A DNA stretch of 64,000 nucleotides, taken from contig NZ_CP150096.1 of assembly GCF_038396765.1 (NCBI RefSeq), positions 5,191,001 through 5,255,000 of the forward strand. Direction: 5' to 3'. How positions within the stretch are numbered: position 1 is the stretch's first letter; the number at the start of each line of letters is the position of its first letter. Below, in pieces: positions 1 to 64,000 of this stretch. The position numbers and the translations under genes are program-made. Under the pieces are notes generated by a model. The model saw nothing but the letters and a program-made list of their open reading frames with translations. It did not search any database and had not been told where the DNA came from. Origin of the DNA: Chitinophaga caseinilytica (GTDB lineage: Bacteria; Bacteroidota; Bacteroidia; Chitinophagales; Chitinophagaceae).

Positions 1-2060
1 TTTTCGGTGATGTTGTACTGGAGGTAGCCGAGCGGGCCGCCGCCGCCGAACGTCACGTTATCGAGATAGGCGAACCGGGGCAATCCCGTTCTGTCGTTGG
101 CCGTTTTACCCCAGGAGCCACGCAGCTTGAGGAGGCTCAGCCACTTCGCCCCTTCCATCCACCGCTCTCCCGTCAACAGCCAGGCCGCGGAAACCGCCGG
201 CATACTGGTAAACCGCGCATCGCGGGCGTATTGCTCGGAGCCGGAACGGCCCAGATCGAGCTGCAGGAAATATTTATCGGCGTAACTGTAAGCCACTTCC
301 CCGCCCAGGCTCAGCCGGTTGTACGGCAACATGCCCGGCGCGCCGTTGTCTGCCGTGGTAAGGTTCTGGAAATACCCGAACGCCACCGCGCCGATGTGGT
401 GGCTGCCGAAATCGCGGCTGTAATCGAGCTGGCTGTGATACGTGAGGTGATAATAGTAACTGTGCGTTTTTCCGTATCCGAGCGGCGTATTCGTTTCACC
501 GCCTTTCTTCTGGAACGCGAGCGTATCGCGCCGGTCGGTGCGCATCCAGCGTTCGTAGTTCTGGGTGGTGGAAAGACTGCCCACGGAATTGGTCTGGTAG
601 GCGAAGGTGCCGGTGAGCGACAATCCCTTCGTCAACCACGACAGATCGGCTTCCACGCCCACCTGCGAGTTGATGTTTACCACGGTATGGCGGTAATACC
701 CGGAACGGTTGAGCATGCCGTAGGTGGGCGATCCGATTTTGTCGGTCGTGATCACCTGGCCGCCTGCCGGGGAACTTTTGCCCGAGGGGTCGGTGATGGC
801 GGGTGTGAGCGGCCCGTACACCGTTGGCGCCATCTGGAACAGGCTCGTATACACCGTGGCGTTACCGGAGCCGGGCGTGCGCTCGCGCTTGATGTTGCCG
901 CTCAGGCGCAGGAAGGCTTTGATGTATTTGTGCAGGTTCATGTCGAGGTTAGACCGGTAGTTCACCCACACGTTGTTGGCGTCTGATTTGTATTTATCGG
1001 TATCGGTGTTCCATTGCCCGCCCTGGTGCATGACGTTCAGGTTCGAGAAATACTGCACGCGGTCGTTGCCGCCGGTCAGGCTTACATTCACCCGTTCCAT
1101 CCGCGCAAAGTCGCGCATGTAGCGGTCGTACCAGTTGTTTTCCGGGTACAGGTTGCGGTCGGAGCCGGTGCGGAACCCTTCTATCTGCGTTTCATTGAAT
1201 ATCGCGAAATCGCCGCGGCCGTCGTTTTTCGCAGCCTGGTTGCGCATGGTGGCGTAGTCGTAGGAATTGTACCAGGTGGGCCGGGTGCTCACTTCCTGCA
1301 GCGACTGATCTAGCCGCACATCCACTTTCAACGGCCCCTTTTTCCCCCGCTTCGTTGTTACCACGATGATGCCGTTGGCGCCCTGGATGCCGTACAGGGC
1401 TTGTGCCGCCGCGTCTTTCAGCACGGAAACGGATTCGATTTCCGCGGCGGTGATGTATTCCAGCGTTTGCTGGCTGTTGTAGGAAACGAGCGTGCCGTCC
1501 ATGATCACCAGCGGCCCCTGTTTGCGGGCGGAAGATAATCCGCGGATGAACATATCGGTACTGGCGCGCGAAAGTTCCGAGCCGGTTTCCTGTGTGAAAA
1601 GGCCCGGCAAGCGCCCGGCGAAGGTCATGCTGAGATTGGCGACCGGCGAGCGTTCCAGCTCTTCGCCCGATACGGTGGACACGGCCGCGGTGAGCGACCG
1701 GCGATTGGGAGAAGTATATCCGAGGAACACCGGCTCATCCAGCTGATGCACGTCTTTTTCCAGCACGATGTCCGTTTCGGTGCCAGGCTCCACGGTATCA
1801 CGGCGGTAACCGCGCATCCAGGCGGTGAGGGTAGCCTGGGCCATATCTGCCGGTAAGGAAAACCGCCCGTTGGCGGCGGTGGAAGTGCCGGTGCGCCCGT
1901 CCAACGATTGAATGGTAACGCCTGCCAGCGGACGGCCCTGCGCGTCTGTCACGCGGCCGGTGCGGAAAACGCCTGCCTGCTGGGCCGAAGCGGGGATCGC
2001 AGCGGAGGCGAAGAGCGCCGCCATCGCCAGCGAAAGTATATGTTGATGTCGTTGTTGCAT
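1..2060 (-). CDS. SusC/RagA-family TonB-dependent outer-membrane receptor (3' end beyond window)
   Basis: The reading frame starts at ATG 2058-2060 and stays open to the left edge, so the C-terminal part of the barrel is missing. The N-terminus has a signal peptide ending near ASAQQ, then a carboxypeptidase-regulatory-like fold (VTDAQGRPLAGVTI) and a TonB plug with VSVLKDAAAQALYGIQGANG, the classic SusC plug signature. Proteins of this family import oligosaccharides with a SusD lipoprotein lid. It lies 35 bases downstream of a SusD gene on the same strand, so the order is SusC-SusD-SusC and a second SusD is expected just outside the window. Substrate is not readable; the upstream GH99-like enzyme suggests a mannan-type or other glycan. 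Confidence 0.93.
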   Translation of the reverse strand, partial: MQQRHQHILSLAMAALFASAAIPASAQQAGVFRTGRVTDAQGRPLAGVTIQSLDGRTGTSTAANGRFSLPADMAQATLTAWMRGYRRDTVEPGTETDIVLEKDVHQLDEPVFLGYTSPNRRSLTAAVSTVSGEELERSPVANLSMTFAGRLPGLFTQETGSELSRASTDMFIRGLSSARKQGPLVIMDGTLVSYNSQQTLEYITAAEIESVSVLKDAAAQALYGIQGANGIIVVTTKRGKKGPLKVDVRLDQSLQEVSTRPTWYNSYDYATMRNQAAKNDGRGDFAIFNETQIEGFRTGSDRNLYPENNWYDRYMRDFARMERVNVSLTGGNDRVQYFSNLNVMHQGGQWNTDTDKYKSDANNVWVNYRSNLDMNLHKYIKAFLRLSGNIKRERTPGSGNATVYTSLFQMAPTVYGPLTPAITDPSGKSSPAGGQVITTDKIGSPTYGMLNRSGYYRHTVVNINSQVGVEADLSWLTKGLSLTGTFAYQTNSVGSLSTTQNYERWMRTDRRDTLAFQKKGGETNTPLGYGKTHSYYYHLTYHSQLDYSRDFGSHHIGAVAFGYFQNLTTADNGAPGMLPYNRLSLGGEVAYSYADKYFLQLDLGRSGSEQYARDARFTSMPAVSAAWLLTGERWMEGAKWLSLLKLRGSWGKTANDRTGLPRFAYLDNVTFGGGGPLGYLQYNITE

Positions 2061-2095
2061 GTGATTGAGGTTTCAGTCAGAAAACGATCCCGCGC

Positions 2096-3991
2096 TTACC
2101 AGCCGGGGTTTTGCCAGTTTTGCCCGGTGATGGAGCGCAGGCGGTTGGCCTCGTCCAGCGGCAGGGGCAGGTACAGGAACTTCGTCGTATAGTTCTTCCG
2201 TTCCACTTCCCGTACCGGGCGGCGCTTGTAGGTGTACGTCCCGTTATCGTTGCGGGTGATCTCCATCGCCGTTACCCATTTGTCGGTTTTGGCGAGATCG
2301 CCGCCGGGGGCCGCCCATCGGCGCACATCGAAATACCGGTTCTCTTCCAGCGCCAGTTCCACTCTTCTTTCATTGCGGATGCGGGTGATGAGCTGTGTTT
2401 TGGACAGTGAGGCCGGCAGATCGGGCATGCCGGCGCGGGCGCGGATCTCGTTCACCGCGGTCCTCGCTTCGTCGAGCTTACCGGCTTCTGCCGCAGCTTC
2501 CGCAAAATTCAGTACCATTTCCCCGAGGCGGTACCATTTATGCGGGGCGCCGGCCACGCCGTTATCGTCGCCCGAAGTCGGGTACAGGAATTTGCGCTCG
2601 TAATAACCGGTGCGGGTAGCACTTCTCACCGACGCGTGAATGCCGGTAAAAGGCTCGCCCACGTAAGTCGTAATGATGCGCGTACGGTTCCCGATGCCGG
2701 CGGGATAGTTTTCCGGCGAAGCGGCCGTTTCCGCAAAGCCCCATCTCGCTTTCCGTTTGGAGCCGTTGTAGTAAATGGTGGCGTAGAAACGGGGATCGCG
2801 GTTGGCATACGGATTGGCCGCGTCGTACAGCGTATTGTCCGGGTTATAGTTGGGCTGGGTATGCTTTTCGTCGAGATAGGGATTGTCGAGGTTGAGGACG
2901 GGCTTTCCGTCGGAGGTCTCGTAGGCATCCACCAGCTCCTGGGTAGGACAGGTACCTGATTTGTACCCGTTCTGCGCCCCCACGCCGTCTACGTGATAGA
3001 TGTTGCCGGTATTGCTCCTGTGCTGGTAAATGGTTTCCTTGTCGATGGGATTGTCCTGGTGCTTCATCGGCTGCGTGAAATATTCGTTGTACAGCGCGGT
3101 GTGCGGGTTGAGGTTTGGCCCGAGATAGGCGTCGGGAACGAGGTAGAGATGCGGCAGGTTCACTTTGTTGTACAGTTCGTACCCATTGGCGCGAAGGCTG
3201 GCGAGCGCCTGTTTGGTGACGTTGTAGGCCTCGTCCCAGTGGTTCTGCCCATTATTGTAGAGCGGACTGGCGGCGAACAGCATCATCCGGCTTTTGATGG
3301 CGGCGGCGAGGGCTTTGGTGAAGCGGCCGGCTTCCGCATCTACGGTGATGCGCCAGGGAATTTCGGGCGTAGCCAGGGCCGCATCGCAATCTTCCATGAT
3401 GAACTTCGCCACTTCGTAATAGGTGGCTTTTTTCAGGTTGGAGAAATCGTCGGTGAATTTGTGCGGCGCTTTTTCGATGGGAACGGCCGGCCCGTACCAG
3501 AGCAGCAGCTCCGTGTAGTAAAACGCGCGGAGCAGTTGTGCTTCCCCTTTCCAGCGGCTGCGCTGCGCCGGATCATTGACCGTGGCGGTATCGATGCGGC
3601 TGAGGAAAAGATTGAGGTTGCCGATAGAATTCCAGTAACGGTTCCAGTAGTTGCCGTTGTTCTGGTCGATGCTGGCGGGATTGTCGACCGGATGTGCGCC
3701 GGGTGCGGCGTCGCCGTTATACATCCTTCCGGAAATGAGCGTGGGCTCGGCTTCGGCGTCGGTGTCCCAGGCATCGTCGCTGAGGTTGACGGGCCCGCGG
3801 GAGGTGAAGAAATATCCCAAACCCTTGCTGGGCACGTTGGCGTAGCAGGAATTGAGGAATGCCGCCACTTTATTGTTGTCGCTGAAGATTTCGTCCATAG
3901 TCAGCTTCCCGTCTGGCGCCATATCCAGCGCCTTGTTACAGGATATGGCCACTATGGCGCACATCAGCAGAAAGGCATATTTCGATTTCAT
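2096..3991 (-). CDS. SusD/RagB-family nutrient-binding outer-membrane lipoprotein
   Basis: This 631-residue protein has a lipoprotein signal (MKSKYAFLLMCAIVAISC, Cys 18 as the lipid site) and the SusD layout: an early RagB-type segment with FLNSCYANVPSKG, TPR-like helices with RAFYYTELLLWYG, and the conserved C-terminal RNERRVELALEENRYFDVRRW. It should cap the barrel of the SusC encoded 19 bases upstream. Length is at the upper end for the family. The ATG at 3991 is supported by the signal peptide. The glycan bound cannot be read from sequence. Confidence 0.95.
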   Translation of the reverse strand: MKSKYAFLLMCAIVAISCNKALDMAPDGKLTMDEIFSDNNKVAAFLNSCYANVPSKGLGYFFTSRGPVNLSDDAWDTDAEAEPTLISGRMYNGDAAPGAHPVDNPASIDQNNGNYWNRYWNSIGNLNLFLSRIDTATVNDPAQRSRWKGEAQLLRAFYYTELLLWYGPAVPIEKAPHKFTDDFSNLKKATYYEVAKFIMEDCDAALATPEIPWRITVDAEAGRFTKALAAAIKSRMMLFAASPLYNNGQNHWDEAYNVTKQALASLRANGYELYNKVNLPHLYLVPDAYLGPNLNPHTALYNEYFTQPMKHQDNPIDKETIYQHRSNTGNIYHVDGVGAQNGYKSGTCPTQELVDAYETSDGKPVLNLDNPYLDEKHTQPNYNPDNTLYDAANPYANRDPRFYATIYYNGSKRKARWGFAETAASPENYPAGIGNRTRIITTYVGEPFTGIHASVRSATRTGYYERKFLYPTSGDDNGVAGAPHKWYRLGEMVLNFAEAAAEAGKLDEARTAVNEIRARAGMPDLPASLSKTQLITRIRNERRVELALEENRYFDVRRWAAPGGDLAKTDKWVTAMEITRNDNGTYTYKRRPVREVERKNYTTKFLYLPLPLDEANRLRSITGQNWQNPGW

Positions 3992-4010
3992 GTTAGACAG
4001 GTTTGAATGA

Positions 4011-7000
4011 TCAGAATGAGGTGTTGAAACCGACGCTGAACGTCCGGGTGATCGGGTATCCGATGGCGTTGTTCCCTTCCGGGTCCAGGTGCGTCATGAC
4101 GAAGTTTTTGGACAGGGTCATGAGGTTCTGTCCACCTACATACACTCTTGCGGACTTCAACCCGATGGGGCTGATCCAGGATTTCGGGAGGTTGACGGCC
4201 ACTTCCGCATTTTTCAGGCGGGTGAAAGCGCGGTCGGTAATGAAGAAATCGTTGGCGGTGAAGTTGGTGTTGGATTTGGTGCTGAGGGCGGGATAGGTGA
4301 TCTTCTCCCCTGACGCGTACCGCTCTGGCGTCCAGGCGTTGCGGTGGAAGTCGAAGAACGTGCCTTGTTTGATGATCTCATACACCCCGTTGTCTGCATA
4401 CCGGCCCGTGTATTTGCCCACGCCCTGGAAGAAAACGGTGACGTCGATCATTTTCCAGGTGGCGGCGAACGTAGCGCCCCAGGTGAATCCCGGGATATGG
4501 CTGTAGCGGAGCGGCTGCATGTCTTTATCGTTCACGACGCCGTCGCCGTTAAGGTCTTTGTAGATGAAATCCCCCACGCGCGGGCTCCCGAAGCCGTACG
4601 TCGTTTTCGACAGATAAGCGTCCAGCTCCTGCTGCGAATTGAAAAACCCGTTGCCGTTGCTGCGGTCAATTTCATATCCCCAATGCTGCCCCAGCATGTA
4701 GCCCGTGCGGCGCAGGCGGTAGGCGTAAGATTCGTCGTTGATGGCTTCGTCGACGAAGCGCACTTCGTTGCGGTTGGTGCCGTAGTTGCCGCGGAACTGC
4801 ACGAACCAGTCGCGGTTCAGCTGCCGGTGATATTCCAGTTCGATTTCGAAGCCGCGGTTTTCGATCTCGCCCAGGTTCACTTTGGGGATATTGCCCAGCG
4901 GTACGCCCTGGATGGCGGGGATGGTACCGCGGGTGATGAGGATTTTGGTGCGGTCTTCGGTGAAGTAATCGAAGGTGATGCTGAGGTCGCGGAAGAGCTG
5001 GAGATCCAGGCCCACGTTCCGTTTCAGCGCCTCTTCCCATGTGATGTCCGGGTTGCCGAGGAGGCCCTGGCTCACGCCCTGGCCCAGGCCGAGGCTGCCC
5101 AGCGGCCCGCCGCCCATCGTGATATTGCTCTGGTACAGGAACCGCGCGCTGCCGATCTTGTCGTTCCCCACTTTACCATACGAGCCGCGCAGCTTCAGGT
5201 TGGTGATGATATCGTTCCCTTTCAGGAACCGTTCGTTGCTGATCACCCATCCCACGGAAGCCGCCGGAAAGAAACCGTACCGTTTGTTCGGCGCAAATTG
5301 CTCGGAGCCGTTGTAACCGGCGTTCAATTCCGCGAAATAACGGTTATCGTATCCATAAGTTGCTCTGGCGGAAATGCCGATCACGTTGAAAGGGATTTCG
5401 CCGCCGGTGGATTCCCAGTAATCCCGCTGCGCGAGCACCATCCCGGTAACGTCGTGCCGGCGGTTAAACTGGCGGGCGTAATTGATCCGCCCCTGCATGT
5501 TGATGTTGTAGCGGGAATCGGCGCCCTTGGCGAGCGACAACCGGTTTTGCCCCGTGCGTTTCACTGAATAGATCAGCTCGTCCGTTTCGTAATTGACCTG
5601 CGCCAGGTACAGCGGTTCCAGTTTGGCGCCCTGCATGGCCGTGGTGCCGCGGGAATCGAACGAGATCATGCCGCGCATGCTCAGGCCGGGCGTGATCAGC
5701 TTGCCGAGGTCCCACTCAAGGCCGAGCGAGCTGTTGAGATTGGAGCGCACTTCATGCCGGTAACCCTGCCGGTTCATCACTTCGAAAGCCGACCGGTCGA
5801 GATACCCGGGATCGATGATCGCCCCTTCCGCCACGCCGAAACCCGGCAGCGCCGTGGGCCCGGGCGTAATGGGAAGGATGGTCTGCGCCTGGTAGATGAG
5901 GTCGGTGATCATCCAGTCGGTACTGCTGCCGGGATAAACGCCTGCCGAAGGCATATTCACCCGTTCGATATAGCTGCCGATGTTCAGGAAGCTTTTCAGG
6001 GAATTGGTGATCTTGTAATCGAGGTTGGAACGGAAGCTCCAGCGGTCCATCTTCGCCGATGGGTCGTAACCCAGCTTCGATTTCGGTTCCACGTTGAGGT
6101 TGCCGCCCTGGTGGAGGTAGTTCGCATTGGCGAAATAGCTCACTTTGTCCGTGCCGCCACGGATCCCCATATTCACCCGCGTCTGCGGCGCAAATCGCTT
6201 GATGAGCTCGCGGTAATAGTCGTGATCGGGGTACATGTACCGGCGCACTTCCGCTTTCCTTTCATAATCCGGATCGTTGGGATCGAGCCCGGCGAGCGGG
6301 TTTTGGTATTTGGCGATCACTTCTTCGGAAAATGGTGGTGTAGTGATGCCGTCGTTCTTCGACGCTTCGTTGCGCATGCGCATGTAGTCGACCGAATGGA
6401 GCCGCGCGGGCTCGTGCGTGAACGATGCCCAGCTCTGATCTACGCTCAGGCTCAGTTCCGCCTTTCCGGGCAGGCCGCGTTTGGTGGTAATGAGAATAAC
6501 GCCATTGGCGCCGCGCACCCCGAAAGCCGCGGTAGCCGATGCGTCTTTGAGAATGGTGATGGACGCTACTTCGTTGGGGTCGATGGTACGGATATTGTCC
6601 CGCGGAACATCGTCGATGAGGATGAGCGGGCTGGCGCCGTTGGTGGTGGCTACGCCGCGAAGGTACATCGTGGCATCGTCGCGGCCGGGCTGGCCGCCGG
6701 CAGACTGGATGGATGTAAGGCCGGGGAGTTTTCCCGCCAGGGCCACGGCCAGGCTGGCGGAGGTGGTCATCCGCAGATCTTCGGAAGTAATGGAAGATAC
6801 CGCGCCGGTTACGGACAGTTTTTTCTGCTGGCCGTAACCTACCACTACCACTTCGTTGAGGCTTTCGTTGGAAGCGGCGAGGCGAACGGTGAGCCGTTCC
6901 CTTCCGTTGACCGGCACCTGCTGGCCTTTGTAGCCGAGGAAGCCGAATATCAGCACGGCATCCGGCGGAACGTTGAGGGAGAAACTCCCCAGTGCGTCCG

Positions 7001-7184
7001 TCTGCGTGCCGATGCCGGCGCCCGCCACGCGAACGGTGACCCCGGGCAGCGGCGTGGCGCCGGCGGAGTCGGAGACCGTTCCCTTAACGGTTATTTTGTT
7101 TTGCGACCGGGCCGGTAAGGCAAATAGCATCACCGCCAGGAACATACAGCATGTTACCCGGATTCGAGTATTCAGTTTCATCAT
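4011..7184 (-). CDS. SusC/RagA-family TonB-dependent outer-membrane receptor
   Basis: The 1057-residue protein is complete: signal peptide to about residue 27 (ALPARSQ), carboxypeptidase-like domain at about 31-105, a TonB-box-like SLNEVVVVGYGQQKK, plug with ITILKDASATAAFGVRGANG, then a long beta-barrel ending in an aromatic residue (TFSVGFNTSF). It would import glycan fragments energised by TonB-ExbBD, paired with the SusD immediately downstream. Two ATGs are adjacent (7184 and 7181). It sits 55 bases after the GH99-like enzyme gene, so the four genes probably form one operon running leftwards. Confidence 0.96.
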   Translation of the reverse strand: MMKLNTRIRVTCCMFLAVMLFALPARSQNKITVKGTVSDSAGATPLPGVTVRVAGAGIGTQTDALGSFSLNVPPDAVLIFGFLGYKGQQVPVNGRERLTVRLAASNESLNEVVVVGYGQQKKLSVTGAVSSITSEDLRMTTSASLAVALAGKLPGLTSIQSAGGQPGRDDATMYLRGVATTNGASPLILIDDVPRDNIRTIDPNEVASITILKDASATAAFGVRGANGVILITTKRGLPGKAELSLSVDQSWASFTHEPARLHSVDYMRMRNEASKNDGITTPPFSEEVIAKYQNPLAGLDPNDPDYERKAEVRRYMYPDHDYYRELIKRFAPQTRVNMGIRGGTDKVSYFANANYLHQGGNLNVEPKSKLGYDPSAKMDRWSFRSNLDYKITNSLKSFLNIGSYIERVNMPSAGVYPGSSTDWMITDLIYQAQTILPITPGPTALPGFGVAEGAIIDPGYLDRSAFEVMNRQGYRHEVRSNLNSSLGLEWDLGKLITPGLSMRGMISFDSRGTTAMQGAKLEPLYLAQVNYETDELIYSVKRTGQNRLSLAKGADSRYNINMQGRINYARQFNRRHDVTGMVLAQRDYWESTGGEIPFNVIGISARATYGYDNRYFAELNAGYNGSEQFAPNKRYGFFPAASVGWVISNERFLKGNDIITNLKLRGSYGKVGNDKIGSARFLYQSNITMGGGPLGSLGLGQGVSQGLLGNPDITWEEALKRNVGLDLQLFRDLSITFDYFTEDRTKILITRGTIPAIQGVPLGNIPKVNLGEIENRGFEIELEYHRQLNRDWFVQFRGNYGTNRNEVRFVDEAINDESYAYRLRRTGYMLGQHWGYEIDRSNGNGFFNSQQELDAYLSKTTYGFGSPRVGDFIYKDLNGDGVVNDKDMQPLRYSHIPGFTWGATFAATWKMIDVTVFFQGVGKYTGRYADNGVYEIIKQGTFFDFHRNAWTPERYASGEKITYPALSTKSNTNFTANDFFITDRAFTRLKNAEVAVNLPKSWISPIGLKSARVYVGGQNLMTLSKNFVMTHLDPEGNNAIGYPITRTFSVGFNTSF

Positions 7185-7239
7185 GACGTGGACAGTTTTT
7201 TCTTTTACATGTTGTGGATTTGTTGACGATATACGTGGA

Positions 7240-9003
7240 TCATTCAGAGAAAGCGTAATTGAAGCGGCCGGCGGGCGCTACGTCGCCGTTGACGAGGAAG
7301 TCCATGATGTTGCCTGATTCCTGCATATTGTCCGACCATTTGAACTGGAACCGCAGCGGCCCTTTGCCGAAGTGTTTCCTCGGGATGCGGACTTCCATCC
7401 GGTTGCCTTCATACCGGAATTCCACCTCCGCCGTTTTCTTCCAGTTCCAGCCGGCCACCGATTTTTCCAGGATGGCTTTTTTGCCCGGTGCGTTCCGGTT
7501 CAGGACGAGATCATATCCCTCCCAACCCGTTTTCGCATCGGCGTCCGTATCGATGAACAGGCGCATCCAGGCGGGATCGGTATGCGGCGTGATGGGCGCG
7601 GCCGTTTCGATGTAGAAGTACACGTTTTGCGCGTCGCGGGCCACGCGTGCGGCCACGAGATCGTTCCGACCGGTGTTGTTCGTGTAATGCATTCCCTTGA
7701 AACCGTCGGAATCGCGGTGCACCGTGCTGCCTTTGTGGGCGCGGAATCGGGGGGATACGCCTTCCCAGTCGGAAAAGTTGCCGTCGATTTGGATAGACTT
7801 CGGTGCGGAGGCTTTCTCTTCCGCGGGCATGCCTTTGAATTTGCGGATGTTGGCAATGAGCTGATAGTAATAGTTATCGCCATGGCCGCCTTTCATGGGC
7901 TCGATGTCTCTGCTGTGCTCGGTATCGAACTGGTCGGGGAATGCGTTGGGCTGTTGCTGCCAGACGTCGTACCGCCCGGCGATCCATTCGTTCCAGCCCG
8001 TTACGAAAACGAGCTCAACGTTCTGGCCGAGGGCGCGGTCCCACTGTTCCTGGAAGTTCAGTCCATATTTATGCGCGTCCGGCCTGGGGTCCTGGCCGTT
8101 TTTGTCGGTATAGCTGCGGCCGAACGAGCCGGGCATGTTCATGGCGCTGAGACCGTTGTGTTTGGTCCAGTTCTGCGACACGCCAACGGTCATCTGTTCG
8201 AAGCTGCCATCGCTGTTCTGCGCGAAACCGTGCTGGGGAAAGATTTCCAGCCAGCCCCAATGGTCCTTGCGCTGGGGGCCCTTATCGTAGACCGGTTGCC
8301 CGGGGCGGAAGGTGAAGAAGTTGCGTATTTCGGGATCGTCGATATTATCGGGGTATGCCATGATGAGGGGTTTCCCTTTCCACTGGAACCATAAATCCTT
8401 GTAGAGGCCTGGTTGATAGAGATCGCGGTAGATCTGCCGGATGGCGCTGAGCGTATGTTGGCTGGCGCCGAAGCCGAGCATGAACGCGATCTGCGGCGTG
8501 CGTACACCGTCTTTGCGGGCCTGGTCGAACACTTCGCAGAGGGCCATGTAGGCGGGTTTCCAGACGAGGTCGCCGTTGGTGCAATCGAACATGATCATAT
8601 CAACGCCTGCGTCTGCGAGCATTTCGGCGTGTTTACGGATGACCCATTTGTCGGTATTGGTGTAAAATCCGAACAGGGGCTCGTTCCAGAAGTTCATGAT
8701 GTTGGCGGGCCACTTCGGATGATGATAATCATGAAGGGCTTCCGGGTATTTTTGCAGGAACGCGGTGGTGTTGTTCGGTGCGAGGTGGGCCTGGTGGTAA
8801 TGCCAGGTCCAGTAAAAAATACCGACGTACTTCCCTTTCTTTTCCGGGCCCGTTGCTGCGCTGACGGGGAGTTTCCGGCCGAGGGCGTCCGTTGCGGGCA
8901 GTGTGGCGGAATAGTTGCGTAAGGCATCCTGTGCGCGGAGCGGCTGCAGGAAAGACAATAGCAAACATAAACCGGCTGCGTGCCGGAGAGCGGATATATA
9001 CAT
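7240..9003 (-). CDS. secreted GH99/GH71-like glycosidase with C-terminal CBM9-like domain
   Basis: The 587-residue protein has a signal peptide to about residue 25 (LQPLRAQ). Residues about 58-395 form a TIM-barrel-type domain beginning GKYVGIFYWTWHYH, with MIMFDCTNG near 137-144 and the motif GWNEW at 336-340. This motif is typical of the GH99/WbsX-like superfamily, whose characterised GH99 members are endo-alpha-mannosidases. Residues about 403-587 (IDGNFSDWEG ... FIDTDADAKTGWEGYDLVLN) resemble a CBM9/DOMON sugar-binding fold. It opens a likely operon with the SusC/SusD genes, which fits a periplasmic or surface glycan-cutting role. Family placement is by motif; alpha-mannan specificity is only inferred. 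Confidence 0.72.
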   Translation of the reverse strand: MYISALRHAAGLCLLLSFLQPLRAQDALRNYSATLPATDALGRKLPVSAATGPEKKGKYVGIFYWTWHYHQAHLAPNNTTAFLQKYPEALHDYHHPKWPANIMNFWNEPLFGFYTNTDKWVIRKHAEMLADAGVDMIMFDCTNGDLVWKPAYMALCEVFDQARKDGVRTPQIAFMLGFGASQHTLSAIRQIYRDLYQPGLYKDLWFQWKGKPLIMAYPDNIDDPEIRNFFTFRPGQPVYDKGPQRKDHWGWLEIFPQHGFAQNSDGSFEQMTVGVSQNWTKHNGLSAMNMPGSFGRSYTDKNGQDPRPDAHKYGLNFQEQWDRALGQNVELVFVTGWNEWIAGRYDVWQQQPNAFPDQFDTEHSRDIEPMKGGHGDNYYYQLIANIRKFKGMPAEEKASAPKSIQIDGNFSDWEGVSPRFRAHKGSTVHRDSDGFKGMHYTNNTGRNDLVAARVARDAQNVYFYIETAAPITPHTDPAWMRLFIDTDADAKTGWEGYDLVLNRNAPGKKAILEKSVAGWNWKKTAEVEFRYEGNRMEVRIPRKHFGKGPLRFQFKWSDNMQESGNIMDFLVNGDVAPAGRFNYAFSE

Positions 9004-9546
9004 ACTAAAAGAATAAGCAATAGTTGGTGACGCCCCTTTAGCTATTCAGGCGCACTGTTTTTCAAACGTGGCAAATCTGTACTCTGCTGATAAAATCCGG
9101 CGGCGACAGTTTTTGCGCGTGGTGATGCATGTCTTATGTAAGGGATCGCGATGCTGCCCCACCTGTCCTGCTTCGCTGCCAAACCATTGTCTACAGGGTT
9201 TCCGGGCCGTTTATTTTATTATCAAGTCCGCATCCGTCTCTTGCTGTCTACTCATTAACGAATCAATAATACTCGAATAATATTTTCCCTGCAACCTGCT
9301 CCATCCTGCCCTCCGTCCTGCACCGTCCTGCATGGAACGCCGGAACAGGCCATGGCAGCCGATCACGAATCAACGTGGGTAGAATTTTTTTTCGGGGGAA
9401 GGGAGATTATCGCCACGGGGCATGCGCGCGGTGGCGCGGCCGCAGGGTTCAGCGAAGGAGGAAAAACAGAGGAAATTAATTACGGGACAGCCTGTACGAA
9501 TGCATCATCCATCCGAAATACTAACGGAAACAATTATACGAATGGC
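9004..9546. other. intergenic region, no gene recognised
   Basis: This 543-base stretch should hold the promoter of the leftward GH99-like operon, but I see no convincing paired -33/-7 element. Two 7-of-8 matches to a leftward TAnnTTTG box lie at 9063-9070 and 9073-9080. Around 9299-9331 the block CCNTCCTGC recurs three times at about 10-base spacing. A 70-codon rightward frame at 9068-9280 has no signal, domain or leader support. Confidence 0.5.
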
Positions 9547-10152
9547 TTACTGCTGCGGGCCGGATTTCACGGCGCCGGGGAGGAAAGGCAGGTAGGATGC
9601 GGAAGGATCGGCGCCGGGCGCGTGAACGATGAGGCCGGTACAGAACATTTTCTGGTTGACTTCAAACGTGATCCCTTCCGGCGCGGTCAGTACCCGGATG
9701 GTGTCTGCACCTGCACGGTACCAGGCGGTTTGTTTCAGCTCGAAGCTGCGGGTGAGATCGGCCAGCGCGGCGCCGGTGCCGGCGTTCCCGGAAGTGCGGT
9801 AAGATGGATCGGTGGTGCGGAACATCCTGATGCGGGCGGTATCGTCTACGCCCATATTGCGCTCGGTGTACAGCGAAGTGAGGGCCCCATGTGTTTTCCA
9901 GATGGCCATCGCTTTGCCCATGGCGGCATCGCCGCTGTCGGGCTTTCCCATTTTCGTGAACGCAGGAGCGGCATCGGCGCCCAGTACGAACGCACCTGCG
10001 GAAACGCCGGGCTTCACGAGGCTGTCGGCCGGCACAACGTCTGCCGCAACGGAATCTTCCAGCGGGGGAACGGCATCGGCGTTGCTGGTGTCCGGGCCGG
10101 CATGGCAGGCGGCCACGAAGGCCATGGCAAAAATGGGAAGCAGGTTTTTCAT
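9547..10152 (-). CDS. lipoprotein of unknown function
   Basis: The 201-residue protein begins MKNLLPIFAMAFVAACHAG, a short lipoprotein signal with Cys 16. A low-complexity Ala/Asp/Pro linker (about 20-50) leads to a compact domain that ends with FEVNQKMFCTGLIVHAPGADPSASYLPFLPG. I do not recognise the family. It is monocistronic by position, flanked by non-coding stretches of 543 and 152 bases. Confidence 0.7.
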   Translation of the reverse strand: MKNLLPIFAMAFVAACHAGPDTSNADAVPPLEDSVAADVVPADSLVKPGVSAGAFVLGADAAPAFTKMGKPDSGDAAMGKAMAIWKTHGALTSLYTERNMGVDDTARIRMFRTTDPSYRTSGNAGTGAALADLTRSFELKQTAWYRAGADTIRVLTAPEGITFEVNQKMFCTGLIVHAPGADPSASYLPFLPGAVKSGPQQ

Positions 10153-10304
10153 GAAGGAAATAGCAGCAAGAATCCTGCCATCTCCAGCGTGACTTTCGGC
10201 GGAAATCGATGACGGCGGGCCCGTCCGGCAGATGCCGTTCCCCGGTGCGAACAGCTATAACGAATATATCCGCCAATAATTAGTGTATTTCCGGCAAGTG
10301 TGCG

Positions 10305-10664
10305 TCAATCCACGTTCCAGTTTTCCAGATCGTCTACTGGGTTGGGAAGCCGCCCTTCCAGCCATTCCAGGGCATGGGCCGGGGAAAATGCCCGCTCGGC
10401 AGATGCGATGATCCAGTACAGGAAATCTTCCGGTCCTCCATTCAAGTACGGCGGCGCGGACACGGGGTAGAACCGGGTCGGCAGCCGTTCATCGACCGAC
10501 AGCCAATTGCATACATGCCCCAGTTCCTGCACTACATTCCAGGCCAGATCGTGCCTGACGTCCAGCGAAAATTTGATCCACCACGTGCCGTCACCTTCGG
10601 TACCGCTGGCGATTTCAGGGCGTACGGCAGGTATTCTTTTCATGAAATCCAGAAGCGTTTGCAT
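10305..10664 (-). CDS. small cytosolic protein of unknown function
   Basis: The chosen start is ATG 10662-10664 (MQTLLDFMKRIPAVRPEI), giving 119 residues. An in-frame TTG 15 codons earlier would sit inside the proposed promoter and is less likely. The protein is Trp-rich (GTWWIKFSLDVRHDLAWNVVQELGHVCNWLSVDERLP) and acidic at the C-terminus (DDLENWNVD). It has no signal peptide or membrane segment. I do not recognise the family. Confidence 0.65.
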   Translation of the reverse strand: MQTLLDFMKRIPAVRPEIASGTEGDGTWWIKFSLDVRHDLAWNVVQELGHVCNWLSVDERLPTRFYPVSAPPYLNGGPEDFLYWIIASAERAFSPAHALEWLEGRLPNPVDDLENWNVD

Positions 10665-10685
10665 AGCTGTGCAAATGATGAGTTT

Positions 10686-10717
10686 GCAATGTACGATACG
10701 GCTTTTCAACCTACAAA
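10686..10717 (-). promoter_or_regulatory. possible Bacteroidota promoter for the gene at 10305-10664
   Basis: Read leftwards there is TTTG (10714-10717), a 20-base spacer and TACATTGC (10686-10693), close to the Bacteroidota -33 TTTG and -7 TAnnTTTG pair. Transcription would begin about 15-22 bases before the ATG at 10664, which supports that start over the upstream TTG. Confidence 0.35.
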
Positions 10718-10845
10718 CACCCCATCCGTTTCCCGGCTGCTGTAAAACCCCGTTTCAGGCAGGTTATCCTCCATTTGGGGGTTTGGCGTTTTCCATCCAC
10801 GGCCCAACCCGGTAACTTCGCAAACGGAACCAAGCAATAACCCCT

Positions 10846-12243
10846 ATGATCCGCTATGCAATCTGGGCATTAGCCCTCATCACCCTTGCAGCCTGCAAGA
10901 AAAAGTCTTCGACCGAAGCCCCCGGCCCCGGGACCCCGCCTCCGGCCGTCACAGGCAAACCCTTTACAACGTCCAAAGGCGCCGTTGCCGGCAACCCCAC
11001 CACCGCCGTGATCAACGCCGCGGGAGGCAACCTCCATTCGCCGGGATCCGATATCTCCGTAAGCGTGCCCGCCGGCGCCGTAACCGGGAACCAGACCTTC
11101 AGCATCCAGGCTGTGTCTAACACCCTCCGGCCCGACAAACCACTGACCGCCTTCCGGCTCCTGCCCGAAGGCGTCAATTTCCAGCAACCCGTGACCGTGA
11201 CGCTCCGCTACGACGACTTCGACCTTACCGACGGTGCCGAAGAGATGCTCATGCTCGCCTGGCAAGACAACAACGGCACCTGGCACCCGCTGCCCACCAC
11301 GCTCAACAAAACGAACCACACCGTTTCCGCGAACGTGACGCACTTCTGCGACATCGCGTTCTACGAACAGTTCGAGCTGTTTGCCGCCAAAACCCGCGTG
11401 AAAGCAGGCGAAGAACTCCAATTCCGCCTGGGTGTGCAGGAAATCAGCGTCAACCAGGATTCCCTGCTGGCGCCGTTGCAGCACCGGATCGACGATAACG
11501 GCTTCGGCCGCGCCGTGGCCAGCAATTATTCCATGCTGCACGACAAATACGCCGCCCGCGCCACCGGCTGGAAAGTATCCAGCGGGCCGGGTGAGATCAC
11601 CGTGCAGAAAAACCCCTTCAACCTCGACGGAAACGCCGTTTACAAAGCCCCCGCCACCGTAAACACCATCACCAACGCCGAAGTGGAAGTGACGCTGGAA
11701 GGGCTCCTCGGGCTGAAAGACCCCGCCGCGCCCAACGGCACCCGCAAACCCGAAAAGCTGGTGCTCCGCAAAAAATTCGAAGTGGAGCCCACCGGCAACG
11801 CCACCTTCATGAAAATCGAGGTCGATTACGAACAGGTAGCTCTCCACGCCCCGCAGGAACCCATGTACGCAGTGTGGGACGATGGCGAAGTGGCGGTTTT
11901 CGAGACCGGTGCGCCCAATAGCGTAAACTGCAAACTCGTGCTCACCAAGCCCCTTGCAGGAAGCTGGCCCTGCGGCGCCGTGGCAGGCAATGCCACAGAA
12001 GCTTCCGTGGAACTGCATTTCGACGCCACCCGGTTTGCGCTGTCGAGATATTGCAAGAAGACAGGCGGCGTCAGCACGGAACAATATTCCACCGGTAAAT
12101 TGACGATCACCAAAGTCGGCAATGCGGGTGAACCCATTGAGGGCGTTTTCGAAGGGAAAGTGTATCAATCTATTAGTCCCACCGAATGCGCCTTCCAGGT
12201 GTTCCATCTGAAAGTGACGTTCCGCTTTTTGCGGTTTGCGTGA
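10846..12243 (+). CDS. ZU5-domain-like surface lipoprotein
   Basis: The 465-residue protein has a lipoprotein signal (MIRYAIWALALITLAAC, Cys 17) followed by KKKSS and a Pro/Gly-rich linker. Residues about 60-150 (AAGGNLHSPGSDISVSVPAGAVTGNQTFSIQ ... LPEGVNFQQPVTVTLRYDD, quoted in part) match the ZU5-like fold found in bacterial surface proteins. The rest is beta-rich with no motif I recognise. A strong terminator lies 25 bases downstream, so it is probably transcribed alone. Confidence 0.75.
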   Translation: MIRYAIWALALITLAACKKKSSTEAPGPGTPPPAVTGKPFTTSKGAVAGNPTTAVINAAGGNLHSPGSDISVSVPAGAVTGNQTFSIQAVSNTLRPDKPLTAFRLLPEGVNFQQPVTVTLRYDDFDLTDGAEEMLMLAWQDNNGTWHPLPTTLNKTNHTVSANVTHFCDIAFYEQFELFAAKTRVKAGEELQFRLGVQEISVNQDSLLAPLQHRIDDNGFGRAVASNYSMLHDKYAARATGWKVSSGPGEITVQKNPFNLDGNAVYKAPATVNTITNAEVEVTLEGLLGLKDPAAPNGTRKPEKLVLRKKFEVEPTGNATFMKIEVDYEQVALHAPQEPMYAVWDDGEVAVFETGAPNSVNCKLVLTKPLAGSWPCGAVAGNATEASVELHFDATRFALSRYCKKTGGVSTEQYSTGKLTITKVGNAGEPIEGVFEGKVYQSISPTECAFQVFHLKVTFRFLRFA

Positions 12244-12267
12244 TGTGAATGGTATTCGAATAGACGG

Positions 12268-12293
12268 CGGCTCCCGGTACGGGAGCCGTTTTT
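12268..12293 (+). terminator. rho-independent terminator
   Basis: A perfect 9-bp stem (CGGCTCCCG / CGGGAGCCG) with a 3-base loop is followed by five T, 25 bases after the stop of the ZU5-like lipoprotein gene. Confidence 0.9.
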
Positions 12294-12333
12294 CGTTCCG
12301 GATGGTTTAACTTTAAGACAAATCGCGGTCACC

Positions 12334-13071
12334 ATGCAACAGAATAAATACGACGATCCTGCATTTTTCCTCGAATACAGCCAGATGCCCCGTTCCGTTC
12401 ACGGGCTCAACGCCGCGGGCGAATGGAGCGTTTTCCGCCGGATGCTGCCAGACCTGGAAGGGGCGCATGTGCTCGATCTCGGATGCGGGTTCGGATGGCA
12501 TTGCCGGTACGTGCGGGAACAGGGCGCGGCTATGGTGACGGGGGTGGATATTTCGGAAAAGATGCTGGAAAAAGCCCGTCAAACCACCAACGACGCCGCC
12601 ATTCAATATCTCCGGATGCCGATCGAAGACATCGGGTTTCCGGCGAACAGCTTCGAAGTGGTCTTCAGCTCGCTGGCATTGCATTATGTGGGGCCTTACA
12701 CGGAAGTCTGCCGCAAGGTATTCAACTGCCTCAAGCCAGGCGGTGCATTCGTTTTCTCCTGCGAACATCCCGTGTTTACTGCGCTGCCGCAGCAGGACTG
12801 GTTCACGGACGACAACGGCGACCGGCTCCATTGGCCTTTAGACCGCTACCAGGACCAGGGCCTCCGCGAAACATCGTTCCTGGGCCATTCCGTCGTCAAA
12901 TACCACCGCACCCTCGAAACGCTCCTGAACGGTTTGACGAACGCCGGTTTCCGGATACAATCCATCGCCGAGCCGCAGCCCGCGGCAGACGTCATCGCCC
13001 AATACCCCGAAATGATCGACGAAACCCGCCGGCCCATCTTCCTCCTCGTTTCCGCACAAAAACCCGGATAA
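12334..13071 (+). CDS. class I SAM-dependent methyltransferase
   Basis: The 245-residue protein shows the Rossmann methyltransferase motifs: motif I VLDLGCGFGWHCRYV (about residues 45-59), motif II acidic end VTGVDIS, and the post-motif SLALHYVGPYTEVCRKVFNCLKPGG typical of UbiE/Methyltransf_11 proteins. Substrate is unknown. The start ATG at 12334 follows a weak leader. No signal peptide is seen, so it is cytosolic. Confidence 0.88.
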   Translation: MQQNKYDDPAFFLEYSQMPRSVHGLNAAGEWSVFRRMLPDLEGAHVLDLGCGFGWHCRYVREQGAAMVTGVDISEKMLEKARQTTNDAAIQYLRMPIEDIGFPANSFEVVFSSLALHYVGPYTEVCRKVFNCLKPGGAFVFSCEHPVFTALPQQDWFTDDNGDRLHWPLDRYQDQGLRETSFLGHSVVKYHRTLETLLNGLTNAGFRIQSIAEPQPAADVIAQYPEMIDETRRPIFLLVSAQKPG

Positions 13072-13129
13072 TGTGTTGCCCTTTTTACGGACCGGCGTAT
13101 GCGTTTGCGACAAATAGGGTCACGTCCTA

Positions 13130-13201
13130 AAATAGGTTTACAGTATAGATACAGTAGGGACTTAGTAGGGATACCGTACTGTAACCGTACTGGAACAGTA
13201 C
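13130..13201. repeat. cluster of TACAGTA/GTACTG dyads upstream of the acyltransferase gene
   Basis: A 72-base block is dense in related half-sites. It holds a perfect palindrome GTACTG-GAA-CAGTAC at 13187-13201, a further CCGTACTGTAACC just before it, and two TACAGTA/TACAGTAGGG copies at 13140-13157. Its outer arms GGTTTACAGTA and TACTGTAACC form an imperfect inverted repeat. It lies 115 bases before the ATG at 13316, a suitable place for an operator or leader RNA. No bound factor is known. Confidence 0.4.
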
Positions 13202-13315
13202 CAGCTTCACATATTTATGCAGCGGCCTGCAGTTCGTCAATTCACAGCTGCCGGTGGTCAATCGGCGGAAACACCCAAACTTACGCTCCATTAAGTTTGT
13301 GGTAAATCCTCCCAC

Positions 13316-14515
13316 ATGGCCTCACACATCCGCCAAACCTACCTCGACTGGCTCCGCGTTTTCGCCATTTTCGGCGTATTGCTGTACCACGCTGCCCGTC
13401 CATTTATGGTCGACGATCCCTGGCATATCAATAACGCCACCAGCAGCGAAGTGCTGACAGAATTCGCGTTCTGGCTGAGCCGCTTCCGGATGCACCTGCT
13501 TTTCTTCATTTCCGGCGCGGTTACCTGGTACATGATGCGGCGGCGTACGGCCGGGGGTTTTGTGGCACTGCGTTTCCGGCGGCTGTTCATCCCGCTCGCC
13601 GTGGGCATGTTCCTCATCGTTCCCCCTCAGGTGTATATGGAGCGCGTGGAGCATGGCTTCAAAGGGAATTTCCTGGACTTCTACGGACAGGTGCTCCATT
13701 TCCAGCCATACCCCAAAGGCGATTTCAGCTGGCACCATCTCTGGTTCATCGCTTACCTTTTCCTGTACGACATCCTCCTGGCGCCGCTCTTCGCCTGGGC
13801 GGCCTCGCCGAAGGCCAAAGCATTCACCGAAAAACTGCGCTGGTTCGCGGCCGGAAAAAGGGTGTACCTGTTGATGCTGCCTTCGGTGATTTGGTTTTCC
13901 GCGATGGTAATGCGGTACCCCGGCACCAACGATCTCGTCCATGATTACTGCTACTTCCCTTACTGGATGCTGTTCGTGGTGGCAGGGTTCCTTTTTATGA
14001 TGCAGCCCGCCCTGATGGACAGCCTCGAGCGCAACCGGCGCACCTCCCTTACGTTCGCGTTTGCGCTCCTGCTGGGGATCAATTACCTCCGCTGGAACGA
14101 CATCGAGCTGGAAAACTGGCTGCCGGATTGGGAGACCAACCCGTTAACCTATCTCTATATCGCCCGCTGGCCGCTGCTGTCGTGGTGCTGGGTGATGGCG
14201 CTCACCGGTTACGGGAAGCGTTACCTCTCGCGCTGGCGCACAGTTCCGGATTATGTGAACCAGTCCGTCTACCCGTTTTACATCCTCCACCAAACCATCA
14301 TCGTCATCATCGCGTTCTACGTCGTAAAAACGGGCGACACCATCGGGATGAAGTACCTTTTCATCACTATCACGTCCCTGCTGGCATCGGTGTTCATCAT
14401 TCACCTGTTTATCCGGCCGTTTGCGTGGGTGCGGTTCCTGATGGGGATGAAAACCGGTGCGGTCAAAGAAAAGGCGGCGGCGCCGGAAGTGGCGCCCCTG
14501 CCGCAGGTATCCTGA
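13316..14515 (+). CDS. membrane acyltransferase, acyltransferase-3/MdoC-like family
   Basis: The 399-residue protein opens with YLDWLRVFAIFGVLLYHAARPF, the hallmark first helix and catalytic His of acyltransferase-3 proteins. About ten hydrophobic helices follow (for example LHLLFFISGAVTWYM-like near residue 60 and VYPFYILHQTIIVIIAFYVV near 320, where the second conserved His sits). Such proteins O-acylate glycans at the inner membrane; MdoC/OpgC succinylates periplasmic glucans. The acceptor here is unknown. The stop is 21 bases before the sensor-kinase ATG, so co-transcription is likely. Confidence 0.85.
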   Translation: MASHIRQTYLDWLRVFAIFGVLLYHAARPFMVDDPWHINNATSSEVLTEFAFWLSRFRMHLLFFISGAVTWYMMRRRTAGGFVALRFRRLFIPLAVGMFLIVPPQVYMERVEHGFKGNFLDFYGQVLHFQPYPKGDFSWHHLWFIAYLFLYDILLAPLFAWAASPKAKAFTEKLRWFAAGKRVYLLMLPSVIWFSAMVMRYPGTNDLVHDYCYFPYWMLFVVAGFLFMMQPALMDSLERNRRTSLTFAFALLLGINYLRWNDIELENWLPDWETNPLTYLYIARWPLLSWCWVMALTGYGKRYLSRWRTVPDYVNQSVYPFYILHQTIIVIIAFYVVKTGDTIGMKYLFITITSLLASVFIIHLFIRPFAWVRFLMGMKTGAVKEKAAAPEVAPLPQVS

Positions 14516-14536
14516 ATTTTGGTTAACTTGAAAGAT

Positions 14537-15544
14537 ATGAACGGTAAACGCTGGCGCTGGTTGTTCCCTCCCCTGTATGGGCTTTGCATTTACGCGAGCA
14601 TCCGGCTGGTGAACGACGTAATTTCCGACACCCGTTTCTGGGAGCGGCACTGGAGCATCAATGCATGGGAAATTGCGACCTGCTTCACCGTGAGCTATGT
14701 GTATTTCTTCGTGCTCATGTGGCTGCTGCGCAAGCGCCTGAGCACCACCCGGCCCGCATCGCGCGAGCTGCTGGAAGCCGCGTTCTACATTGAGCTGATC
14801 TCCACTTTCACCCTCATGCCCCTCGCCGCATTCACGGACGATGGCTGCCAGTGGTACGACGTGGTGAACCTGTACCTCATCCCGCTGCTGTACTGGCTCC
14901 TGTTTTACGCCTTTGCGCGGGGGAACGCCTGGGTGCGGAAAAGCTACGAACAGCAACTGCTCATCGAGCAGATCAATAACGACCGGCTGCAAACGGAGCT
15001 AAGGTTCCTGAAAGCGCAATATCACCCGCATTTCCTTTTCAACGCGCTCAATACGGTGTATTTCCAGATGGATGACGATGTGCCCCAGGCCAAGCGGACC
15101 ATCACCTCCCTTTCCGACCTCCTCCGCTACCAATTGTACGACCGCCAGCAAACCGTGCCCGTCCACCGCGAAATCCAGCACCTGGACGCCTACATCGGGT
15201 TGCAGCGCGAGCGGATGAACGCGCACCTGCGCCTGGAGGTCTATTTCAGCGATCAGCTCCGCGACCAGCCCGTTTATCCCCTCCTACTCCTGCCCCTCGT
15301 CGAAAACGCATTTAAATACGCCGGCGGCGATTACTGGATAAAGATCGAAGCCTTGCTGGAAAACGGGCAGCTCGTTTTCAAAGCCGCCAACGCCAAACCG
15401 CCCATCGCCACGGTGGTGAAAGACGGCGGCATCGGGCTGGAGAACCTCCGCAGAAGGCTCGCATTGCTGTATCCCGGCCGCCATTCCCTCGAAACCGACG
15501 ATCAGCCCAACGCTTATTCCGTGACTTTAAAAATCGACGTATGA
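14537..15544 (+). CDS. LytS/YehU-type membrane sensor histidine kinase
   Basis: The start is ATG 14537 (MNGKRWRW), 335 residues; an in-frame TTG at 14519 is less likely. Four hydrophobic segments fill about residues 9-125. The His_kinase domain has the phospho-acceptor LKAQYHPHFLFNALNTVY (His 163) and an HATPase_c module with LLPLVENAFKY and GGIGLENLRRRL. The LytS class phosphorylates LytTR response regulators. The stop overlaps the ATG of the regulator gene (ATGA), showing translational coupling. The sensed signal is unknown; the acyltransferase upstream suggests a cell-envelope link. Confidence 0.92.
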   Translation: MNGKRWRWLFPPLYGLCIYASIRLVNDVISDTRFWERHWSINAWEIATCFTVSYVYFFVLMWLLRKRLSTTRPASRELLEAAFYIELISTFTLMPLAAFTDDGCQWYDVVNLYLIPLLYWLLFYAFARGNAWVRKSYEQQLLIEQINNDRLQTELRFLKAQYHPHFLFNALNTVYFQMDDDVPQAKRTITSLSDLLRYQLYDRQQTVPVHREIQHLDAYIGLQRERMNAHLRLEVYFSDQLRDQPVYPLLLLPLVENAFKYAGGDYWIKIEALLENGQLVFKAANAKPPIATVVKDGGIGLENLRRRLALLYPGRHSLETDDQPNAYSVTLKIDV

Positions 15545-16244
15545 AGATCCGATGCGCCATCACCGACGATGAACCACAGGCCCGCAAAGGCCTCAAAGGA
15601 TATGTGGAACAGGTGCCGTTCCTGGAGCTGGCCGGCGTTTGCGAAAACGCCATGGCCCTGAACGAGCTGCTGCGCACCACCGACGTAGATCTCGTTTTCC
15701 TCGACATCGAAATGCCCTACCTCAGCGGCATCGACCTGCTGAAAAGCCTCCAGCGCCCGCCGAAAGTCATATTCACGACGGCTTTCGAGCAATACGCGCT
15801 GAAAGGTTTTGAGCTGGAAGCCGTGGATTACCTCCTGAAGCCCGTAACCTTCGAAAGGTTCCTCAAAGCCGCGAACCGCGCGCACGATCTTTTTCCACAC
15901 AGCCGGCAACACCTGCCGACGATCATCTTTTCATCCGGACAGACGACAAGTTCGTCCGCATTCAGTGGACGGACATTGTATATGTGGAAGGCATGGAAAA
16001 CTACGTCCGCATCCATACCCTGCAAGGCACGCACATTACGCATGCCACGCTCAAATCCGTACTGGAGCACCTTCCCGACCCTCCTTTCCTGCAAACCCAC
16101 AAATCCTACATCATCAACACGTCCAAAATAACCGGCATCGAAGGCAATGTCATCGAACTGGGAAAAATGCAGGTGCCGTTGTCGAGGTCGTTGCGGGATG
16201 CCGTGCTGGAGCGCCTGCTGCGCGACAGGTTGCTGAAGAAGTGA
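15541..16244 (+). pseudogene. LytTR-family response regulator, broken by a one-base frame change
   Basis: Frame 1 from ATG 15541 encodes the receiver domain (ITDDEPQAR; phospho-Asp 55 in VFLDIEMP; Lys in DYLLKPVTF). The DNA-binding LytTR domain (VYVEGMENYVRIHTLQG ... FLQTHKSYIINTSKI) is in another frame, from about 15900 to 16244. Adding one T to the T5 run at 15890-15894 joins them as HDLFSTQPATPADDHLFIR, a normal linker, giving 234 residues, the usual family length. As written, the kinase would have a regulator without its DNA-binding half. Either a sequencing error or a real loss is possible. It overlaps the kinase stop by 4 bases. Confidence 0.85.
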
Positions 16245-16443
16245 GCGTTCATACACATCCTAACTTACTACCATACCGCAATTCGGGCCGCCATTTGCCG
16301 ATAATCTCCTATTTTTACGCCTTCCTTGCACTTTCAGCCATCACGTTCCTGGTGATGGCAGGCATCTGGATGATCAGTCGGCCACCCGGGCAGAAACCGG
16401 GTAATTTGCGGAAAACAGTGTAATTTGACGCAAACCCTTATTC

Positions 16444-17253
16444 ATGAGTGATTCCGTAGCTACAGACAGGGCCCGTATGCCCGAAGGTACCAACTCCGTC
16501 CTCGACCGCAGGACCGTCGAAACAGACAACCGCAACCTCCTGCCGCTGCTGCGGCCCGGCCTCCGCGTGCTCGACGCCGGATGCGGGACAGGCGCCATCA
16601 CGGCAGGGATCGCAGGGCGCGTTGCGCCCGGTGGCAGCGTTACAGGCATCGATACCGGCGAAACCCTCATCCAGCAAGCCCAACAGCAATTCGCCGGAGT
16701 ACCCGGACTGCAATTCGAAATCGCCGACATCCACGACTACTCGCCCGCCGAAAAATACGATCTCGTTTCCGCCGCGCGCGTTTTGCAATGGCTGCCCAAT
16801 CCGCTGCAAACGCTCCGTTGCATGAAGGAAGTCCTTCAGCCCGGCGGCATCGTTTCCATCCTCGACTACAACCACGAAAAAATATCCTGGGACCCCGCGC
16901 CGCCGCCATCCATGCGCCGGTTCTACGACGCGTTCCTCCAATGGCGCAAAGACGCGGGCTTCGATAACGGCATCGCCGACCGGCTGGTGCATCTCTTCCG
17001 CGAAGCCGGGTTCATCAACATCACCATCCAGCCCTTCCTCGAAACTTCCACCGCCGGCGAACCGCACTTCGAAGCCACCGCCGGCATCTGGACAAAAGTA
17101 GCCGCCACCCGCGGCGTGCAACTCGTCAACGACGGTTATATCACCGAAGAAGAGCGCCTTGCCGCGATCGCTGATTATAATGCCTGGCTCGCCGGACCGG
17201 GGAAATCCATGCAGCTGTATTTGCTCGCGGTAAGCGGGAAAAATCCGGAATGA
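16444..17253 (+). CDS. class I SAM-dependent methyltransferase
   Basis: The 269-residue protein has motif I VLDAGCGTGAITAGIAGRV (about residues 40-58), VTGIDTG, and LVSAARVLQWLPNPLQTLRCMKEVLQPGG-type post motifs, which place it in the UbiE/Methyltransf_25 group. Substrate is unknown. The 200 bases upstream contain only a hydrophobic 42-codon frame without an ATG. It is convergent with the gene at 17267, with 13 bases between stops. Confidence 0.87.
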   Translation: MSDSVATDRARMPEGTNSVLDRRTVETDNRNLLPLLRPGLRVLDAGCGTGAITAGIAGRVAPGGSVTGIDTGETLIQQAQQQFAGVPGLQFEIADIHDYSPAEKYDLVSAARVLQWLPNPLQTLRCMKEVLQPGGIVSILDYNHEKISWDPAPPPSMRRFYDAFLQWRKDAGFDNGIADRLVHLFREAGFINITIQPFLETSTAGEPHFEATAGIWTKVAATRGVQLVNDGYITEEERLAAIADYNAWLAGPGKSMQLYLLAVSGKNPE

Positions 17254-17266
17254 TGCGTTGCTTCCA

Positions 17267-18535
17267 TTAAAACGTTTCCGTAAGCACCGGCGTACCGTCG
17301 GGCCGGGCGAACGCCACGGAGTCTACGGCGCCGGTACCATCGAAGCGGATGCTCAGGCCCACAAGATCGCCCGCGGTTTTGACGTACGTATGCCGGAAGG
17401 CTTCCTTGCCGTTCACGAACACCTTCGCCTGGCGGTTTTTCACTTCATACCGCAGCTTCACCCATTGGCTCACGTCGCAGCCCAGGCGCGAAAGATCGGC
17501 GTTGGTGGCCATGAACGACGTGTCGCCCACCATGAGGAACATTTCGCCTACGCAGCCCGGCTTCGCCAGGGGAACGATGTGCGCGCTTTCCGTGCCATGC
17601 AGCACGATCCTGATGCCGCCGCAGATCGCCGAGCCCTGCACGTATTCGTTGCGCAGCGTGGCTTCGAAAGTGAAATCGTCGGCGCTGAGGCCTTTCATAT
17701 CTTCGATGTAGAACAGTTTGGTAACGGGCGGTTTGGGTTGAAGGGGGATGTTGCGGGCCTCCAGCTGCCGGGTCGTCAACCGCCAGGCGCCGTCATGGAC
17801 CGTTTCGGCTTTCGAATAATATACCGGAACGGGATGGTCCTGCTCCACGGCCGTGAGCCATCCGCCGGAACGGATGAGCAGTTCCTGTTCCTTTACAATG
17901 TCTTTCCCCACGATGAGCTTGGCCTTGAAATGACCAGGATAATAGTAGATCGACGTATACACATTCCCGGTAGCCGGCACGGCCACGCGGCGGCGCGGGT
18001 CCCACGACTGCTGGAAAAATACCGAATCGTCGCCGGCGGCGCGGGCATCGTAATGGAACACGACGGAATTGGGGATCCCATCGGCCAGCGGCTCCATGGA
18101 AAAAGTATAAATTCCCCTCGCCCGCACCGGTTGGCCTTTCAGCCAGCGGATGCCCATCCAAATGCCCAACAGCACGAACAGGCAGCCGAGCCCGGCCCAT
18201 AACAGCCTGTTGCTGCGCCGGGGCTCCGTCTCCCGCACAGGCAGTGCATTTTCTTCCGCCTCGCCATCCGAAAACTGCTGCTTCAGCTCCCGCCATCCGC
18301 CATGGCCGGCAAACCGCGCCAGGGTATTGAGCGTGGTGAGCGACGGCAGGCTGTCGTATTTCACTTTCCCCCACACCCGTTTGAGCGTGCTCACGCTGAG
18401 GAGCACACCCGTTTCCTCCTGGATCCGGGACGAAAGGGTCTCAAAATCTCCCCGCTGCCATTCGGCGCTCCGGCCCCAGCCCATCCGGGCTTCAATCTGC
18501 CGGCAACATTCCTGCAAAACCTCCTGGTTATTCAC
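17267..18535 (-). CDS. single-pass membrane protein with N-terminal HTH-like region and C-terminal LamG-like domain
   Basis: In this 422-residue protein, residues about 1-90 (LSSRIQEETGVLLSVSTLKRVWGKVKY) look like a helix-turn-helix-type cytosolic domain. A single membrane helix (LLWAGLGCLFVLLGIWMGIRW, about 110-130) follows. The outer part contains a PKD-like segment and a concanavalin/LamG-like fold near residues 260-410 (YIEDMKGLSADDFTFEATLRN ... VNGKEAFRHTYVKTAG, quoted in part). This layout suggests a one-piece membrane-bound regulator or sensor, but no member of known function comes to mind. It is divergent from another LamG-like gene at 18665. Confidence 0.7.
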   Translation of the reverse strand: MNNQEVLQECCRQIEARMGWGRSAEWQRGDFETLSSRIQEETGVLLSVSTLKRVWGKVKYDSLPSLTTLNTLARFAGHGGWRELKQQFSDGEAEENALPVRETEPRRSNRLLWAGLGCLFVLLGIWMGIRWLKGQPVRARGIYTFSMEPLADGIPNSVVFHYDARAAGDDSVFFQQSWDPRRRVAVPATGNVYTSIYYYPGHFKAKLIVGKDIVKEQELLIRSGGWLTAVEQDHPVPVYYSKAETVHDGAWRLTTRQLEARNIPLQPKPPVTKLFYIEDMKGLSADDFTFEATLRNEYVQGSAICGGIRIVLHGTESAHIVPLAKPGCVGEMFLMVGDTSFMATNADLSRLGCDVSQWVKLRYEVKNRQAKVFVNGKEAFRHTYVKTAGDLVGLSIRFDGTGAVDSVAFARPDGTPVLTETF

Positions 18536-18664
18536 AATTGATAATCAATTAATTAAGTTCTTGGACCTGTTTTGAACGCGATTGATCCGAGGCTGCTCGG
18601 GTTGCATCTTTCGGGGAATCTATCTTGCCGGTAATCGCTATCCCAATATTACAAATTTCAACAC

Positions 18665-19740
18665 ATGCATCGTATCCTCCTTATTTTTCTTTGTCTCGCC
18701 GCGCAGGCCGCCGTTGCCGGAACACCGGTGCCGTTCGACTCCCCCGCTGGAAATTTTACGGTAAAACCACCGTCCCGGAAATCCGGATGGGCAAAAACGC
18801 GCTCCGCCTGAACCAGGGCAGTGCCGTGCTGGCCGACGCAAATTTCACGAACGGCACCATCAGTTTCGACATTTCCATCAAGCAAGCCCGCTACTTCCCC
18901 TCCATCCGGTTCCGCATTCAGGGGCAGGATGATTTCGAAGAGTTTTACATCCGGCCGCACCAAAGCGGCAACCCGGACGCCATGCAGTATATGCCGGTGT
19001 ATAACGGCCTCGGCGGCTGGCAATTATACCATGGCCCGGGGTTTACGAATGCCGCGCCACTCCCGTTCGACCGCTGGCTGCACGTCACCATCGTGGTGAA
19101 CGACCGGCAGGCAGAAGTATTTTTCGACGATAATCCCGAGCCCGTGCTTTTCATTTCCAAACTGAAACGCTCGCCGGCGGCGGGCATGATCGCCCTGACG
19201 AACCTCGCGCCGGAAGACGCCTGGTACGCCAACGTCAGCGTTACGCCGGAAAACGGACTGCCCATCAAAAGCAAGCCCCGCCCCGTTCCACCCCTTCCTG
19301 CAGGTACTATTGCGGGATGGGAAGTCTCGTCTCCCTTCCCCGAAAAACTGCTCGCCAGCGAAACCCGCCTCTCCTCCGCCCTTCATGCTACACTTTCCTG
19401 GGAAAAACTGGCCGCAGATGAAATGGGGACGGCAGACCTGTCGATCCTCCACCGCATATCCAAAGACACCAACACGGTATTCGTGAAAACAGTGATCCAT
19501 GCCGACCGCGACACGGTCCGGAAATTCGCATTCGGGTTTTCGGACCGGGCGCGGCTGTTCCTGAACGGGAAACTGCTGTATGCCGGGGCAGATAATTTCA
19601 TGTCGAGGGATTACCGGTTCCTGGGCACCATCGGCTATTTCGACGCGGTGTGGCTGGATCTGAAGAAAGGCCAGAATGAAGTGTGGATCGCGGTTTCGGA
19701 AGATTTCGGGGGATGGGGCGTGAAAGCCCGGCTGGAGTAA
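18665..19740 (+). pseudogene. secreted LamG-like protein, frame interrupted near its N-terminus
   Basis: ATG 18665 begins a clear signal peptide (MHRILLIFLCLAAQAAVAG) that runs to a stop at about 18812. The rest of the protein (WKFYGKTTVPEIRMGKNALRL onward, to 19740) is in a different frame and has no credible start of its own. Adding one C to the C5 run at 18741-18745 joins them as VPFDSPRWKFYGK, giving 358 residues. Residues about 50-190 are concanavalin/LamG-like (ISFDISIKQARYFPSIRFRIQ; DRWLHVTIVVNDRQAEVFFDD). The C-terminal half resembles a beta-sandwich (FAFGFSDRARLFLNGKLLY). Function is unknown; divergent from the membrane LamG-like gene. Confidence 0.75.
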
Positions 19741-19851
19741 CGGCAAAATCGCGGGCAGTGGCGCGATCAACCACGAGGATTGGCGCGTTCCGCCCGCGTT
19801 ATAGTTCAGAAATGCGGTAATTTCGGAGGGAAGCGATAAAAAACTTTCGTC

Positions 19852-20166
19852 ATGAAAAATACCGCATCTTCTTTCACCCAACCCGCTCCCAAAAAAGGGA
19901 AGATCGACGCCCGTTTTACCGGAAAACTGCTAAAAAGTGAGAACAAAGGCGGCTGGACGTACCTCGTCTGGCCGGATTCCGTTGCGTTCTTCGGTACGCG
20001 CGGACTGGTAAAGGTCAGCGGGAAGATAGACGGGCACCCGTTCCAGAGCGCCTTCATGGCGCTGGGGAACGGTACGCACAAACTACCGGTCAAAGCCGAA
20101 CTGCGCGATGTGCTGGGCAAATCTGCCGGCGACACGGTGACCGTAGTGCTGGAAGCGCGCCGCTGA
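19852..20166 (+). CDS. DUF1905 domain protein
   Basis: The 104-residue protein matches DUF1905: [44 protein letters not shown] and a C-terminal GDTVTVVLE. This fold is a small beta-barrel often fused to YdeI-type domains; biochemical role is unknown. It is cytosolic and stands alone, convergent with the amidase gene (6 bases between stops). Confidence 0.85.
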
Positions 20167-20172
20167 CGCGGA

Positions 20173-21219
20173 TCAAATTCCCATGAACTTGAACGGGCCG
20201 GATTTGACGAATTGCCTGCCCGCGTCTCCGGCGTAGGTTTCGTCTTTGGTAAGGGGCAGCTTGCGGACGGGAGAACCCGGCGAAAAATCCACTTTTTTCA
20301 AATCCACCCAGAATGTATTCGGCGTGCGGGTGGTCTCGAAATAATACACGAGGTTTTTGTGGTCGGAAACCGAGCGCCAGCGGGTAGAGGAAATGTTGGG
20401 CTGCCCCGGCGTCGAAATGCCCAGGGGCACGGAACAATTCCGGATCACGCTGAACACGCTGGCAACGGCTAACCGGGTATCGTCCGTTTTGGGGATGGCC
20501 TGCGCGTAGAACGAGGCGCGCACGAAGCGGTCGGCCGAGCGGTTGGTACCTGGCAGCATCACCGTGCCGCCGATCTCCTGCCAGTATTCGTTCAGCGCCA
20601 ATTGTTTCTGGAAGATGGGAGAATTGGTCATCACGTTGTAATCGTGACTGTGGTGGATATCGAGTTTACCGTTGATGAACTGGAAAATAGCGTTATCGCC
20701 CGAAGGGTCAGACACCGACATATGCAGATTGGCGAGCCTGTCCATCCCCGGGATTTTATCGGTAACGATGACGAATGTTTCCGCGCGCATGGCATCCACA
20801 CATTCCTTCACCGTCGCAAAATTATCGAGGAGGTACTGGCACCAGGCCGCGATGGAAAGGCCAGGCTTCGCTGCCGAAAACGGCGGGTACTGCGACTCCG
20901 CAAGAAAGAGCAGGTTAGCCACGAGCCCTTTTTCATTCATACCATCCGTCGTGGAAATATCGTACCCCGAAGCGATCACGCTGCCATATTTCGATGTCCA
21001 TTTTACCGTGTTGGATCCCGTTTCACCGGTGCGCTGCATCCCCCGGGGAAAAATCCAGAGATTGGTTTGAATGTCTTCCTTCCAGTCCATCGACCGGGCC
21101 GTGAGCAACGTGCCGTTCAGTCCTTTGTACACCACACGGGTACAGGCATCCGCATCCGCCAGCGGCGTGGCCACGGCCAACAATCCCGCCATCATAAGGG
21201 TCCGCATAGAAAAAACCAT
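20173..21219 (-). CDS. periplasmic choloylglycine-hydrolase/penicillin-acylase-type Ntn amidase
   Basis: The start is ATG 21219 (or 21207), giving a signal peptide (MMAGLLAVATPLADADA) directly followed by CTRVVYKGLNGTLLTARSMDW. Cys at the mature N-terminus is the Ntn nucleophile, and the RSMDW segment is conserved in linear amide C-N hydrolases (conjugated bile-salt hydrolase and penicillin V acylase group). Other family blocks are DGMNEKGLVANLLFL and NDxxFQFINGK-like DNAIFQFINGKLDIH. The enzyme would cut linear amide bonds outside the inner membrane, perhaps N-acyl amides. Longer upstream in-frame codons lack a signal peptide. About 348 residues, typical length. Confidence 0.88.
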   Translation of the reverse strand: MVFSMRTLMMAGLLAVATPLADADACTRVVYKGLNGTLLTARSMDWKEDIQTNLWIFPRGMQRTGETGSNTVKWTSKYGSVIASGYDISTTDGMNEKGLVANLLFLAESQYPPFSAAKPGLSIAAWCQYLLDNFATVKECVDAMRAETFVIVTDKIPGMDRLANLHMSVSDPSGDNAIFQFINGKLDIHHSHDYNVMTNSPIFQKQLALNEYWQEIGGTVMLPGTNRSADRFVRASFYAQAIPKTDDTRLAVASVFSVIRNCSVPLGISTPGQPNISSTRWRSVSDHKNLVYYFETTRTPNTFWVDLKKVDFSPGSPVRKLPLTKDETYAGDAGRQFVKSGPFKFMGI

Positions 21220-21318
21220 ATCGCGCTTTTTCCTATACAACAGCCCCAGCCCGCAAATGTTCAACCGCCGCTCATGGGAATACCTTAATTTACGCCCCGT
21301 AAACTTCCGGCCCGCCCC

Positions 21319-21690
21319 ATGAAACAAGTCGACAACTACTTCCAAAGCCTTCCCGAACCGCAAAAAAGCTGCCTGCTGGCCGTGCATTCCATCATCATGT
21401 CGCAAGACCCGCACATTACCGCCGAATGGAAATACGCCATCCCCATGTATTGCTACAAAGGGAAAATGTTCTGCTACATCCGCGCCGACGCTAAAACACA
21501 AACGCCCTACATCGGCCTGGTGGAAGGCAACAGACTCGATTATCCGGGTCTCGTGCAGGGAAACCGCTCGCGGATGAAAGTCATGAACTTCGACCCGGAA
21601 GCCGACCTTCCCATCGAAATTTTGCAGGACATGCTGAACGAAGCTCTCGATTTTTACCGCAAAGGCATCATTCCCATTAAAAAGAAATAA
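21319..21690 (+). CDS. DUF1801/YdhG-like domain protein
   Basis: The 123-residue protein carries the DUF1801 pattern: VDNYFQSLPEPQKSCLLAVHSII, then AEWKYAIPMYCYKGKMFCYI, then IGLVEGNRLDYPGLVQGN. This is a small iron-chaperone-like fold of unsettled function. It is divergent from the amidase gene (99 bases between starts) and convergent with the oxidase gene. Confidence 0.85.
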   Translation: MKQVDNYFQSLPEPQKSCLLAVHSIIMSQDPHITAEWKYAIPMYCYKGKMFCYIRADAKTQTPYIGLVEGNRLDYPGLVQGNRSRMKVMNFDPEADLPIEILQDMLNEALDFYRKGIIPIKKK

Positions 21691-21693
21691 GGA

Positions 21694-24521
21694 TTAATCC
21701 ACGCATTCGTCGAGCAGATAAACGATCGACTCATAATTTTTCCCCACGGCTTCCGACATGGCCATTTCACAGGTTTTGGCGCTGGAGTAATACCCGTCGT
21801 GGCAACCTCCCTTTACGTCTTCGGCTTCCGGGCGTGTGGCCGATGCCGTTAGTTCCGGGAAGAGGAATCCCCGGTCGCCGGCCATGCCGCAACAGCCTGC
21901 ATTTACCGGTACCATCACGTTTTCCGCGAGCTGTTTCGCCACCTGCGTGAACTTGCTTTCGATGCCCATCTTCTGCAGCGAGCACACCGGATGCAGCGCG
22001 ATGCTGGCTTTGCGGCGTTTCACGTCTACCCGGGGCAGCACTTCTTCCAGCAGGTATTCGATACTGTCGAGAATGCGCATGGCGTCGAACTTCGCCTTGT
22101 TTTCGGGCGTGAGCGCCGGGCGGCAGTCGCGCAGCGTATGGGTGCAAGACGTAATATCCAGTACCACCGCCGATTTGCCTTCCTGCGTCCATTTCCAGAG
22201 CTTTTCCACGGTGGCGTTCACGGTATGCGTGTAGGCGGGGCCGTAGCCTTTGGAGGAATAGATCTGTCCGCAGCAATTACCACCGATATCGTTGGGTTGT
22301 ATGAGGGAAATGCCCGCTTTGCGGGACACGGAAGCGAAAGTATCGGTGATGTTCTTTTTCCTTTTTCGGAGCCGCCCATGATCCGGTTGATGCACGACGG
22401 GAAATACACCACCCGCGGCCCGTCGCCTTCGGCCACCGTGGCCGCCGGGGAAGGCTTCCAGCTGGAGGGCTTCAGGTGCGGGCTCCACAACGGCATGGCG
22501 GGTACCACCTTGCGCATGCCTTTGGTGAGGCCCGTCATGGCATGGTCCCCGAACACCGCGTTCACCGCAGACCCGGCTTTGAGGCCTACCCACACGGCTT
22601 TGGACACGAAGTTGAAATTCTTCGCTACCTGCAATGCCACTTTATTGGCGAACCCGCTGTGGTTCTCCCGGCGGAGGCGCTTCACGAGCATGCCGGTATT
22701 GATGTCTACCGGGCAGGCCACGGCGCAGAGGCCGTCTACCGCGCAGGTATCGAGCCCGTCGTATTGATATTCCTTCAGCAGTTGGCGGTAATCCTGCTTC
22801 CGGTTCTCATGTTTCAGCTTCACCAGCGCCCTGCGCACCACGATGCGGCGGCGCGGCGTGAGCGTGAGCTCGCGGCTGGGACATTTATATTCGCAGAACC
22901 CGCATTCCATGCACTTATCCACTTCTTCTTCCACCCTCGGCAGTTCTTTCAGGTTTCTGATATGCGCCTCTTTGTCGGCATTGATGAGCACGCCCGGATT
23001 GAGGAGGTTTTCGGGGTCGATGGCAGATTTCAGCGTCTTCATGACTTCGTAAATGCCCGGCCCCCACTCTGTTTCCACGAACGGCGCCATGTTGCGGCCT
23101 GTGCCGTGCTCGGCTTTCAGTGCGCCGTCGTACTTCCCGGCGATGAGCTGCACCACTTCGCGGATAAACCCGTCGTACCGCTGTATTTCGGCGGGCGTAT
23201 CGAACGCCTGGGTCACCACGAAATGGATGTTCCCGTCTTTCGCATGTCCGAAAATGATGGCGTTTTCATACCCGTATTTCCCGAAAAGCACCTGCAGGTC
23301 GAGGATGGCGTCGCCCAGGCGGGCCACCGGCACGGCGATGTCTTCGAGGATCACGGTGGTGCCGCTCTGGCGCACGGCGCCTACCGACGGGAACATGCCT
23401 TTGCGGATTTTCCAGAGATAGGCCTGCTCCACGGGGTTTTCCGTGAAACTGGGCGGCACGATGAGGGAAATGGCGCCCGACACCGCGAGGAATTTCTCTT
23501 TTTTCGCTTTCAGTTCTTCCTGCGTATTGCCCTGGTACTCCACCAGCAGCGCCGCCGCCGGTTCAGGCAGCGTTTTCACCAGCTCCGGGATGCCGGGCAG
23601 GTGCTCTACGGAACGGAGAGACGCCCTGTCCATCAGTTCTACCGCCTCCGCACCTGATTCCGTGAGGGGAACGATGGCTTCACAGGCCGTATGGATGTCG
23701 GGGAAATACAGCAGCCCGGTGGATTTTTCCGGGTAATCGGGTACGGTGCGCATCACCGCTTCGGAAATAAAGCCCAGCGTACCTTCTGCGCCGATGAGCA
23801 GATGCGCCAGTATATCCAGCGGATCGTCGAAATCCACGAGTGCGTTCACGGAATAGCCGACGGTATTTTTAGTGCGGTATTTGGCCCGGATGCGCTCGCG
23901 GACCTGCTCGTTGTTGCGGACCTCGTCGCGCAGCTGCAATAAAGTATCATACAGTTCTGCGCATTGCTCGCGGAACCGTTGGTAATCATCGGGATTTTCG
24001 GTGGTGAAGGTCAAACCGTTGGGAAGGATGAAACGGATGAACTGCACGGTGTGATAGGAATTCTTGCTGACGCCGCAGCACATACCGCTGGCGTTGTTGG
24101 ACAAGATGCCGCCCATCATGGCGGAGTTGATGCTGGCCGGATCGGGACCGATCTTTTTGCCGAACTGCCGGAGCCTTGCGTTCACGATGCCGCCGGTGAT
24201 GCCGGGTTGCACGCGCACGGTGGCGCCGTCGTTCTCGATCTTCATCGACTGCCAATGCCGGCTGAGATCGGCCAGGATACCGTCTGTCACCGATTGGCCG
24301 GAAAGACTGGTGCCGGCGGCGCGGAAAGTGAGGGGGATGCGGTGCTGATGGGAAAAGCGGAACAAAGCTTTCACTTCGTCTTCGCCCACGGGCTGCACGA
24401 CGGCTTTGGGTTCCAGGTGGTAAAATCCCGCATCTGCGGCGTACGACAGGATGTCGATCAATCTCGTTTTAATGCGATCTGCCGGGAGAATCGCTTCCAA
24501 TGCGCGTCCGATAGCCTCCAT
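21694..24521 (-). pseudogene. FAD-linked oxidase / Fe-S protein (D-lactate or glycolate dehydrogenase-like), frame interrupted
   Basis: From ATG 24521 (MEAIGRALEAIL) the chain holds an FAD_binding_4 domain (TFRAAGTSLSGQSVTDG), an FAD-oxidase C domain, and two Fe-S motifs (CMECGFCEYKCP and CAVDGLCAVACP). It then has the first CCG segment VVYFPSCINRIMGG. The frame breaks just after this. The second CCG region (GGNCCGQIYSSKG ... NAGCCGMAGDRG) continues in another frame to 21694. One extra A in either A5 run (plus-strand T runs at 22355-22359 or 22362-22366) restores a 942-residue protein, the usual GlcD-GlcF fusion length. It would oxidise a 2-hydroxy acid and pass electrons to quinone at the membrane. 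Confidence 0.88.
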
Positions 24522-24723
24522 TCCTTCAGGTTTGTTTCCGTGGTTGAAATAAAAACACCCCAAGGTACGGGTTTGGCGGAAAAATGCCAATGCCCGCGGC
24601 ACGAAAGCGGCCTTTAGCCGGCAATTCCTTCACCCCGGCCGGCCGGACGTACAGTACAGCGCCGGGGATTTGGCGGAAGGCGGTCCCCACGGCTAATTTT
24701 CGGGGAAGAGACGTTAGACGACT

Positions 24724-25080
24724 ATGATCCAATTATTTCTGTTGAGACCCGGCTACCGGGATGAAAACATCGATCCCGCCTGGCAAACCTGGTATTGCCC
24801 CGATTGCGCCTGGATCGAAGGTATCCTGCATTATTATCCTTCGCTGAGAGGCCGGATGGAGGTCATTTATGTAGACTTCCCCCGCCCCAGGCCCGCCCTG
24901 GAAGCCGTATTGGGGCCGCAGCACACCGCCTGTCCCGCGCTGGTGTTCAGTCCGGAAGAAGATCCCTGGCCATTGAGCGGGCAGTTCACTTACGCCGCGG
25001 GGCGTCATTTCACGAACGATAAAATGGTCATCGCCCGGTTTTTCGCGGAGAAATGGGGGATTTCGCTGCCGCATCCCTGA
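24724..25080 (+). CDS. DUF3088 family protein
   Basis: The 118-residue protein fits DUF3088: a start LFLLRPGYRDENIDPAWQ, a YCPDCAWIEGIL segment with a CxxC pair, VIYVDFPRPRPALEAVLG, and CPALVF. The shape recalls a thioredoxin-like fold with CPDC near residues 25-28. Function is unknown. No signal peptide. It precedes the permease pair by 126 bases. Confidence 0.8.
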   Translation: MIQLFLLRPGYRDENIDPAWQTWYCPDCAWIEGILHYYPSLRGRMEVIYVDFPRPRPALEAVLGPQHTACPALVFSPEEDPWPLSGQFTYAAGRHFTNDKMVIARFFAEKWGISLPHP

Positions 25081-25206
25081 CCGGGTGATTGTCCGCCGGT
25101 GTACGGCGATTGTCCGATTCCGGACACCTGCCACCATCGCCCTTCCGCGAAAAGCCCGTCTGTGCTGCATGTGGCGGATTGGCATGCCGCTTGCGCCCTG
25201 CCCGGC

Positions 25207-27600
25207 ATGCTCAAGAATTACTTTCGGACGGCCTGGAGGAACCTGCTCAGGCATAAAAGCATCGCGGTCATCAACCTGGCCGGGCTCAGTATCGGTTTTA
25301 CCTGCTGTATGCTGATTGCGCTGTACCTGCAGCATGAGTTGCGGTACGAGGATTTCCAGCAGAAGGGGGACCGTATCGCCCGGGTGCTCATGGAATACCA
25401 GTTCGGATCTGAAGGGCAGCCAACCAAAGGCGACTACACCAGCGTCCGGGTTGGACCGGTGCTCCAGCAAAACTTCCCGGAAGTGGAAACCACCGTCAGG
25501 ATGAGCAAATGGCCGCAGATCGTGCGCCAGGGAGACAAAGTTCTCAACGAGCAGCAATTTCTGTTCGCCGATTCCACTTTTTTCCAGGTATTCTCTTTTC
25601 CGTTGCTGCAAGGCAACCCCAAAACCGCCCTCGCGGGGCCCAACAAGATCGTGCTCACAGAATCGGCCGCCAAAAAGTATTTCGGCAGCACGAACGTGCT
25701 GGGAAAAACGCTCATCGTAGGCACAAAGGCCCAGGCTTTGGAAATCACCGGGATTACGGCCGATTGCCCTTCCAATACGCAGATCCGGTATGATTTCCTC
25801 GCGTCTTTCCGGACCATGAACATTTCACCGGAGGGCGAATCCACTTACTGGAACGCCAATTACAATACGTATGTGCTGCTGAAAGATGCGGCTTCCTTCG
25901 CGCCGATGCAGGCCAAGATCGATCCTTTCATGAAAGAGGAGTCGAAACACTACGGTGCCACCATCCGGTTGTTCCTCGAGCCTTTCCGGAACATCCACCT
26001 GCATTCGGAATATGCGGCTTTCGAGCCGAACGGCAGCATCATGGCCGTTTATGTAATGGGCGCCGTGGCCCTGCTGATCCTCCTCATCGCCTGCTTCACC
26101 TATATCAACCTCAGTACCGCCCGCAGTATGGAAAGGGCGCGCGAAGTGGGCGTCCGTAAAGTGATGGGCGCCGGCCAGCACCAGCTTTTCGGGCAGTTCA
26201 TGACCGAATCCGCCATGCTTTGCGCCGTGGCCGTAGGCGTTTCCGCGCTGCTGGCCGCCATCCTGCTCCCGGGTTTCAACAACCTGACGGGCAAAACGCT
26301 CTCGCTTACTTCTCTCCTTTCCGTCCCCTTCATTACCGCATCGCTGGGCGTTGCGCTGCTCGTCAGCCTCGCGGCCGGCAGCTATCCCGCACTCATCCTC
26401 ACCGGCTACCAACCCGTGAAAGTGCTGAAAGGCGCCTTCCAGCGCACGAATTCCGGGCAATGGGTCCGCAAATCACTGATCACATTCCAGTTTGCCATAT
26501 CGGTGTTCCTCATCGCCTGCACCTTCATCGTTCGTCAGCAATTAAAATTCATCCAGGAAAAGAAACTGGGGTACGACCGCGATCATATCCTCGTTTTGCC
26601 GCTCGACAACAAGATGCTGGACCAGTTCGACGCGCTCAAGCAATCCCTGAAATCCGGGCCGGGCGTGCAAGAAGTATCCCGATGCGTGCGTACGCCCATC
26701 GAAGGCGGCGGCGGGTACAACATGCGCTCCGCGCAGATGCCGGCAGACCAGCAGATGAACGTGACCGCCAACCCGGTAGACGAAGATTATATCCGCGCAT
26801 CCGGCATGCGGCTCATCGCCGGGGAATCATTTTCCGCGCAAGACGTTAAAAATGCGGAAGACACATCGATACAGGACCGCTACCGGTTCGTACTCAACGA
26901 ATCCGCGGTCAAACAACTGGGCTGGACGCCCGAGCAGGCCGTAGGCCAGCGTTTGTGGCTCGACGATTCGCGTCCCGGTTATGTAAAAGGTGTGGTGGCC
27001 GATTTCCATTTCGAATCGTTCCGCCATTCCATCCAGCCGTTTGTGCTCTTCCCACCGGACTGGTCGCAGAAAATGATCGTGAAGCTGGACGGGAACAACA
27101 TGCAGCAAAGCATTTCCCACATCGAAGGCGTCTGGAAAAAAATGGCGCCGCACCGGCCGTTCGAATATACTTTCATGGACCAGGACTTCAACAATTTGTA
27201 TGACGCCGAGATCAGGCTGGGCCGCAGCATGGACGTATTTGCCTTCGTGGCCGTGGTGCTCGCCTGCCTGGGGCTTTTCGGCCTGTCGGCATACACCGTT
27301 CGCCAGCGGTTCAAGGAAATCGGGATCCGGAAAGTACTGGGCGCTTCGGCAGGCAGCATTTTGCTGATGCTGTCGGGCGGGTTCGTGCGGCTGTCGCTCG
27401 TCGCCATTTGCGTAGGGCTTCCCCTGGCCTGGTGGGCGGCGGATTCCTGGCTGCAGGATTTCAGTTACCGGACGCCCGTCAGCTGGCTGCTTTTCGCCGC
27501 GGCGGGAGGTATCTTGATCGGTTTGACGATGCTCACGGTAGGCCTGCAGGCGCTCAAAGGCCTCGCAGCCAACCCTGTCAACAGCCTGCGATCCGAATAA
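25207..27600 (+). CDS. MacB/FtsX-type ABC transporter permease
   Basis: The start is ATG 25207 (MLKNYFRTAWRNLLRHKS), giving 797 residues. Upstream in-frame codons back to 25099 do not look like protein. The layout is that of Bacteroidota FtsX-type permeases: TM1 near residues 20-42, a large MacB_PCD periplasmic domain, three TM helices with ARSMERAREVGVRKVMGAG, a second periplasmic domain, and three final helices with KEIGIRKVLGAS. These proteins act with a separate ATPase, which is not in this window. It forms an operon with the paralogue starting 24 bases downstream. Confidence 0.93.
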   Translation: MLKNYFRTAWRNLLRHKSIAVINLAGLSIGFTCCMLIALYLQHELRYEDFQQKGDRIARVLMEYQFGSEGQPTKGDYTSVRVGPVLQQNFPEVETTVRMSKWPQIVRQGDKVLNEQQFLFADSTFFQVFSFPLLQGNPKTALAGPNKIVLTESAAKKYFGSTNVLGKTLIVGTKAQALEITGITADCPSNTQIRYDFLASFRTMNISPEGESTYWNANYNTYVLLKDAASFAPMQAKIDPFMKEESKHYGATIRLFLEPFRNIHLHSEYAAFEPNGSIMAVYVMGAVALLILLIACFTYINLSTARSMERAREVGVRKVMGAGQHQLFGQFMTESAMLCAVAVGVSALLAAILLPGFNNLTGKTLSLTSLLSVPFITASLGVALLVSLAAGSYPALILTGYQPVKVLKGAFQRTNSGQWVRKSLITFQFAISVFLIACTFIVRQQLKFIQEKKLGYDRDHILVLPLDNKMLDQFDALKQSLKSGPGVQEVSRCVRTPIEGGGGYNMRSAQMPADQQMNVTANPVDEDYIRASGMRLIAGESFSAQDVKNAEDTSIQDRYRFVLNESAVKQLGWTPEQAVGQRLWLDDSRPGYVKGVVADFHFESFRHSIQPFVLFPPDWSQKMIVKLDGNNMQQSISHIEGVWKKMAPHRPFEYTFMDQDFNNLYDAEIRLGRSMDVFAFVAVVLACLGLFGLSAYTVRQRFKEIGIRKVLGASAGSILLMLSGGFVRLSLVAICVGLPLAWWAADSWLQDFSYRTPVSWLLFAAAGGILIGLTMLTVGLQALKGLAANPVNSLRSE

Positions 27601-27624
27601 TGTTCCATCCCGCAACCATCCAAT

Positions 27625-30036
27625 ATGTTCGCTAATTACGTTAAAATAGCACAAAGGAACCTGGTCAAATACCGGTTCCATTCCATCCTCAACATTGCCG
27701 GCCTGGCAACGGGCATTGCGTTTGCCATGCTCGTGCTGGCGTACGTCTGGAGCGAGTTGCAGGTGAACCGGGATTTGAAGCACGCATCGCGCCAGCACAT
27801 CCTGCTCAGTAAATGGAAAGATCCCAATTTCGGGTTCGAACTGGCGACCTTCGGGAATCTGCCGGTGGCTTTGAAGGAGGAATACCCCGGGCTGGTGGAA
27901 AATTATTACCGTTGGGACGGGGTGACGGGACAGGTGAATGTCGGCGAAAAGGCTTTCCGGGAAGGTTTGCAGATCGGCGACAGCTCGTTCCTGAAAATGT
28001 ACGGGTTCAAAGTGCTTTCCGGCGATGTGGCCCATGCTTTGCAGGCGCCCACTTCCGCGGTGATCAATGCAGACATCGCCCGGAAATTCTTCGGAAAAAC
28101 GGATGTGGCGGGCAGTACGATCGAGATTTCCAATTTTGCGGGAAAACGGCTGCAGTTCATGATCGATGCCGTGATCGAAACACCGGCGCAAAATACCGTT
28201 ACCCGCCTCGATTCCCGCAACCAAAACGGCATTTACCTCCCTGCTTCCGCGATCACGTTTTTCGGAAGGGACATGAATAACTGGACGAGCCCCTACATCG
28301 TGGGCCTCGTGGAGCTCCGCGAAGGCGTAACCGCCGCCGACCTCGAGAAACCGCTCGCCGCGCTGCTGAAAACACATACAGACGCCGCCGTGGTGGCCAA
28401 TCTCCGTGTGGAAGCCGTTCCCCTGACCGAATATTACCTCAACAGCGGCAACGGGCTCGTGCGCCGCATGCTGTATACGCTTTCCGGCATCGCGCTGTTC
28501 ATCCTGCTGATGGCGATCGTCAATTTCGTGAACCTTTCGGTAAGCAGGGCTTCGTCGCGCCTGAAAGAGATCGGCGTACGGAAAGCGTTGGGCGGCCGGC
28601 GGAAACAGCTCATCTGGCAGTTCATGCTGGAATCGGCCATGCTCGTGGTAGCGGCGGCCGTGGTGGGCGCGGGCTTGTATTTTGCCCTGAAAGTGCCGTG
28701 CGGCCAATTGCTGGGCAAGGAATTGCCCGGTCTGGGCGACTTCCCCGCGTATTTCATCGCTTTCCCGCTGGCGCTCATCGTTTTCACGGGGCTCGCGGCG
28801 GGGCTGTATCCTGCATTCGTCTTGTCCGGCTTCCGGGTTACGGATGCCCTGAAAGGCAAGCTGAAAGCCACACACGAAAAAGTAGACCTCCGCAGATCGC
28901 TCGTCGGTTTTCAATATCTCACGGCGGCGGTGGTGCTCGTGGCGGCGTTTATCATCAGCCGGCAGGTGCAGCTGTTCTTCAGCGATGAATTGGGGTACGA
29001 TAAAACCCGGCTCGTTTCGCTCCCGCTTCCCCGCGACTGGACGCCCGAAGGCCTCGCCCGGATGCAGAACGTCCGCGGACAGATGGCGCAATTGCCGGAG
29101 GTGCAATCGGCGGCCGTGTCTTTCGAAATCCCCGACGGCAACAATGGCGGCAGCATCAATGTGTATGGCGCGGGGAGGGATTCTGCAAATGCAGTTACCA
29201 CTTTACAATTGTATACTGACGAATATTTCGCGCAGACCTACGGCATGTCTATGGCGGCGGGCAGGTTCTTTTCCGAAGCGGGGCAGCAATTCCCGCAGGG
29301 AACGATCGTCATCAACGAATCGCTGGCGCGCCTTTTCGGCTGGGAGGTTCCGCAATCCGCCGTCGGCCAACAGATCCGGGTGGCGGGTTTCAACGCGGTG
29401 CTGACGGTAGCCGGTGTGGTGAAGGATTTTCATTTTTCGTCGATGCAACAGGCGGTGCAACCCATCGTGTTCATCCATCCTTCGGCTACGAATATTTATA
29501 GGTATATGTCGCTGAAGCTCGCGCCCGGGAACGGGATCGCCGCGCAGATGCAGGCCGTTCGCGCGAAGTGGGAAGAACTGATGCCCGGAACGCCGTTCGA
29601 ATACAAGTTTACCGACGACATGCTCGCGCGGATGTACGACACGGAGCTTCGGCTTAAATACGCCGCGTATGCCGCCACGGGGCTCGCTTTGGTGATCGTG
29701 CTGCTCGGAGTGACGGGCATGATTTCGTTCAGCATTCAAAAGCGCACGAAAGAGATCGGGGTGCGCAAGGTGCTGGGGGCATCCATCCCCGGGATCATCG
29801 GGCTGTTCGTGAAGGAATTCATGAAAGTGATCCTCCTGGCAATGCTGGTCGCCTTCCCTATCGCGTATTTCATCATGCATCAGTGGCTGAACGACTATAC
29901 TTACCGCATCCATATTACACCATTGCCTTTCGTTATGGCATTCGTGTTGCTGGCGGGCACAACGGCCGTATTGATTTTCGTGCAAACGTTCCGTGCGGCG
30001 AATGCCAACCCTGTAAAGAGTTTGCGGACGGAGTGA
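27625..30036 (+). CDS. MacB/FtsX-type ABC transporter permease
   Basis: The 803-residue paralogue of the upstream gene begins MFANYVKIAQRNLVKYRFHS and has TM1, MacB-like periplasmic domain, SRASSRLKEIGVRKALGG, a second periplasmic domain, and a final TM block with KRTKEIGVRKVLGAS. Two such proteins in tandem are common in Bacteroidota and may form a heterodimer for efflux or lipoprotein-type mechanotransmission. A strong terminator follows. Confidence 0.93.
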   Translation: MFANYVKIAQRNLVKYRFHSILNIAGLATGIAFAMLVLAYVWSELQVNRDLKHASRQHILLSKWKDPNFGFELATFGNLPVALKEEYPGLVENYYRWDGVTGQVNVGEKAFREGLQIGDSSFLKMYGFKVLSGDVAHALQAPTSAVINADIARKFFGKTDVAGSTIEISNFAGKRLQFMIDAVIETPAQNTVTRLDSRNQNGIYLPASAITFFGRDMNNWTSPYIVGLVELREGVTAADLEKPLAALLKTHTDAAVVANLRVEAVPLTEYYLNSGNGLVRRMLYTLSGIALFILLMAIVNFVNLSVSRASSRLKEIGVRKALGGRRKQLIWQFMLESAMLVVAAAVVGAGLYFALKVPCGQLLGKELPGLGDFPAYFIAFPLALIVFTGLAAGLYPAFVLSGFRVTDALKGKLKATHEKVDLRRSLVGFQYLTAAVVLVAAFIISRQVQLFFSDELGYDKTRLVSLPLPRDWTPEGLARMQNVRGQMAQLPEVQSAAVSFEIPDGNNGGSINVYGAGRDSANAVTTLQLYTDEYFAQTYGMSMAAGRFFSEAGQQFPQGTIVINESLARLFGWEVPQSAVGQQIRVAGFNAVLTVAGVVKDFHFSSMQQAVQPIVFIHPSATNIYRYMSLKLAPGNGIAAQMQAVRAKWEELMPGTPFEYKFTDDMLARMYDTELRLKYAAYAATGLALVIVLLGVTGMISFSIQKRTKEIGVRKVLGASIPGIIGLFVKEFMKVILLAMLVAFPIAYFIMHQWLNDYTYRIHITPLPFVMAFVLLAGTTAVLIFVQTFRAANANPVKSLRTE

Positions 30037-30081
30037 TGGATAATATTATCGGTGGATGCGATTTTTCATCCTGCAGATATT

Positions 30082-30119
30082 AACAAAACATCCGGTCAGT
30101 TTTGACCGGATGTTTTGTT
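30082..30119 (+). terminator. rho-independent terminator of the permease pair
   Basis: A perfect 17-bp stem (AACAAAACATCCGGTCA with its complement), a 4-base loop GTTT and a T-rich 3' arm lie 45 bases after the permease stop. No gene is seen in the following 155 bases. Confidence 0.92.
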
Positions 30120-30272
30120 TTGGGGGGCGAAGTAAAATTCCAATACGAATTTCCAAAGGTTGATGCTGCTTTAAGCAAGCCTACAATCTTAAAATGTCAT
30201 TCCGATCACTGCGGATTTACCAAATTCATATTTCTTCAAACCTGATCGAAAACATGAAACCCGATCCGTGTA

Positions 30273-31076
30273 TCATTTCCGTTTCCTGATTTCCTGCAGC
30301 ATCAATGGATACGCGGGGCCGGGCATATTGCCGTGCTCATAGCCGTCGAATTCGTAGAGATGAGTGTTTTTGTGGCCGGCGAGCTGCATCATCCGTGCCC
30401 AGTAGGCGTTTTCTTCGTAGCGGCCCATCATTTCCTTTTCGCGGTCGCCGGTGTAGAGGAAAAGCGGCGGCGCGTCTGCACGAACGTGGTAAAGGGGCGC
30501 GAATGCGTCGATGATGGGCGTCAGTTCGGGGATTTTCCGTTCGTTCCTGACGGTAAAATGCGTGATGGCCTGGGAGCTGAAGGGGAAAAGTGCTGCGATG
30601 CGGTTGGCGTCTATGTTATAGCGGGCGAGCCATTGTTTGTCCAGCCCCACCATGGCCGTGAGGTACCCCCCGGCCGAATGTCCCGCCACGTAAATCCGGG
30701 AGGTATCGCCACCATATTCCGCCGCATGCCGGAAAGCGAAGGCCACCGCGGCCGCGGCGTCTTCGATATACGCCGGGCAATGCACCTTCGGGCTCAGGCG
30801 ATAGTTCACCGCCATCACCACAACGCCCTGTTTCATGAGTTCTTTCGGGATGAATTTGTTGCCACCCGTGATCCCTCCGCCATGAAACCACACGATCACG
30901 GGGAGTTTCGCAGGGCGGGAAGGGTAATACACATCCAGCACACAGCGTTCCCGCATGTATGCGTCCTGCTCACCGGTGCGGTAAGGAATATTGTCTTTGC
31001 GCTGATATGAAAGGGTATCCTGTGCGGAAGCGGTAACGGCCAGCAACAGGAACAGGAAGGATAACAGGTGTTTCAT
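30273..31076 (-). CDS. secreted alpha/beta-hydrolase, carboxylesterase-like
   Basis: The 267-residue protein has a signal peptide (LLLAVTASAQ) and a BD-FAE/esterase-type fold: oxyanion motif IVWFHGGGITGG, nucleophile GHSAGG, and a late EFDGYEHGN that supplies the catalytic His. It likely removes ester groups in the periplasm, for example acetyl or feruloyl groups from glycans. The PepSY-like and methyltransferase genes lie upstream on the same strand. Confidence 0.88.
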   Translation of the reverse strand: MKHLLSFLFLLLAVTASAQDTLSYQRKDNIPYRTGEQDAYMRERCVLDVYYPSRPAKLPVIVWFHGGGITGGNKFIPKELMKQGVVVMAVNYRLSPKVHCPAYIEDAAAAVAFAFRHAAEYGGDTSRIYVAGHSAGGYLTAMVGLDKQWLARYNIDANRIAALFPFSSQAITHFTVRNERKIPELTPIIDAFAPLYHVRADAPPLFLYTGDREKEMMGRYEENAYWARMMQLAGHKNTHLYEFDGYEHGNMPGPAYPLMLQEIRKRK

Positions 31077-31097
31077 GCGGGTTAAAATAGAAAATTA

Positions 31098-31538
31098 TCA
31101 CCACCAATCCGCGTTCTCGATCACCTTTCCTTCCTTGTCGAAAACAACTTTAAGATCGTCCGGCTTGCCGTCCAGCTCCACCTGGTAGAAAATCTCCTTG
31201 CCCCGGGTGATCATTTCGGCATCGTCGACCTTAAAGCCTTTGTATTGCGTGCGGATAGCGCGCGTCACCGGCGCCGGGAGCGCCCCGGAACGGACGTCGT
31301 ACTTCCAGGCCAGGAGCTTGCCGTTGGCCTCGTACAGGGCTTTATGGTCTACCCGGTTCACATCGAAATCCGCCTGCACCCGGTCGCCTTGGCGATGCCA
31401 CTCCACATCCTTGGCGGCGGGGAACTTCTTCTTGAAATTTTTCTCCACAACCGGAGGGATGGATTGCTGCACGCGGACGTCCTGCGCAAAGGCGCTTCCG
31501 GAAATGCACAACACCAACATCAGCAGTAATGACTTCAT
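31098..31538 (-). CDS. periplasmic PepSY-like (DUF2874-type) protein
   Basis: The start is ATG 31538 (MKSLLLMLVLCISGSAFAQ), a signal peptide; the in-frame TTG two codons earlier is not needed. The mature part has the repeated small fold of Bacteroidota PepSY-like proteins: NFKKKFPAAKDVEWHRQGDRVQADFDVN, then KGFKVDDAEMITRGKEIFYQVELDG. These are secreted proteins of unknown role, perhaps inhibitors or binding modules. The gene is 21 bases upstream of the esterase gene. Confidence 0.8.
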   Translation of the reverse strand: MKSLLLMLVLCISGSAFAQDVRVQQSIPPVVEKNFKKKFPAAKDVEWHRQGDRVQADFDVNRVDHKALYEANGKLLAWKYDVRSGALPAPVTRAIRTQYKGFKVDDAEMITRGKEIFYQVELDGKPDDLKVVFDKEGKVIENADWW

Positions 31539-31586
31539 TATCAATCGATTTTATCAATATTAACAAAATCTGCCGGCAAAGGTTGC

Positions 31587-32201
31587 TCAGGCTGTTTTCG
31601 TGAAGATACAAAATCTGAAATCCTGCGTGGTGCCGAAAGGTGTGGTATGCACGTGTGTGAGGCATTCGTTTTTACGGAAATGCGGCGCGAAGGTTTCCGT
31701 CATTTTTGTTTCGGAATAGCGCGTCACCGGCAGTCCACTGCATTTTTCGGGGCCGGTTTCGGAAAAAGTACCGATGATGAGCGTGCCGGTTACGGAGCGA
31801 CCGGCCGTTTCCACATATCGGGCGATCTGTTCGGGCGTGGTGAGGAAGTGGAATGCGGCCCTGTCGTGCCAGATATCGTACGATCCCCCTTCGAAGGCGT
31901 CGATGTCGGATGCGATCCATTTCACGCCGGCGCCCTTCTCCCCCAGCCGCGCTTTCGCTTTTTCCAGCGCCGCTGCGGAAATATCGAGCACCGTGATGTT
32001 GGTATACCCTTCTTCCAGCAACCAGTCGGTCAACCGGCTGTCGCCCCCGCCGATATCGATGATGGCCGCGTCTTTCCCGAGGCCCGTCTGCCGGATCAGC
32101 TCCAGCGAAAGTTCGGGCTTGTCCTGCGTCCAGCTCACGTCTTGCGGGCCTTTTTCACGGTATACCTTTTCCCAGTGCGACTGTTTTTGCGATTGGTCCA
32201 T
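31587..32201 (-). CDS. class I SAM-dependent methyltransferase
   Basis: The start is ATG 32201 (MDQSQKQSHWEKVY), 204 residues. Motifs: HWEKVYREKGPQDVSW at the N-terminus, motif I AAIIDIGGGDSRLTDWLL, VLDISAAAL, and IWHDRAAFHFL. This resembles the thiopurine/tellurite-type small methyltransferases with the SWxQ-like opening. Substrate is unknown. It starts 23 bases downstream of the MFS gene stop and might be read through from the sialic-acid operon. Confidence 0.85.
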   Translation of the reverse strand: MDQSQKQSHWEKVYREKGPQDVSWTQDKPELSLELIRQTGLGKDAAIIDIGGGDSRLTDWLLEEGYTNITVLDISAAALEKAKARLGEKGAGVKWIASDIDAFEGGSYDIWHDRAAFHFLTTPEQIARYVETAGRSVTGTLIIGTFSETGPEKCSGLPVTRYSETKMTETFAPHFRKNECLTHVHTTPFGTTQDFRFCIFTKTA

Positions 32202-32224
32202 TTTCCGTTGATTGAACGGCAAAG

Positions 32225-33478
32225 TTACGGATTTGAAGCATCTGCAGTTTCGTCCTGAAAATCCCTGGATTTGGGTTTGAGGGTAACGAGGAGCATGATC
32301 ACCGCGGCGAGGATCACGACAGACATGAGGGCGAAATCGCGCCCGAGGTTCCCCGCGTCGGTAGACCGGCCCAGCCAGCCTGTGATCAGCGCGCCGGAGA
32401 ATACGCCGCCCATGTTCATGATCCCGTATGCCGTGGCGCGGTTGCGCGGACTTACGAACTGGCAGAGAATGGGCATGTTGTTGGCGTCGAACATTCCGAA
32501 GCCCGCGCCGAAAAAGAACGCCGCGGCCACGAGGAAGAACACCGAATTCCCGAGTCCCAGGAACAACAGCGCGGGAATGGTGAGCGATAGCCCGATGGCG
32601 CTGGTATACACGCGCCCCCGGAGGTTATGCTGCACCCAGCGGTCGCTCAGCATGCCGCCCGCCACCACGCCGATGAGCGACGAAGCCGCGATGGTAATGG
32701 TAGCCAGCGGGCCGGCTTCGCTCATGGGCACGCCCAAACTGCCGGAGAACAGCGTCGGCAGCCAGTTTTTAATGGCCCATCCGGGGATGCTGGGAATGGA
32801 AAAATACAGGAAGATGACCCAGAACGGCAGCAGGCCCAGCAGGCCTTTCAGCCCGCCGAACAAGGGTTTGCGCTGTCCGGAAACCGGACTGGCCTGCATT
32901 TCGGGCCTTTTTTCATGGAGGAAAGCCATCAGTACAACGGCATACGCGATGCCAATAAGCCCGAACCAGTGGAAAGTGGCCTGCCAGGAAGCCACCGCGG
33001 CGATGGTGGCGCCGAAGCCGCCGAGCGCCTGACCCATGTACAGGCCCGTCATATGAATACCCACGGCCAGCGATCGTGTTTTCCCGGTATGGTAATCCGC
33101 GATCATGGAAAGCGCCGCAGGAATGTAAAGCGCTTCGCTCACGCCCATGACCGCCCGCAATGCGTAGAGCTGCCAGAAATCGCCGGCATAGCCCATCAGC
33201 AGCGTTACGGCAGACCAAACGAAAAGACTTCCGGTGATGAGCCATTTACGGTTGAAGCGGTCGGCCGCGAGGCCCGACAGGGGCGACATCAACCCGTAAA
33301 TCCACAGGAAAACCGCCATGAGCCTCCCGAAGTTGGTGGCACTTTCCAGCTCGTGGATGTCTATCTGGATGGCCGGGCGCATGGTAGACAGCATCTGCCG
33401 GTCGAGGTAATTGAGCAGCGCCACCAGCCAGAGGAGCGCCACAACGAGCCATGGGTAATATTTTGCGTTTTTCATCAT
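32225..33478 (-). CDS. MFS transporter, probably for sialic acid
   Basis: The 417-residue protein has twelve predicted membrane helices and MFS signatures: NYLDRQMLSTMRPAIQID in helix 1, GLAADRFNRKWLI between helices 2 and 3, and GMLSDRW in the second half. It belongs to the ACS/anion-cation symporter-like group that includes hexuronate and sialic-acid carriers. Its place at the end of a run of sialidases, lyase and epimerase genes suggests NanT-type uptake of N-acetylneuraminate at the inner membrane. Function is inferred from context. Confidence 0.85.
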   Translation of the reverse strand: MMKNAKYYPWLVVALLWLVALLNYLDRQMLSTMRPAIQIDIHELESATNFGRLMAVFLWIYGLMSPLSGLAADRFNRKWLITGSLFVWSAVTLLMGYAGDFWQLYALRAVMGVSEALYIPAALSMIADYHTGKTRSLAVGIHMTGLYMGQALGGFGATIAAVASWQATFHWFGLIGIAYAVVLMAFLHEKRPEMQASPVSGQRKPLFGGLKGLLGLLPFWVIFLYFSIPSIPGWAIKNWLPTLFSGSLGVPMSEAGPLATITIAASSLIGVVAGGMLSDRWVQHNLRGRVYTSAIGLSLTIPALLFLGLGNSVFFLVAAAFFFGAGFGMFDANNMPILCQFVSPRNRATAYGIMNMGGVFSGALITGWLGRSTDAGNLGRDFALMSVVILAAVIMLLVTLKPKSRDFQDETADASNP

Positions 33479-33516
33479 TCCTGGTTCCGTGGATTTTTAA
33501 AACTAGTCAAATATTG

Positions 33517-34619
33517 TCACTCCGCCGTGCGAACGCGGGGCGTCCGCGTTCCCGGGCGAACTTCGCCGCCGGGCATCACCAGCAGGCCATTCCAGCGTGT
33601 GAGCGGCGTGGTTACGGGCGCCCAGAGGCTTTTATCCGGTTGGGCCGCAGCGTCGGCGAGGTGTTCAGTAGGGATGCGGCCACCGGGCGACCAGGCATCC
33701 TGCTCAGGATTATAAACATAGATGGAATCCGAAAACCCGGGATGGCGTTCGCGGAGCGTGGCGGCGTTGGCCGCGTCGGCACCATTGTCTCCCCCGAAAA
33801 TCCGGATCGTACCTTGCTCGTCGGTAGCTGCGGGCGTGGGGGCGGCCACCGTTGGCGCCGGCATGGGCGCGCAGGATTTCCAGCCGTCTGCGGGACTGTA
33901 GCGCCAGGCGTCGGTGAGGTAGCTGCGCGCGCCGTTCTCGAGGCCCGCTCCACTGAAAACGAAGAACGATTCCCCCGAAACACCGGCTACTGCCAGCATC
34001 CGCGGCGCGCCGGGCCAGGTGGGCAATTGCTGCCAGTGTAATTTTTCAGGGGATGCGGAAAGGTCGAGCAGGAAGAAATCACTGGCGGCATCCATGCTTC
34101 CGGGCGAACGAAGCCCTCCGGCCACGTATATTTTTTCCCGGCCATCGCGCCGCAGGAATTGGCCAATGGAAAGGGCAACGGCGGAAAAGGGATCGTTTCC
34201 AGCGCACCGTTCTTCCAGCGGAGGAGGAACACATCTGCATAATGCCCTTCGGCATTGCTACCGCCGATGCACAACAGGCCGTCGTCAGTAGTGATGGAAA
34301 CGCCGTAACCCAAAGGCCGCGGCAGTTTTCCGGCTTCCTTCCAGCCGCCATTCGCATCTTCCAGCACAAACACTTTATCGTACCAGGTTTTGACGCCGCC
34401 GTTCCAGGGCGTGCCACTGCCGGGGAAATTACTTCCTCCCGCCACCAGCAACGCACCGTTCGAAACACCGGCAAATGATCCCGCGAAACCCTTTTCGTCC
34501 GGGATGGCCGGCAGCGTATCCCAATGATACGCCGACCGGCCGGTTTCCGTTTTACGCATACTGCAACTTGTTGCCATACAACACATCGATATGATCAAAA
34601 GAAAGAGAGAATTTTTCAT
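33517..34619 (-). pseudogene. NanM-like N-acetylneuraminate epimerase (Kelch repeat lipoprotein), frame interrupted
   Basis: The first frame starts at ATG 34619 with a lipoprotein signal (Cys 19 in MATSC) and Kelch blades (GVSNGALLVAGGSNFPG; YGVSITTDDGLLCIGG), as in NanM. The frame is lost after CGAMAGKK. The remaining blades (VAGGLRSPGS; SFFVFSGAG; IRIFGGDNG; LVMPGGEVRPG) are in another frame down to 33517. One more A in the A6 run (plus-strand T6 at 34131-34136) gives GKKIYVAGG and a 367-residue protein, normal for NanM. NanM converts alpha- to beta-Neu5Ac in the periplasm. Neighbours are sialidases, lyase and MFS genes. Confidence 0.85.
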
Positions 34620-34622
34620 ACG

Positions 34623-36131
34623 CTATAGTTGGTACAATGCCAGCACTTCCGCGTCTGTCAAAGCTTTGCGGTAGATGATGACATCGTCGAGCTGACCGGA
34701 GAAATAGCTGGAATTGGCCGCTGCCCCTTCCTGAAAGCCGATCTTGAAATCCTGTCCGTTAGACACCGTCCGTAATGCGGGCGCCGTGGCCGATCCAACT
34801 TTCACGCCATCTACGTACACCGCAGTGGTAGTACCGCTGCGCACGGCCACCACGTGATGCCACGCATCGTCGCTCACATTGCCCGCAGCGCCCAGGTTCA
34901 CAAACGTGGAGCCGACGCCGTCTTCGATGCAGAACCGCATCCGGCGGTCGCTGGTATTGTCGTTGAGGCGTATCCAGGTCTGGTTGTCTTTGCTCCCGTT
35001 GCGCCCGGATTCCTGCCAGAGCATCATTTTGCTGTTCGAGCCGGTTTTCACCCAGAGAGAAACGGTATAATCATCCGCGCCGAAGTTCGTTGCGGCATGA
35101 TCGGCGAGCAATACGCCGGAAGCGCCGTTGAACGTAGCTGAAAGCCCCGTTCCGCCGAACCGGTCCTGCCCGAAAGCGACGCCGCCGCCAACGGCCGACA
35201 TGGCAATGCCGTTCGGCCCCGCATCGATCGCCGAATGGTTGAACGGAACGAAGGCCGACAAGTTGCCGGAGGGGATCACGAGCAGGAATTTGTCCATCGT
35301 TTTGACATGGGAATTGTAAGGATTGCTCACCTTGAGCGACACCTTATACCTTCCCGGCAGCGTGAACGTGAATTCCGGGTTTTGGTCGGTGGACGCATGC
35401 GCTTCGGGGCCGCTGATCGTCCATTCCCAACCGGTTACCGCGCCCATGGAAACGTCTTTCAACTTGATTTTCCCACCTGCGTACGTGGCGGGCTGATCGC
35501 TGGTGAAATCGGCGCTGATAGACGCGGGGTCCAGTATCCTGATGAAATTCTCTTTCACCACCTGGTCCGTAAACTGCGGATTGGATGCCGTGAGCGACAC
35601 GCGGTAATAGCCCGTGTCGGCAAACTTCATTACCGGGTGCTGTTGCGTAGAACGCAGCGTGGCCCCGCCTTTCAGGGGCGTAAACTCCCAGGCCCAGGTC
35701 TGCGGCTTGCCGGCGCTGGTGTCTCTGAATTTTACGTCTTCGTGCTGGAAATAAACCGCGGCGGCCGTTTTGAAATCGGCACGCACGCGGTTGTAATCCA
35801 CTTTGATATACGCTTTTCTGGTGATGGACTTTTGTGTATGGGCGTTCTTCACTTCCAGCGTCACTTCGTAAGTGCCGGGCTGGGAGTAGATCACTTTGGG
35901 GGCCGACAAAGTGGAGGATTCCGGCTGGCCGCCCTGGAAGTTCCACTGCCAGTGGGTTACGTATCCATCGGTAAAATCCTTGAACACGATGCTGTCTCCG
36001 GCGCTGATCTCCTGCTTGTCTGATTCGAACACCACTTCGCGGATCACGGTATCGTTGGGATCGTCGTCTTTCTTACAGGCGGCCATCAACAGGGCTGCGA
36101 GGCAAAAAAACAGGTAACGGGAATGTTTCAT
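34623..36131 (-). CDS. PKD- and LamG-domain surface lipoprotein
   Basis: The start is ATG 36131 (MKHSRYLFFCLAALLMAAC, lipid Cys 19), 502 residues. Three PKD-type domains occupy about residues 30-290 (DGYVTHWQWNFQGG; PQTWAWEFTP; VTGWEWTISG). Residues about 310-500 are a LamG/concanavalin lectin-like domain (DDYTVSLWVKTGSNSKMMLWQ; AWHHVVAVRSGTTTAVYVDG; QLDDVIIYRKALTDAEVLALY). It is probably a surface glycan-binding protein of the sialic-acid locus. It lies 4 bases before the NanM-like gene and 4 bases after the lyase gene. Confidence 0.85.
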   Translation of the reverse strand: MKHSRYLFFCLAALLMAACKKDDDPNDTVIREVVFESDKQEISAGDSIVFKDFTDGYVTHWQWNFQGGQPESSTLSAPKVIYSQPGTYEVTLEVKNAHTQKSITRKAYIKVDYNRVRADFKTAAAVYFQHEDVKFRDTSAGKPQTWAWEFTPLKGGATLRSTQQHPVMKFADTGYYRVSLTASNPQFTDQVVKENFIRILDPASISADFTSDQPATYAGGKIKLKDVSMGAVTGWEWTISGPEAHASTDQNPEFTFTLPGRYKVSLKVSNPYNSHVKTMDKFLLVIPSGNLSAFVPFNHSAIDAGPNGIAMSAVGGGVAFGQDRFGGTGLSATFNGASGVLLADHAATNFGADDYTVSLWVKTGSNSKMMLWQESGRNGSKDNQTWIRLNDNTSDRRMRFCIEDGVGSTFVNLGAAGNVSDDAWHHVVAVRSGTTTAVYVDGVKVGSATAPALRTVSNGQDFKIGFQEGAAANSSYFSGQLDDVIIYRKALTDAEVLALYQL

Positions 36132-36135
36132 GTTG

Positions 36136-37098
36136 TTAGCTTTTGTGAGGGGAATGATGGCCGGCTGCGACGTTCCCGGGCAGGGAAGCCCCCGCGGCCC
36201 GCAACGTTTCGGCAAACCGGATGTCTTCGAGATACTGACGGATGTCTTCCGTCTGCAGCGGGCTCAATTGCGCCAGCGGCAACCTGCACGGCCCGAGGTC
36301 CGTACCGAGGATTTTCAGGATCGCTTTCTGCGTGGGAATGGCCGAAAACCGCCCCAGGCAACGGATCATCCGCACCGCTTCGTACTGCCACTTTTGCGCC
36401 CCGGCCATGTCTCCCGCTTCGAAACACGCCACCACCTTGCGGTAGAGCGGTGCGGCAAAGGTGTACGTGCTACCAATGGCGCCTTTCGCGCCAACGGCCA
36501 GCGCTGGCAGCAGCAATTCGTCGTACCCGAAAAGGATATCGAATTTGCCGTTGCCGTATTGCACGCATGCCTGGTATTCATGCAGGGTAGACGCGGTGTA
36601 TTTGATGCCTGCGAGGTTGGGGATCGCGGGTTCCGCCAGTTGCAGGAACTCCAGCAAATCCATGGCCACGCCGGTGATGGCGGGAATGTGGTAATAGTAG
36701 AAAGGCATCTGCGGCGCCGCCGAAGCGATCTGCGCCATGCAATCCACGAGGTTTTGGGCAGACGATGGCTTGAAATAAAACGCGGCTACTGCCGAGATCG
36801 CGTCTGCACCGATGCGTTGCGCGTGCTCCGCAAGCTTGCGCGCTTCCGCGATGGCGGGGTGGCCAACGTGTACCAGCACCAGGCAACGCTTGTTCACGGC
36901 TTTCACATACGCTTCCGCGATCTGCATCCGCTCTTCGATCGTCAGGTTCGGCCCTTCGCCGTTGGTACCGCAGATGAAAACGCCCTTCACGCCATCGGCG
37001 ATGAGCTGGTCTACCAGCGAAGGGATGCGGGTGAGGTCTGGCGAGCCGTCGGCATGGAACGAGCTGAATGTGGCGGCGATCAATCCTTGTATTCTCAT
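36136..37098 (-). CDS. nanA: N-acetylneuraminate lyase (DapA/NanA family aldolase)
   Basis: The start is ATG 37098 (MRIQGLIAATFSSF), 321 residues; codons upstream to 37206 do not fit. The protein is a class I TIM-barrel aldolase. The substrate loop is GTNGE (44-48, where many members have GSTGE), the catalytic Tyr is in FYYYHIPA (Tyr 136) and the Schiff-base Lys is in AGIKYTAS (Lys 166). The YYYHIPA motif is characteristic of sialic-acid lyases rather than DapA. It splits Neu5Ac into ManNAc and pyruvate in the cytosol. It is between the lipoprotein and sialidase genes of the operon. Confidence 0.9.
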   Translation of the reverse strand: MRIQGLIAATFSSFHADGSPDLTRIPSLVDQLIADGVKGVFICGTNGEGPNLTIEERMQIAEAYVKAVNKRCLVLVHVGHPAIAEARKLAEHAQRIGADAISAVAAFYFKPSSAQNLVDCMAQIASAAPQMPFYYYHIPAITGVAMDLLEFLQLAEPAIPNLAGIKYTASTLHEYQACVQYGNGKFDILFGYDELLLPALAVGAKGAIGSTYTFAAPLYRKVVACFEAGDMAGAQKWQYEAVRMIRCLGRFSAIPTQKAILKILGTDLGPCRLPLAQLSPLQTEDIRQYLEDIRFAETLRAAGASLPGNVAAGHHSPHKS

Positions 37099-37115
37099 GG
37101 TGTGGTGTGTCGGTT

Positions 37116-38264
37116 TTAACGGGTTATCCAATTGGTGTAAAATTTTTTGAGCACGAGGCTGTAATTCCAGCCTTTGTTGTCTTTCGTATTGGTTTCGTAA
37201 AGGCAATAGATAATGTTGCCGGGGCCGGCGGCCAGGTCGCTGTACCCGGCGGCACCGGGGTCGAGGACTTTGGAGACGGGCCAGGTCTGCCCGTTGTCGA
37301 ACGAGGCCTTGGCCACGAGATTCTTCCGCGGATTTTTCTCGATGTCTTTACTGTCCGGGTTCACGAACACCAGCGCGTTCTTTCCGTTGGCAGACGAGAC
37401 GCTGACGATGGAAGCCATACAGGTGGGATCGAAGAGCTCCTCCGCAAAGCGGACTTCGCTCCAGTCCGAAATCCCGTTGGCGCTGACGCTGAAAGCGCGG
37501 CGCTTCACGGCCGACGGGCTACGGATGCTCATGAGCACTTTCCCGTCGGGCAGTTGAACGGGCTGGCTTTCGTTGGGATTGGAAATGAGGGCGGAACTGT
37601 CGGCCACGATGGCGCCGCGCTCCCAGGTTTTGCCGTAATCATCGCTGTACACGGTGGTCATGCAGGAAGGATGATGGCTCCTGCGGGGCGTGAGCTTCCG
37701 GGAATCCGCCAGCCAAACGGCCGACAGCAGCCTTCCGTTCTTCAGCTGGATGCCGTGCCCCGGGCCGGGCGCCAGTACTTTCCAATCGTATTCGGGCTTG
37801 AAGCGGTCGAACACGGGCGTGATGTCCCGGGGTTTCGACCAGGACTGCCCGTCGTCTTCGGAAGAAATATAAAACGCGTCTTTATAATCTTTCTGGTAAA
37901 GCAGATGCACCGTCCCTCGATCGTCTACGATGGGAACGGGATTGCCCACCGGCCCTTGTTTGAAGCTATCGAGCACATGGATGGGGCTCCAGGTCTTCCC
38001 TTCGTCGGTGCTCCGGCGCAGCGCCAGGTGCATATCCGCCCAGTCGCTCGCCGTGCCGATGCGTGCTTCGCAGAAAGCGAGCAGGGTATGCTTTTTAGTG
38101 ACCACCAGCGCGGGGATGCGCATGGAAGCGTACAATCCGCCCGGCTCAAAAACGACGTGCGTCTCCTCCGCCGGCGGCTGCGCCACGGGCCGCTGGGCGC
38201 TGCATGCCGCGAGCCCGATCATCGCCATGGCGGCCGCTATCGGTAAACTTCGGTTCATTCTCAT
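37116..38264 (-). CDS. exo-alpha-sialidase-like lipoprotein (GH33-type propeller)
   Basis: The 382-residue protein has a lipoprotein signal (MIGLAACSAQ, Cys 21), the RIP motif (MRIPALVV, Arg 49) and four Asp boxes (STDEGKTW, SEDDGQSW, SDDYGKTW, SFDNGQTW). These define a six-blade sialidase fold. A late EETN-like YCLYETNTKDNK region would carry active-site residues. It releases terminal sialic acid, likely at the cell surface or in the periplasm. It is one of two sialidases in tandem; the paralogue precedes it by 12 bases. It could also be a sialidase-related enzyme with changed specificity. Confidence 0.82.
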   Translation of the reverse strand: MRMNRSLPIAAAMAMIGLAACSAQRPVAQPPAEETHVVFEPGGLYASMRIPALVVTKKHTLLAFCEARIGTASDWADMHLALRRSTDEGKTWSPIHVLDSFKQGPVGNPVPIVDDRGTVHLLYQKDYKDAFYISSEDDGQSWSKPRDITPVFDRFKPEYDWKVLAPGPGHGIQLKNGRLLSAVWLADSRKLTPRRSHHPSCMTTVYSDDYGKTWERGAIVADSSALISNPNESQPVQLPDGKVLMSIRSPSAVKRRAFSVSANGISDWSEVRFAEELFDPTCMASIVSVSSANGKNALVFVNPDSKDIEKNPRKNLVAKASFDNGQTWPVSKVLDPGAAGYSDLAAGPGNIIYCLYETNTKDNKGWNYSLVLKKFYTNWITR

Positions 38265-38276
38265 ATATCCGTTTCT

Positions 38277-39432
38277 TTATTTAATGTTGGAAAGTGCGAC
38301 CGTCCGGAAAGCGATGCCGTTGAAATATTTCGCGAGCCCGCCTTCAAACAGCAGCCCGATTTTCGAATCGTCCAGCATCACGAGGTCGGAATAACCGGAA
38401 GGCCCTTCGAACACGAGGTTTTTCTTGTCCCATTTCGCCCCGTCGTCGCCGCTCATGCGAACGGTCATATTCGTGCGGGTGGTGGCGCCGGGGTTCGAAA
38501 AACAGCCGGTGGCTGCCTTTCACCATGGCCGACAGCAGGGAGCCCTGGCACACGGGGTCTGTCAGCATCGCTTCGTCGTATGCCGCGCCCCAGGTGAGGC
38601 CGCCGTCGCTGCTGATGCTGGCGAGGCGTTTGTAATCGTTGCCGCCTACGCGCATGTTGAGCATCAGTCTACCGTCAGACAATTCCGCCACGGTGCTTTC
38701 GTTCGGGTTGAGGCCGGAGATCTGCGGCACCTTGCCGCCCAGTTTCCAGGAAGCGCCGGCATCGTCGGAGTAAATTACGTGGGAATTCCCTCTTCGCCCC
38801 GCTCCCACTTCCATATAATCGCACGGCACCACCATCCGGTTTTTGTATTCGCCCTGTGTGATCTGGATGCCGTGGCACGGCCCGGTGGCGTACCAGCCCC
38901 ATCCGGGGGCTTTTACGGTGGTGGTGATTTCCTTTGGCGCGTCCCAGGTATTGCCGTTGTCTGTGGACGATGTGAGGTACACGCGGCGGGTGTCTTTGCT
39001 GGTACCGGCGTTGATCTTGCCGATATCGTCGTGCCCGAAATTCCAGGTCATGAGCAGCCGGATGGTACCGGTATTGCGGTCTACCACGGGGGCCGGGTTG
39101 CCGCAGGTGTTGTCCGCATCGCTCCAGACCAACTGCAGCTTGCTCCAGGTTTTACCGGAATCGAGGGAGCGTTTCATGACGAGGTCGATATCGCCTTCAT
39201 CGCTGCAATCGTTCTTCCGGCCTTCCGCGAACGCCAGCAGCTGGCCGTTGTTGGTCATAACGATGGCCGGGATGCGGAAACAGCTGTATCCTTCCGTTCC
39301 CTGCTGGAATACGTAGGGAAGCACGGTAGATGGCGGCTCGATCTTCGGGAAAACCTTCTCCTGCCCGTCGTTGCAGGCCAGCGCCATCGGTGCGATGCAA
39401 ACGAGTGCCAGCAGCTTTTGTATATATTTCAT
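38277..39432 (-). pseudogene. exo-alpha-sialidase (GH33-like lipoprotein), frame interrupted near C-terminus
   Basis: From ATG 39432 there is a lipoprotein signal (PMALACND, Cys 20), FRIPAIV (the FRIP motif), and Asp boxes (SLDSGKTW, STDNGNTW, SDDAGASW, SSDGGLTW). The frame is then lost after GSHRLFF. The rest (SNPGATTRTNMTVRMSGDDG, with GYSDLVMLDDSKIGLLFEGG) is in another frame to 38277. Removing one T from the T5 run (plus-strand A5 at 38498-38502), or adding two, restores HRLFSNPG and about 384 residues. The LFSNP and LLFEGG blocks are conserved in bacterial sialidases, so this was built as a full enzyme. Confidence 0.85.
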
Positions 39433-39442
39433 CTGGATGATT

Positions 39443-40921
39443 TTATGGTTGATATCCTTCCGTTTGTTTGATGTTGGGATTGTTGGCGAGCACCGTGCTG
39501 TTGAGCGGCCAGAAAAGCGGCGTGGTCTTGCCGGCGAGGTTGGGCACATACTGGTAGATGTCCAGCGTACCGCCTTTGTGGAACCGCACGAGGTCGAACC
39601 AGCGCTTGTTCTCGAAGAACAGCTCGCGGCCGCGCTCGTTGAGGATTTCCTTTTCGAGGCTCAGCTTGTCCGTAGCGCCGGAATATACACCGGTTGCGGT
39701 ACGGGCGCGCACTTTGTCGAGGTACAGTTTGGCGTTGGCGCCATCGTTCAGCGCGGCGTACGCTTCGGCTTTCAGGAGGAAAATATCGGCCAGTCGCCAG
39801 AGCACCACGTCGTTGTCAGACACGCGATCATCGAGGTACCTGGTGCCGGGGAGCTTGTTGATCCAGGCTACTTTCGGGCCGGTAGCCTGCATTTCCACCA
39901 CCCAGGTGTCGCGGATGCGGACGTCGTTGGCGTTGGTGAACAACGCGCGGGAAGCCGGGCTGATCTGATAGGCGCCCTGGCCGTTGACGGAAGTGGCCGT
40001 CCAAGGAAGGGAATCCTTGTTGAGCGCGCCTTTGATGCCTTCTTCGAACGGTAGCGCATTTTTGGCGTAATTGCCGCCGGGCGTTTCGTCGCGGTGGTAA
40101 TAAGCGGCCATGAGCACTTCCGGGTTATCGGCGGCGCGTTTGCCGGCTACGTCCGCGAAATCGGCGTTGAGGCGAACGCCGGTGGTTTCGATCTCGCTGA
40201 TGGTTTCCACGGCCAGTTGCAATGCCGCATTCCCGCCGCCGAGCACTTTGGCTTTCCATAACAGGGCGTCTGCTTTCAGCGCCAGCACCGATCCGTAGGA
40301 GAAGCGATAGCGGGAAGGATAGGCGGTTTTGGAGAATTTGGAGGATGACCGGTACAGTTCCAGCGAAGCTTCCACATCGGCCAATACCTGCGTCATCACA
40401 TCTGCTGCCGGTGAACGCGGCAACTGGGGCACATTTTCATCTACCACCGCTTCCAGCATGATGGGCGCATCGCCGATCACGCGCAGGAGGTGATAATAGA
40501 ACCAGGCGCGCTGCGCGTAGGCTTCGGCCTGGATGGTCTTTTTCAGATCGGGATCGGAATTGAAAGGAAAGGGCTGTATTTTCTGCAGCAGCAGGTTGCA
40601 ATGCCCGATGCCACGGTACCATTCGGCGTAGTTCACCGCGCCCGACGTGGGCGACAAAGTATGCGACCAGGCCACGGTAAACCGCGAGTTCAGCGCGGAA
40701 ATCAGTTCCTCGCTCCGTTCCGTGCCGTAGGTGATGTTGTTGGCCAGACTGCGGACCACGGTGTAAATACCGATCACATTCGGTTCGAAATCGCCCTCAT
40801 CGCGGAAATACACTTCATCCGTGATACTGGATTGCGGCTTCACTTCCAGGATGGCATCGCAACCGGAAAGGAGGAACGCGGCCGTGACGGCAGACCAGAT
40901 TCGTATCGTCCATTTTTTCAT
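39443..40921 (-). CDS. SusD/RagB-family lipoprotein of the sialic-acid locus (NanU-like)
   Basis: The 492-residue lipoprotein has its signal at MKKWTIRIWSAVTAAFLLSGC (Cys 21) and SusD motifs: HCNLLLQKIQPF, QAEAYAQRAWFYYHLLRVIGDAP, and the C-terminal LNERGRELFFENKRWFDLVRF. It pairs with the SusC encoded 25 bases upstream. In Tannerella and Bacteroides the equivalent pair NanO/NanU takes up sialic acid; that assignment here rests on gene context. Confidence 0.93.
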   Translation of the reverse strand: MKKWTIRIWSAVTAAFLLSGCDAILEVKPQSSITDEVYFRDEGDFEPNVIGIYTVVRSLANNITYGTERSEELISALNSRFTVAWSHTLSPTSGAVNYAEWYRGIGHCNLLLQKIQPFPFNSDPDLKKTIQAEAYAQRAWFYYHLLRVIGDAPIMLEAVVDENVPQLPRSPAADVMTQVLADVEASLELYRSSSKFSKTAYPSRYRFSYGSVLALKADALLWKAKVLGGGNAALQLAVETISEIETTGVRLNADFADVAGKRAADNPEVLMAAYYHRDETPGGNYAKNALPFEEGIKGALNKDSLPWTATSVNGQGAYQISPASRALFTNANDVRIRDTWVVEMQATGPKVAWINKLPGTRYLDDRVSDNDVVLWRLADIFLLKAEAYAALNDGANAKLYLDKVRARTATGVYSGATDKLSLEKEILNERGRELFFENKRWFDLVRFHKGGTLDIYQYVPNLAGKTTPLFWPLNSTVLANNPNIKQTEGYQP

Positions 40922-40946
40922 AACTCTGTGTTAATTCGTTAAGCAA

Positions 40947-43900
40947 TCAAAACTTCAGGTTGGCACCCAGCGAATACTGGCGCGGGCGCGGATAACCGCC
41001 CGGATCGAAGCCGCTGTACACCTCGGGATTGAGCCCTTTGTAAGCCGTCAGGTAGGCCACGTTGTACACGGAGGCATACACATTAAGGCCGGTGGAGCGG
41101 AACTTTTTCACCCAGGTGGAAGGGAGATCGTACGACAGCGTGATTTCCCGCAGCGCCAGGAAGTCGCCCTTCTGGAACATGACAGACACATCGGAATTGT
41201 AGCTGCTGTTGTTGCCGAGGCTCCCGTTGCGGAGGTAGTTGCGTTGCCCGAAATCGTAGTCGGCGAAAGAGAAGCGCGCATATTTGCGGCCCGCATCGCC
41301 CTGGTTCTTCCAGACGTTTTCTGCGAGCGCTTCGGAAGGCGCGCCTTCGTTGAACGCCCTGCCCTGCCCCATCGAGCGGGCCAGCGCGCCGTTGCTGATC
41401 ATATGCCCCATGGCATAGTCCGCATTCACGCGGAGCGAAACGCCTTTATAGGAAAACGTGTTTTGTATCCCGCCGATCTTGTCGGGATTGCGGTAGCCGA
41501 TGAACACCTGGTCTTTCATGTCGATGATGCCGTCGTTGTTCACATCCTCGAAAATGAAATCCCCGCCGCGCTTCCCGACGATGATGCCCTGCGGCGACGC
41601 CAGGTTGTCCTTGATCTTCGAGTTCCAGGCCGCCGCTTCCGCGTCTGTCGCGAAAACGCCGAGCACGTTGAAGGCATACACGCCGTAAGGCCGCTCGCCT
41701 TCCGCCAGTCCACCCGCTTCTACGAGCTGGCCCGTGGTTTTGTCGAACACCATATCGCCGCCCTGGCGGTTCTTCGCGCGGCCATTGTCCGGCAATTCGG
41801 CGATGGTGGTGCGGTTGAACGCGAAGGAGAAGTTCGTGTTCCAGCTGAAATCCTTGTTTTTGATGATATTGGCGCCGATTGCGATTTCGATGCCCCTGTT
41901 GCGGAGGGCGCCGTTGTTGTAGGCGATGGAGGTGAAGGGCGATTCCGACGGGAGGGGCTTGGAGGTGAGGCGGTCTTTCGTCAGCTTGTCATACACGTCT
42001 ACGGAAAGATTGATCCTGTTCTTGAACAAACCCGCTTCCAGCGCAATGTCTGTCGTAACGGTAGACTCCCAACGCAGCCGCGGATTGGCCAACCCGGATC
42101 GCACTACGCCTGCATAAGTAGCGTATGCCACACCGGTATATTCACCGTAGGTGTCCACGATGCTCAGTCCGCTCAGCCCGGCCATGCCCCAGCTGGCGCG
42201 CAGTTTCAGGGCGCTCACGGTATTGCTGCTCCAGAAGTTCTCCCGGTCGATGTTCCAGCCGGCGGAAATGGAAGGGAACAGCGCGTACTTGTTTTCCGGC
42301 GCGAAGTTCGAGAAACCGTCGTACCGCAACGTGCCGCCCAGCATGTATTTCGCTTTGTAATCGTAACTGAACTGACCGAAAAGGCTCGCGGAGCGCGATT
42401 CTCCCAATGCCGTCCGGAAATCCGCCACGTTGGTGGTGGCGTTGCCGTTCACCGTCGTCAACGGCGGTTCGTCGATCGTGTAAATGTAATCCGTGATGGC
42501 CCTTTGCGAGCCCATATCCTTGGAGTGGTTGGTATTGCGGGTGAAGTTCATGCCCGCGAGCACCGTCAGCCGGTGATCTTTATTAAAATCCGTATCGTAC
42601 TGCAACACCTGGTCGAGCATCAGTTGCCGGGAGTTGTTGGTGTAATCGTCTTTCCAGCGGCGCATGGATGGCTGGATCTCGTCCGGCGGTGTGGCCCTGC
42701 GCATCGTCAGTTCCTTGTAATCGTCGATCACGTAAGAAAGCGAAGGTTTCCAATGCAGGCCTTTGACAATGGTCAGATCGGCCGCCACGCGAGATACCAC
42801 GCGTTCCGTAGACGTACGGATATCGTCGTATTCCAGCGTGTGGAAACGGTTGCGGACCGTCCAGTTCTCACCGGTGGTGGGCTTTCCATCGTCTTTGAAC
42901 GTGCGGATCAGCGGTGTGATGCGGATCGCGCGGACCAGGTCGTTCTGGTACGCATCCACATAATTCGGTTTGGTAAACTGGTAGTTGACCATGAAATCCA
43001 GCCGGAGCCTGTCCGACGCCTGGTACCCGAAATTGCCCAGCGCGTTGTAACGCTTGTAGCGCGTGCCCACGAGGATGCCTTTCTGATCGGTATACCCCAT
43101 CGAGAAGTTGTAATCGGCTTTATCGGTGCCGCCGGTCAGCGTCACGTTGTCGGTATTGGATAGCCCCGTGCCCCAGAGTTGTTGCTGGTATTGGTTATCG
43201 GCATACAGCAGTTTGGTGCCGGGATTGATGGGATCGTCCATCACGCGCCAGCCGCGCTGCAGCAGGTTGTCTACGTACGCCTGTCCTTCCACCTGCACGA
43301 TATTGTCGTACAGCGCCGTGAGGTACATGCTTTTGCCGTAATCGCCGCGTTTGGTGAACGGGCGCGTGCCGGCCGAGAACCCGCCATTATATAAGAGGTT
43401 GTTCTTGTCGATGGCGTCGGAGGTATTGGCCACCGTTACACGGGCGAGCCGGAGATATTCTTCGGCGGAAAGGTAATCGTAATCCCGCGCCTGCGTTTCC
43501 CAGGTGCTGCGGTGCGACAGCGTAATGCTGCCCCGCGTGTTCATCTTCCCTCTTTTCGTTTTGATGACGATAACGCCGTTGGCGCCGCGCGCGCCGTAGA
43601 TGGCGGTGGAAGCCGCGTCTTTCATCACCTGGAAAGATTCGATGTCTTCCGGGTTGATGTCGTTCATCGTGGAGCGGAAAACACCGTCCACTACGATGAG
43701 CGGGTTGCTGCCGTCAGACGAGCCGATAGACGCGCCGTTGTTATTGCCCAGCCCAGCGCCGTATACGTTGGGTTTGGTGCCGCCGCGGATGATGATGTTG
43801 GTGGCCCCGATGCCTGGTTGGCCCTGCGTGATGGGGATCGACACACCGGCGATTTTTCCTTGCATGGATTGTACCGGGTTGGGGTTGGGATTGTTCTTCA

Positions 43901-44315
43901 GTTCCGCTACGTCCAGTTTGGAAATGGCGGCGGTGTTTTTGCGGGTCGATTGCTCGGTGTAGCCGACGATGAGTACTTCGCCAAGTTGGGAGGATGTTTC
44001 AGCGAGGTCGACGTTGATCTCGTGGCGATTGCCCACTGTAATTTCTTTCAAGGCATAGTTCATCATTCTGAACACGAGCGTTTCCGTGGCGGCGGCCTGT
44101 AGTTTGAAGCGGCCGCTCCCGTCTGTAACGGTGCCCCGCGACGTGCCTTTGACGGACACGCTCACGCCGATCATGGGCTCGCGCGATGCGGAGTCGCGCA
44201 CCATGCCCGTCACCGGCGGGTCGCCGGCCTGGCTGAACCCCGGCAATGCGGTCAGCAGCAGCAGGAAGCAGCAACATAATCTTAGCAATGTCATGTGTGG
44301 AAGTTTTGTGTACAT
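40947..44315 (-). CDS. SusC/RagA-family TonB-dependent receptor of the sialic-acid locus (NanO-like)
   Basis: This 1122-residue receptor has a signal peptide (MTLLRLCCCFLLLLTALPGFSQ; the ATG at 44294 is an equally good start), a carboxypeptidase-like domain at about 35-110, a plug with SFQVMKDAASTAIYGARGANG, and a complete beta-barrel ending QYSLGANLKF. It would take sialic acid or sialylated fragments across the outer membrane with the NanU-like SusD. It leads the nan-type operon that runs leftwards to about 32225. The regulator gene is upstream on the same strand. Confidence 0.94.
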   Translation of the reverse strand: MYTKLPHMTLLRLCCCFLLLLTALPGFSQAGDPPVTGMVRDSASREPMIGVSVSVKGTSRGTVTDGSGRFKLQAAATETLVFRMMNYALKEITVGNRHEINVDLAETSSQLGEVLIVGYTEQSTRKNTAAISKLDVAELKNNPNPNPVQSMQGKIAGVSIPITQGQPGIGATNIIIRGGTKPNVYGAGLGNNNGASIGSSDGSNPLIVVDGVFRSTMNDINPEDIESFQVMKDAASTAIYGARGANGVIVIKTKRGKMNTRGSITLSHRSTWETQARDYDYLSAEEYLRLARVTVANTSDAIDKNNLLYNGGFSAGTRPFTKRGDYGKSMYLTALYDNIVQVEGQAYVDNLLQRGWRVMDDPINPGTKLLYADNQYQQQLWGTGLSNTDNVTLTGGTDKADYNFSMGYTDQKGILVGTRYKRYNALGNFGYQASDRLRLDFMVNYQFTKPNYVDAYQNDLVRAIRITPLIRTFKDDGKPTTGENWTVRNRFHTLEYDDIRTSTERVVSRVAADLTIVKGLHWKPSLSYVIDDYKELTMRRATPPDEIQPSMRRWKDDYTNNSRQLMLDQVLQYDTDFNKDHRLTVLAGMNFTRNTNHSKDMGSQRAITDYIYTIDEPPLTTVNGNATTNVADFRTALGESRSASLFGQFSYDYKAKYMLGGTLRYDGFSNFAPENKYALFPSISAGWNIDRENFWSSNTVSALKLRASWGMAGLSGLSIVDTYGEYTGVAYATYAGVVRSGLANPRLRWESTVTTDIALEAGLFKNRINLSVDVYDKLTKDRLTSKPLPSESPFTSIAYNNGALRNRGIEIAIGANIIKNKDFSWNTNFSFAFNRTTIAELPDNGRAKNRQGGDMVFDKTTGQLVEAGGLAEGERPYGVYAFNVLGVFATDAEAAAWNSKIKDNLASPQGIIVGKRGGDFIFEDVNNDGIIDMKDQVFIGYRNPDKIGGIQNTFSYKGVSLRVNADYAMGHMISNGALARSMGQGRAFNEGAPSEALAENVWKNQGDAGRKYARFSFADYDFGQRNYLRNGSLGNNSSYNSDVSVMFQKGDFLALREITLSYDLPSTWVKKFRSTGLNVYASVYNVAYLTAYKGLNPEVYSGFDPGGYPRPRQYSLGANLKF

Positions 44316-44503
44316 GTGATTGAATGAAAAGTCCGCCCCGCCCCCGTTCTCACAGTGGCGGCAAATGCCAGGCCTTACCGCTCATTTACAGGCAGTACGG
44401 CCGCCGGGCGGCGGTGGTTGAATAAAATAATGGTGGGAGGACGCTACAGTTCCTCTAACGCTGGAATACAGTTGATCATAACGTTCATGTCCTATTTAGT
44501 AGT

Positions 44504-44516
44504 TATGTTCTACATA
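44504..44516 (-). promoter_or_regulatory. candidate GntR/FCD operator upstream of the sialic-acid operon
   Basis: TATGT-TCT-ACATA is a perfect 5-3-5 palindrome with the GT-NNN-AC core seen in FadR/FCD-type operators. It lies about 190 bases before the SusC start. The remaining bases of 44316-44582 hold no gene that I can support. Confidence 0.35.
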
Positions 44517-44582
44517 TTAAAAGTAGGGATTTTTAACAAAATCTAAGTATTAATTTTTGTGAACGGTAAAAAAAGCGAAAAA

Positions 44583-44606
44583 AAGTCCGCCGGTTCCGGC
44601 GGACTT
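44583..44606 (-). terminator. rho-independent terminator downstream of the GntR gene and its repeats
   Basis: An 11-bp perfect stem (AAGTCCGCCGG / CCGGCGGACTT) has a 2-base loop. Read leftwards it is followed by a run of T. It closes the regulator transcript after the tandem copies of the gene's 3' end. Confidence 0.85.
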
Positions 44607-44966
44607 CCCATTATTTCGATTGGCTGAGCTGGTCGAGATGTGGTTGCAGGTGCGAAGCACACCGTCTTTAAACTCCTGTTGTCCTTTGGAGGACTTCCCA
44701 TTATTTCGATTGGCTGAGCTGGTCGAGATGTGGTTGCAGGTGCGAAGCACACCGTCTTTAAACTCCTGTTGTCCTTTGGAGGACTTCCCATTATTTCGAT
44801 TGGCGGAGCCGGTCGAGATGTGGTTGCAGGTGCGAAGCCATGCCGTCTTTAAACTCCTGGACGTCCTTTTGGGAGGACTTCCCATTATTTCGATTGGCGG
44901 AGCCGGTCGAGATGTGGCTGCAGGTGCGAAGCCATGCCGTCTTTAAACTCCTGGACACTTCCTTTT
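44607..44966. repeat. tandem array of about 4 copies (90-94 bp) of the 3' end of the GntR gene
   Basis: The block starting CCCATTATTTCGATTGG recurs at 44607, 44697, 44787 and 44881, giving periods of 90, 90 and 94 bases. Each copy carries the complement of codons equivalent to QEFKDG...HLQPHLDRLRQSK-stop. The rightmost copy is the true end of the regulator gene; the other three follow its stop codon. The two left copies are nearly identical to each other. The third shares the GCCATGCCGTC variant with the native copy, so the array expanded in steps. Confidence 0.9.
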
Positions 44967-45565
44967 TTGAGGATGCGCACCAGGTCTTTGTGCGTGATCT
45001 TTCCGGACACGTATTGCTTGTTCTCCAGTTTCATCACATATCCGAAAACGGGGAGCAGCAAGGTCTGGAAGCGTTTCATCGTTTCGTTGCCGGTCATCTG
45101 GTACAACTTGCCGTGGAAGGCGATTTCGTTGTTGATCCGGAAGCTGTCGCCCTTGGTTTCGCGGGCAACGATGTCTTCCAGTTCGGCGATGTCTTGCGGG
45201 GTTTTGTGGATGAACAGCAGGTCGGCGATGCCCATTTCGAGAACGAGCCGCAGCTCGAAGAGGTCTTGCAGCGTAGATTCGTCGATGATCTCGGGCGTCA
45301 ATACCTTTTCGAAGGTGCCCATGATATCGGGGTTGCTGATGACCATGCCCGTTTTCTTTTTCGTTTCGATGATGCCCAGCATCTTGAAGCGGCTGAGCGC
45401 TTCTCGGACCACGTTGCGGCTCACGCCCAGGGCGGCGGCCAGTTCCAGTTCCGTGGGAAGGGGGTCTCCGGGCTTGAAGTTCTCTTTGGCGAAATACTCG
45501 CGCAGGCTCACTTCTACGCGCTCAGCCATGGATTTGGCGGCAATCGGTTTGATACCGTTCAGCAT
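44885..45565 (-). CDS. GntR-family (FCD subfamily) transcriptional regulator, likely of the sialic-acid operon
   Basis: The start is ATG 45565 (MLNGIKPIAAKSMAERVEVSL), 226 residues. Residues about 13-78 form the winged HTH (PGDPLPTELELAAALGVSRNVVREALSRFKMLGIIETKKKTGMVI region). Residues about 90-215 are the all-helical FCD ligand domain with the metal/ligand residues LRLVLEMGIAD and FHGKLYQMTGN. NanR of E. coli belongs to the same subfamily. Position next to the sialic-acid operon suggests control by a sialic-acid-related ligand. A TnGTnnnACnA operator lies at its own start, which suggests autoregulation. Confidence 0.9.
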   Translation of the reverse strand: MLNGIKPIAAKSMAERVEVSLREYFAKENFKPGDPLPTELELAAALGVSRNVVREALSRFKMLGIIETKKKTGMVISNPDIMGTFEKVLTPEIIDESTLQDLFELRLVLEMGIADLLFIHKTPQDIAELEDIVARETKGDSFRINNEIAFHGKLYQMTGNETMKRFQTLLLPVFGYVMKLENKQYVSGKITHKDLVRILKKGSVQEFKDGMASHLQPHLDRLRQSK

Positions 45566-45576
45566 AAATTTTGTTT

Positions 45577-45587
45577 TTGTACCACAA
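45577..45587. promoter_or_regulatory. candidate FCD-type operator at the GntR gene start
   Basis: TTGTACCACAA matches the FadR-family consensus TnGTnnnACnA at every fixed position. It sits 12 bases before the regulator ATG and next to a -7 element at 45593-45600, where bound protein would block initiation. Confidence 0.45.
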
Positions 45588-45592
45588 GTGAA

Positions 45593-45600
45593 CAAATATA
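45593..45600 (-). promoter_or_regulatory. -7 promoter element of the GntR gene
   Basis: Read leftwards this is TATATTTG, an exact TAnnTTTG Bacteroidota -7 box. No clear -33 TTTG is seen at the right distance. The leader would be about 20 bases. Confidence 0.4.
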
Positions 45601-45697
45601 CTCAATTGCCGGGGATTCTTATCGATAACGAAAAATTCTCCCGCGCCGAAAGGCCAGTTCATCCAATTGGATTAATTTGCAGCCTCTTCCAATATCT

Positions 45698-46728
45698 ATG
45701 AAACGGATCTTACTGATTTTTGCCAGCTGCATCGCGCTGCAAGCGCAGGCACAGCAGCTTTCTCCCTCCACTTCCGACATGGCCGGGCTTTCCCGGGCCA
45801 TCGGGCAGGATTTTCGGGAGCGTGACAGTTATACCGCCAAACAATTGAAACGGCAATTAAAAGGCGCCGAAGATAAAATCCCGAAAGCGGCAACAGATCT
45901 CGCCACTTTCATGGAACTGGCCACCGCCGCGTTCGAGATGTTCGGCAACCCGAAGAACCTCGCCGACTATCTCCGCGAAAACGGCATAGCCGATACCCTC
46001 GCTTCCCGCATTTCCGAATACGCTTTTTACCTGCATTCCCTCCGCCTGCCGGCCGATGCGAAACAGGCTTCCGGTTTTGGTTATGGCGTGAAGATGTACA
46101 TGGATACCGCCCGCACGGGGTACTATATCGTTACCATCATGCAACCCCGGATCGAACTGCGGAAATACGCGGCAGGATCGGAACAACCCCTCCACGTCAT
46201 TTCCGGCCGCCTTACCGGCAATGCCGTAGTACCCGATGTGCGCGATACTACGCTGCGCCTCTTCTTCCTCGATGGTGTTTTGGGTGAATACAATGGCAGC
46301 AACGTTGCGCAGGAATACTTCGAATGCAGTCCACAGGGCGCATTTACACTCTCCAACACCGTTTCCGCATTCGACGGCATCATCCCCGAAGATATCCCGA
46401 CAGCGGTGGCGCAATTGCAGCACATCAAAAACGAGGAGCCTCCGTACTTTCCCGGGGGGATGCCGCACTGAACGAATACCTGCGGAAAAACACCCGTTAC
46501 CCCGAAGCCGCGCGCAGAAAAGACGTAACGGCCAATATGACCGTATCGTTCGTGATCGGCCCCAATGGAAAGGTCAGCAATGCGAAAGTGATGGGCGAGC
46601 CGAGAGGTTACGGGCTCGATGAAGAAGCCCTGCGTGTCATCAACGCCATGCCCGACTGGCTGCCCGGCCGTCAGAACGGACAGAACGTGGCCGTCCAGTT
46701 CCGGATGCCGTTGCGTTTCGGGATTTAA
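45698..46728 (+). pseudogene. TonB C-terminal-domain protein, frame interrupted
   Basis: ATG 45698 begins a signal peptide (MKRILLIFASCIALQAQAQQ) and a unique domain of about 230 residues. The frame ends early at 46471 after PPYFPGGMPH. The next frame holds a TonB_C domain (DAALNEYLRKNTRYPEAARRKDVTANMTVSFVIGPNG ... RVINAMPDWLPGRQNGQNVAVQFRMPLRFGI, quoted in part), to 46728. One extra G in the G6 run at 46454-46459 joins them as YFPGGDAALNEYL, giving 343 residues. Bacteroidota use such proteins as non-classical TonB-like periplasmic partners. It is divergent from the GntR gene. Confidence 0.83.
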
Positions 46729-46737
46729 GGATATTTA

Positions 46738-46767
46738 AGGACCGCGGGCGCCGCGGTCCTCTTTTTT
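46738..46767 (+). terminator. rho-independent terminator
   Basis: A 10-bp perfect stem (AGGACCGCGG / CCGCGGTCCT) with loop GCG is followed by CTTTTTT, 10 bases after the stop of the TonB-like gene. Confidence 0.92.
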
Positions 46768-46939
46768 GCCGGAACGGATCATTTGGCTTACATTTGGGTA
46801 CATCAGCCCGGAGCAACCCGTCAGCAGATTTAACGAAACATCAGCCCCCAAAACACGAAACCCCGGCATTACCCTTCGCACATCGCAGACCGATAAAAAT
46901 TTGATCACCGCCTCCGCCGGGGGCGCAACCTGTTTTGCC

Positions 46940-48343
46940 ATGCGCAGCATCCGCCGCAATCCGAACAACAGTTCGCGGAAACCCTCCGCCCAGCCATCTT
47001 TCTTCAATCCGCCGCAGGCTTCATCTACCCAGCACAAACTGGCAGCAACAGCCGGAAAGGGTGAGCCCATCCCCGCCCCCACCCGCCATTTCATGGAAAA
47101 CGCCTTCGGCGCCGATTTCTCCAACGTCCACATCCACACCGGCGCATCCGCCGCGGAACTGAACGGCGACGTGCAGGCCAAAGCCTTCACTTACGGAAGC
47201 GATATCTACTTCGACCATCAACAATACCAACCCCACACGCCCGAAGGCCAGCACCTCCTCGCCCACGAACTGACGCACGTCCTGCAACAGGGCAACACCG
47301 CCAAAAGGCGCATCCAGCGGGCGGATATCCATCACCGCAAACTCACCTGGGCCGATTTCACGGCAGACGTCCCCAAGAAAACGACCGGGTTCGAAGCCGC
47401 CACGAAATCGGACATCGAAGATTTCGACGTATCGAAATACCCTTTCAAAAAACTCACCGAAACGGAAAACGGCACCTCTTTCCAATCGGGCAAAACGGTG
47501 ACCGATTGCGAGAAAGGAAAAGACAAAGACAAAAAAGCCGCCGAACATCCAGAAAAATACAAAGCCTATAAAGTGAACATCGAGGGCGATACGAGCAAGC
47601 TCAAAGTGAAAGCCTACATGCGGCAGGAAGAATCCTGGGCCAAAAAATGGCTGTACGACCCCAAAGAGCGCGAAGCCCACGCCGATACGTTCGTGCCCGC
47701 CTGCGAAAGCCAGTTCAACAAAAGCCAGACGTCTTCAGAAAAAGCGTGCGACAACGACGTGAAGGCCTGCGCCGCGGAAATGAAGAAAAAGAAGCTCGCT
47801 TCCTATAAAATCTACAACACCACCGTCACCGATCCGGCCGATTGCGGGAATATCAAGCCCAATTGCGTGAAAGACCGGATGAGCAGTGTCAAATATCAAT
47901 GGAAAAACCATAACAACGTGAAAGTGGAAGCGTCTAAGCTCGGCGACTGCAAAACCTCGTTCAAGAAAGGCCTCATCAATACCGGTCTGGCGGATTCCAG
48001 CACATCGCTCCTCAACCACGAGCAGCGCCATTTCGACATCACGCACCAGGTGGCCGAAAAAATCAGCACCGAAATGCAGACCCTCGCCTCCTCGTTCGCC
48101 ACGAAGGAAGTGGAAGCCTGCGGAAAAGGAAATGCGCTGGCCGCTGCCGAAAAGGAGCTGAAAAGCCAGCGCAAAAAGCTGTCAGACAAAATGAAAGCCA
48201 TCCGCAAAACCCTCGGCACTTACCAGAAAAATTACGATAACGAAACCAATCACAGCAAGGTGGTGAAAGCGCAGGATTGGTGGAACCGCAATATCGACAC
48301 GGGTTTGCCGAAATCGTCCGGGGTGAAGGACAAGTTCATCTAA
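46940..48343 (+). CDS. DUF4157-DUF922 double zinc-metalloprotease-like protein
   Basis: The start is ATG 46940 (MRSIRRNPNNSSRK), 467 residues; a longer frame from a TTG at 46766 overlaps a terminator. Residues about 45-120 are a DUF4157 domain (HFMENAFGADFSNVHIHTG ... HLLAHELTHVLQQG, HELTH 109-113), found in proteins linked to extracellular contractile injection systems and polymorphic toxins. Residues about 135-370 resemble DUF922 (LTWADFTADVP; second site LLNHEQRHFDI, HEQRH 360-364). The C-terminus is a Lys/Glu-rich helix region. There is no signal peptide and no injection-system gene nearby. It may be a loaded effector or self-processing precursor; this is inference. Confidence 0.8.
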   Translation: MRSIRRNPNNSSRKPSAQPSFFNPPQASSTQHKLAATAGKGEPIPAPTRHFMENAFGADFSNVHIHTGASAAELNGDVQAKAFTYGSDIYFDHQQYQPHTPEGQHLLAHELTHVLQQGNTAKRRIQRADIHHRKLTWADFTADVPKKTTGFEAATKSDIEDFDVSKYPFKKLTETENGTSFQSGKTVTDCEKGKDKDKKAAEHPEKYKAYKVNIEGDTSKLKVKAYMRQEESWAKKWLYDPKEREAHADTFVPACESQFNKSQTSSEKACDNDVKACAAEMKKKKLASYKIYNTTVTDPADCGNIKPNCVKDRMSSVKYQWKNHNNVKVEASKLGDCKTSFKKGLINTGLADSSTSLLNHEQRHFDITHQVAEKISTEMQTLASSFATKEVEACGKGNALAAAEKELKSQRKKLSDKMKAIRKTLGTYQKNYDNETNHSKVVKAQDWWNRNIDTGLPKSSGVKDKFI

Positions 48344-49212
48344 TCATTCCCCTTCACGATCTGCATGATCTTCAATTTGTCGATGATCAGCAGGAGGATG
48401 AAGGCCGATAATGTGGCGAAAAACACGATGCCCAGCAGGATGCAATAGTACTGGATCGTCCATTCCAGCGCCACTTTCACGCGTTGCAGGAAAGAAATCC
48501 CCTGTTTCGCTTTCCCCTCGTACATTGAGAATTTCACGGTACAGAATTCGTTGTCGGCATTGAAATCGCCCAGCTCCACGCCCAATTCCTGGAGTTTGGA
48601 TTCTATCTCGAGGATTTTATCGTGCAGCGACACGAAATCGCCCACTTCGCCGCCCTTCGACTTCAGCTCCATCAGCGAAGTCCGCGTATTTTCCAGCGAC
48701 GCTTTCCTGGCGTTCAGCTGCCGGAACTCGTTGGTCTTATCTTCCTTTACCACAGACATGGAACGGATTTCCCCGATCTTTCGGACTTCCGTGTAGAAAG
48801 AATCGAATGCTTCCGGCGCGATGCCGATGAGCAGGTGCAGTTCGCGTCCGCCTTTGAGCCCGTCGGCGTTTTCGTACTGGATCACGCCTTTGAATGCAGC
48901 GGTTTTGGAACGGATGGTCTGATCGTCTTTCTCGAAATCGGCGGAGCGCGACGTTACTTCCGCCGTTTTCTCGTATTTCTGGGAACTGGCCAGCGAAACG
49001 TCTGCCAGTTGCACCATTGCAGGAGCGAGCTTTTCGGAAGCGTAGTTTTTCCGGATGTTGGCGAGCCCGTCGAAGAAGCCGCTGCGGGAGTTGGAGCGGG
49101 CGGCCGAGGGCTCCACATAACCCAGAACGATCCGGAAAATAAAGAGCGCGGCAAAGCCGGCGATGAACCAGCGCCCGAGGCGCCAGGCGCGTTTGAGGAA
49201 AGGTGATTTCAT
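48340..49212 (-). CDS. DUF4349 membrane protein
   Basis: The 290-residue protein has an N-terminal membrane helix (WFIAGFAALFIFRIVLGYV, about 15-33), a periplasmic alpha/beta part with GRELHLLIGIAPEAFDSFYTEV, a coiled coil at about 165-215 (FRQLNARKASLENTRTSLMEL ... LEIESKLQELG, quoted in part), and a C-terminal helix (YYCILLGIVFFATLSAFILLLII). This is the DUF4349 layout; function unknown. Its stop overlaps the convergent metalloprotease stop by 4 bases. Confidence 0.87.
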   Translation of the reverse strand: MKSPFLKRAWRLGRWFIAGFAALFIFRIVLGYVEPSAARSNSRSGFFDGLANIRKNYASEKLAPAMVQLADVSLASSQKYEKTAEVTSRSADFEKDDQTIRSKTAAFKGVIQYENADGLKGGRELHLLIGIAPEAFDSFYTEVRKIGEIRSMSVVKEDKTNEFRQLNARKASLENTRTSLMELKSKGGEVGDFVSLHDKILEIESKLQELGVELGDFNADNEFCTVKFSMYEGKAKQGISFLQRVKVALEWTIQYYCILLGIVFFATLSAFILLLIIDKLKIMQIVKGND

Positions 49213-49270
49213 GGAGGGATGTTATTTCAAGTGTATAGGATGTGGGGATCGAAAAATTCCATAAAAGACA

Positions 49271-50530
49271 TCACCGGTCCTTCGCATCGGCGATCATGGC
49301 TTCGAAAAACCAGGTGATCCCCGCCGCAGCGTACCCCAGCAGCCGCGAATCGTCTCCCAGTTCGGACGATACGATCTGCGTCTTTTCCCGGATCTGCGTC
49401 ATGCAATACGTATTGATCGCCTGCTGCATGGGCAGGGTGATGTATTGCCGCGCCGCCGCGATCTTCCCGCTCAGGATCACCATTTCCGGGTTGAACAGCT
49501 GGATGAGGATGGAAATGCCCTTGCCGAGGTTCGTCCCGATGTTGGACAACAACTGGATGGAATACTGGTCGCCCTTGTTGGCCGCGCGGATGATCAATTC
49601 CGTTTCGATGCGGTATATTTCTTTGTTGGACAGGTCGTTGATGATGGAGTTCTGTCCCGACAAAATCCCTTCCCGCGCCATTTTCGACAACGTCATCCCC
49701 GACGCCACCGTTTCCAGGCAGCCATATTTGCCGCAATAGCACAGTTCCCCGTTTTCGACGAAAGGCATATGCCCCATTTCCCCCGAAAACCCCGAACTGC
49801 CGTGCTGCACCTTTCCGTCCATGATGATGCCGAGGCCGATACCCCAGTCCATAAGGATCACCAGTACATTCTTGCGGCCGATGGCGTGGCCGTACCGTAA
49901 TTCGGCGAGGGCGGAACCTTTCACATCGTTCTGGATCACTACGGGCATGCCGAGTTGCTGTTCGAAGGCTTCGCGCAGGGTGAGGCCGTCGGTTTCATCG
50001 AGGAGGTAACTGTAGTTTTCGCCGGAGATGGGGTCGATGAGCCCGGGCATGCCCACGGAGCAGCCTACGAGGCGGGATTCTTCGATTTTGGCGGTGCGGA
50101 TGAGGTCGCGCACATGTTCGATGAGCGTTTCGAAGAAGGCTTTCCGGTTGCGGGAAAGGGCCACAGGCACGGTTTTGACGGGCGTTACGAAGTGGTTGTT
50201 ATTGTCCACGATCGCCATGCTCGTTTTGAACAGTTCTATATCGATGCAAATTTCGAAGATCACGTTGCGCTGGAGGCGGAAAAGGTCGGGTTTGCGCCCG
50301 CCGATCGATTCCCCGACCCCGCGTTTCTCCACGATCTTCTCCCGCGTCAGCTCCGCCAGCATTTTGAAAACCGTAGGCGCGCTGATGCCGATGGTATCGC
50401 AAAGGCTCGAGATGGACGAGGGGCCGTTGGAGTACAGATGTTGCAGCAACCTGTATCGCAACTGGATTTGCTTTTTGCTCAAAGTCGGGTCCATCGCGAA
50501 AGGTTCGCGGTTTAACAAATTAACGTTCAT
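49271..50530 (-). CDS. ROK-family transcriptional repressor (NagC/XylR type)
   Basis: The start chosen is ATG 50530 (MNVNLLNREPF); ATG 50494 (MDPTLSKKQIQ) is also possible. An N-terminal winged HTH (LLQHLYSNGPSSISSLCDTIGISAPTVFKMLAEL) precedes the ROK domain with GFSGEMGHMPF and the zinc motif CYCGKYGCLE. Many ROK proteins with this layout are sugar-responsive regulators. No target operon is adjacent, so it may act on genes outside the window or on the sialic-acid or amino-sugar genes upstream. 419 residues, normal length. Confidence 0.9.
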   Translation of the reverse strand: MNVNLLNREPFAMDPTLSKKQIQLRYRLLQHLYSNGPSSISSLCDTIGISAPTVFKMLAELTREKIVEKRGVGESIGGRKPDLFRLQRNVIFEICIDIELFKTSMAIVDNNNHFVTPVKTVPVALSRNRKAFFETLIEHVRDLIRTAKIEESRLVGCSVGMPGLIDPISGENYSYLLDETDGLTLREAFEQQLGMPVVIQNDVKGSALAELRYGHAIGRKNVLVILMDWGIGLGIIMDGKVQHGSSGFSGEMGHMPFVENGELCYCGKYGCLETVASGMTLSKMAREGILSGQNSIINDLSNKEIYRIETELIIRAANKGDQYSIQLLSNIGTNLGKGISILIQLFNPEMVILSGKIAAARQYITLPMQQAINTYCMTQIREKTQIVSSELGDDSRLLGYAAAGITWFFEAMIADAKDR

Positions 50531-50778
50531 ATGACCTGCGTTTTCCGGTTCACTACAAATCTTTGAAAAATTTTTTAATGAAGTCACTAATTTCTATTAA
50601 AAAATCAAAAAAGATTTCGGCAAGGAAAAATTAGTCCCGTTATTGTACCTGCATACATCAAATTAATGGGGAAGGCCGGCTACAACATGCAAAACGACCG
50701 GCCTGCAGCAGCGGGGATTTCTACAACAGACAGGCATTTTGGCAACAAAGCAGCAAAAAGCGACAGAGATGATGATTG

Positions 50779-50806
50779 AAAAAACCGGTCGGCAAGGCCG
50801 GTTTTT
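50779..50806 (-). terminator. terminator downstream of the WYL regulator gene
   Basis: AAAAACCGG and CCGGTTTTT form a 9-bp stem around the loop TCGGCAAGG. Read leftwards it ends in T, five bases after the WYL gene stop. The rest of 50531-50811 is AT-rich non-coding sequence that must contain the ROK promoter; I see no clear boxes. Confidence 0.8.
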
Positions 50807-50811
50807 CTATT

Positions 50812-51882
50812 TTATGGGACGGCAGACCCGTTTTGCCCGAAATCGGTGGTTTTCAATTCCTTTTTGACCACGGTATACTGTTCCGCAGCCTTTTGGAGCC
50901 TTTTGCGGATGAACCCCACGAGGTTCCTGGGCGCCAGTACCTGCATCATTTCCCCGAAACCCAGGATCTCGCGCTCCAGTTCGAAGTTCAGCGTAACGTC
51001 GATCCGGACCATGATGCTCCCGTCTGCCTCCTGGCGGAGGAGTTGCTGCGAATGATGGAGGGGCTTGGTCAGTACGTAGGGTGCCTGGTTGGGATGCACC
51101 CACAGGACGACCTTTTGCGGGCGGTCGCGCTCCGACCGCGTGACCCCGAGCGTTTCCGCGAAATACCGTTCGAAGTCGACGCCCGTGTAGGGAACATAGT
51201 CTTTGGGGGACATTTCCATGAACTCCACGATCCGGTCGAGCGCCAGGGTCACCAATGCGCTGCCTTTCCGCGGATGGGTGATGAGGAACCACCGGTTCCG
51301 GTATTCCTTCAGCAAATACGGATGGTACACGGCCGGGATGGGGGCTTTGGCCTTGAAAGACTGGTAGGTGATGAGCAACGGCACCTTTTTGCGGATGGCC
51401 TGGTACAGGGGCAGGATGTGTTCCAGGCCTTTTAATAATTTATTCCCTTCGAGCTGGATGTGGTTGTGCTCGCGGTTCACGGATTTATGGAGGCTGTTTT
51501 CCAGCCGGGCGATGATATCGTTCATATCATCGAAATAATCGAACCCGTTCATCTGGCGCAAAACGCTCACGATCTCCGACATTTTCTCCACATCGGCATC
51601 CGTCACTTTCGAATGGTTGATGCTGTAATCCCTGTCTGAATACATGTAGTACCGTTTGTTCAGTACTACGATGGGCGCATTGTAGCCGAGCTTGTTGCTG
51701 CGCATGAGCTGGATATCGGCCTGAACGGTGCGTTTGCTCACGCCGCCGGTGATGCCTTCGTATTCGTACAGGGCTTCCGACACTTTTTCGATCAGCATGT
51801 CCAGCGTCCATTTGCGGTTGCTGTTGCGGAGGCACTGGTCGATCGTCTTATAACGGATCAGGGCAACTTTATGTATCGCCAT
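50812..51882 (-). CDS. WYL-domain transcriptional regulator
   Basis: The start is ATG 51882 (MAIHKVALIRYKTIDQCLRN), 356 residues; a TTG 14 codons upstream is less likely. The N-terminal winged HTH covers about 1-80 (DMLIEKVSEALYEYEGITGGVSKRTVQADIQLMRS region). The WYL domain covers about 150-230 (LLITYQSFKAKAPIPAVYHPYLLKEYRNRWFLIT region, where family positions bind nucleic-acid or nucleotide ligands), and a WCX-like C-terminus follows. WYL regulators often control defence and RNA- or DNA-damage loci and can sense nucleic-acid fragments. It is divergent from the RNA-unit/RING-TerD/RlaP cassette, with matching half-sites in the shared region, so it is its likely regulator. Confidence 0.9.
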   Translation of the reverse strand: MAIHKVALIRYKTIDQCLRNSNRKWTLDMLIEKVSEALYEYEGITGGVSKRTVQADIQLMRSNKLGYNAPIVVLNKRYYMYSDRDYSINHSKVTDADVEKMSEIVSVLRQMNGFDYFDDMNDIIARLENSLHKSVNREHNHIQLEGNKLLKGLEHILPLYQAIRKKVPLLITYQSFKAKAPIPAVYHPYLLKEYRNRWFLITHPRKGSALVTLALDRIVEFMEMSPKDYVPYTGVDFERYFAETLGVTRSERDRPQKVVLWVHPNQAPYVLTKPLHHSQQLLRQEADGSIMVRIDVTLNFELEREILGFGEMMQVLAPRNLVGFIRKRLQKAAEQYTVVKKELKTTDFGQNGSAVP

Positions 51883-51924
51883 GGGAAAAGGGGATTTCCG
51901 GTAAATATATCCCACGCCGTTCAA

Positions 51925-51960
51925 TTACGCAACAAAACTGCGCAATACAGTTGCGCAGTT
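51925..51960. promoter_or_regulatory. operator palindrome for the WYL gene / RNA cassette
   Basis: AACTGCGCAA (51936-51945), 5-base spacer TACAG and TTGCGCAGTT (51951-51960) form a perfect 10-bp inverted repeat. A further half-site TTACGCAA lies at 51925-51932. It falls where the -33 region of a leftward WYL promoter would be (a 7-of-8 -7 box is at 51902-51909), which fits autoregulation. Confidence 0.6.
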
Positions 51961-51993
51961 CTTCCAACCCCTCATTTATCCTTCCAATTTGTT

Positions 51994-52022
51994 TTGACAT
52001 ACATAAATGATTATCAAATAAT
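51994..52022 (+). promoter_or_regulatory. possible promoter of the RNA/RING-TerD/RlaP cassette
   Basis: TTGACA (51994-51999), a 17-base spacer and AATAAT (52017-52022) resemble a sigma70-type promoter, in an AT-rich stretch between the two groups of ACTGCGCAA half-sites. Bacteroidota normally use other boxes, so support is weak. Confidence 0.3.
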
Positions 52023-52048
52023 TACAAAATATTTTAAAATTTCTTTTC

Positions 52049-52080
52049 ACTACGCAAGTCCCCTGCATCCTACTGCGCAA
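52049..52080. promoter_or_regulatory. second cluster of ACTGCGCAA half-sites
   Basis: ACTACGCAA (52049-52057) and ACTGCGCAA (52072-52080) are direct copies of the half-site in the palindrome at 51936-51960. They are spaced 23 bases apart and lie about 45-80 bases before the first tRNA-like unit. Two operator clusters flanking one AT-rich segment suggest looping or two promoters controlled by the same protein. Confidence 0.5.
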
Positions 52081-52126
52081 ATATTTGCATTGTCAAACAA
52101 CGATAGTTCTTTACGACGCAAAAAAC

Positions 52127-52376
52127 GGAACAGTAGCTCAGCTGGTAGAGCAGGTTAGTTCAGCGATTGCCCAATATAGCGGCCAGGCTGAACTTACTTC
52201 ACGCGCCTTTAACGCCCGGGTCGCGGGTTCGAACCCCGCCTGTTCCGCAAACGGTCAAGTCCGGCTTACTTCCAACACGGCTCATGCAGGTTCGAATCCT
52301 GCCTTTTGGAGCCGGGCCACCACCGGTCAGGTCAATGTCTGCTTACTGCCAACTTCCTTTTAGAACGCAGCAGACA
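52127..52376 (+). ncRNA. structured RNA unit 1: tRNA-like fold plus two hairpins
   Basis: Acceptor GGAACAG (52127-52133) pairs with CTGTTCC (52240-52246). The D-arm is GCTC/GAGC (52136-52151). The T-arm is GCGGG-TTCGAAC-CCCGC (52223-52239). The 3' end is GCA, without a full CCA. The anticodon arm is abnormal: GTTA/TAAC closes an insert with a 7-bp stem GTTCAGC/GCTGAAC (52158-52193). A second hairpin, GTCCGGCT/AGCCGGGC (52259-52317), encloses a lone T-arm GCAGG-TTCGAAT-CCTGC (52286-52302). A third is TGTCTGCT/AGCAGACA (52336-52376). It cannot be a standard tRNA, because there is no 7-base anticodon loop. Closest idea: a YrlA-like tRNA-mimic RNA. Confidence 0.75.
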
Positions 52377-52622
52377 GCTTACCTAAGTTCTTTATTTCGA
52401 CGGAACAGTAGCGCAAAGTGGTTAGCGCACATCATGTATGAAATCCACCGGTTACCTGTGTGCAGGTCAAGCTGGATTTACTTCTCATTTTTGGATGATG
52501 GGGTTGCGGGTTCGAGTCCCGCCTGTTCCGCCAATGGTCAAGTCCGGCTTACTTCGCCTGTAAAAAAGGCTTTCCAAGCAGCCGGGCGATTACTTCACCG
52601 GAGGTCAACCGCCGCTTACTCC
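52181..52622 (+). repeat. six dispersed copies of the motif GGTCAA-N7/8-TTACTTC
   Basis: Copies begin near 52181 (variant GGCCAG), 52253, 52325 (variant, GGTCA doubled), 52465, 52536 and 52603. A TTACTTC-only copy is at 52590. The copies at 52253 and 52536 are identical over 20 bases (GGTCAAGTCCGGCTTACTTC). In each copy the 7-8 middle bases form one strand of a helix, pairing upstream in the tRNA-like inserts and downstream in the other hairpins. Several spacings are about 67-75 bases, close to a tRNA length. This suggests a common protein-binding or processing site. Confidence 0.7.
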
Positions 52623-52647
52623 CATCACTCAAAATGACGAGCGGCGG
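52402..52647 (+). ncRNA. structured RNA unit 2: tRNA-like fold plus two hairpins
   Basis: Same plan as unit 1 with changed but still paired stems. Acceptor GGAACAG/CTGTTCC (52402-52529), discriminator G and encoded CCA (52531-52533). D-arm GCGC/GCGC (52411-52428). Anticodon-position stem CATCA/TGATG (52430-52500) with an inserted 7-bp hairpin AAATCCA/TGGATTT (52441-52479). T-arm GCGGG-TTCGAGT-CCCGC (52506-52522). Second hairpin GTCCGGCT/AGCCGGGC (52542-52587) holding a small GCCT/AGGC hairpin with a 7-base loop. Third hairpin CCGCCGCT/AGCGGCGG (52609-52647). It leads into the anti-Shine-Dalgarno-like tail 25 bases before the RING/TerD start. Confidence 0.75.
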
Positions 52648-52675
52648 GATCACCTCCTTCAACAAACCAACATGA
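52634..52675 (+). CDS. possible 13-codon leader peptide
   Basis: ATG 52634 opens MTSGGITSFNKPT and its TGA overlaps the ATG of the RING/TerD gene (ATGA at 52672-52675). The overlap would allow translational coupling, and the frame runs through the third hairpin and the anti-SD-like sequence. Thirteen codons can arise by chance, so support is weak. Confidence 0.2.
   Translation: MTSGGITSFNKPT
52641..52659 (+). other. 16S rRNA 3'-end (anti-Shine-Dalgarno) mimic
   Basis: GCGGCGGGATCACCTCCTT differs at one base from GCGGCTGGATCACCTCCTT, a common bacterial 16S 3' end. As in 16S, a hairpin (52609-52647) comes directly before the CCTCC tail. It lies 12 bases before the RING/TerD ATG. It is the complement of a ribosome-binding site, so it cannot act as one. 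Confidence 0.6.
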
Positions 52676-54912
52676 ACAAACAATTACAAACAGTCGCCAT
52701 CCGCCACCAGGCGGTTTACATCCCGGAAACGAGCGCCTGTGTTTCCAAAACACTCCGGGAGCCCGCGGCCAGCCTGGCCGTGAACCTCGCGAAGCTGGGA
52801 TTCAGGATGGACGAGCCCCTCCTCCACCAGGTGAACCAGCTGCCCGCACCGGCCGTACTCGCCGTGTACGATGCTTTCCGCGAAACCCTGCAGGTCAACC
52901 GGAACTGGACGCCCCTCGTGAAAGGATGGGACCAGCCTACCAACGAAAAGCGCTCCCATCACTGGATCACCGCCATCGCCAATATCTTCCGCGAAGATTT
53001 CGAAGGCACGACGCTCGCCTGCGGGCACCTCATCCCCGACCATACGTTCCCCCTCGAGCGTTACAACGGCTGTCCGTTCTGCGGAACGCCGTTCGAAACC
53101 GGTGGAAAGATTTTCACGGGACAAGGCTCAACATACAAACTGCTCACGCTGTGGACGGATGCTTCCATGCAAACCGCGCTCCACGACCTGCTGACCTCCA
53201 AAACCGCGCTGGACGCCACACAGGCAGATTCGCTGCGCATTTTGCTGGCACATTACCCGCTGCCCGACGTGGCCATCGGGATGAAAGAAACCCTCATGCT
53301 CGTGATCTCCGCGCTGGCAGCCGCCGGCAAGGGAAAGGAAGCGGGAAAGTTCCTGCAAGCGCCCGGAGACATCCTGCGATACCTCTGGTTCCGGCATACG
53401 GGGTTCCTGCAGATCGTGCAGCCGTCGGTTATCGTAAAGCGCACAGCGCGGAACCACCTGCACGTAGTGCCCGGTAACAGCAAGGCACAAAAAGCACAGG
53501 CTGCCTCCAAAGCCCGGCTGAAACTGAAGTACGGAAGAAAGGAAGCGCGCATGGTGGCGGGATGGATCAACGACATGCCCCTGTCTGCCGAAAAAGCGGC
53601 GGAACAGATGCACCCGAAAAGGGAAATCTGGGTACGCTACATCCGGGCGCTCCGCCTCGCTGAATTCAGCCACCGGCCGGGCATGGAAAAACTGGCACGG
53701 CTGCTGGACGTTTTTTATCACCGGAAATACGAAGTATGGGCCGGAAAACTGGAACAGGCGCGCATCCGCCACGACGCAGCCACTGCATTCGGTTTGCTGC
53801 AGGAACGCCCCGGGCAATTCGCGCGGGCGCTGTTCTCCAACATGCTGTGGTTCGGGAAAGAAGACACGCTGCAGGCATTCGGGCAAGTGAAGGGACAAGT
53901 GCCCGCACGGTTGCTGCTGACGCTGAACAGCTACGCAGAAAACTACTTCGTGCTGAAAATGCCGCGGGCGGTGAAGCCCCTGGGAGGTACTGCCAAACAA
54001 GTGAAACCCAACCAGCTGCTGGCCCTTTACCCCGACGAACAGCGGGAGGCCATGGCACAGGGGATCGAACAAGTGTTCCTGGAATCGATGTTCGACCGCT
54101 ATGCCGCACAGCCCACCGCGAGCCGCACCCTGTTCATCGACCCGGTATTGCAGATGATGCCGATGCCCGTGGGAGAACGTTCGGAGAACGTGCAAGACCT
54201 CCCGTCTGCCCTTATGGGAACACGCTTTTCCGTTCCGGGCAACCAGGTGCGCCTCTTCATGCAATGGGGGAAAAACCTCCCGGCGCAGCACCTGGACATG
54301 GACCTGAGCGCAGCCATCGTTTACGAAAAGAAAACGGAGATCTGCAACTTCGGAAATCTGAGCATCACCGGCGCGCGACATAGCGGAGACATCCGCGCCA
54401 TCCCGAACTGGAATGGTACCGCGGAGTACATCGATATCGACATCGACGTACTGCAAAAAGCCGGTGCTCGATATGCCGTGTTCACCTGCAACGCCTACAG
54501 CCATGGCGCCATCTCCCCCAACCTCGTGACCGGGTGGATGAACAGCGCACATCGAATGCAGGTGGATGCCGATACCGGAGTGGCTTACGACCCTTCCTGC
54601 GTGGAGCACCAGGTGCGGATCACGCAGTCGCTCACCAAAGGACTCATCTTCGGCGTGCTCGACATGGCCGCCGGCGAGATCATCTGGCTGGAACAGGCGT
54701 TCAACGGGCAAACGGTCCACAGCCTGAACCTGAAGACGCTGCAACTCCAACTGGCAAAGCTCCAGGCGCGGACCACTGTGGGCCGGCTGCTGGAACTGAA
54801 AGCACAGGCTCAGGGGCTGACGATCGTGCAGGAAGCGCAGGATGCCGACGAGGCTTACACAAAAGAATGGGCGCGCAACATCGCCGCCGTAACACAATTA
54901 CTGACCGACTGA
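52672..54912 (+). CDS. RING-like/TerD-domain protein of the MXAN_6230/SCO0854 type
   Basis: The 746-residue cytosolic protein has a zinc RING-like knuckle at LACGHLIPDHTFPLERYNGCPFCG (quoted in part as CGH at 117-119 and CPFC at 134-137). A long alpha-helical, HEAT/TROVE-like middle spans about 150-500. A TerD-like domain covers about 525-690 (HLDMDLSAAIVYEKK, ICNFGNLSITGARHSGDI, AEYIDIDIDVL). The combination matches a family known from Myxococcus and Streptomyces; its biochemical role is unknown, but TerD and RlaP genes recur in predicted RNA-repair and stress-response loci. The leader is A-rich. Two nucleotidyltransferase genes follow after 42 bases, so one operon with the RNA units is likely. 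Confidence 0.8.
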   Translation: MNKQLQTVAIRHQAVYIPETSACVSKTLREPAASLAVNLAKLGFRMDEPLLHQVNQLPAPAVLAVYDAFRETLQVNRNWTPLVKGWDQPTNEKRSHHWITAIANIFREDFEGTTLACGHLIPDHTFPLERYNGCPFCGTPFETGGKIFTGQGSTYKLLTLWTDASMQTALHDLLTSKTALDATQADSLRILLAHYPLPDVAIGMKETLMLVISALAAAGKGKEAGKFLQAPGDILRYLWFRHTGFLQIVQPSVIVKRTARNHLHVVPGNSKAQKAQAASKARLKLKYGRKEARMVAGWINDMPLSAEKAAEQMHPKREIWVRYIRALRLAEFSHRPGMEKLARLLDVFYHRKYEVWAGKLEQARIRHDAATAFGLLQERPGQFARALFSNMLWFGKEDTLQAFGQVKGQVPARLLLTLNSYAENYFVLKMPRAVKPLGGTAKQVKPNQLLALYPDEQREAMAQGIEQVFLESMFDRYAAQPTASRTLFIDPVLQMMPMPVGERSENVQDLPSALMGTRFSVPGNQVRLFMQWGKNLPAQHLDMDLSAAIVYEKKTEICNFGNLSITGARHSGDIRAIPNWNGTAEYIDIDIDVLQKAGARYAVFTCNAYSHGAISPNLVTGWMNSAHRMQVDADTGVAYDPSCVEHQVRITQSLTKGLIFGVLDMAAGEIIWLEQAFNGQTVHSLNLKTLQLQLAKLQARTTVGRLLELKAQAQGLTIVQEAQDADEAYTKEWARNIAAVTQLLTD

Positions 54913-54954
54913 CGACGCCCTTCGGGGCATCGCCGGCCTTACATCCATAACCCA

Positions 54955-55704
54955 ATGAGACAACAAATAACGACATCGCTGCAATCCCTCGCGGCTGCCC
55001 ACCAGGTGAAAATACTCTTCGCCTGCGAATCGGGCAGCCGGGCCTGGGGGTTCCCATCGCCGGACAGCGATTACGACGCAAGATTCATATACGTTCAAAA
55101 GCCGGAAGCCTACCTTTCGCTCAGCGACGCCAAAGAGCATTTGTCGCTGCCGCTGACCAGCGAGCTGGACGTATGCGGATGGGACCTCCGCAAGGCGCTG
55201 CGCCTGCTGTACAAATCGAACTGCACGCCTTTCGAGTGGCTGCAATCGCCGGTGGTGTACATGGAGCGGGAAGGTTTCCGCGAAAGCATGACAGACCTGC
55301 TCCCGCTGTATTTCAATGGCCGCAGGCAGATACATCACTATCTCGGCATCGCGCAGGGCGCGCTTGCCACGATGCAGGGAAAGCAGATAGGCGTCAAGAA
55401 ACTGTTCTATGTATTGCGCCCGCTGCTCGCCGCCAACTGGATAGCGACAAAGGGCGCATATCCGCCCATGACCCTGCAGCCCTTGCTGGAACTCGCTCCT
55501 GCCAGCATACAGCGGATAGTGGATGATTTGATACGATGGAAAACGGAAGCCGTGGAAAGTGCGCCGGTGGAAGTTCCCGGAGAACTGATGCAATTTATGA
55601 CCGAACGTATGCGATCGCTTGCGGAAGCGGCATCTTCCGAAAACAGGATGTCCATATCCACCGCGCCGCTGGACGCGTACTTCCAAAAAATGCTGTCATG
55701 TTAG
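54955..55704 (+). CDS. RlaP-type nucleotidyltransferase (DNA polymerase beta superfamily), copy 1
   Basis: The 249-residue protein has the nucleotidyltransferase core FACESGSRAWGFPSPDSDYDARFIYV (in part: GSRAWG and DSDYD at about residues 24-37). The GS and DxD residues bind metal and NTP. The remainder (DVCGWDLRKALRLLYKSNCTPFEWLQSP) is typical of the PF10127 family, called RlaP because members sit beside RNA ligases. It would add nucleotides to an RNA end, perhaps healing cleaved tRNA or rRNA. Its stop overlaps the next gene's ATG by 7 bases. Confidence 0.85.
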   Translation: MRQQITTSLQSLAAAHQVKILFACESGSRAWGFPSPDSDYDARFIYVQKPEAYLSLSDAKEHLSLPLTSELDVCGWDLRKALRLLYKSNCTPFEWLQSPVVYMEREGFRESMTDLLPLYFNGRRQIHHYLGIAQGALATMQGKQIGVKKLFYVLRPLLAANWIATKGAYPPMTLQPLLELAPASIQRIVDDLIRWKTEAVESAPVEVPGELMQFMTERMRSLAEAASSENRMSISTAPLDAYFQKMLSC

Positions 55705-56765
55705 ACATAGCTTACCTGAAAGCGAATGGCCTCGTGCTTTTCGAAGCCCTGAGCGGCAGCCGGGCTTATGGGCTGGACACGCCGTCGTCCGACACCGATG
55801 TGAAAGGCGTGTTTTTCCTGCCGCGGCATATGTTCTTTTCGGGGGAATATGTGCCACAGGTGGCCAACGCTTCGAACGACGTCGTGTATTACGAACTGGG
55901 GCGGTTCGTGGAGCTGTTGTGCAAGAACAATCCCAACATGCTGGAATTGCTCTGCACGCCGGCACCTGCGGTAAATTTCCGGCACCCGTTGATGGACGCG
56001 TTCCCGGTGGAAATGTTCCTGTCGAAACTGGCGGAAGAAACCTTCGCCGGGTATGCCTGGTCGCAGATCGGAAAAGCGAAGGGACTGAACAAGAAGATCA
56101 ACAACCCCGAGCCCGAAACGCGCAAAACCCCGATGGACTGCTGTTACGTGACGGCAGGAGGCAAAACGGTATCGCTGGCGGCCTGGTTGAGGGCCACGCG
56201 CAGGCGCCCGGAATATTGCGGCCTCACGGCGATGCCGCACACCAAAGGCCTGTACGCCCTGTATTACGATGAAGCTGCGGGATACCGGGGGATCGTTTCC
56301 GGTGCGGATAGCGATGATGTGCATTGCTCACCCGTGGCAAAGGGAACGGCGCCGGAAGCGTACCTTTTCTTCAACCAGGAAGCGTATTCCGCACATTGCC
56401 GGTCTTACGCCGCGTATTGGAAATGGGTGGGCGAGCGTAACGAAGCGCGGTTCACCGGCAACCAGGCGCACGGCAAAGGGTTCGATGCCAAGAACATGAT
56501 GCACACCACCCGGCTGTTGCGCATGGCGCATGAACTGTTTACCGAAGGCGAACTGCGGGTATGGCGGCGCGACCGGGAAGAACTGCTCGCCATCAAGCGC
56601 GGGGAACGGGATTATGATGATTTGCTCCGGGACGCGGAAACGCTCATGGCAGCCATCGCGTCCGCCGCGCGGAAGAGCCCGCTACCCGATAAGCCCGATC
56701 CCGGCGCCGCGCGAAATGCCCTGGCGGCCGTGCGCGAAAAACTGTATTACCCTGCTGTTCTCTGA
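55698..56765 (+). CDS. RlaP-type nucleotidyltransferase (DNA polymerase beta superfamily), copy 2
   Basis: The start is ATG 55698 (MLDIAYLKANGLVLFEALSG), 355 residues; the open frame upstream to 55536 overlaps copy 1 out of frame and is not protein-like. The core is GSRAYGLDTPSSDTDVKGVFFLP (in part: GSRAYG and SSDTD), followed by YYELGRFVELLCKNNPNMLELL and a C-terminal helical region with NQAHGKGFDAKNMMHTTRLLRMAHE, conserved in this family. It is about 100 residues longer than copy 1 and clearly diverged, so the pair probably has different ends or substrates, or forms a heterodimer. Confidence 0.87.
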   Translation: MLDIAYLKANGLVLFEALSGSRAYGLDTPSSDTDVKGVFFLPRHMFFSGEYVPQVANASNDVVYYELGRFVELLCKNNPNMLELLCTPAPAVNFRHPLMDAFPVEMFLSKLAEETFAGYAWSQIGKAKGLNKKINNPEPETRKTPMDCCYVTAGGKTVSLAAWLRATRRRPEYCGLTAMPHTKGLYALYYDEAAGYRGIVSGADSDDVHCSPVAKGTAPEAYLFFNQEAYSAHCRSYAAYWKWVGERNEARFTGNQAHGKGFDAKNMMHTTRLLRMAHELFTEGELRVWRRDREELLAIKRGERDYDDLLRDAETLMAAIASAARKSPLPDKPDPGAARNALAAVREKLYYPAVL

Positions 56766-56769
56766 TAAG

Positions 56770-56786
56770 GGCGGGCCTGGCCCGCC
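56770..56786 (+). terminator. GC hairpin after the RlaP pair
   Basis: GGCGGGCC and GGCCCGCC form an 8-bp stem around a single T (in practice 7 bp with loop CTG), five bases after the stop. There is no T run, so it may be an mRNA 3'-end stabiliser rather than a rho-independent terminator. Confidence 0.5.
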
Positions 56787-56957
56787 GATTGTTGCCCTAT
56801 ACCAAAACGGAATGCCCCGCCCCTGAAAAGGCGGGCTTCCGGATTTCGGGAGTTCCCCGGAGAAAATATCCTGCATCGGTCATGGATGGGCGCTTCAGGC
56901 TTCCCGCTTCCGTCTGTTTTGTTTATTCAATGAACGGATGCTATCTTTCCTATCCCT

Positions 56958-57530
56958 ATGTCTACGAATAACAAAGAATTGAGCATTGCCGGCCTCCTGC
57001 TTCTCCTCGGAATTCTCGGCCTGTATTTTACCATTTCCGATCGCAGCGAAAGATTTTTCCTCGGCGGGGAAACGGAGAAAATTACGATCGAGTTGATCGA
57101 CATATCGAATTATTATACCGGTAAAAGAGGGACATTGTCAGGTAAAACCCTCCTCAGTGCGCAATACCGGAACAAATTACGGGTGGCGCACGGTGCATGG
57201 GAAGCTTTGCAAGAATACCGCGATCTGGATTTCCTGAAGGCTGGCGATACCCTGGAGTTACAGGTCCCTGTTTCGCAATACCAGGAACTGAAACAATATT
57301 CCAATCCCGGAGCCGTAAGGGTTGTGGGTATCCGCTATAAAGGCGTGACTTATCTCACGCCCGAATCCGTCGAACAAGCCGAATCGGGCACATTCTGGCT
57401 ATACATCTTAGGCTACTCAACCTGCGGGATCACCGGCCTGGTGTTGTGGATAGTGAACCGGCGGAAAAAACACGCTGCTACGCAGGGTGAACTTATCGTT
57501 GCTCCCCTCGATGCTGAAAATCTTCCGTAA
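56958..57530 (+). CDS. two-helix membrane protein of unknown function
   Basis: The 190-residue protein has hydrophobic helices at about 9-26 (IAGLLLLLGILGLYFTI) and 148-166 (WLYILGYSTCGITGLVLWIV) with a periplasmic beta-rich region between, a DUF3592-like layout. KKHAATQGELIVAPLDAENLP forms the C-terminal tail. I do not recognise a family. The next membrane gene starts 10 bases after its stop. Confidence 0.7.
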   Translation: MSTNNKELSIAGLLLLLGILGLYFTISDRSERFFLGGETEKITIELIDISNYYTGKRGTLSGKTLLSAQYRNKLRVAHGAWEALQEYRDLDFLKAGDTLELQVPVSQYQELKQYSNPGAVRVVGIRYKGVTYLTPESVEQAESGTFWLYILGYSTCGITGLVLWIVNRRKKHAATQGELIVAPLDAENLP

Positions 57531-57540
57531 CTTCCGATCG

Positions 57541-58071
57541 ATGACAAAATCGCCCGGCATGAAAACCCACATCCTCAACCAGCTCATCAACTTTTTCTGG
57601 ATGGCACTGTGCTGTACTCCCCTGCTCTGGTACTGGCTCCTGGCCGGATGGGACGTTTGGGCCTGGATATTTATCACCGTTTCATGCGTGATGGGCCTGC
57701 TGCCCCGCCCATTGCTGCGATGGACGCAATTGGCCACCACGCGCCGGGGATTCGAGAAACTGGGCGTCAAAACCATCCGGAAACTCACGCAAAACGGCGA
57801 CTGGGCCAATGCCGCCACCCGCAATACCGGCAACACCGTCGTCAACCTCACCGGTGCGGAAAAATACCGCGCCACCATCAACATGTACGAACGTTTCCAC
57901 CTCATCTGCGGCTTCTTTTTCCTCTTTTCCGGTCTGCACGCTTTTACGTTTGGCCATTGGATGCTGGGAGTGCTTATCCTTGCCGCTAATCTTGTTTTTA
58001 ATGTAGCGGCCATTATCCTGCAACAGTATAACAGGATGCGGATCGATCGGTTAACCCGTGAAGTGCTGTAG
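57541..58071 (+). CDS. CrtO-like membrane acyltransferase-family protein
   Basis: The start is ATG 57541 (or 57559), 176 residues; an earlier ATG at 57487 overlaps the upstream gene. Four hydrophobic helices flank a conserved block YERFHLICGFFFLFSGLH ... FNVAAIILQQYNRMRI (quoted in part), which resembles glycosyl-4,4'-diaponeurosporenoate acyltransferase (CrtO) proteins. It would act at the membrane on a glycolipid or carotenoid. No carotenoid genes are nearby. Assignment is by motif only. Confidence 0.6.
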   Translation: MTKSPGMKTHILNQLINFFWMALCCTPLLWYWLLAGWDVWAWIFITVSCVMGLLPRPLLRWTQLATTRRGFEKLGVKTIRKLTQNGDWANAATRNTGNTVVNLTGAEKYRATINMYERFHLICGFFFLFSGLHAFTFGHWMLGVLILAANLVFNVAAIILQQYNRMRIDRLTREVL

Positions 58072-58101
58072 TGTCACGGTCAGGCCTATGTCCTAAACAA
58101 G

Positions 58102-58125
58102 AAAACCTGCGCGGGCGCAGGTTTT
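58102..58125. terminator. bidirectional rho-independent terminator
   Basis: AAAACCTGCGC and GCGCAGGTTTT form a perfect 11-bp stem with a 2-base loop, between the convergent CrtO-like and GH110-like genes. A-rich and T-rich arms allow use in both directions. Confidence 0.9.
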
Positions 58126-58145
58126 CAGCAGCATATCAAATTCAT

Positions 58146-59915
58146 TTATTTCGACACCGAGATTTTCCCGAAACCCTTTTCCGTATTCTTCTCCACTTTC
58201 ACATTGGCGCAATCTTCCAGCCGGATGTTGGCCCTGGCTTCGCCGGAAGGCCGGAAATCCGTGCGGATGATGCGGTTATGGGTGAAGGAAAGCCCATCGG
58301 TACTGCGCGCGAACAGCACCGGATAATCGTATTGTAAAAAGGTATTGTCGTAAATCCGGATGTTCCGGTGTACGAAGTTCCCCGGCGCCGCCTTCTTCAC
58401 TTCGGGCTCGATGGCGATGGTATAATTGTGGCCACCGCTGTTGTAGGCGCATTCCTGGAAGGTATTGCCGCGGATAGTCACGTCCGTGACGGGGCCGGAT
58501 TCGAACCAGCCGGAAGCATCGTCTGCGATGAGGATCGCATGCATGCCGGTGCGGAAAAAGACGTTGTTTTCGATGAGGACTTTCCGGCGGGTGGTGACGA
58601 GCAATCCCCGCGTGTTCGTTCCCTCGAAACGGCAGTTCCGTACGGTGAGCGCAGGCGTCCAGGTCACGTTTTCCAACGCGTCGCCTTTCCTGACGCCGGT
58701 CACGTCTTTCGTGAATTCCACTTCCATTTCCCTTTCAGAAACCAGTTTGGCGGACTTTACTATCGGATACGCATATATTTTCAGGGAAGCGGCGTCGAGC
58801 AGCGCGGTGCTGTCTCCGGCGAAGAATGCCTCCATGCCGTAGGTCTGCGCGTGGCCGAAACGGATCTTTAGTTTACGGGGGCTTATTACTTCCTGTACGA
58901 TGAGATGCGTGCCATGCACATTCACCGGATCGTCGTGCGCGCCGTTGAAGCGGCAATTTTCGATCGTGATCTGGCCGCGGCAGCCGGAAAAATGCATGCA
59001 GTCCGCAAACGCGGCGATGCGCCGGCCATTGTCGCGCGGGATAACGAAAACGCTGTCGTACGACAGGTTCTCCGAAAACTGCGCCACGATGCCGAGGCCG
59101 TGCATGTAATGCATCCGCACATCGTGCAGACGCACGTTTTCCGACCGGTTGATGAAAGCGCCCACGTGGTCGCGGATCGGGTCGCGGACGGACAGCACAT
59201 CTCCCGGAACGAATTTCCTGTTCCTGAAATTGCCACTGAAACGCACGCTGAGCGGCCCTGTACGCAGGGCTTTGCTCCGGTCGAACGGCGCCCAGTTGTC
59301 GTACCAGTTCGTACTATCGGCCGTATGCACCCTGATGGCGTGGAAATGTTTCATCCCCCAGCCTTCTCCATACCATTGGAATTTACCGTCGCGGATGTCG
59401 AAACGGGAATCGGGATGGATGGCGGTTTCCACGGTCGAATCGCTGGCGGAAACGATGGTGAGTTCCGACATGCTGGGCCTTTCGAAATCCATCCGGATGC
59501 CCCTGATCGTGAAGTTGCGGCAATGGTCGGCCACCCAGGTGATCATTTTTCCGTGGAACACCAGCAGCGCACCGTTCCCTACGAGCGTGAAATTGTCCAT
59601 GTTCTCGAACAGCAGTCCGGTTTTCTTCATTTTGGACGGGCATTCTGTTTCGGAAGAGGTATTGGAGATGAAATATTCCCTTTCGGCGGCGTGTTCGGGC
59701 CAGATGTCGTACCGCCCCGGTTCCAGCACCAGCACGGCCGCTTTTTTCTCCTTGCATGCCGCAATGGCCCGCTGGATAGCCGGCAGGGCGTCTTCATACG
59801 TGCCGGGCCGCGCCCCGAAATCCGCTGCGCGAATGGTGTCGCCCGGAGCGGCGGCTGTTGCAGAGATCGTGCCGGCCAGAATGGCGGCCATTGCACAGGT
59901 AGTTTTGAGTAGCAT
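58146..59915 (-). CDS. GH110-like alpha-1,3-galactosidase (right-handed beta-helix)
   Basis: The start is ATG 59915 (MLLKTTCAMAAILAGTISATA), giving a signal peptide and 589 residues. Upstream in-frame codons to 60026 lack one. The mature protein begins TIRAADFGARPGTYEDALPAIQRAIAAC, the entry turn of a pectate-lyase-like beta-helix. It has the blocks HFSGCRGQITIENCRFNGAHDDPVNVHG and HNRIIR-type repeats of GH110 enzymes, which remove alpha-1,3-linked galactose, for example from blood-group B type glycans. It is monocistronic, with terminators at both ends. GH110 placement is by recognised motif spacing, not by a search. Confidence 0.75.
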   Translation of the reverse strand: MLLKTTCAMAAILAGTISATAAAPGDTIRAADFGARPGTYEDALPAIQRAIAACKEKKAAVLVLEPGRYDIWPEHAAEREYFISNTSSETECPSKMKKTGLLFENMDNFTLVGNGALLVFHGKMITWVADHCRNFTIRGIRMDFERPSMSELTIVSASDSTVETAIHPDSRFDIRDGKFQWYGEGWGMKHFHAIRVHTADSTNWYDNWAPFDRSKALRTGPLSVRFSGNFRNRKFVPGDVLSVRDPIRDHVGAFINRSENVRLHDVRMHYMHGLGIVAQFSENLSYDSVFVIPRDNGRRIAAFADCMHFSGCRGQITIENCRFNGAHDDPVNVHGTHLIVQEVISPRKLKIRFGHAQTYGMEAFFAGDSTALLDAASLKIYAYPIVKSAKLVSEREMEVEFTKDVTGVRKGDALENVTWTPALTVRNCRFEGTNTRGLLVTTRRKVLIENNVFFRTGMHAILIADDASGWFESGPVTDVTIRGNTFQECAYNSGGHNYTIAIEPEVKKAAPGNFVHRNIRIYDNTFLQYDYPVLFARSTDGLSFTHNRIIRTDFRPSGEARANIRLEDCANVKVEKNTEKGFGKISVSK

Positions 59916-60096
59916 TATCCCAACTTTATCGTTATCCAAATTCGCGTGGAAAGGCGCCGTTCCGGGAGGAAGCGGCGCACCGGCCCTATAGATGTCCAAT
60001 GTACACTTAATGTGCCGGTCTTCCAATCCCGGGAGAATATTCCGCCAGCAAATCGGAAAAAAGTATTATGAAACCGTTTGCAATCCAGGGGAAGAA

Positions 60097-60121
60097 AAAA
60101 CCTGCAATCCATGCAGGTTTT
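60097..60121 (-). terminator. rho-independent terminator downstream of the hydrolase gene
   Basis: AAAACCTGCA and TGCAGGTTTT form a 10-bp stem with a 5-base loop, 37 bases after the stop of the leftward hydrolase gene. The interval 59916-60096 would carry the GH110-like gene's promoter; none is clear. Confidence 0.88.
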
Positions 60122-60158
60122 CAAAAGGAAGGTACAATTTGTTCAGCTACAGCCGGGC

Positions 60159-60980
60159 TTATGATCTGATCCAGTTCAAAAGGTCTTTATTGATCGTTTC
60201 CGCTTCCGTGGTGGGCATGCCGTGCGGGAAACCGTCGTACGAGATGAGCGTTCCGTTTTTGGCCAGTTTCGCGGACTTGGGAGCGGAGTTTTCGTAAGGC
60301 ACGATCTGGTCGTCTTTCCCGTGCATGACCAGCACCGGTACGTCTACCCCTTTCAGGTCTTCGGTGAAATCCGTTTCGGAGAAAGCCTTCACGCAATCCA
60401 CATGCGCCTTGATGGAGCCCATCATCCCCTGGCGCCACCAGTTGTCCTGGATGCCCTGGGAGATTTTCGCGCCGGGGCGGTTGTAGCCGTAGAACGGGAA
60501 GGTGATGTCCTGGTAATATTGTGCCCGGTGCTTGGCCGTGTTGGTGCGGATCTCGTCGAACACCGCGATATCCACGCCGCCCGGGTTGGTGGCTGATTTC
60601 ACCATGATGGGCGGAACGGCGCTGATGAGCACCACGCGCGCTACGCGGCCTTTCCCGAATTTATGGGCATAATGGATCGCTTCCCCGCCGCCGGTGGAAT
60701 GGCCGACGTGGATGGCGTCTTTGAGGTCGAGGGCTTTTGCCAGTTCCGATACGTCTTCGGCGTAGGTGTCCATGTCATGGCCGTGCGCTACCTGGGAAGA
60801 CCGGCCGTGCCCGCGCCTGTCGTGCGCGATCACGCGGTAGCCCTGCTCGAGGAAGAAGAACATTTGTGCGTCCCAGTCATCGGCAGACAGCGGCCATCCG
60901 TGATGGAACACGATCGGCTGGCCCTTCCCCCAATCCTTGTAATACATTTCGGTTCCGTCTCTTAATGTGATCTTACTCAT
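60159..60980 (-). CDS. alpha/beta-hydrolase of the cofactor-free haloperoxidase type
   Basis: The start is ATG 60980 (MSKITLRDGTEMYYKDWGKG), 273 residues; codons upstream to 61169 are low-complexity Arg-rich and not credible. The motifs are PIVFHHGWPLSADDWDAQM (oxyanion hole), nucleophile GHSTGGG, acid in VMHGKDDQIVP, and base in GFPHGMP. This set is the signature of non-heme chloroperoxidases, often esterases or perhydrolases in practice. It is cytosolic and monocistronic. Confidence 0.92.
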   Translation of the reverse strand: MSKITLRDGTEMYYKDWGKGQPIVFHHGWPLSADDWDAQMFFFLEQGYRVIAHDRRGHGRSSQVAHGHDMDTYAEDVSELAKALDLKDAIHVGHSTGGGEAIHYAHKFGKGRVARVVLISAVPPIMVKSATNPGGVDIAVFDEIRTNTAKHRAQYYQDITFPFYGYNRPGAKISQGIQDNWWRQGMMGSIKAHVDCVKAFSETDFTEDLKGVDVPVLVMHGKDDQIVPYENSAPKSAKLAKNGTLISYDGFPHGMPTTEAETINKDLLNWIRS

Positions 60981-61196
60981 TTGGGTGCGTTTTTTTAGCG
61001 TTAAAGAAATAATGCTTTGTTCCACCAATCTACGTATCAATTCCATGCGAGCGCGCCGCCGGCCGCATTCCGACATCAGTTTGCAGGTTCCGGGCAACGG
61101 CGCGCGACCGTTCAGCTGTAAATCCCCTAACAACCAACGCCTGCACGTTGTTCGTCGCCCCTGCCCCAAACCTGAAAATTAACCCGCACGTAACGG

Positions 61197-61227
61197 AAAC
61201 GGGCCCCGTTGCAACGGGGCCCGTTTT
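61197..61227 (-). terminator. rho-independent terminator downstream of the small secreted protein gene
   Basis: AAACGGGCCCCGTT and AACGGGGCCCGTTT form a perfect 14-bp stem with loop GC, between two leftward genes. It ends the transcript of the gene at 61266-61661. Confidence 0.9.
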
Positions 61228-61265
61228 GTCTGCGACTGTAAACTGCTTTGCGCAGGCGGGTAAGA

Positions 61266-61661
61266 TTACAAGCTACCGTACCAGCCCTGGAGCGTCAGGT
61301 AGTTATAGATTTGTCTCGCTTTGAAACGCATGGGCGTACCATTCACGGTGCCGGTCCATTCTTCGATCGTTTCGAGGCCGTCGAAGGAATGACTGGTGCT
61401 GGTGGCGGTCATCAGGTAACCGTCAACCGTAATATAGTCGGGCGAAAGCGGGTTGCCGTACACGACCATCGTGGCGGAACCGCCGGTGTTCAGGGCAACG
61501 GTATAGCTGGCCGGGGCGGGCGAATGCGGGTAATCGTCCCAGGTTTTGAAGCCGTACACCTGGCTGAAGACTTTCGCTACGGCAGCGTTAGCCTGGGAGA
61601 TGTTGAATGCGGGCGCAAATGCGATGAAACAAAACAGGGTGCAAAGAAGGATTTTTTTCAT
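61266..61661 (-). CDS. small secreted protein of unknown function
   Basis: The start is ATG 61661 (MKKILLCTLFCFIAFAPAFNISQANA), 131 residues with a clear signal peptide. The mature 105 residues are beta-rich with many aromatic and Thr residues (WDDYPHSPAPASYTVALNTGGSATMVVYG) and no Cys. It looks like a single small beta domain. I do not recognise the family. Two terminators isolate it. Confidence 0.72.
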   Translation of the reverse strand: MKKILLCTLFCFIAFAPAFNISQANAAVAKVFSQVYGFKTWDDYPHSPAPASYTVALNTGGSATMVVYGNPLSPDYITVDGYLMTATSTSHSFDGLETIEEWTGTVNGTPMRFKARQIYNYLTLQGWYGSL

Positions 61662-61756
61662 GGGTTTTAATTTTCTGGAAGTGAATAATGAGGAATTAAA
61701 GCCCACGCAAAGCAGCGTTCAAGCCGTAGTCCGACAGGGTGATGGCGGGAAAAGAG

Positions 61757-61782
61757 AGCTACCGGTGCAGGCACCGGTAGCT
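61757..61782 (-). terminator. rho-independent terminator downstream of the SusD gene
   Basis: AGCTACCGGTGC and GCACCGGTAGCT form a 12-bp stem with loop AG. Read leftwards it continues TCTCTTTTCCC. It lies 22 bases after the SusD stop. Confidence 0.82.
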
Positions 61783-61804
61783 GTTGGATTTCGGTCCCTT
61801 TCCA

Positions 61805-63586
61805 TTACCAACCGAATATCTGTTTCAGCGCAGGGTTCAATACAGTCTGCGTCTGGGGAATAGGTCGATAGTAATATTTCGGTTCCACGAAGGTCCGCGG
61901 CTGGTCGCGGTCTACGGTGAACATGATGCGGCCTTTGGTGCCTCCGGAGAGATAGAAGTTGTTATCCTTCCCGGCGGCATCTTTGAGGTGGAATTTCGTG
62001 AGGTTTTTCTTCACGTCTTCCGGCAGCCCGGCGATGGGGGATTCATCGTTCGGACTGGCCAGGATGGCGATATCCGGATTACCGTCCCCCGTCACGTCCA
62101 TGGCACCGAGCGCGGGCACGTACATGCCGCCCTGCGCGTCTTGCAGGCGGGCGCCGGCTTTCCAGCGCATGAGGTCGGAGAAGCGCAGGCCTTCGCAGGC
62201 GAGCTCTACCCTTCTTTCGCGGCGCAGTTCCAGCAGCAGGGTGCTCGCAACGCCGGGATACTGGGCGGCCAGTACGGGGTCTGCCGCGGGTGTCAACGTC
62301 ATGGCCGGCATTTGCACACGGGCGCGAAGGAGGTTTACCGTATTGTTGAGGTCGGTTGCCGTAATGGTCCCCAGTTCGGCTTTTGCTTCGGCGAGGTTCA
62401 GCAGCACTTCGGCGTAACGGTAGATGGGGAGCGCCGTGTAGTTAGCGTCCCAACCCTGGCGCTGAGACGGCAGGCGGGGGTAGAATTTCACCTGATCGTA
62501 CCCGCCGATGGTGGGCTTGATCACGTAAGGCTTGTTATCCAGGTTCGGCGAAAAACCGGGCGAGGCAATGGTCTCGTTCATGCGGGGGTCGCGGTTGGCG
62601 AGCACTTCCAGCAAGGTTTTTGTGGCGTAGCCGGGCTGCGCGGTGAAAGGCGTCCCATCTTTCATGAGGTAGGTTTCGGCCAGGCTGTTGCTCAGCGCCC
62701 ACTGGTACCCCAAAACGGTATGCGTGTTGTTCGATGCGCCCAGCGCCTGCTGGTAGTCGGCCCACATGATAATTTCCTTCACACCGTTGAGGGTGGCGCT
62801 GCAAAACAGGGCGCGGTAGTCTTCCCCACCCTTCCCGGTATTGTTGATAGTAAACCGGTTGCTGCCCATGATCTGCTCGGAAGCCCACACGGAACGTTCC
62901 AGGAATTTTTTCCCTTCGTTGGTGAGGTTTACTTCCGGATGATACTTCCGGAATGTGCCTTCGTACAGGCCGAAGCGGCTCAGCAGGGCCAGGGCGGCCC
63001 ATTTGGTGACACGGGTGCGGTTGCCTTCGTCGGGTTTGATGTTTTCGACGGCGTAGTTCAGGTCTGCCAGGATGGAATCCGCGATGAGCGCGCGGCTGTC
63101 GCGACCTTTGTAGAGATCTGGATCGTCCGTTGCGAGGGGCTTTCCGTACCAGGGCACGTCGGAATAATCCCGCAATTTAGAGAAGTAGAACATCGCCCGG
63201 AAGTACTTCGCGATGCCGATAAAATGACGGATCGCCGCGGCGTCGCCCTGGGCTTTGCCGGCGTTCACCAGCATGAAGTTGATGCGGCGCAGGTCTCCCC
63301 AGTTATTCCATCCCCCTACCGTTACCGGCGTCACCGTTCCGCGCACGAGCCCGTCTACGTAGCCTGCTGCCTGGTAGTTGCTCGTGTTGTCGGATTCGAT
63401 ATCCTGGTATGGAACGGGTTGCATCCCATAAAAGCCATTGCTGTAGGTCTCAAGGTCCTGCGGGTTATTGAAGAACACTTCTTTCGTCACTTCTGTTTTC
63501 GGGAACCGGTCGAGGAAGTTCTTTTTGCACGAAACGGCCGCCACCGTCACCATTCCGAAACATATATAAAAATTGATCTTTTTCAT
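61805..63586 (-). CDS. SusD/RagB-family nutrient-binding lipoprotein
   Basis: The 593-residue lipoprotein has its signal at MKKINFYICFGMVTVAAVSC (Cys 20) and SusD features: YSNGFYGMQPVPYQDIESD, FIGIAKYFRAMFYFSKLRDYSDVPW, and the C-terminal LRRERRVELACEGLRFSDLMRW. It pairs with the SusC whose stop is 18 bases upstream. This utilisation locus continues beyond the right edge, so its substrate enzymes are not visible. Confidence 0.95.
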   Translation of the reverse strand: MKKINFYICFGMVTVAAVSCKKNFLDRFPKTEVTKEVFFNNPQDLETYSNGFYGMQPVPYQDIESDNTSNYQAAGYVDGLVRGTVTPVTVGGWNNWGDLRRINFMLVNAGKAQGDAAAIRHFIGIAKYFRAMFYFSKLRDYSDVPWYGKPLATDDPDLYKGRDSRALIADSILADLNYAVENIKPDEGNRTRVTKWAALALLSRFGLYEGTFRKYHPEVNLTNEGKKFLERSVWASEQIMGSNRFTINNTGKGGEDYRALFCSATLNGVKEIIMWADYQQALGASNNTHTVLGYQWALSNSLAETYLMKDGTPFTAQPGYATKTLLEVLANRDPRMNETIASPGFSPNLDNKPYVIKPTIGGYDQVKFYPRLPSQRQGWDANYTALPIYRYAEVLLNLAEAKAELGTITATDLNNTVNLLRARVQMPAMTLTPAADPVLAAQYPGVASTLLLELRRERRVELACEGLRFSDLMRWKAGARLQDAQGGMYVPALGAMDVTGDGNPDIAILASPNDESPIAGLPEDVKKNLTKFHLKDAAGKDNNFYLSGGTKGRIMFTVDRDQPRTFVEPKYYYRPIPQTQTVLNPALKQIFGW

Positions 63587-63604
63587 GTGTTGTTAGCTTA
63601 TCCG

Positions 63605-64000
63605 TTAAAAATTCAGGTTCAGGCCGCCGGAGTAGGTTTGCTGGAAGGGATACACGGAACCGTCCAATCCTTCCGGATCGATCTTCGCTTTCAGGTGGGA
63701 GCGGGTCCAGATATTTTCCGCGCTGAAATAAATGCGCAGTCTTTCGATGCGGGCTTTTCGGGTCAGCGAGCCGGGCAGCGTATAGCCGACGGTCACGTTT
63801 TTCAGGCGCAGGTAGGCTGCGTTCTGGAGGTACCCGGTTTGCGCGGCGCCCAGTTCGGAACCGTCTTCCGCGATATAGGATTTGAGGCGGGGGAAGTAAC
63901 CGTTGGGATTTTCGGGTGTCCAGGCGTCGAGGTTGTGTACCTGTACGTTGGCCCAGGGTTGTGCGTATACGCCCCAGAAGTAGTGGTTGCTGGGGTTGGG
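63605..64000 (-). CDS. SusC/RagA-family TonB-dependent receptor, C-terminal part (5' end beyond window)
   Basis: The frame is open from the right edge and ends at the stop 63605-63607. The visible 131 residues carry typical final barrel strands of SusC: LQNAAYLRLKNVTVGYTLPG, RLRIYFSAENIWTRS and the terminal GGLNLNF with an aromatic last residue. About 900 residues are missing. It is the partner of the SusD gene at 61805. Confidence 0.92.
   Translation of the reverse strand, partial: PNPSNHYFWGVYAQPWANVQVHNLDAWTPENPNGYFPRLKSYIAEDGSELGAAQTGYLQNAAYLRLKNVTVGYTLPGSLTRKARIERLRIYFSAENIWTRSHLKAKIDPEGLDGSVYPFQQTYSGGLNLNF

What the first reader, a model, noticed from the sequence alone, without database searches (positions are those of the whole stretch)
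50812..56765. Candidate new RNA surveillance/repair cassette: WYL regulator, two tRNA-like RNA units, RING-TerD protein, two RlaP nucleotidyltransferases
Seen: a WYL gene is divergent from a 550-base tract with two tRNA-like structured units and a 16S 3'-end mimic. This tract runs straight into a RING-like/TerD protein and two overlapping PF10127-type nucleotidyltransferases. Known: RNA-repair operons such as rsr-yrlBA-rtcBA combine tRNA-mimic Y RNAs, an RNA-binding protein and repair enzymes; RlaP proteins associate with RNA ligases; WYL domains can sense nucleic acids. Inference: the RNAs act as bait, tether or template for detecting or healing cleaved tRNA/rRNA, with WYL as damage sensor. 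No ligase or kinase is visible in the window, so it is not a standard repair operon.
Basis: partly seen in the sequence, partly recalled or inferred. Interest (0 to 1): 0.95.

Follow-up and report, generated by a model that had tools for sequence, protein, structure and literature searches.

The report
Cryptic Ro60-like tRNA-mimic RNA repair cassette
This bacterial gene cluster carries tRNA-like sequences bearing a conserved bulged RNA stem next to a gene whose protein likely folds like human Ro60, and the two would form a Ro-type complex predicted to help the cell recognise or mend broken tRNAs.

Summary
The tract at 52127-52660 is real and conserved. It holds six copies of one RNA stem (GGU, a bulged C, AA, a covarying 7-8 bp helix, then UUACUUC; opposite strand NAUUAYC). 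Two copies sit in the anticodon arm of tRNA-like units; a T-arm loop sits on a third. The motif lies upstream of the RING-TerD gene in 80 of 80 named relatives fetched (of 438 found). In two genome samples it occurs only with that gene, except in two genomes where the gene is lost or cut down. No Rfam 15 family matches the stem in the loci scanned. The helical middle of the protein matches Ro60/TROVE structures best (top six rows), and Y RNAs beside ordinary Ro genes of the phylum share UUACUUC. Best reading: a second, unrecognised Ro-Y RNA type complex for tRNA damage. RtcB follows the gene in 35 of 75 relatives and lies elsewhere in this genome. The "16S mimic" is one strand of the last stem; the RlaP pair is optional. 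Transcription, binding and repair are untested. The Ro fold rests on a predicted model, and sequence profiles do not support it.

The parts
50812..51924 (-). WYL/WCX transcription regulator, divergent from the tract
   Evidence: PF25583 and PF13280 matches; divergent WYL found in 51 of 80 relatives
51928..51955 (.). probable operator: two overlapping CGCA-N7-TGCG inverted repeats
   Evidence: CGCA-N6-9-TGCG in 84 of 93 upstream regions, 0.4% in shuffles
52127..52247 (+). tRNA-like unit 1 (acceptor, D arm, stem insert in the anticodon arm, T arm)
   Evidence: RF00005 43.7 bits; 27-28:42-43 pairing kept in 53 of 55 distinct units
52153..52205 (+). Y-type stem copy 1 (form B, inside unit 1)
   Evidence: model R2 46.2 bits, E 9.9e-07 (this copy was in the model)
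52253..52324 (+). Y-type stem copy 2 (form A) with a T-arm loop at 52285-52307
   Evidence: read from the sequence: GTCCGGC pairs 7/7 (one G-U) with GCCGGGC; repeat family D1; not found by model R1
52325..52388 (+). Y-type stem copy 3 (form A)
   Evidence: model R1 34.3 bits, E 3e-06, not in the model's training set
52402..52530 (+). tRNA-like unit 2
   Evidence: T arm; anticodon stem CATCA/TGATG restored across the insert
52438..52489 (+). Y-type stem copy 4 (form B, inside unit 2)
   Evidence: model R2 44.0 bits (in the model)
52537..52593 (+). Y-type stem copy 5 (form A, partial match)
   Evidence: model R1 24.3 bits, E 0.00089, positions 7-59 of 65
52598..52659 (+). Y-type stem copy 6 (form A), next to the ORF; contains the supposed 16S mimic
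   Evidence: model R1 44.6 bits (in the model); a copy 50-110 nt before the start codon in 79 of 98 upstream regions
52672..54912 (+). RING-like / TROVE-like / TerD protein, 746 aa
53107..54129 (+). helical-repeat domain (residues 146-486), nearest to Ro60/TROVE; invariant His314 at 53611-53613
54229..54750 (+). TerD domain (residues about 520-693)
54955..55704 (+). RlaP nucleotidyltransferase 1 (accessory)
   Evidence: PF10127 E 1.1e-71
55698..56765 (+). RlaP nucleotidyltransferase 2 (accessory)
   Evidence: PF10127 E 3e-18

Best explanation
The tract upstream of the RING-TerD gene holds six copies of a conserved bulged RNA stem, two of them set into the anticodon arm of tRNA-like units, and it is predicted to be transcribed into Y-RNA-like partners of the RING-TerD protein, which likely has a Ro60 (TROVE) fold and would use them to recognise or hold broken tRNAs for RtcB ligation. 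Shown: the stem, its covariation, its near-exclusive co-occurrence with this gene, the tRNA-like bodies, the operator-like repeats, and the linkage to RtcB in relatives. Inferred: (1) WYL controls the unit through the CGCA-N7-TGCG repeats; (2) the protein binds the bulged stem through its helical ring, as Ro60 binds Y RNA; (3) the tRNA-like part docks tRNA-handling enzymes or competes with damaged tRNAs; (4) RtcB, encoded elsewhere in this genome, rejoins the cut tRNAs, with RlaP restoring lost nucleotides; (5) the copy beside the start codon lets the protein adjust its own expression.
Confidence: 0.7

Rival explanations
1. The form B stems are introns of pre-tRNAs: cut out of the anticodon arm, with RtcB joining the halves to give back-up tRNAs, and the form A stems giving circular RNAs.
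For: Removing the insert restores a 5-bp anticodon stem in 45 of 55 distinct units vs 8.2% when 5' sides are swapped; stem, U33 and a purine at 37 together in 34 of 55 vs 6.3%. 90 of 96 joined units are called tRNA, 0 of 96 unjoined, but the joins were chosen for best pairing. Restored anticodons are sensible (Lys UUU, Arg UCU, Asn GUU, Met CAU, Gly UCC among them). RtcB is the tRNA-splicing ligase and is linked.
Against: Linker length around the insert is not fixed: of 87 placed units the excess is 3 in 45 (mostly Flavobacterium), 4-5 in 12, 6-13 in 18, and 12 lie outside, five of these mis-placed. The copy beside the ORF is form A and not in a tRNA; regions without any tRNA-like part keep it. 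The Y-RNA reading explains the stem at the anticodon position without splicing.
Confidence: 0.12
2. The tract is only a cis-regulatory leader of the RING-TerD mRNA; the stems and tRNA-like parts switch its expression (for example when the leader is cut by a tRNase) and nothing acts in trans.
For: A form A stem lies 50-110 nt before the start codon in 79 of 98 regions; no core in the downstream sequence held (at most 3.8 kb, less in truncated loci) in 80 of 80 loci; the stem can persist without tRNA-like units.
Against: Up to 8 copies over 1.6 kb (L077), tRNA bodies under pairing constraint and sharing of UUACUUC with Y RNAs of ordinary Ro loci fit trans-acting RNAs better.
Confidence: 0.13
3. 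The tract is a decaying tRNA gene cluster or chance folding.
For: ARAGORN finds no tRNA; some relatives have real tRNA arrays beside it.
Against: Covariation, near-invariant C and UUACUUC, and co-occurrence with one gene.
Confidence: 0.02

Closest known systems
Ro60/Rsr - Y RNA RNPs (TROVE proteins with Y or YrlA RNAs)
   Same: helical-ring protein (predicted), partner RNA with a bulged-C stem and a tRNA-like part, gene and RNA adjacent; UUACUUC shared with the Y RNAs beside ordinary Bacteroidota TROVE genes
   Different: RING-like and TerD domains, no vWA; not detected by Pfam or profile comparison; RNAs upstream, in many copies, both in ordinary and permuted order; no Rfam YrlA match
rsr-yrlBA-rtcBA RNA repair operon of Salmonella (PMC7790460, abstract and passages read)
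   Same: RNA-binding ring protein, tRNA-mimic RNAs and RtcB together
   Different: WYL in place of RtcR; RtcB is near in only 35 of 75 relatives and not in this window; RtcA was not searched for
SPFH/Band-7 and RtcB repair systems with a 'novel tRNA-like molecule' (Burroughs and Aravind 2016, doi 10.1093/nar/gkw722; paper not held, abstract recalled)
   Same: tRNA-like RNA beside RNA-repair genes; Band-7 occurs in two of the loci here
   Different: whether their RNA is this one could not be checked
MXAN_6230/SCO0854 RING family (NF041916)
   Same: 165 bits, best stretch residues 352-700
   Different: far under the curated cut-off of 600; the two distant relatives looked at (Variovorax, Streptomyces) give no match to model R1 at E up to 1

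Membership tests
Ro60/Rsr (TROVE) protein | TROVE ring of helical repeats | tested here: inconclusive
Ro60/Rsr (TROVE) protein | C-terminal vWA domain with MIDAS | tested here: not met
   TerD domain there instead; no vWA family among the Pfam matches
Ro60/Rsr (TROVE) protein | conserved His needed for Y RNA binding (H187) | tested here: inconclusive
   His314 in MHPKR is the same in 48 of 48 aligned sequences; the best local profile segment sets it on the HPK of Bacteroidota TROVE, not significant; that this HPK equals H187 is my inference
Y RNA | Ro-binding stem: about 7 bp, one bulged C, bulge on the opposite strand | tested here: met
   against the description in PMC4726728; the opposite bulge is two nt (NA) in my pairing, three in vertebrates
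Y RNA | tRNA-like module | tested here: met
   missing in 3 of 98 regions
Y RNA | bound by the partner protein | not testable with these tools
   needs pull-down or binding assay
YrlA (RF02553) | match to the Rfam model | tested here: not met
   no match at E<=1 in the window tract nor at E<=10 in the L006 tract
rsr-yrlBA-rtcBA operon | RtcR regulator | tested here: not met
   WYL regulator instead
rsr-yrlBA-rtcBA operon | rtcB in the operon | tested here: not met
   not among the neighbouring genes scanned in this window; in 35 of 75 relatives
rsr-yrlBA-rtcBA operon | rtcA | not tested
   no search was made for it
MXAN_6230/SCO0854 (NF041916) | curated cut-off 600 bits | tested here: not met
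   165 bits
RlaP (PF10127) | Pfam gathering score | tested here: met
   241.9 and 66.8 bits against 23
protein-spliced tRNA intron | fixed cleavage points that restore a tRNA | tested here: inconclusive
   anticodon stem restored but linker length varies

The most novel reading that the evidence does not exclude
The Ro-like stem in the anticodon arm is a removable intron: the RING-TROVE-TerD protein presents these pre-tRNAs for cutting and RtcB joins them, giving damage-induced replacement tRNAs. This would be protein-based tRNA splicing in bacteria, which a 2014 review says they lack (PMC4090602 passage), with a Ro relative as splicing factor.
Probability: 0.1. Interest if true: 0.95.

Novelty: new variant of a known kind. 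Interest (0 to 1): 0.8.

Why it matters
How Ro proteins and Y RNAs take part in RNA repair is unsettled. A second Ro-type protein that sequence searches do not recognise, with its own Y-like RNA family, often beside RtcB and sometimes beside arrays of ordinary tRNA genes, would tie Ro complexes directly to tRNA damage and offers a testable system in harmless laboratory bacteria such as Flavobacterium johnsoniae. It would also show that TerD can stand where Ro60 has its vWA domain.

Tried and rejected
16S mimic: rejected, it is a strand of the last stem copy. Ala identity (G3.U70): seen in many but not all acceptors (read), dropped. TSS: the Bacteroidota -7 pattern TAnnTTTG (recalled) is in 28 of 93 regions vs 12% in shuffles and not in the window stretch scanned, so no promoter is claimed. 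tRNA-likes as copies of native tRNAs: the joined F. johnsoniae unit is at best 69% identical to a native tRNA among 20 distinct ones recovered from the 30 loci fetched of 55 places. RlaP as core: rejected. Nuclease in the RING-TerD protein: none seen in the fold searches, which does not exclude one. Phages and viral contigs: no relative in viral contigs, six phage records with matches under 60% identity, none covering 80% of the protein. Literature: nothing on this RNA or its pairing with this gene in the listings of searches of the open-licence library (some listings were cut: 15 of 32, 20 of 195, 12 of 59 and 12 of 31 papers were shown); the paper most likely to mention it (10.1093/nar/gkw722) is not held. 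Limits of the counts: the search patterns fix most motif letters, so one search's 'invariant' letters are partly by construction; frees them. The rows of A3 and A4 were picked from copies with at least 6 of 7 P2 pairs and, of 37 and 31 printed, 5 and 4 were left out before alignment, so 'percent paired' is high by choice; one search is the unpicked test. One measure is weak: pairs with a change on both sides is reached by 57 of 500 shuffles for A3 and 4 of 500 for A4. The 111 units include mis-assigned pairs, so one search uses 55 distinct ones.
Full report
What is there. The window lies in a 6.5-Mb Bacteroidota genome (G000:C1:5191001-5255000); the nearest named relative fetched is Chitinophaga rhizosphaerae (92% protein identity). 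Between WYL and RING-TerD lies a non-coding tract. Rfam 15 sees one tRNA-like stretch in it (52127-52247, 43.7 bits) and fragments of T arms; ARAGORN sees none. Repeat search shows GGTCAA-N7-TTACTTC recurring.

A new RNA stem. Over relatives the repeat is one RNA stem: GGU, an unpaired C, AA, a 7-bp helix (P2) extended by an A-U pair, then UUACUUC; the other strand reads A-P2'-N-AUUAYC. Because my search patterns fixed most of these letters, I freed them afterwards: in GG[TC]NNN-N7-[TC]TACTTC the fourth base is C in 309 of 312 distinct places (165 of 165 with a 7/7 partner), the next two are AA in 305, and the spacer between GGTCAA and TTACTTC is 7 nt in 281 of 285. The stem occurs in two orders: form A (closed by the two ends, variable loop X) and form B (permuted, short loop). 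In 98 upstream regions 429 cores were found; 358 have a partner with at least 6 of 7 pairs and 239 with 7 of 7, against 19.5% and 3.7% of permuted controls; 71 have none. On alignments of picked copies, form A has 96.1% of cells paired and 98 two-sided changes against 29 in shuffles, form B 96.9% and 65 against 20, reached by 0 of 500 shuffles; the rows were picked for pairing, and the coarser count of pairs with two-sided change is reached by 57 and 4 of 500 shuffles. In the window the models find copies at 52153, 52325, 52438, 52537 (partial) and 52598 (three of the five were in the models, 52325 and 52537 were not), and a sixth, with a T arm in its loop, is read at 52253-52324. In the whole genome the core pattern occurs five times, all here (the reversed control pattern also gives five, so this count alone is weak). 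No Rfam 15 family covers the stem in the window, in eight relatives' loci at gathering threshold, or in L006 and L154.

tRNA-like units. Form B stems sit inside tRNA-like units with acceptor, D and T arms. Over 55 distinct units, positions 27-28 pair with 42-43 in 53 (18.5% when swapped), and leaving the insert out gives a full five-pair anticodon stem in 45 (8.2% when swapped). Sensible anticodons appear, Lys UUU and Arg UCU most often (the joins were chosen for best pairing). The linker around the insert is constant (excess 3) in 45 of 87 placed units, mostly Flavobacterium, 4-5 in 12, 6-13 in 18 and outside this in 12, which speaks against a precisely cut intron. Three of 98 regions have no tRNA-like part but keep the stem.

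Conservation and linkage. Of 438 relatives found in one genome per species, the best 80 were kept by the tool, from Chitinophaga, Taibaiella, Flavobacterium, Dysgonomonas, Bacteroides, Aquimarina, Tenacibaculum, Microscilla, Emticicia, Saprospiraceae and others; the other 358 were not seen. 80 of 80 have the core within 2 kb upstream and none in the downstream sequence held. In 294 family genomes the gene is in 18 and the RNA in 20: the same 18 plus two. In one of these two about 27 N-terminal residues of RING-TerD (by eye) run into RlaP; in the other no RING-TerD match lies between the tract and RlaP. In 395 phylum genomes both are in the same 11. A Segatella hominis plasmid has it too. Divergent WYL: 51 of 80. 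Operator-like CGCA-N6-9-TGCG repeats: 84 of 93 regions, 0.4% in shuffles. Downstream on the same strand: RtcB in 35 of 75 loci with room, mostly right after the gene, RlaP in 9, an RNase T-type exonuclease in 5 (2 more elsewhere in the locus), Band-7 in 1 (1 more elsewhere) (Pfam confirms five of the RtcB proteins). This genome has RtcB elsewhere. Six of 80 loci have 6 to 22 tRNA genes by ARAGORN in the upstream 6 kb; in L055 they cover 18 amino acids, in L060 they lie 5 kb away. A distant relative on a Variovorax plasmid lies near rtcR, with three small genes between; RtcR is activated by 5' tRNA halves (PMC7790460, abstract and passages).

Why Ro and Y. [quoted passage not shown] The stem here has the same parts, with a two-nucleotide bulge opposite in my pairing. 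As an independent check I took ordinary TROVE genes of the phylum (23 of 296 genomes; none in this genome) and used 20 of the 23. Ten of the 15 loci scanned have YrlA matches, all below Rfam's gathering score. Downstream of the 20 genes YTACTTC occurs 31 times against 1.6 expected, in 13 of 20 loci, and 8 times in the rest of those loci. It is preceded by GUGYYGU in 18 of 29 scored; an 8-of-8 partner was found for 5 of 29 against 1% in controls, while partners of 6 or 7 pairs are no more common than in controls. So ordinary Y RNAs of these bacteria and the new stems share a GGU-like start, a helix of fixed length and UUACUUC. In the Rfam YrlA layout the T arm precedes the D arm, so that, as I read it, the Ro stem takes the anticodon place; form B units here have the same topology with the tRNA ends open. 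The new model itself gives only one weak hit in ordinary TROVE loci, so the two RNAs are relatives at best, not one family.

Mechanism. I take the cassette for a second Ro-type RNP: the RING-TROVE-TerD protein would bind the bulged stems, the tRNA-like bodies would serve as mimic or dock for tRNA-handling enzymes, and RtcB would rejoin cut tRNAs, with RlaP, where present, restoring lost nucleotides as predicted for that family (PMC7824862 passage). The stem beside the start codon (79 of 98 regions) would allow feedback. None of this has been tested; no expression data were available.

Membership. It works like a Ro-Y RNP but is not filed as Ro60/Rsr: the vWA domain is absent and the TROVE fold is inconclusive by the tests run. 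It is not YrlA by Rfam and not the rsr-yrlBA-rtcBA operon.

Noticed in passing
L055, L030, L091, L058, L060, L067: Arrays of 6 to 22 ARAGORN tRNA genes upstream of the tract; in L055 they cover 18 amino acids, on both sides of the WYL gene, with an RNase T-type exonuclease among them.
   Followed up: partly
L157-L176, downstream flanks: Y RNAs beside ordinary Bacteroidota TROVE genes score far below the Rfam YrlA gathering score and share UUACUUC; Rfam may lack a Bacteroidota Y RNA family.
   Followed up: partly
L108: Natural deletion: about 27 N-terminal residues of RING-TerD (by eye) run straight into RlaP1, leaving WYL and one stem copy.
   Followed up: partly
L155, Variovorax sp. WDL1 plasmid: Distant RING-TerD relative near rtcR, without a match to the RNA model.
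   Followed up: partly
L097, Bacteroides cellulosilyticus DSM 14838: Only the 5' half of a tRNA (acceptor strand and D arm) is seen before the last stem.
   Followed up: no
window 46766-48343 (+): Protein with an eCIS core domain (PF13699, E 6.9e-31), apparently unrelated to the cassette.
   Followed up: no
acceptor stems of many tRNA-like units: The inner acceptor pairs CAG/CTG recur in most units and a G3.U70 wobble is frequent but not universal.
   Followed up: no
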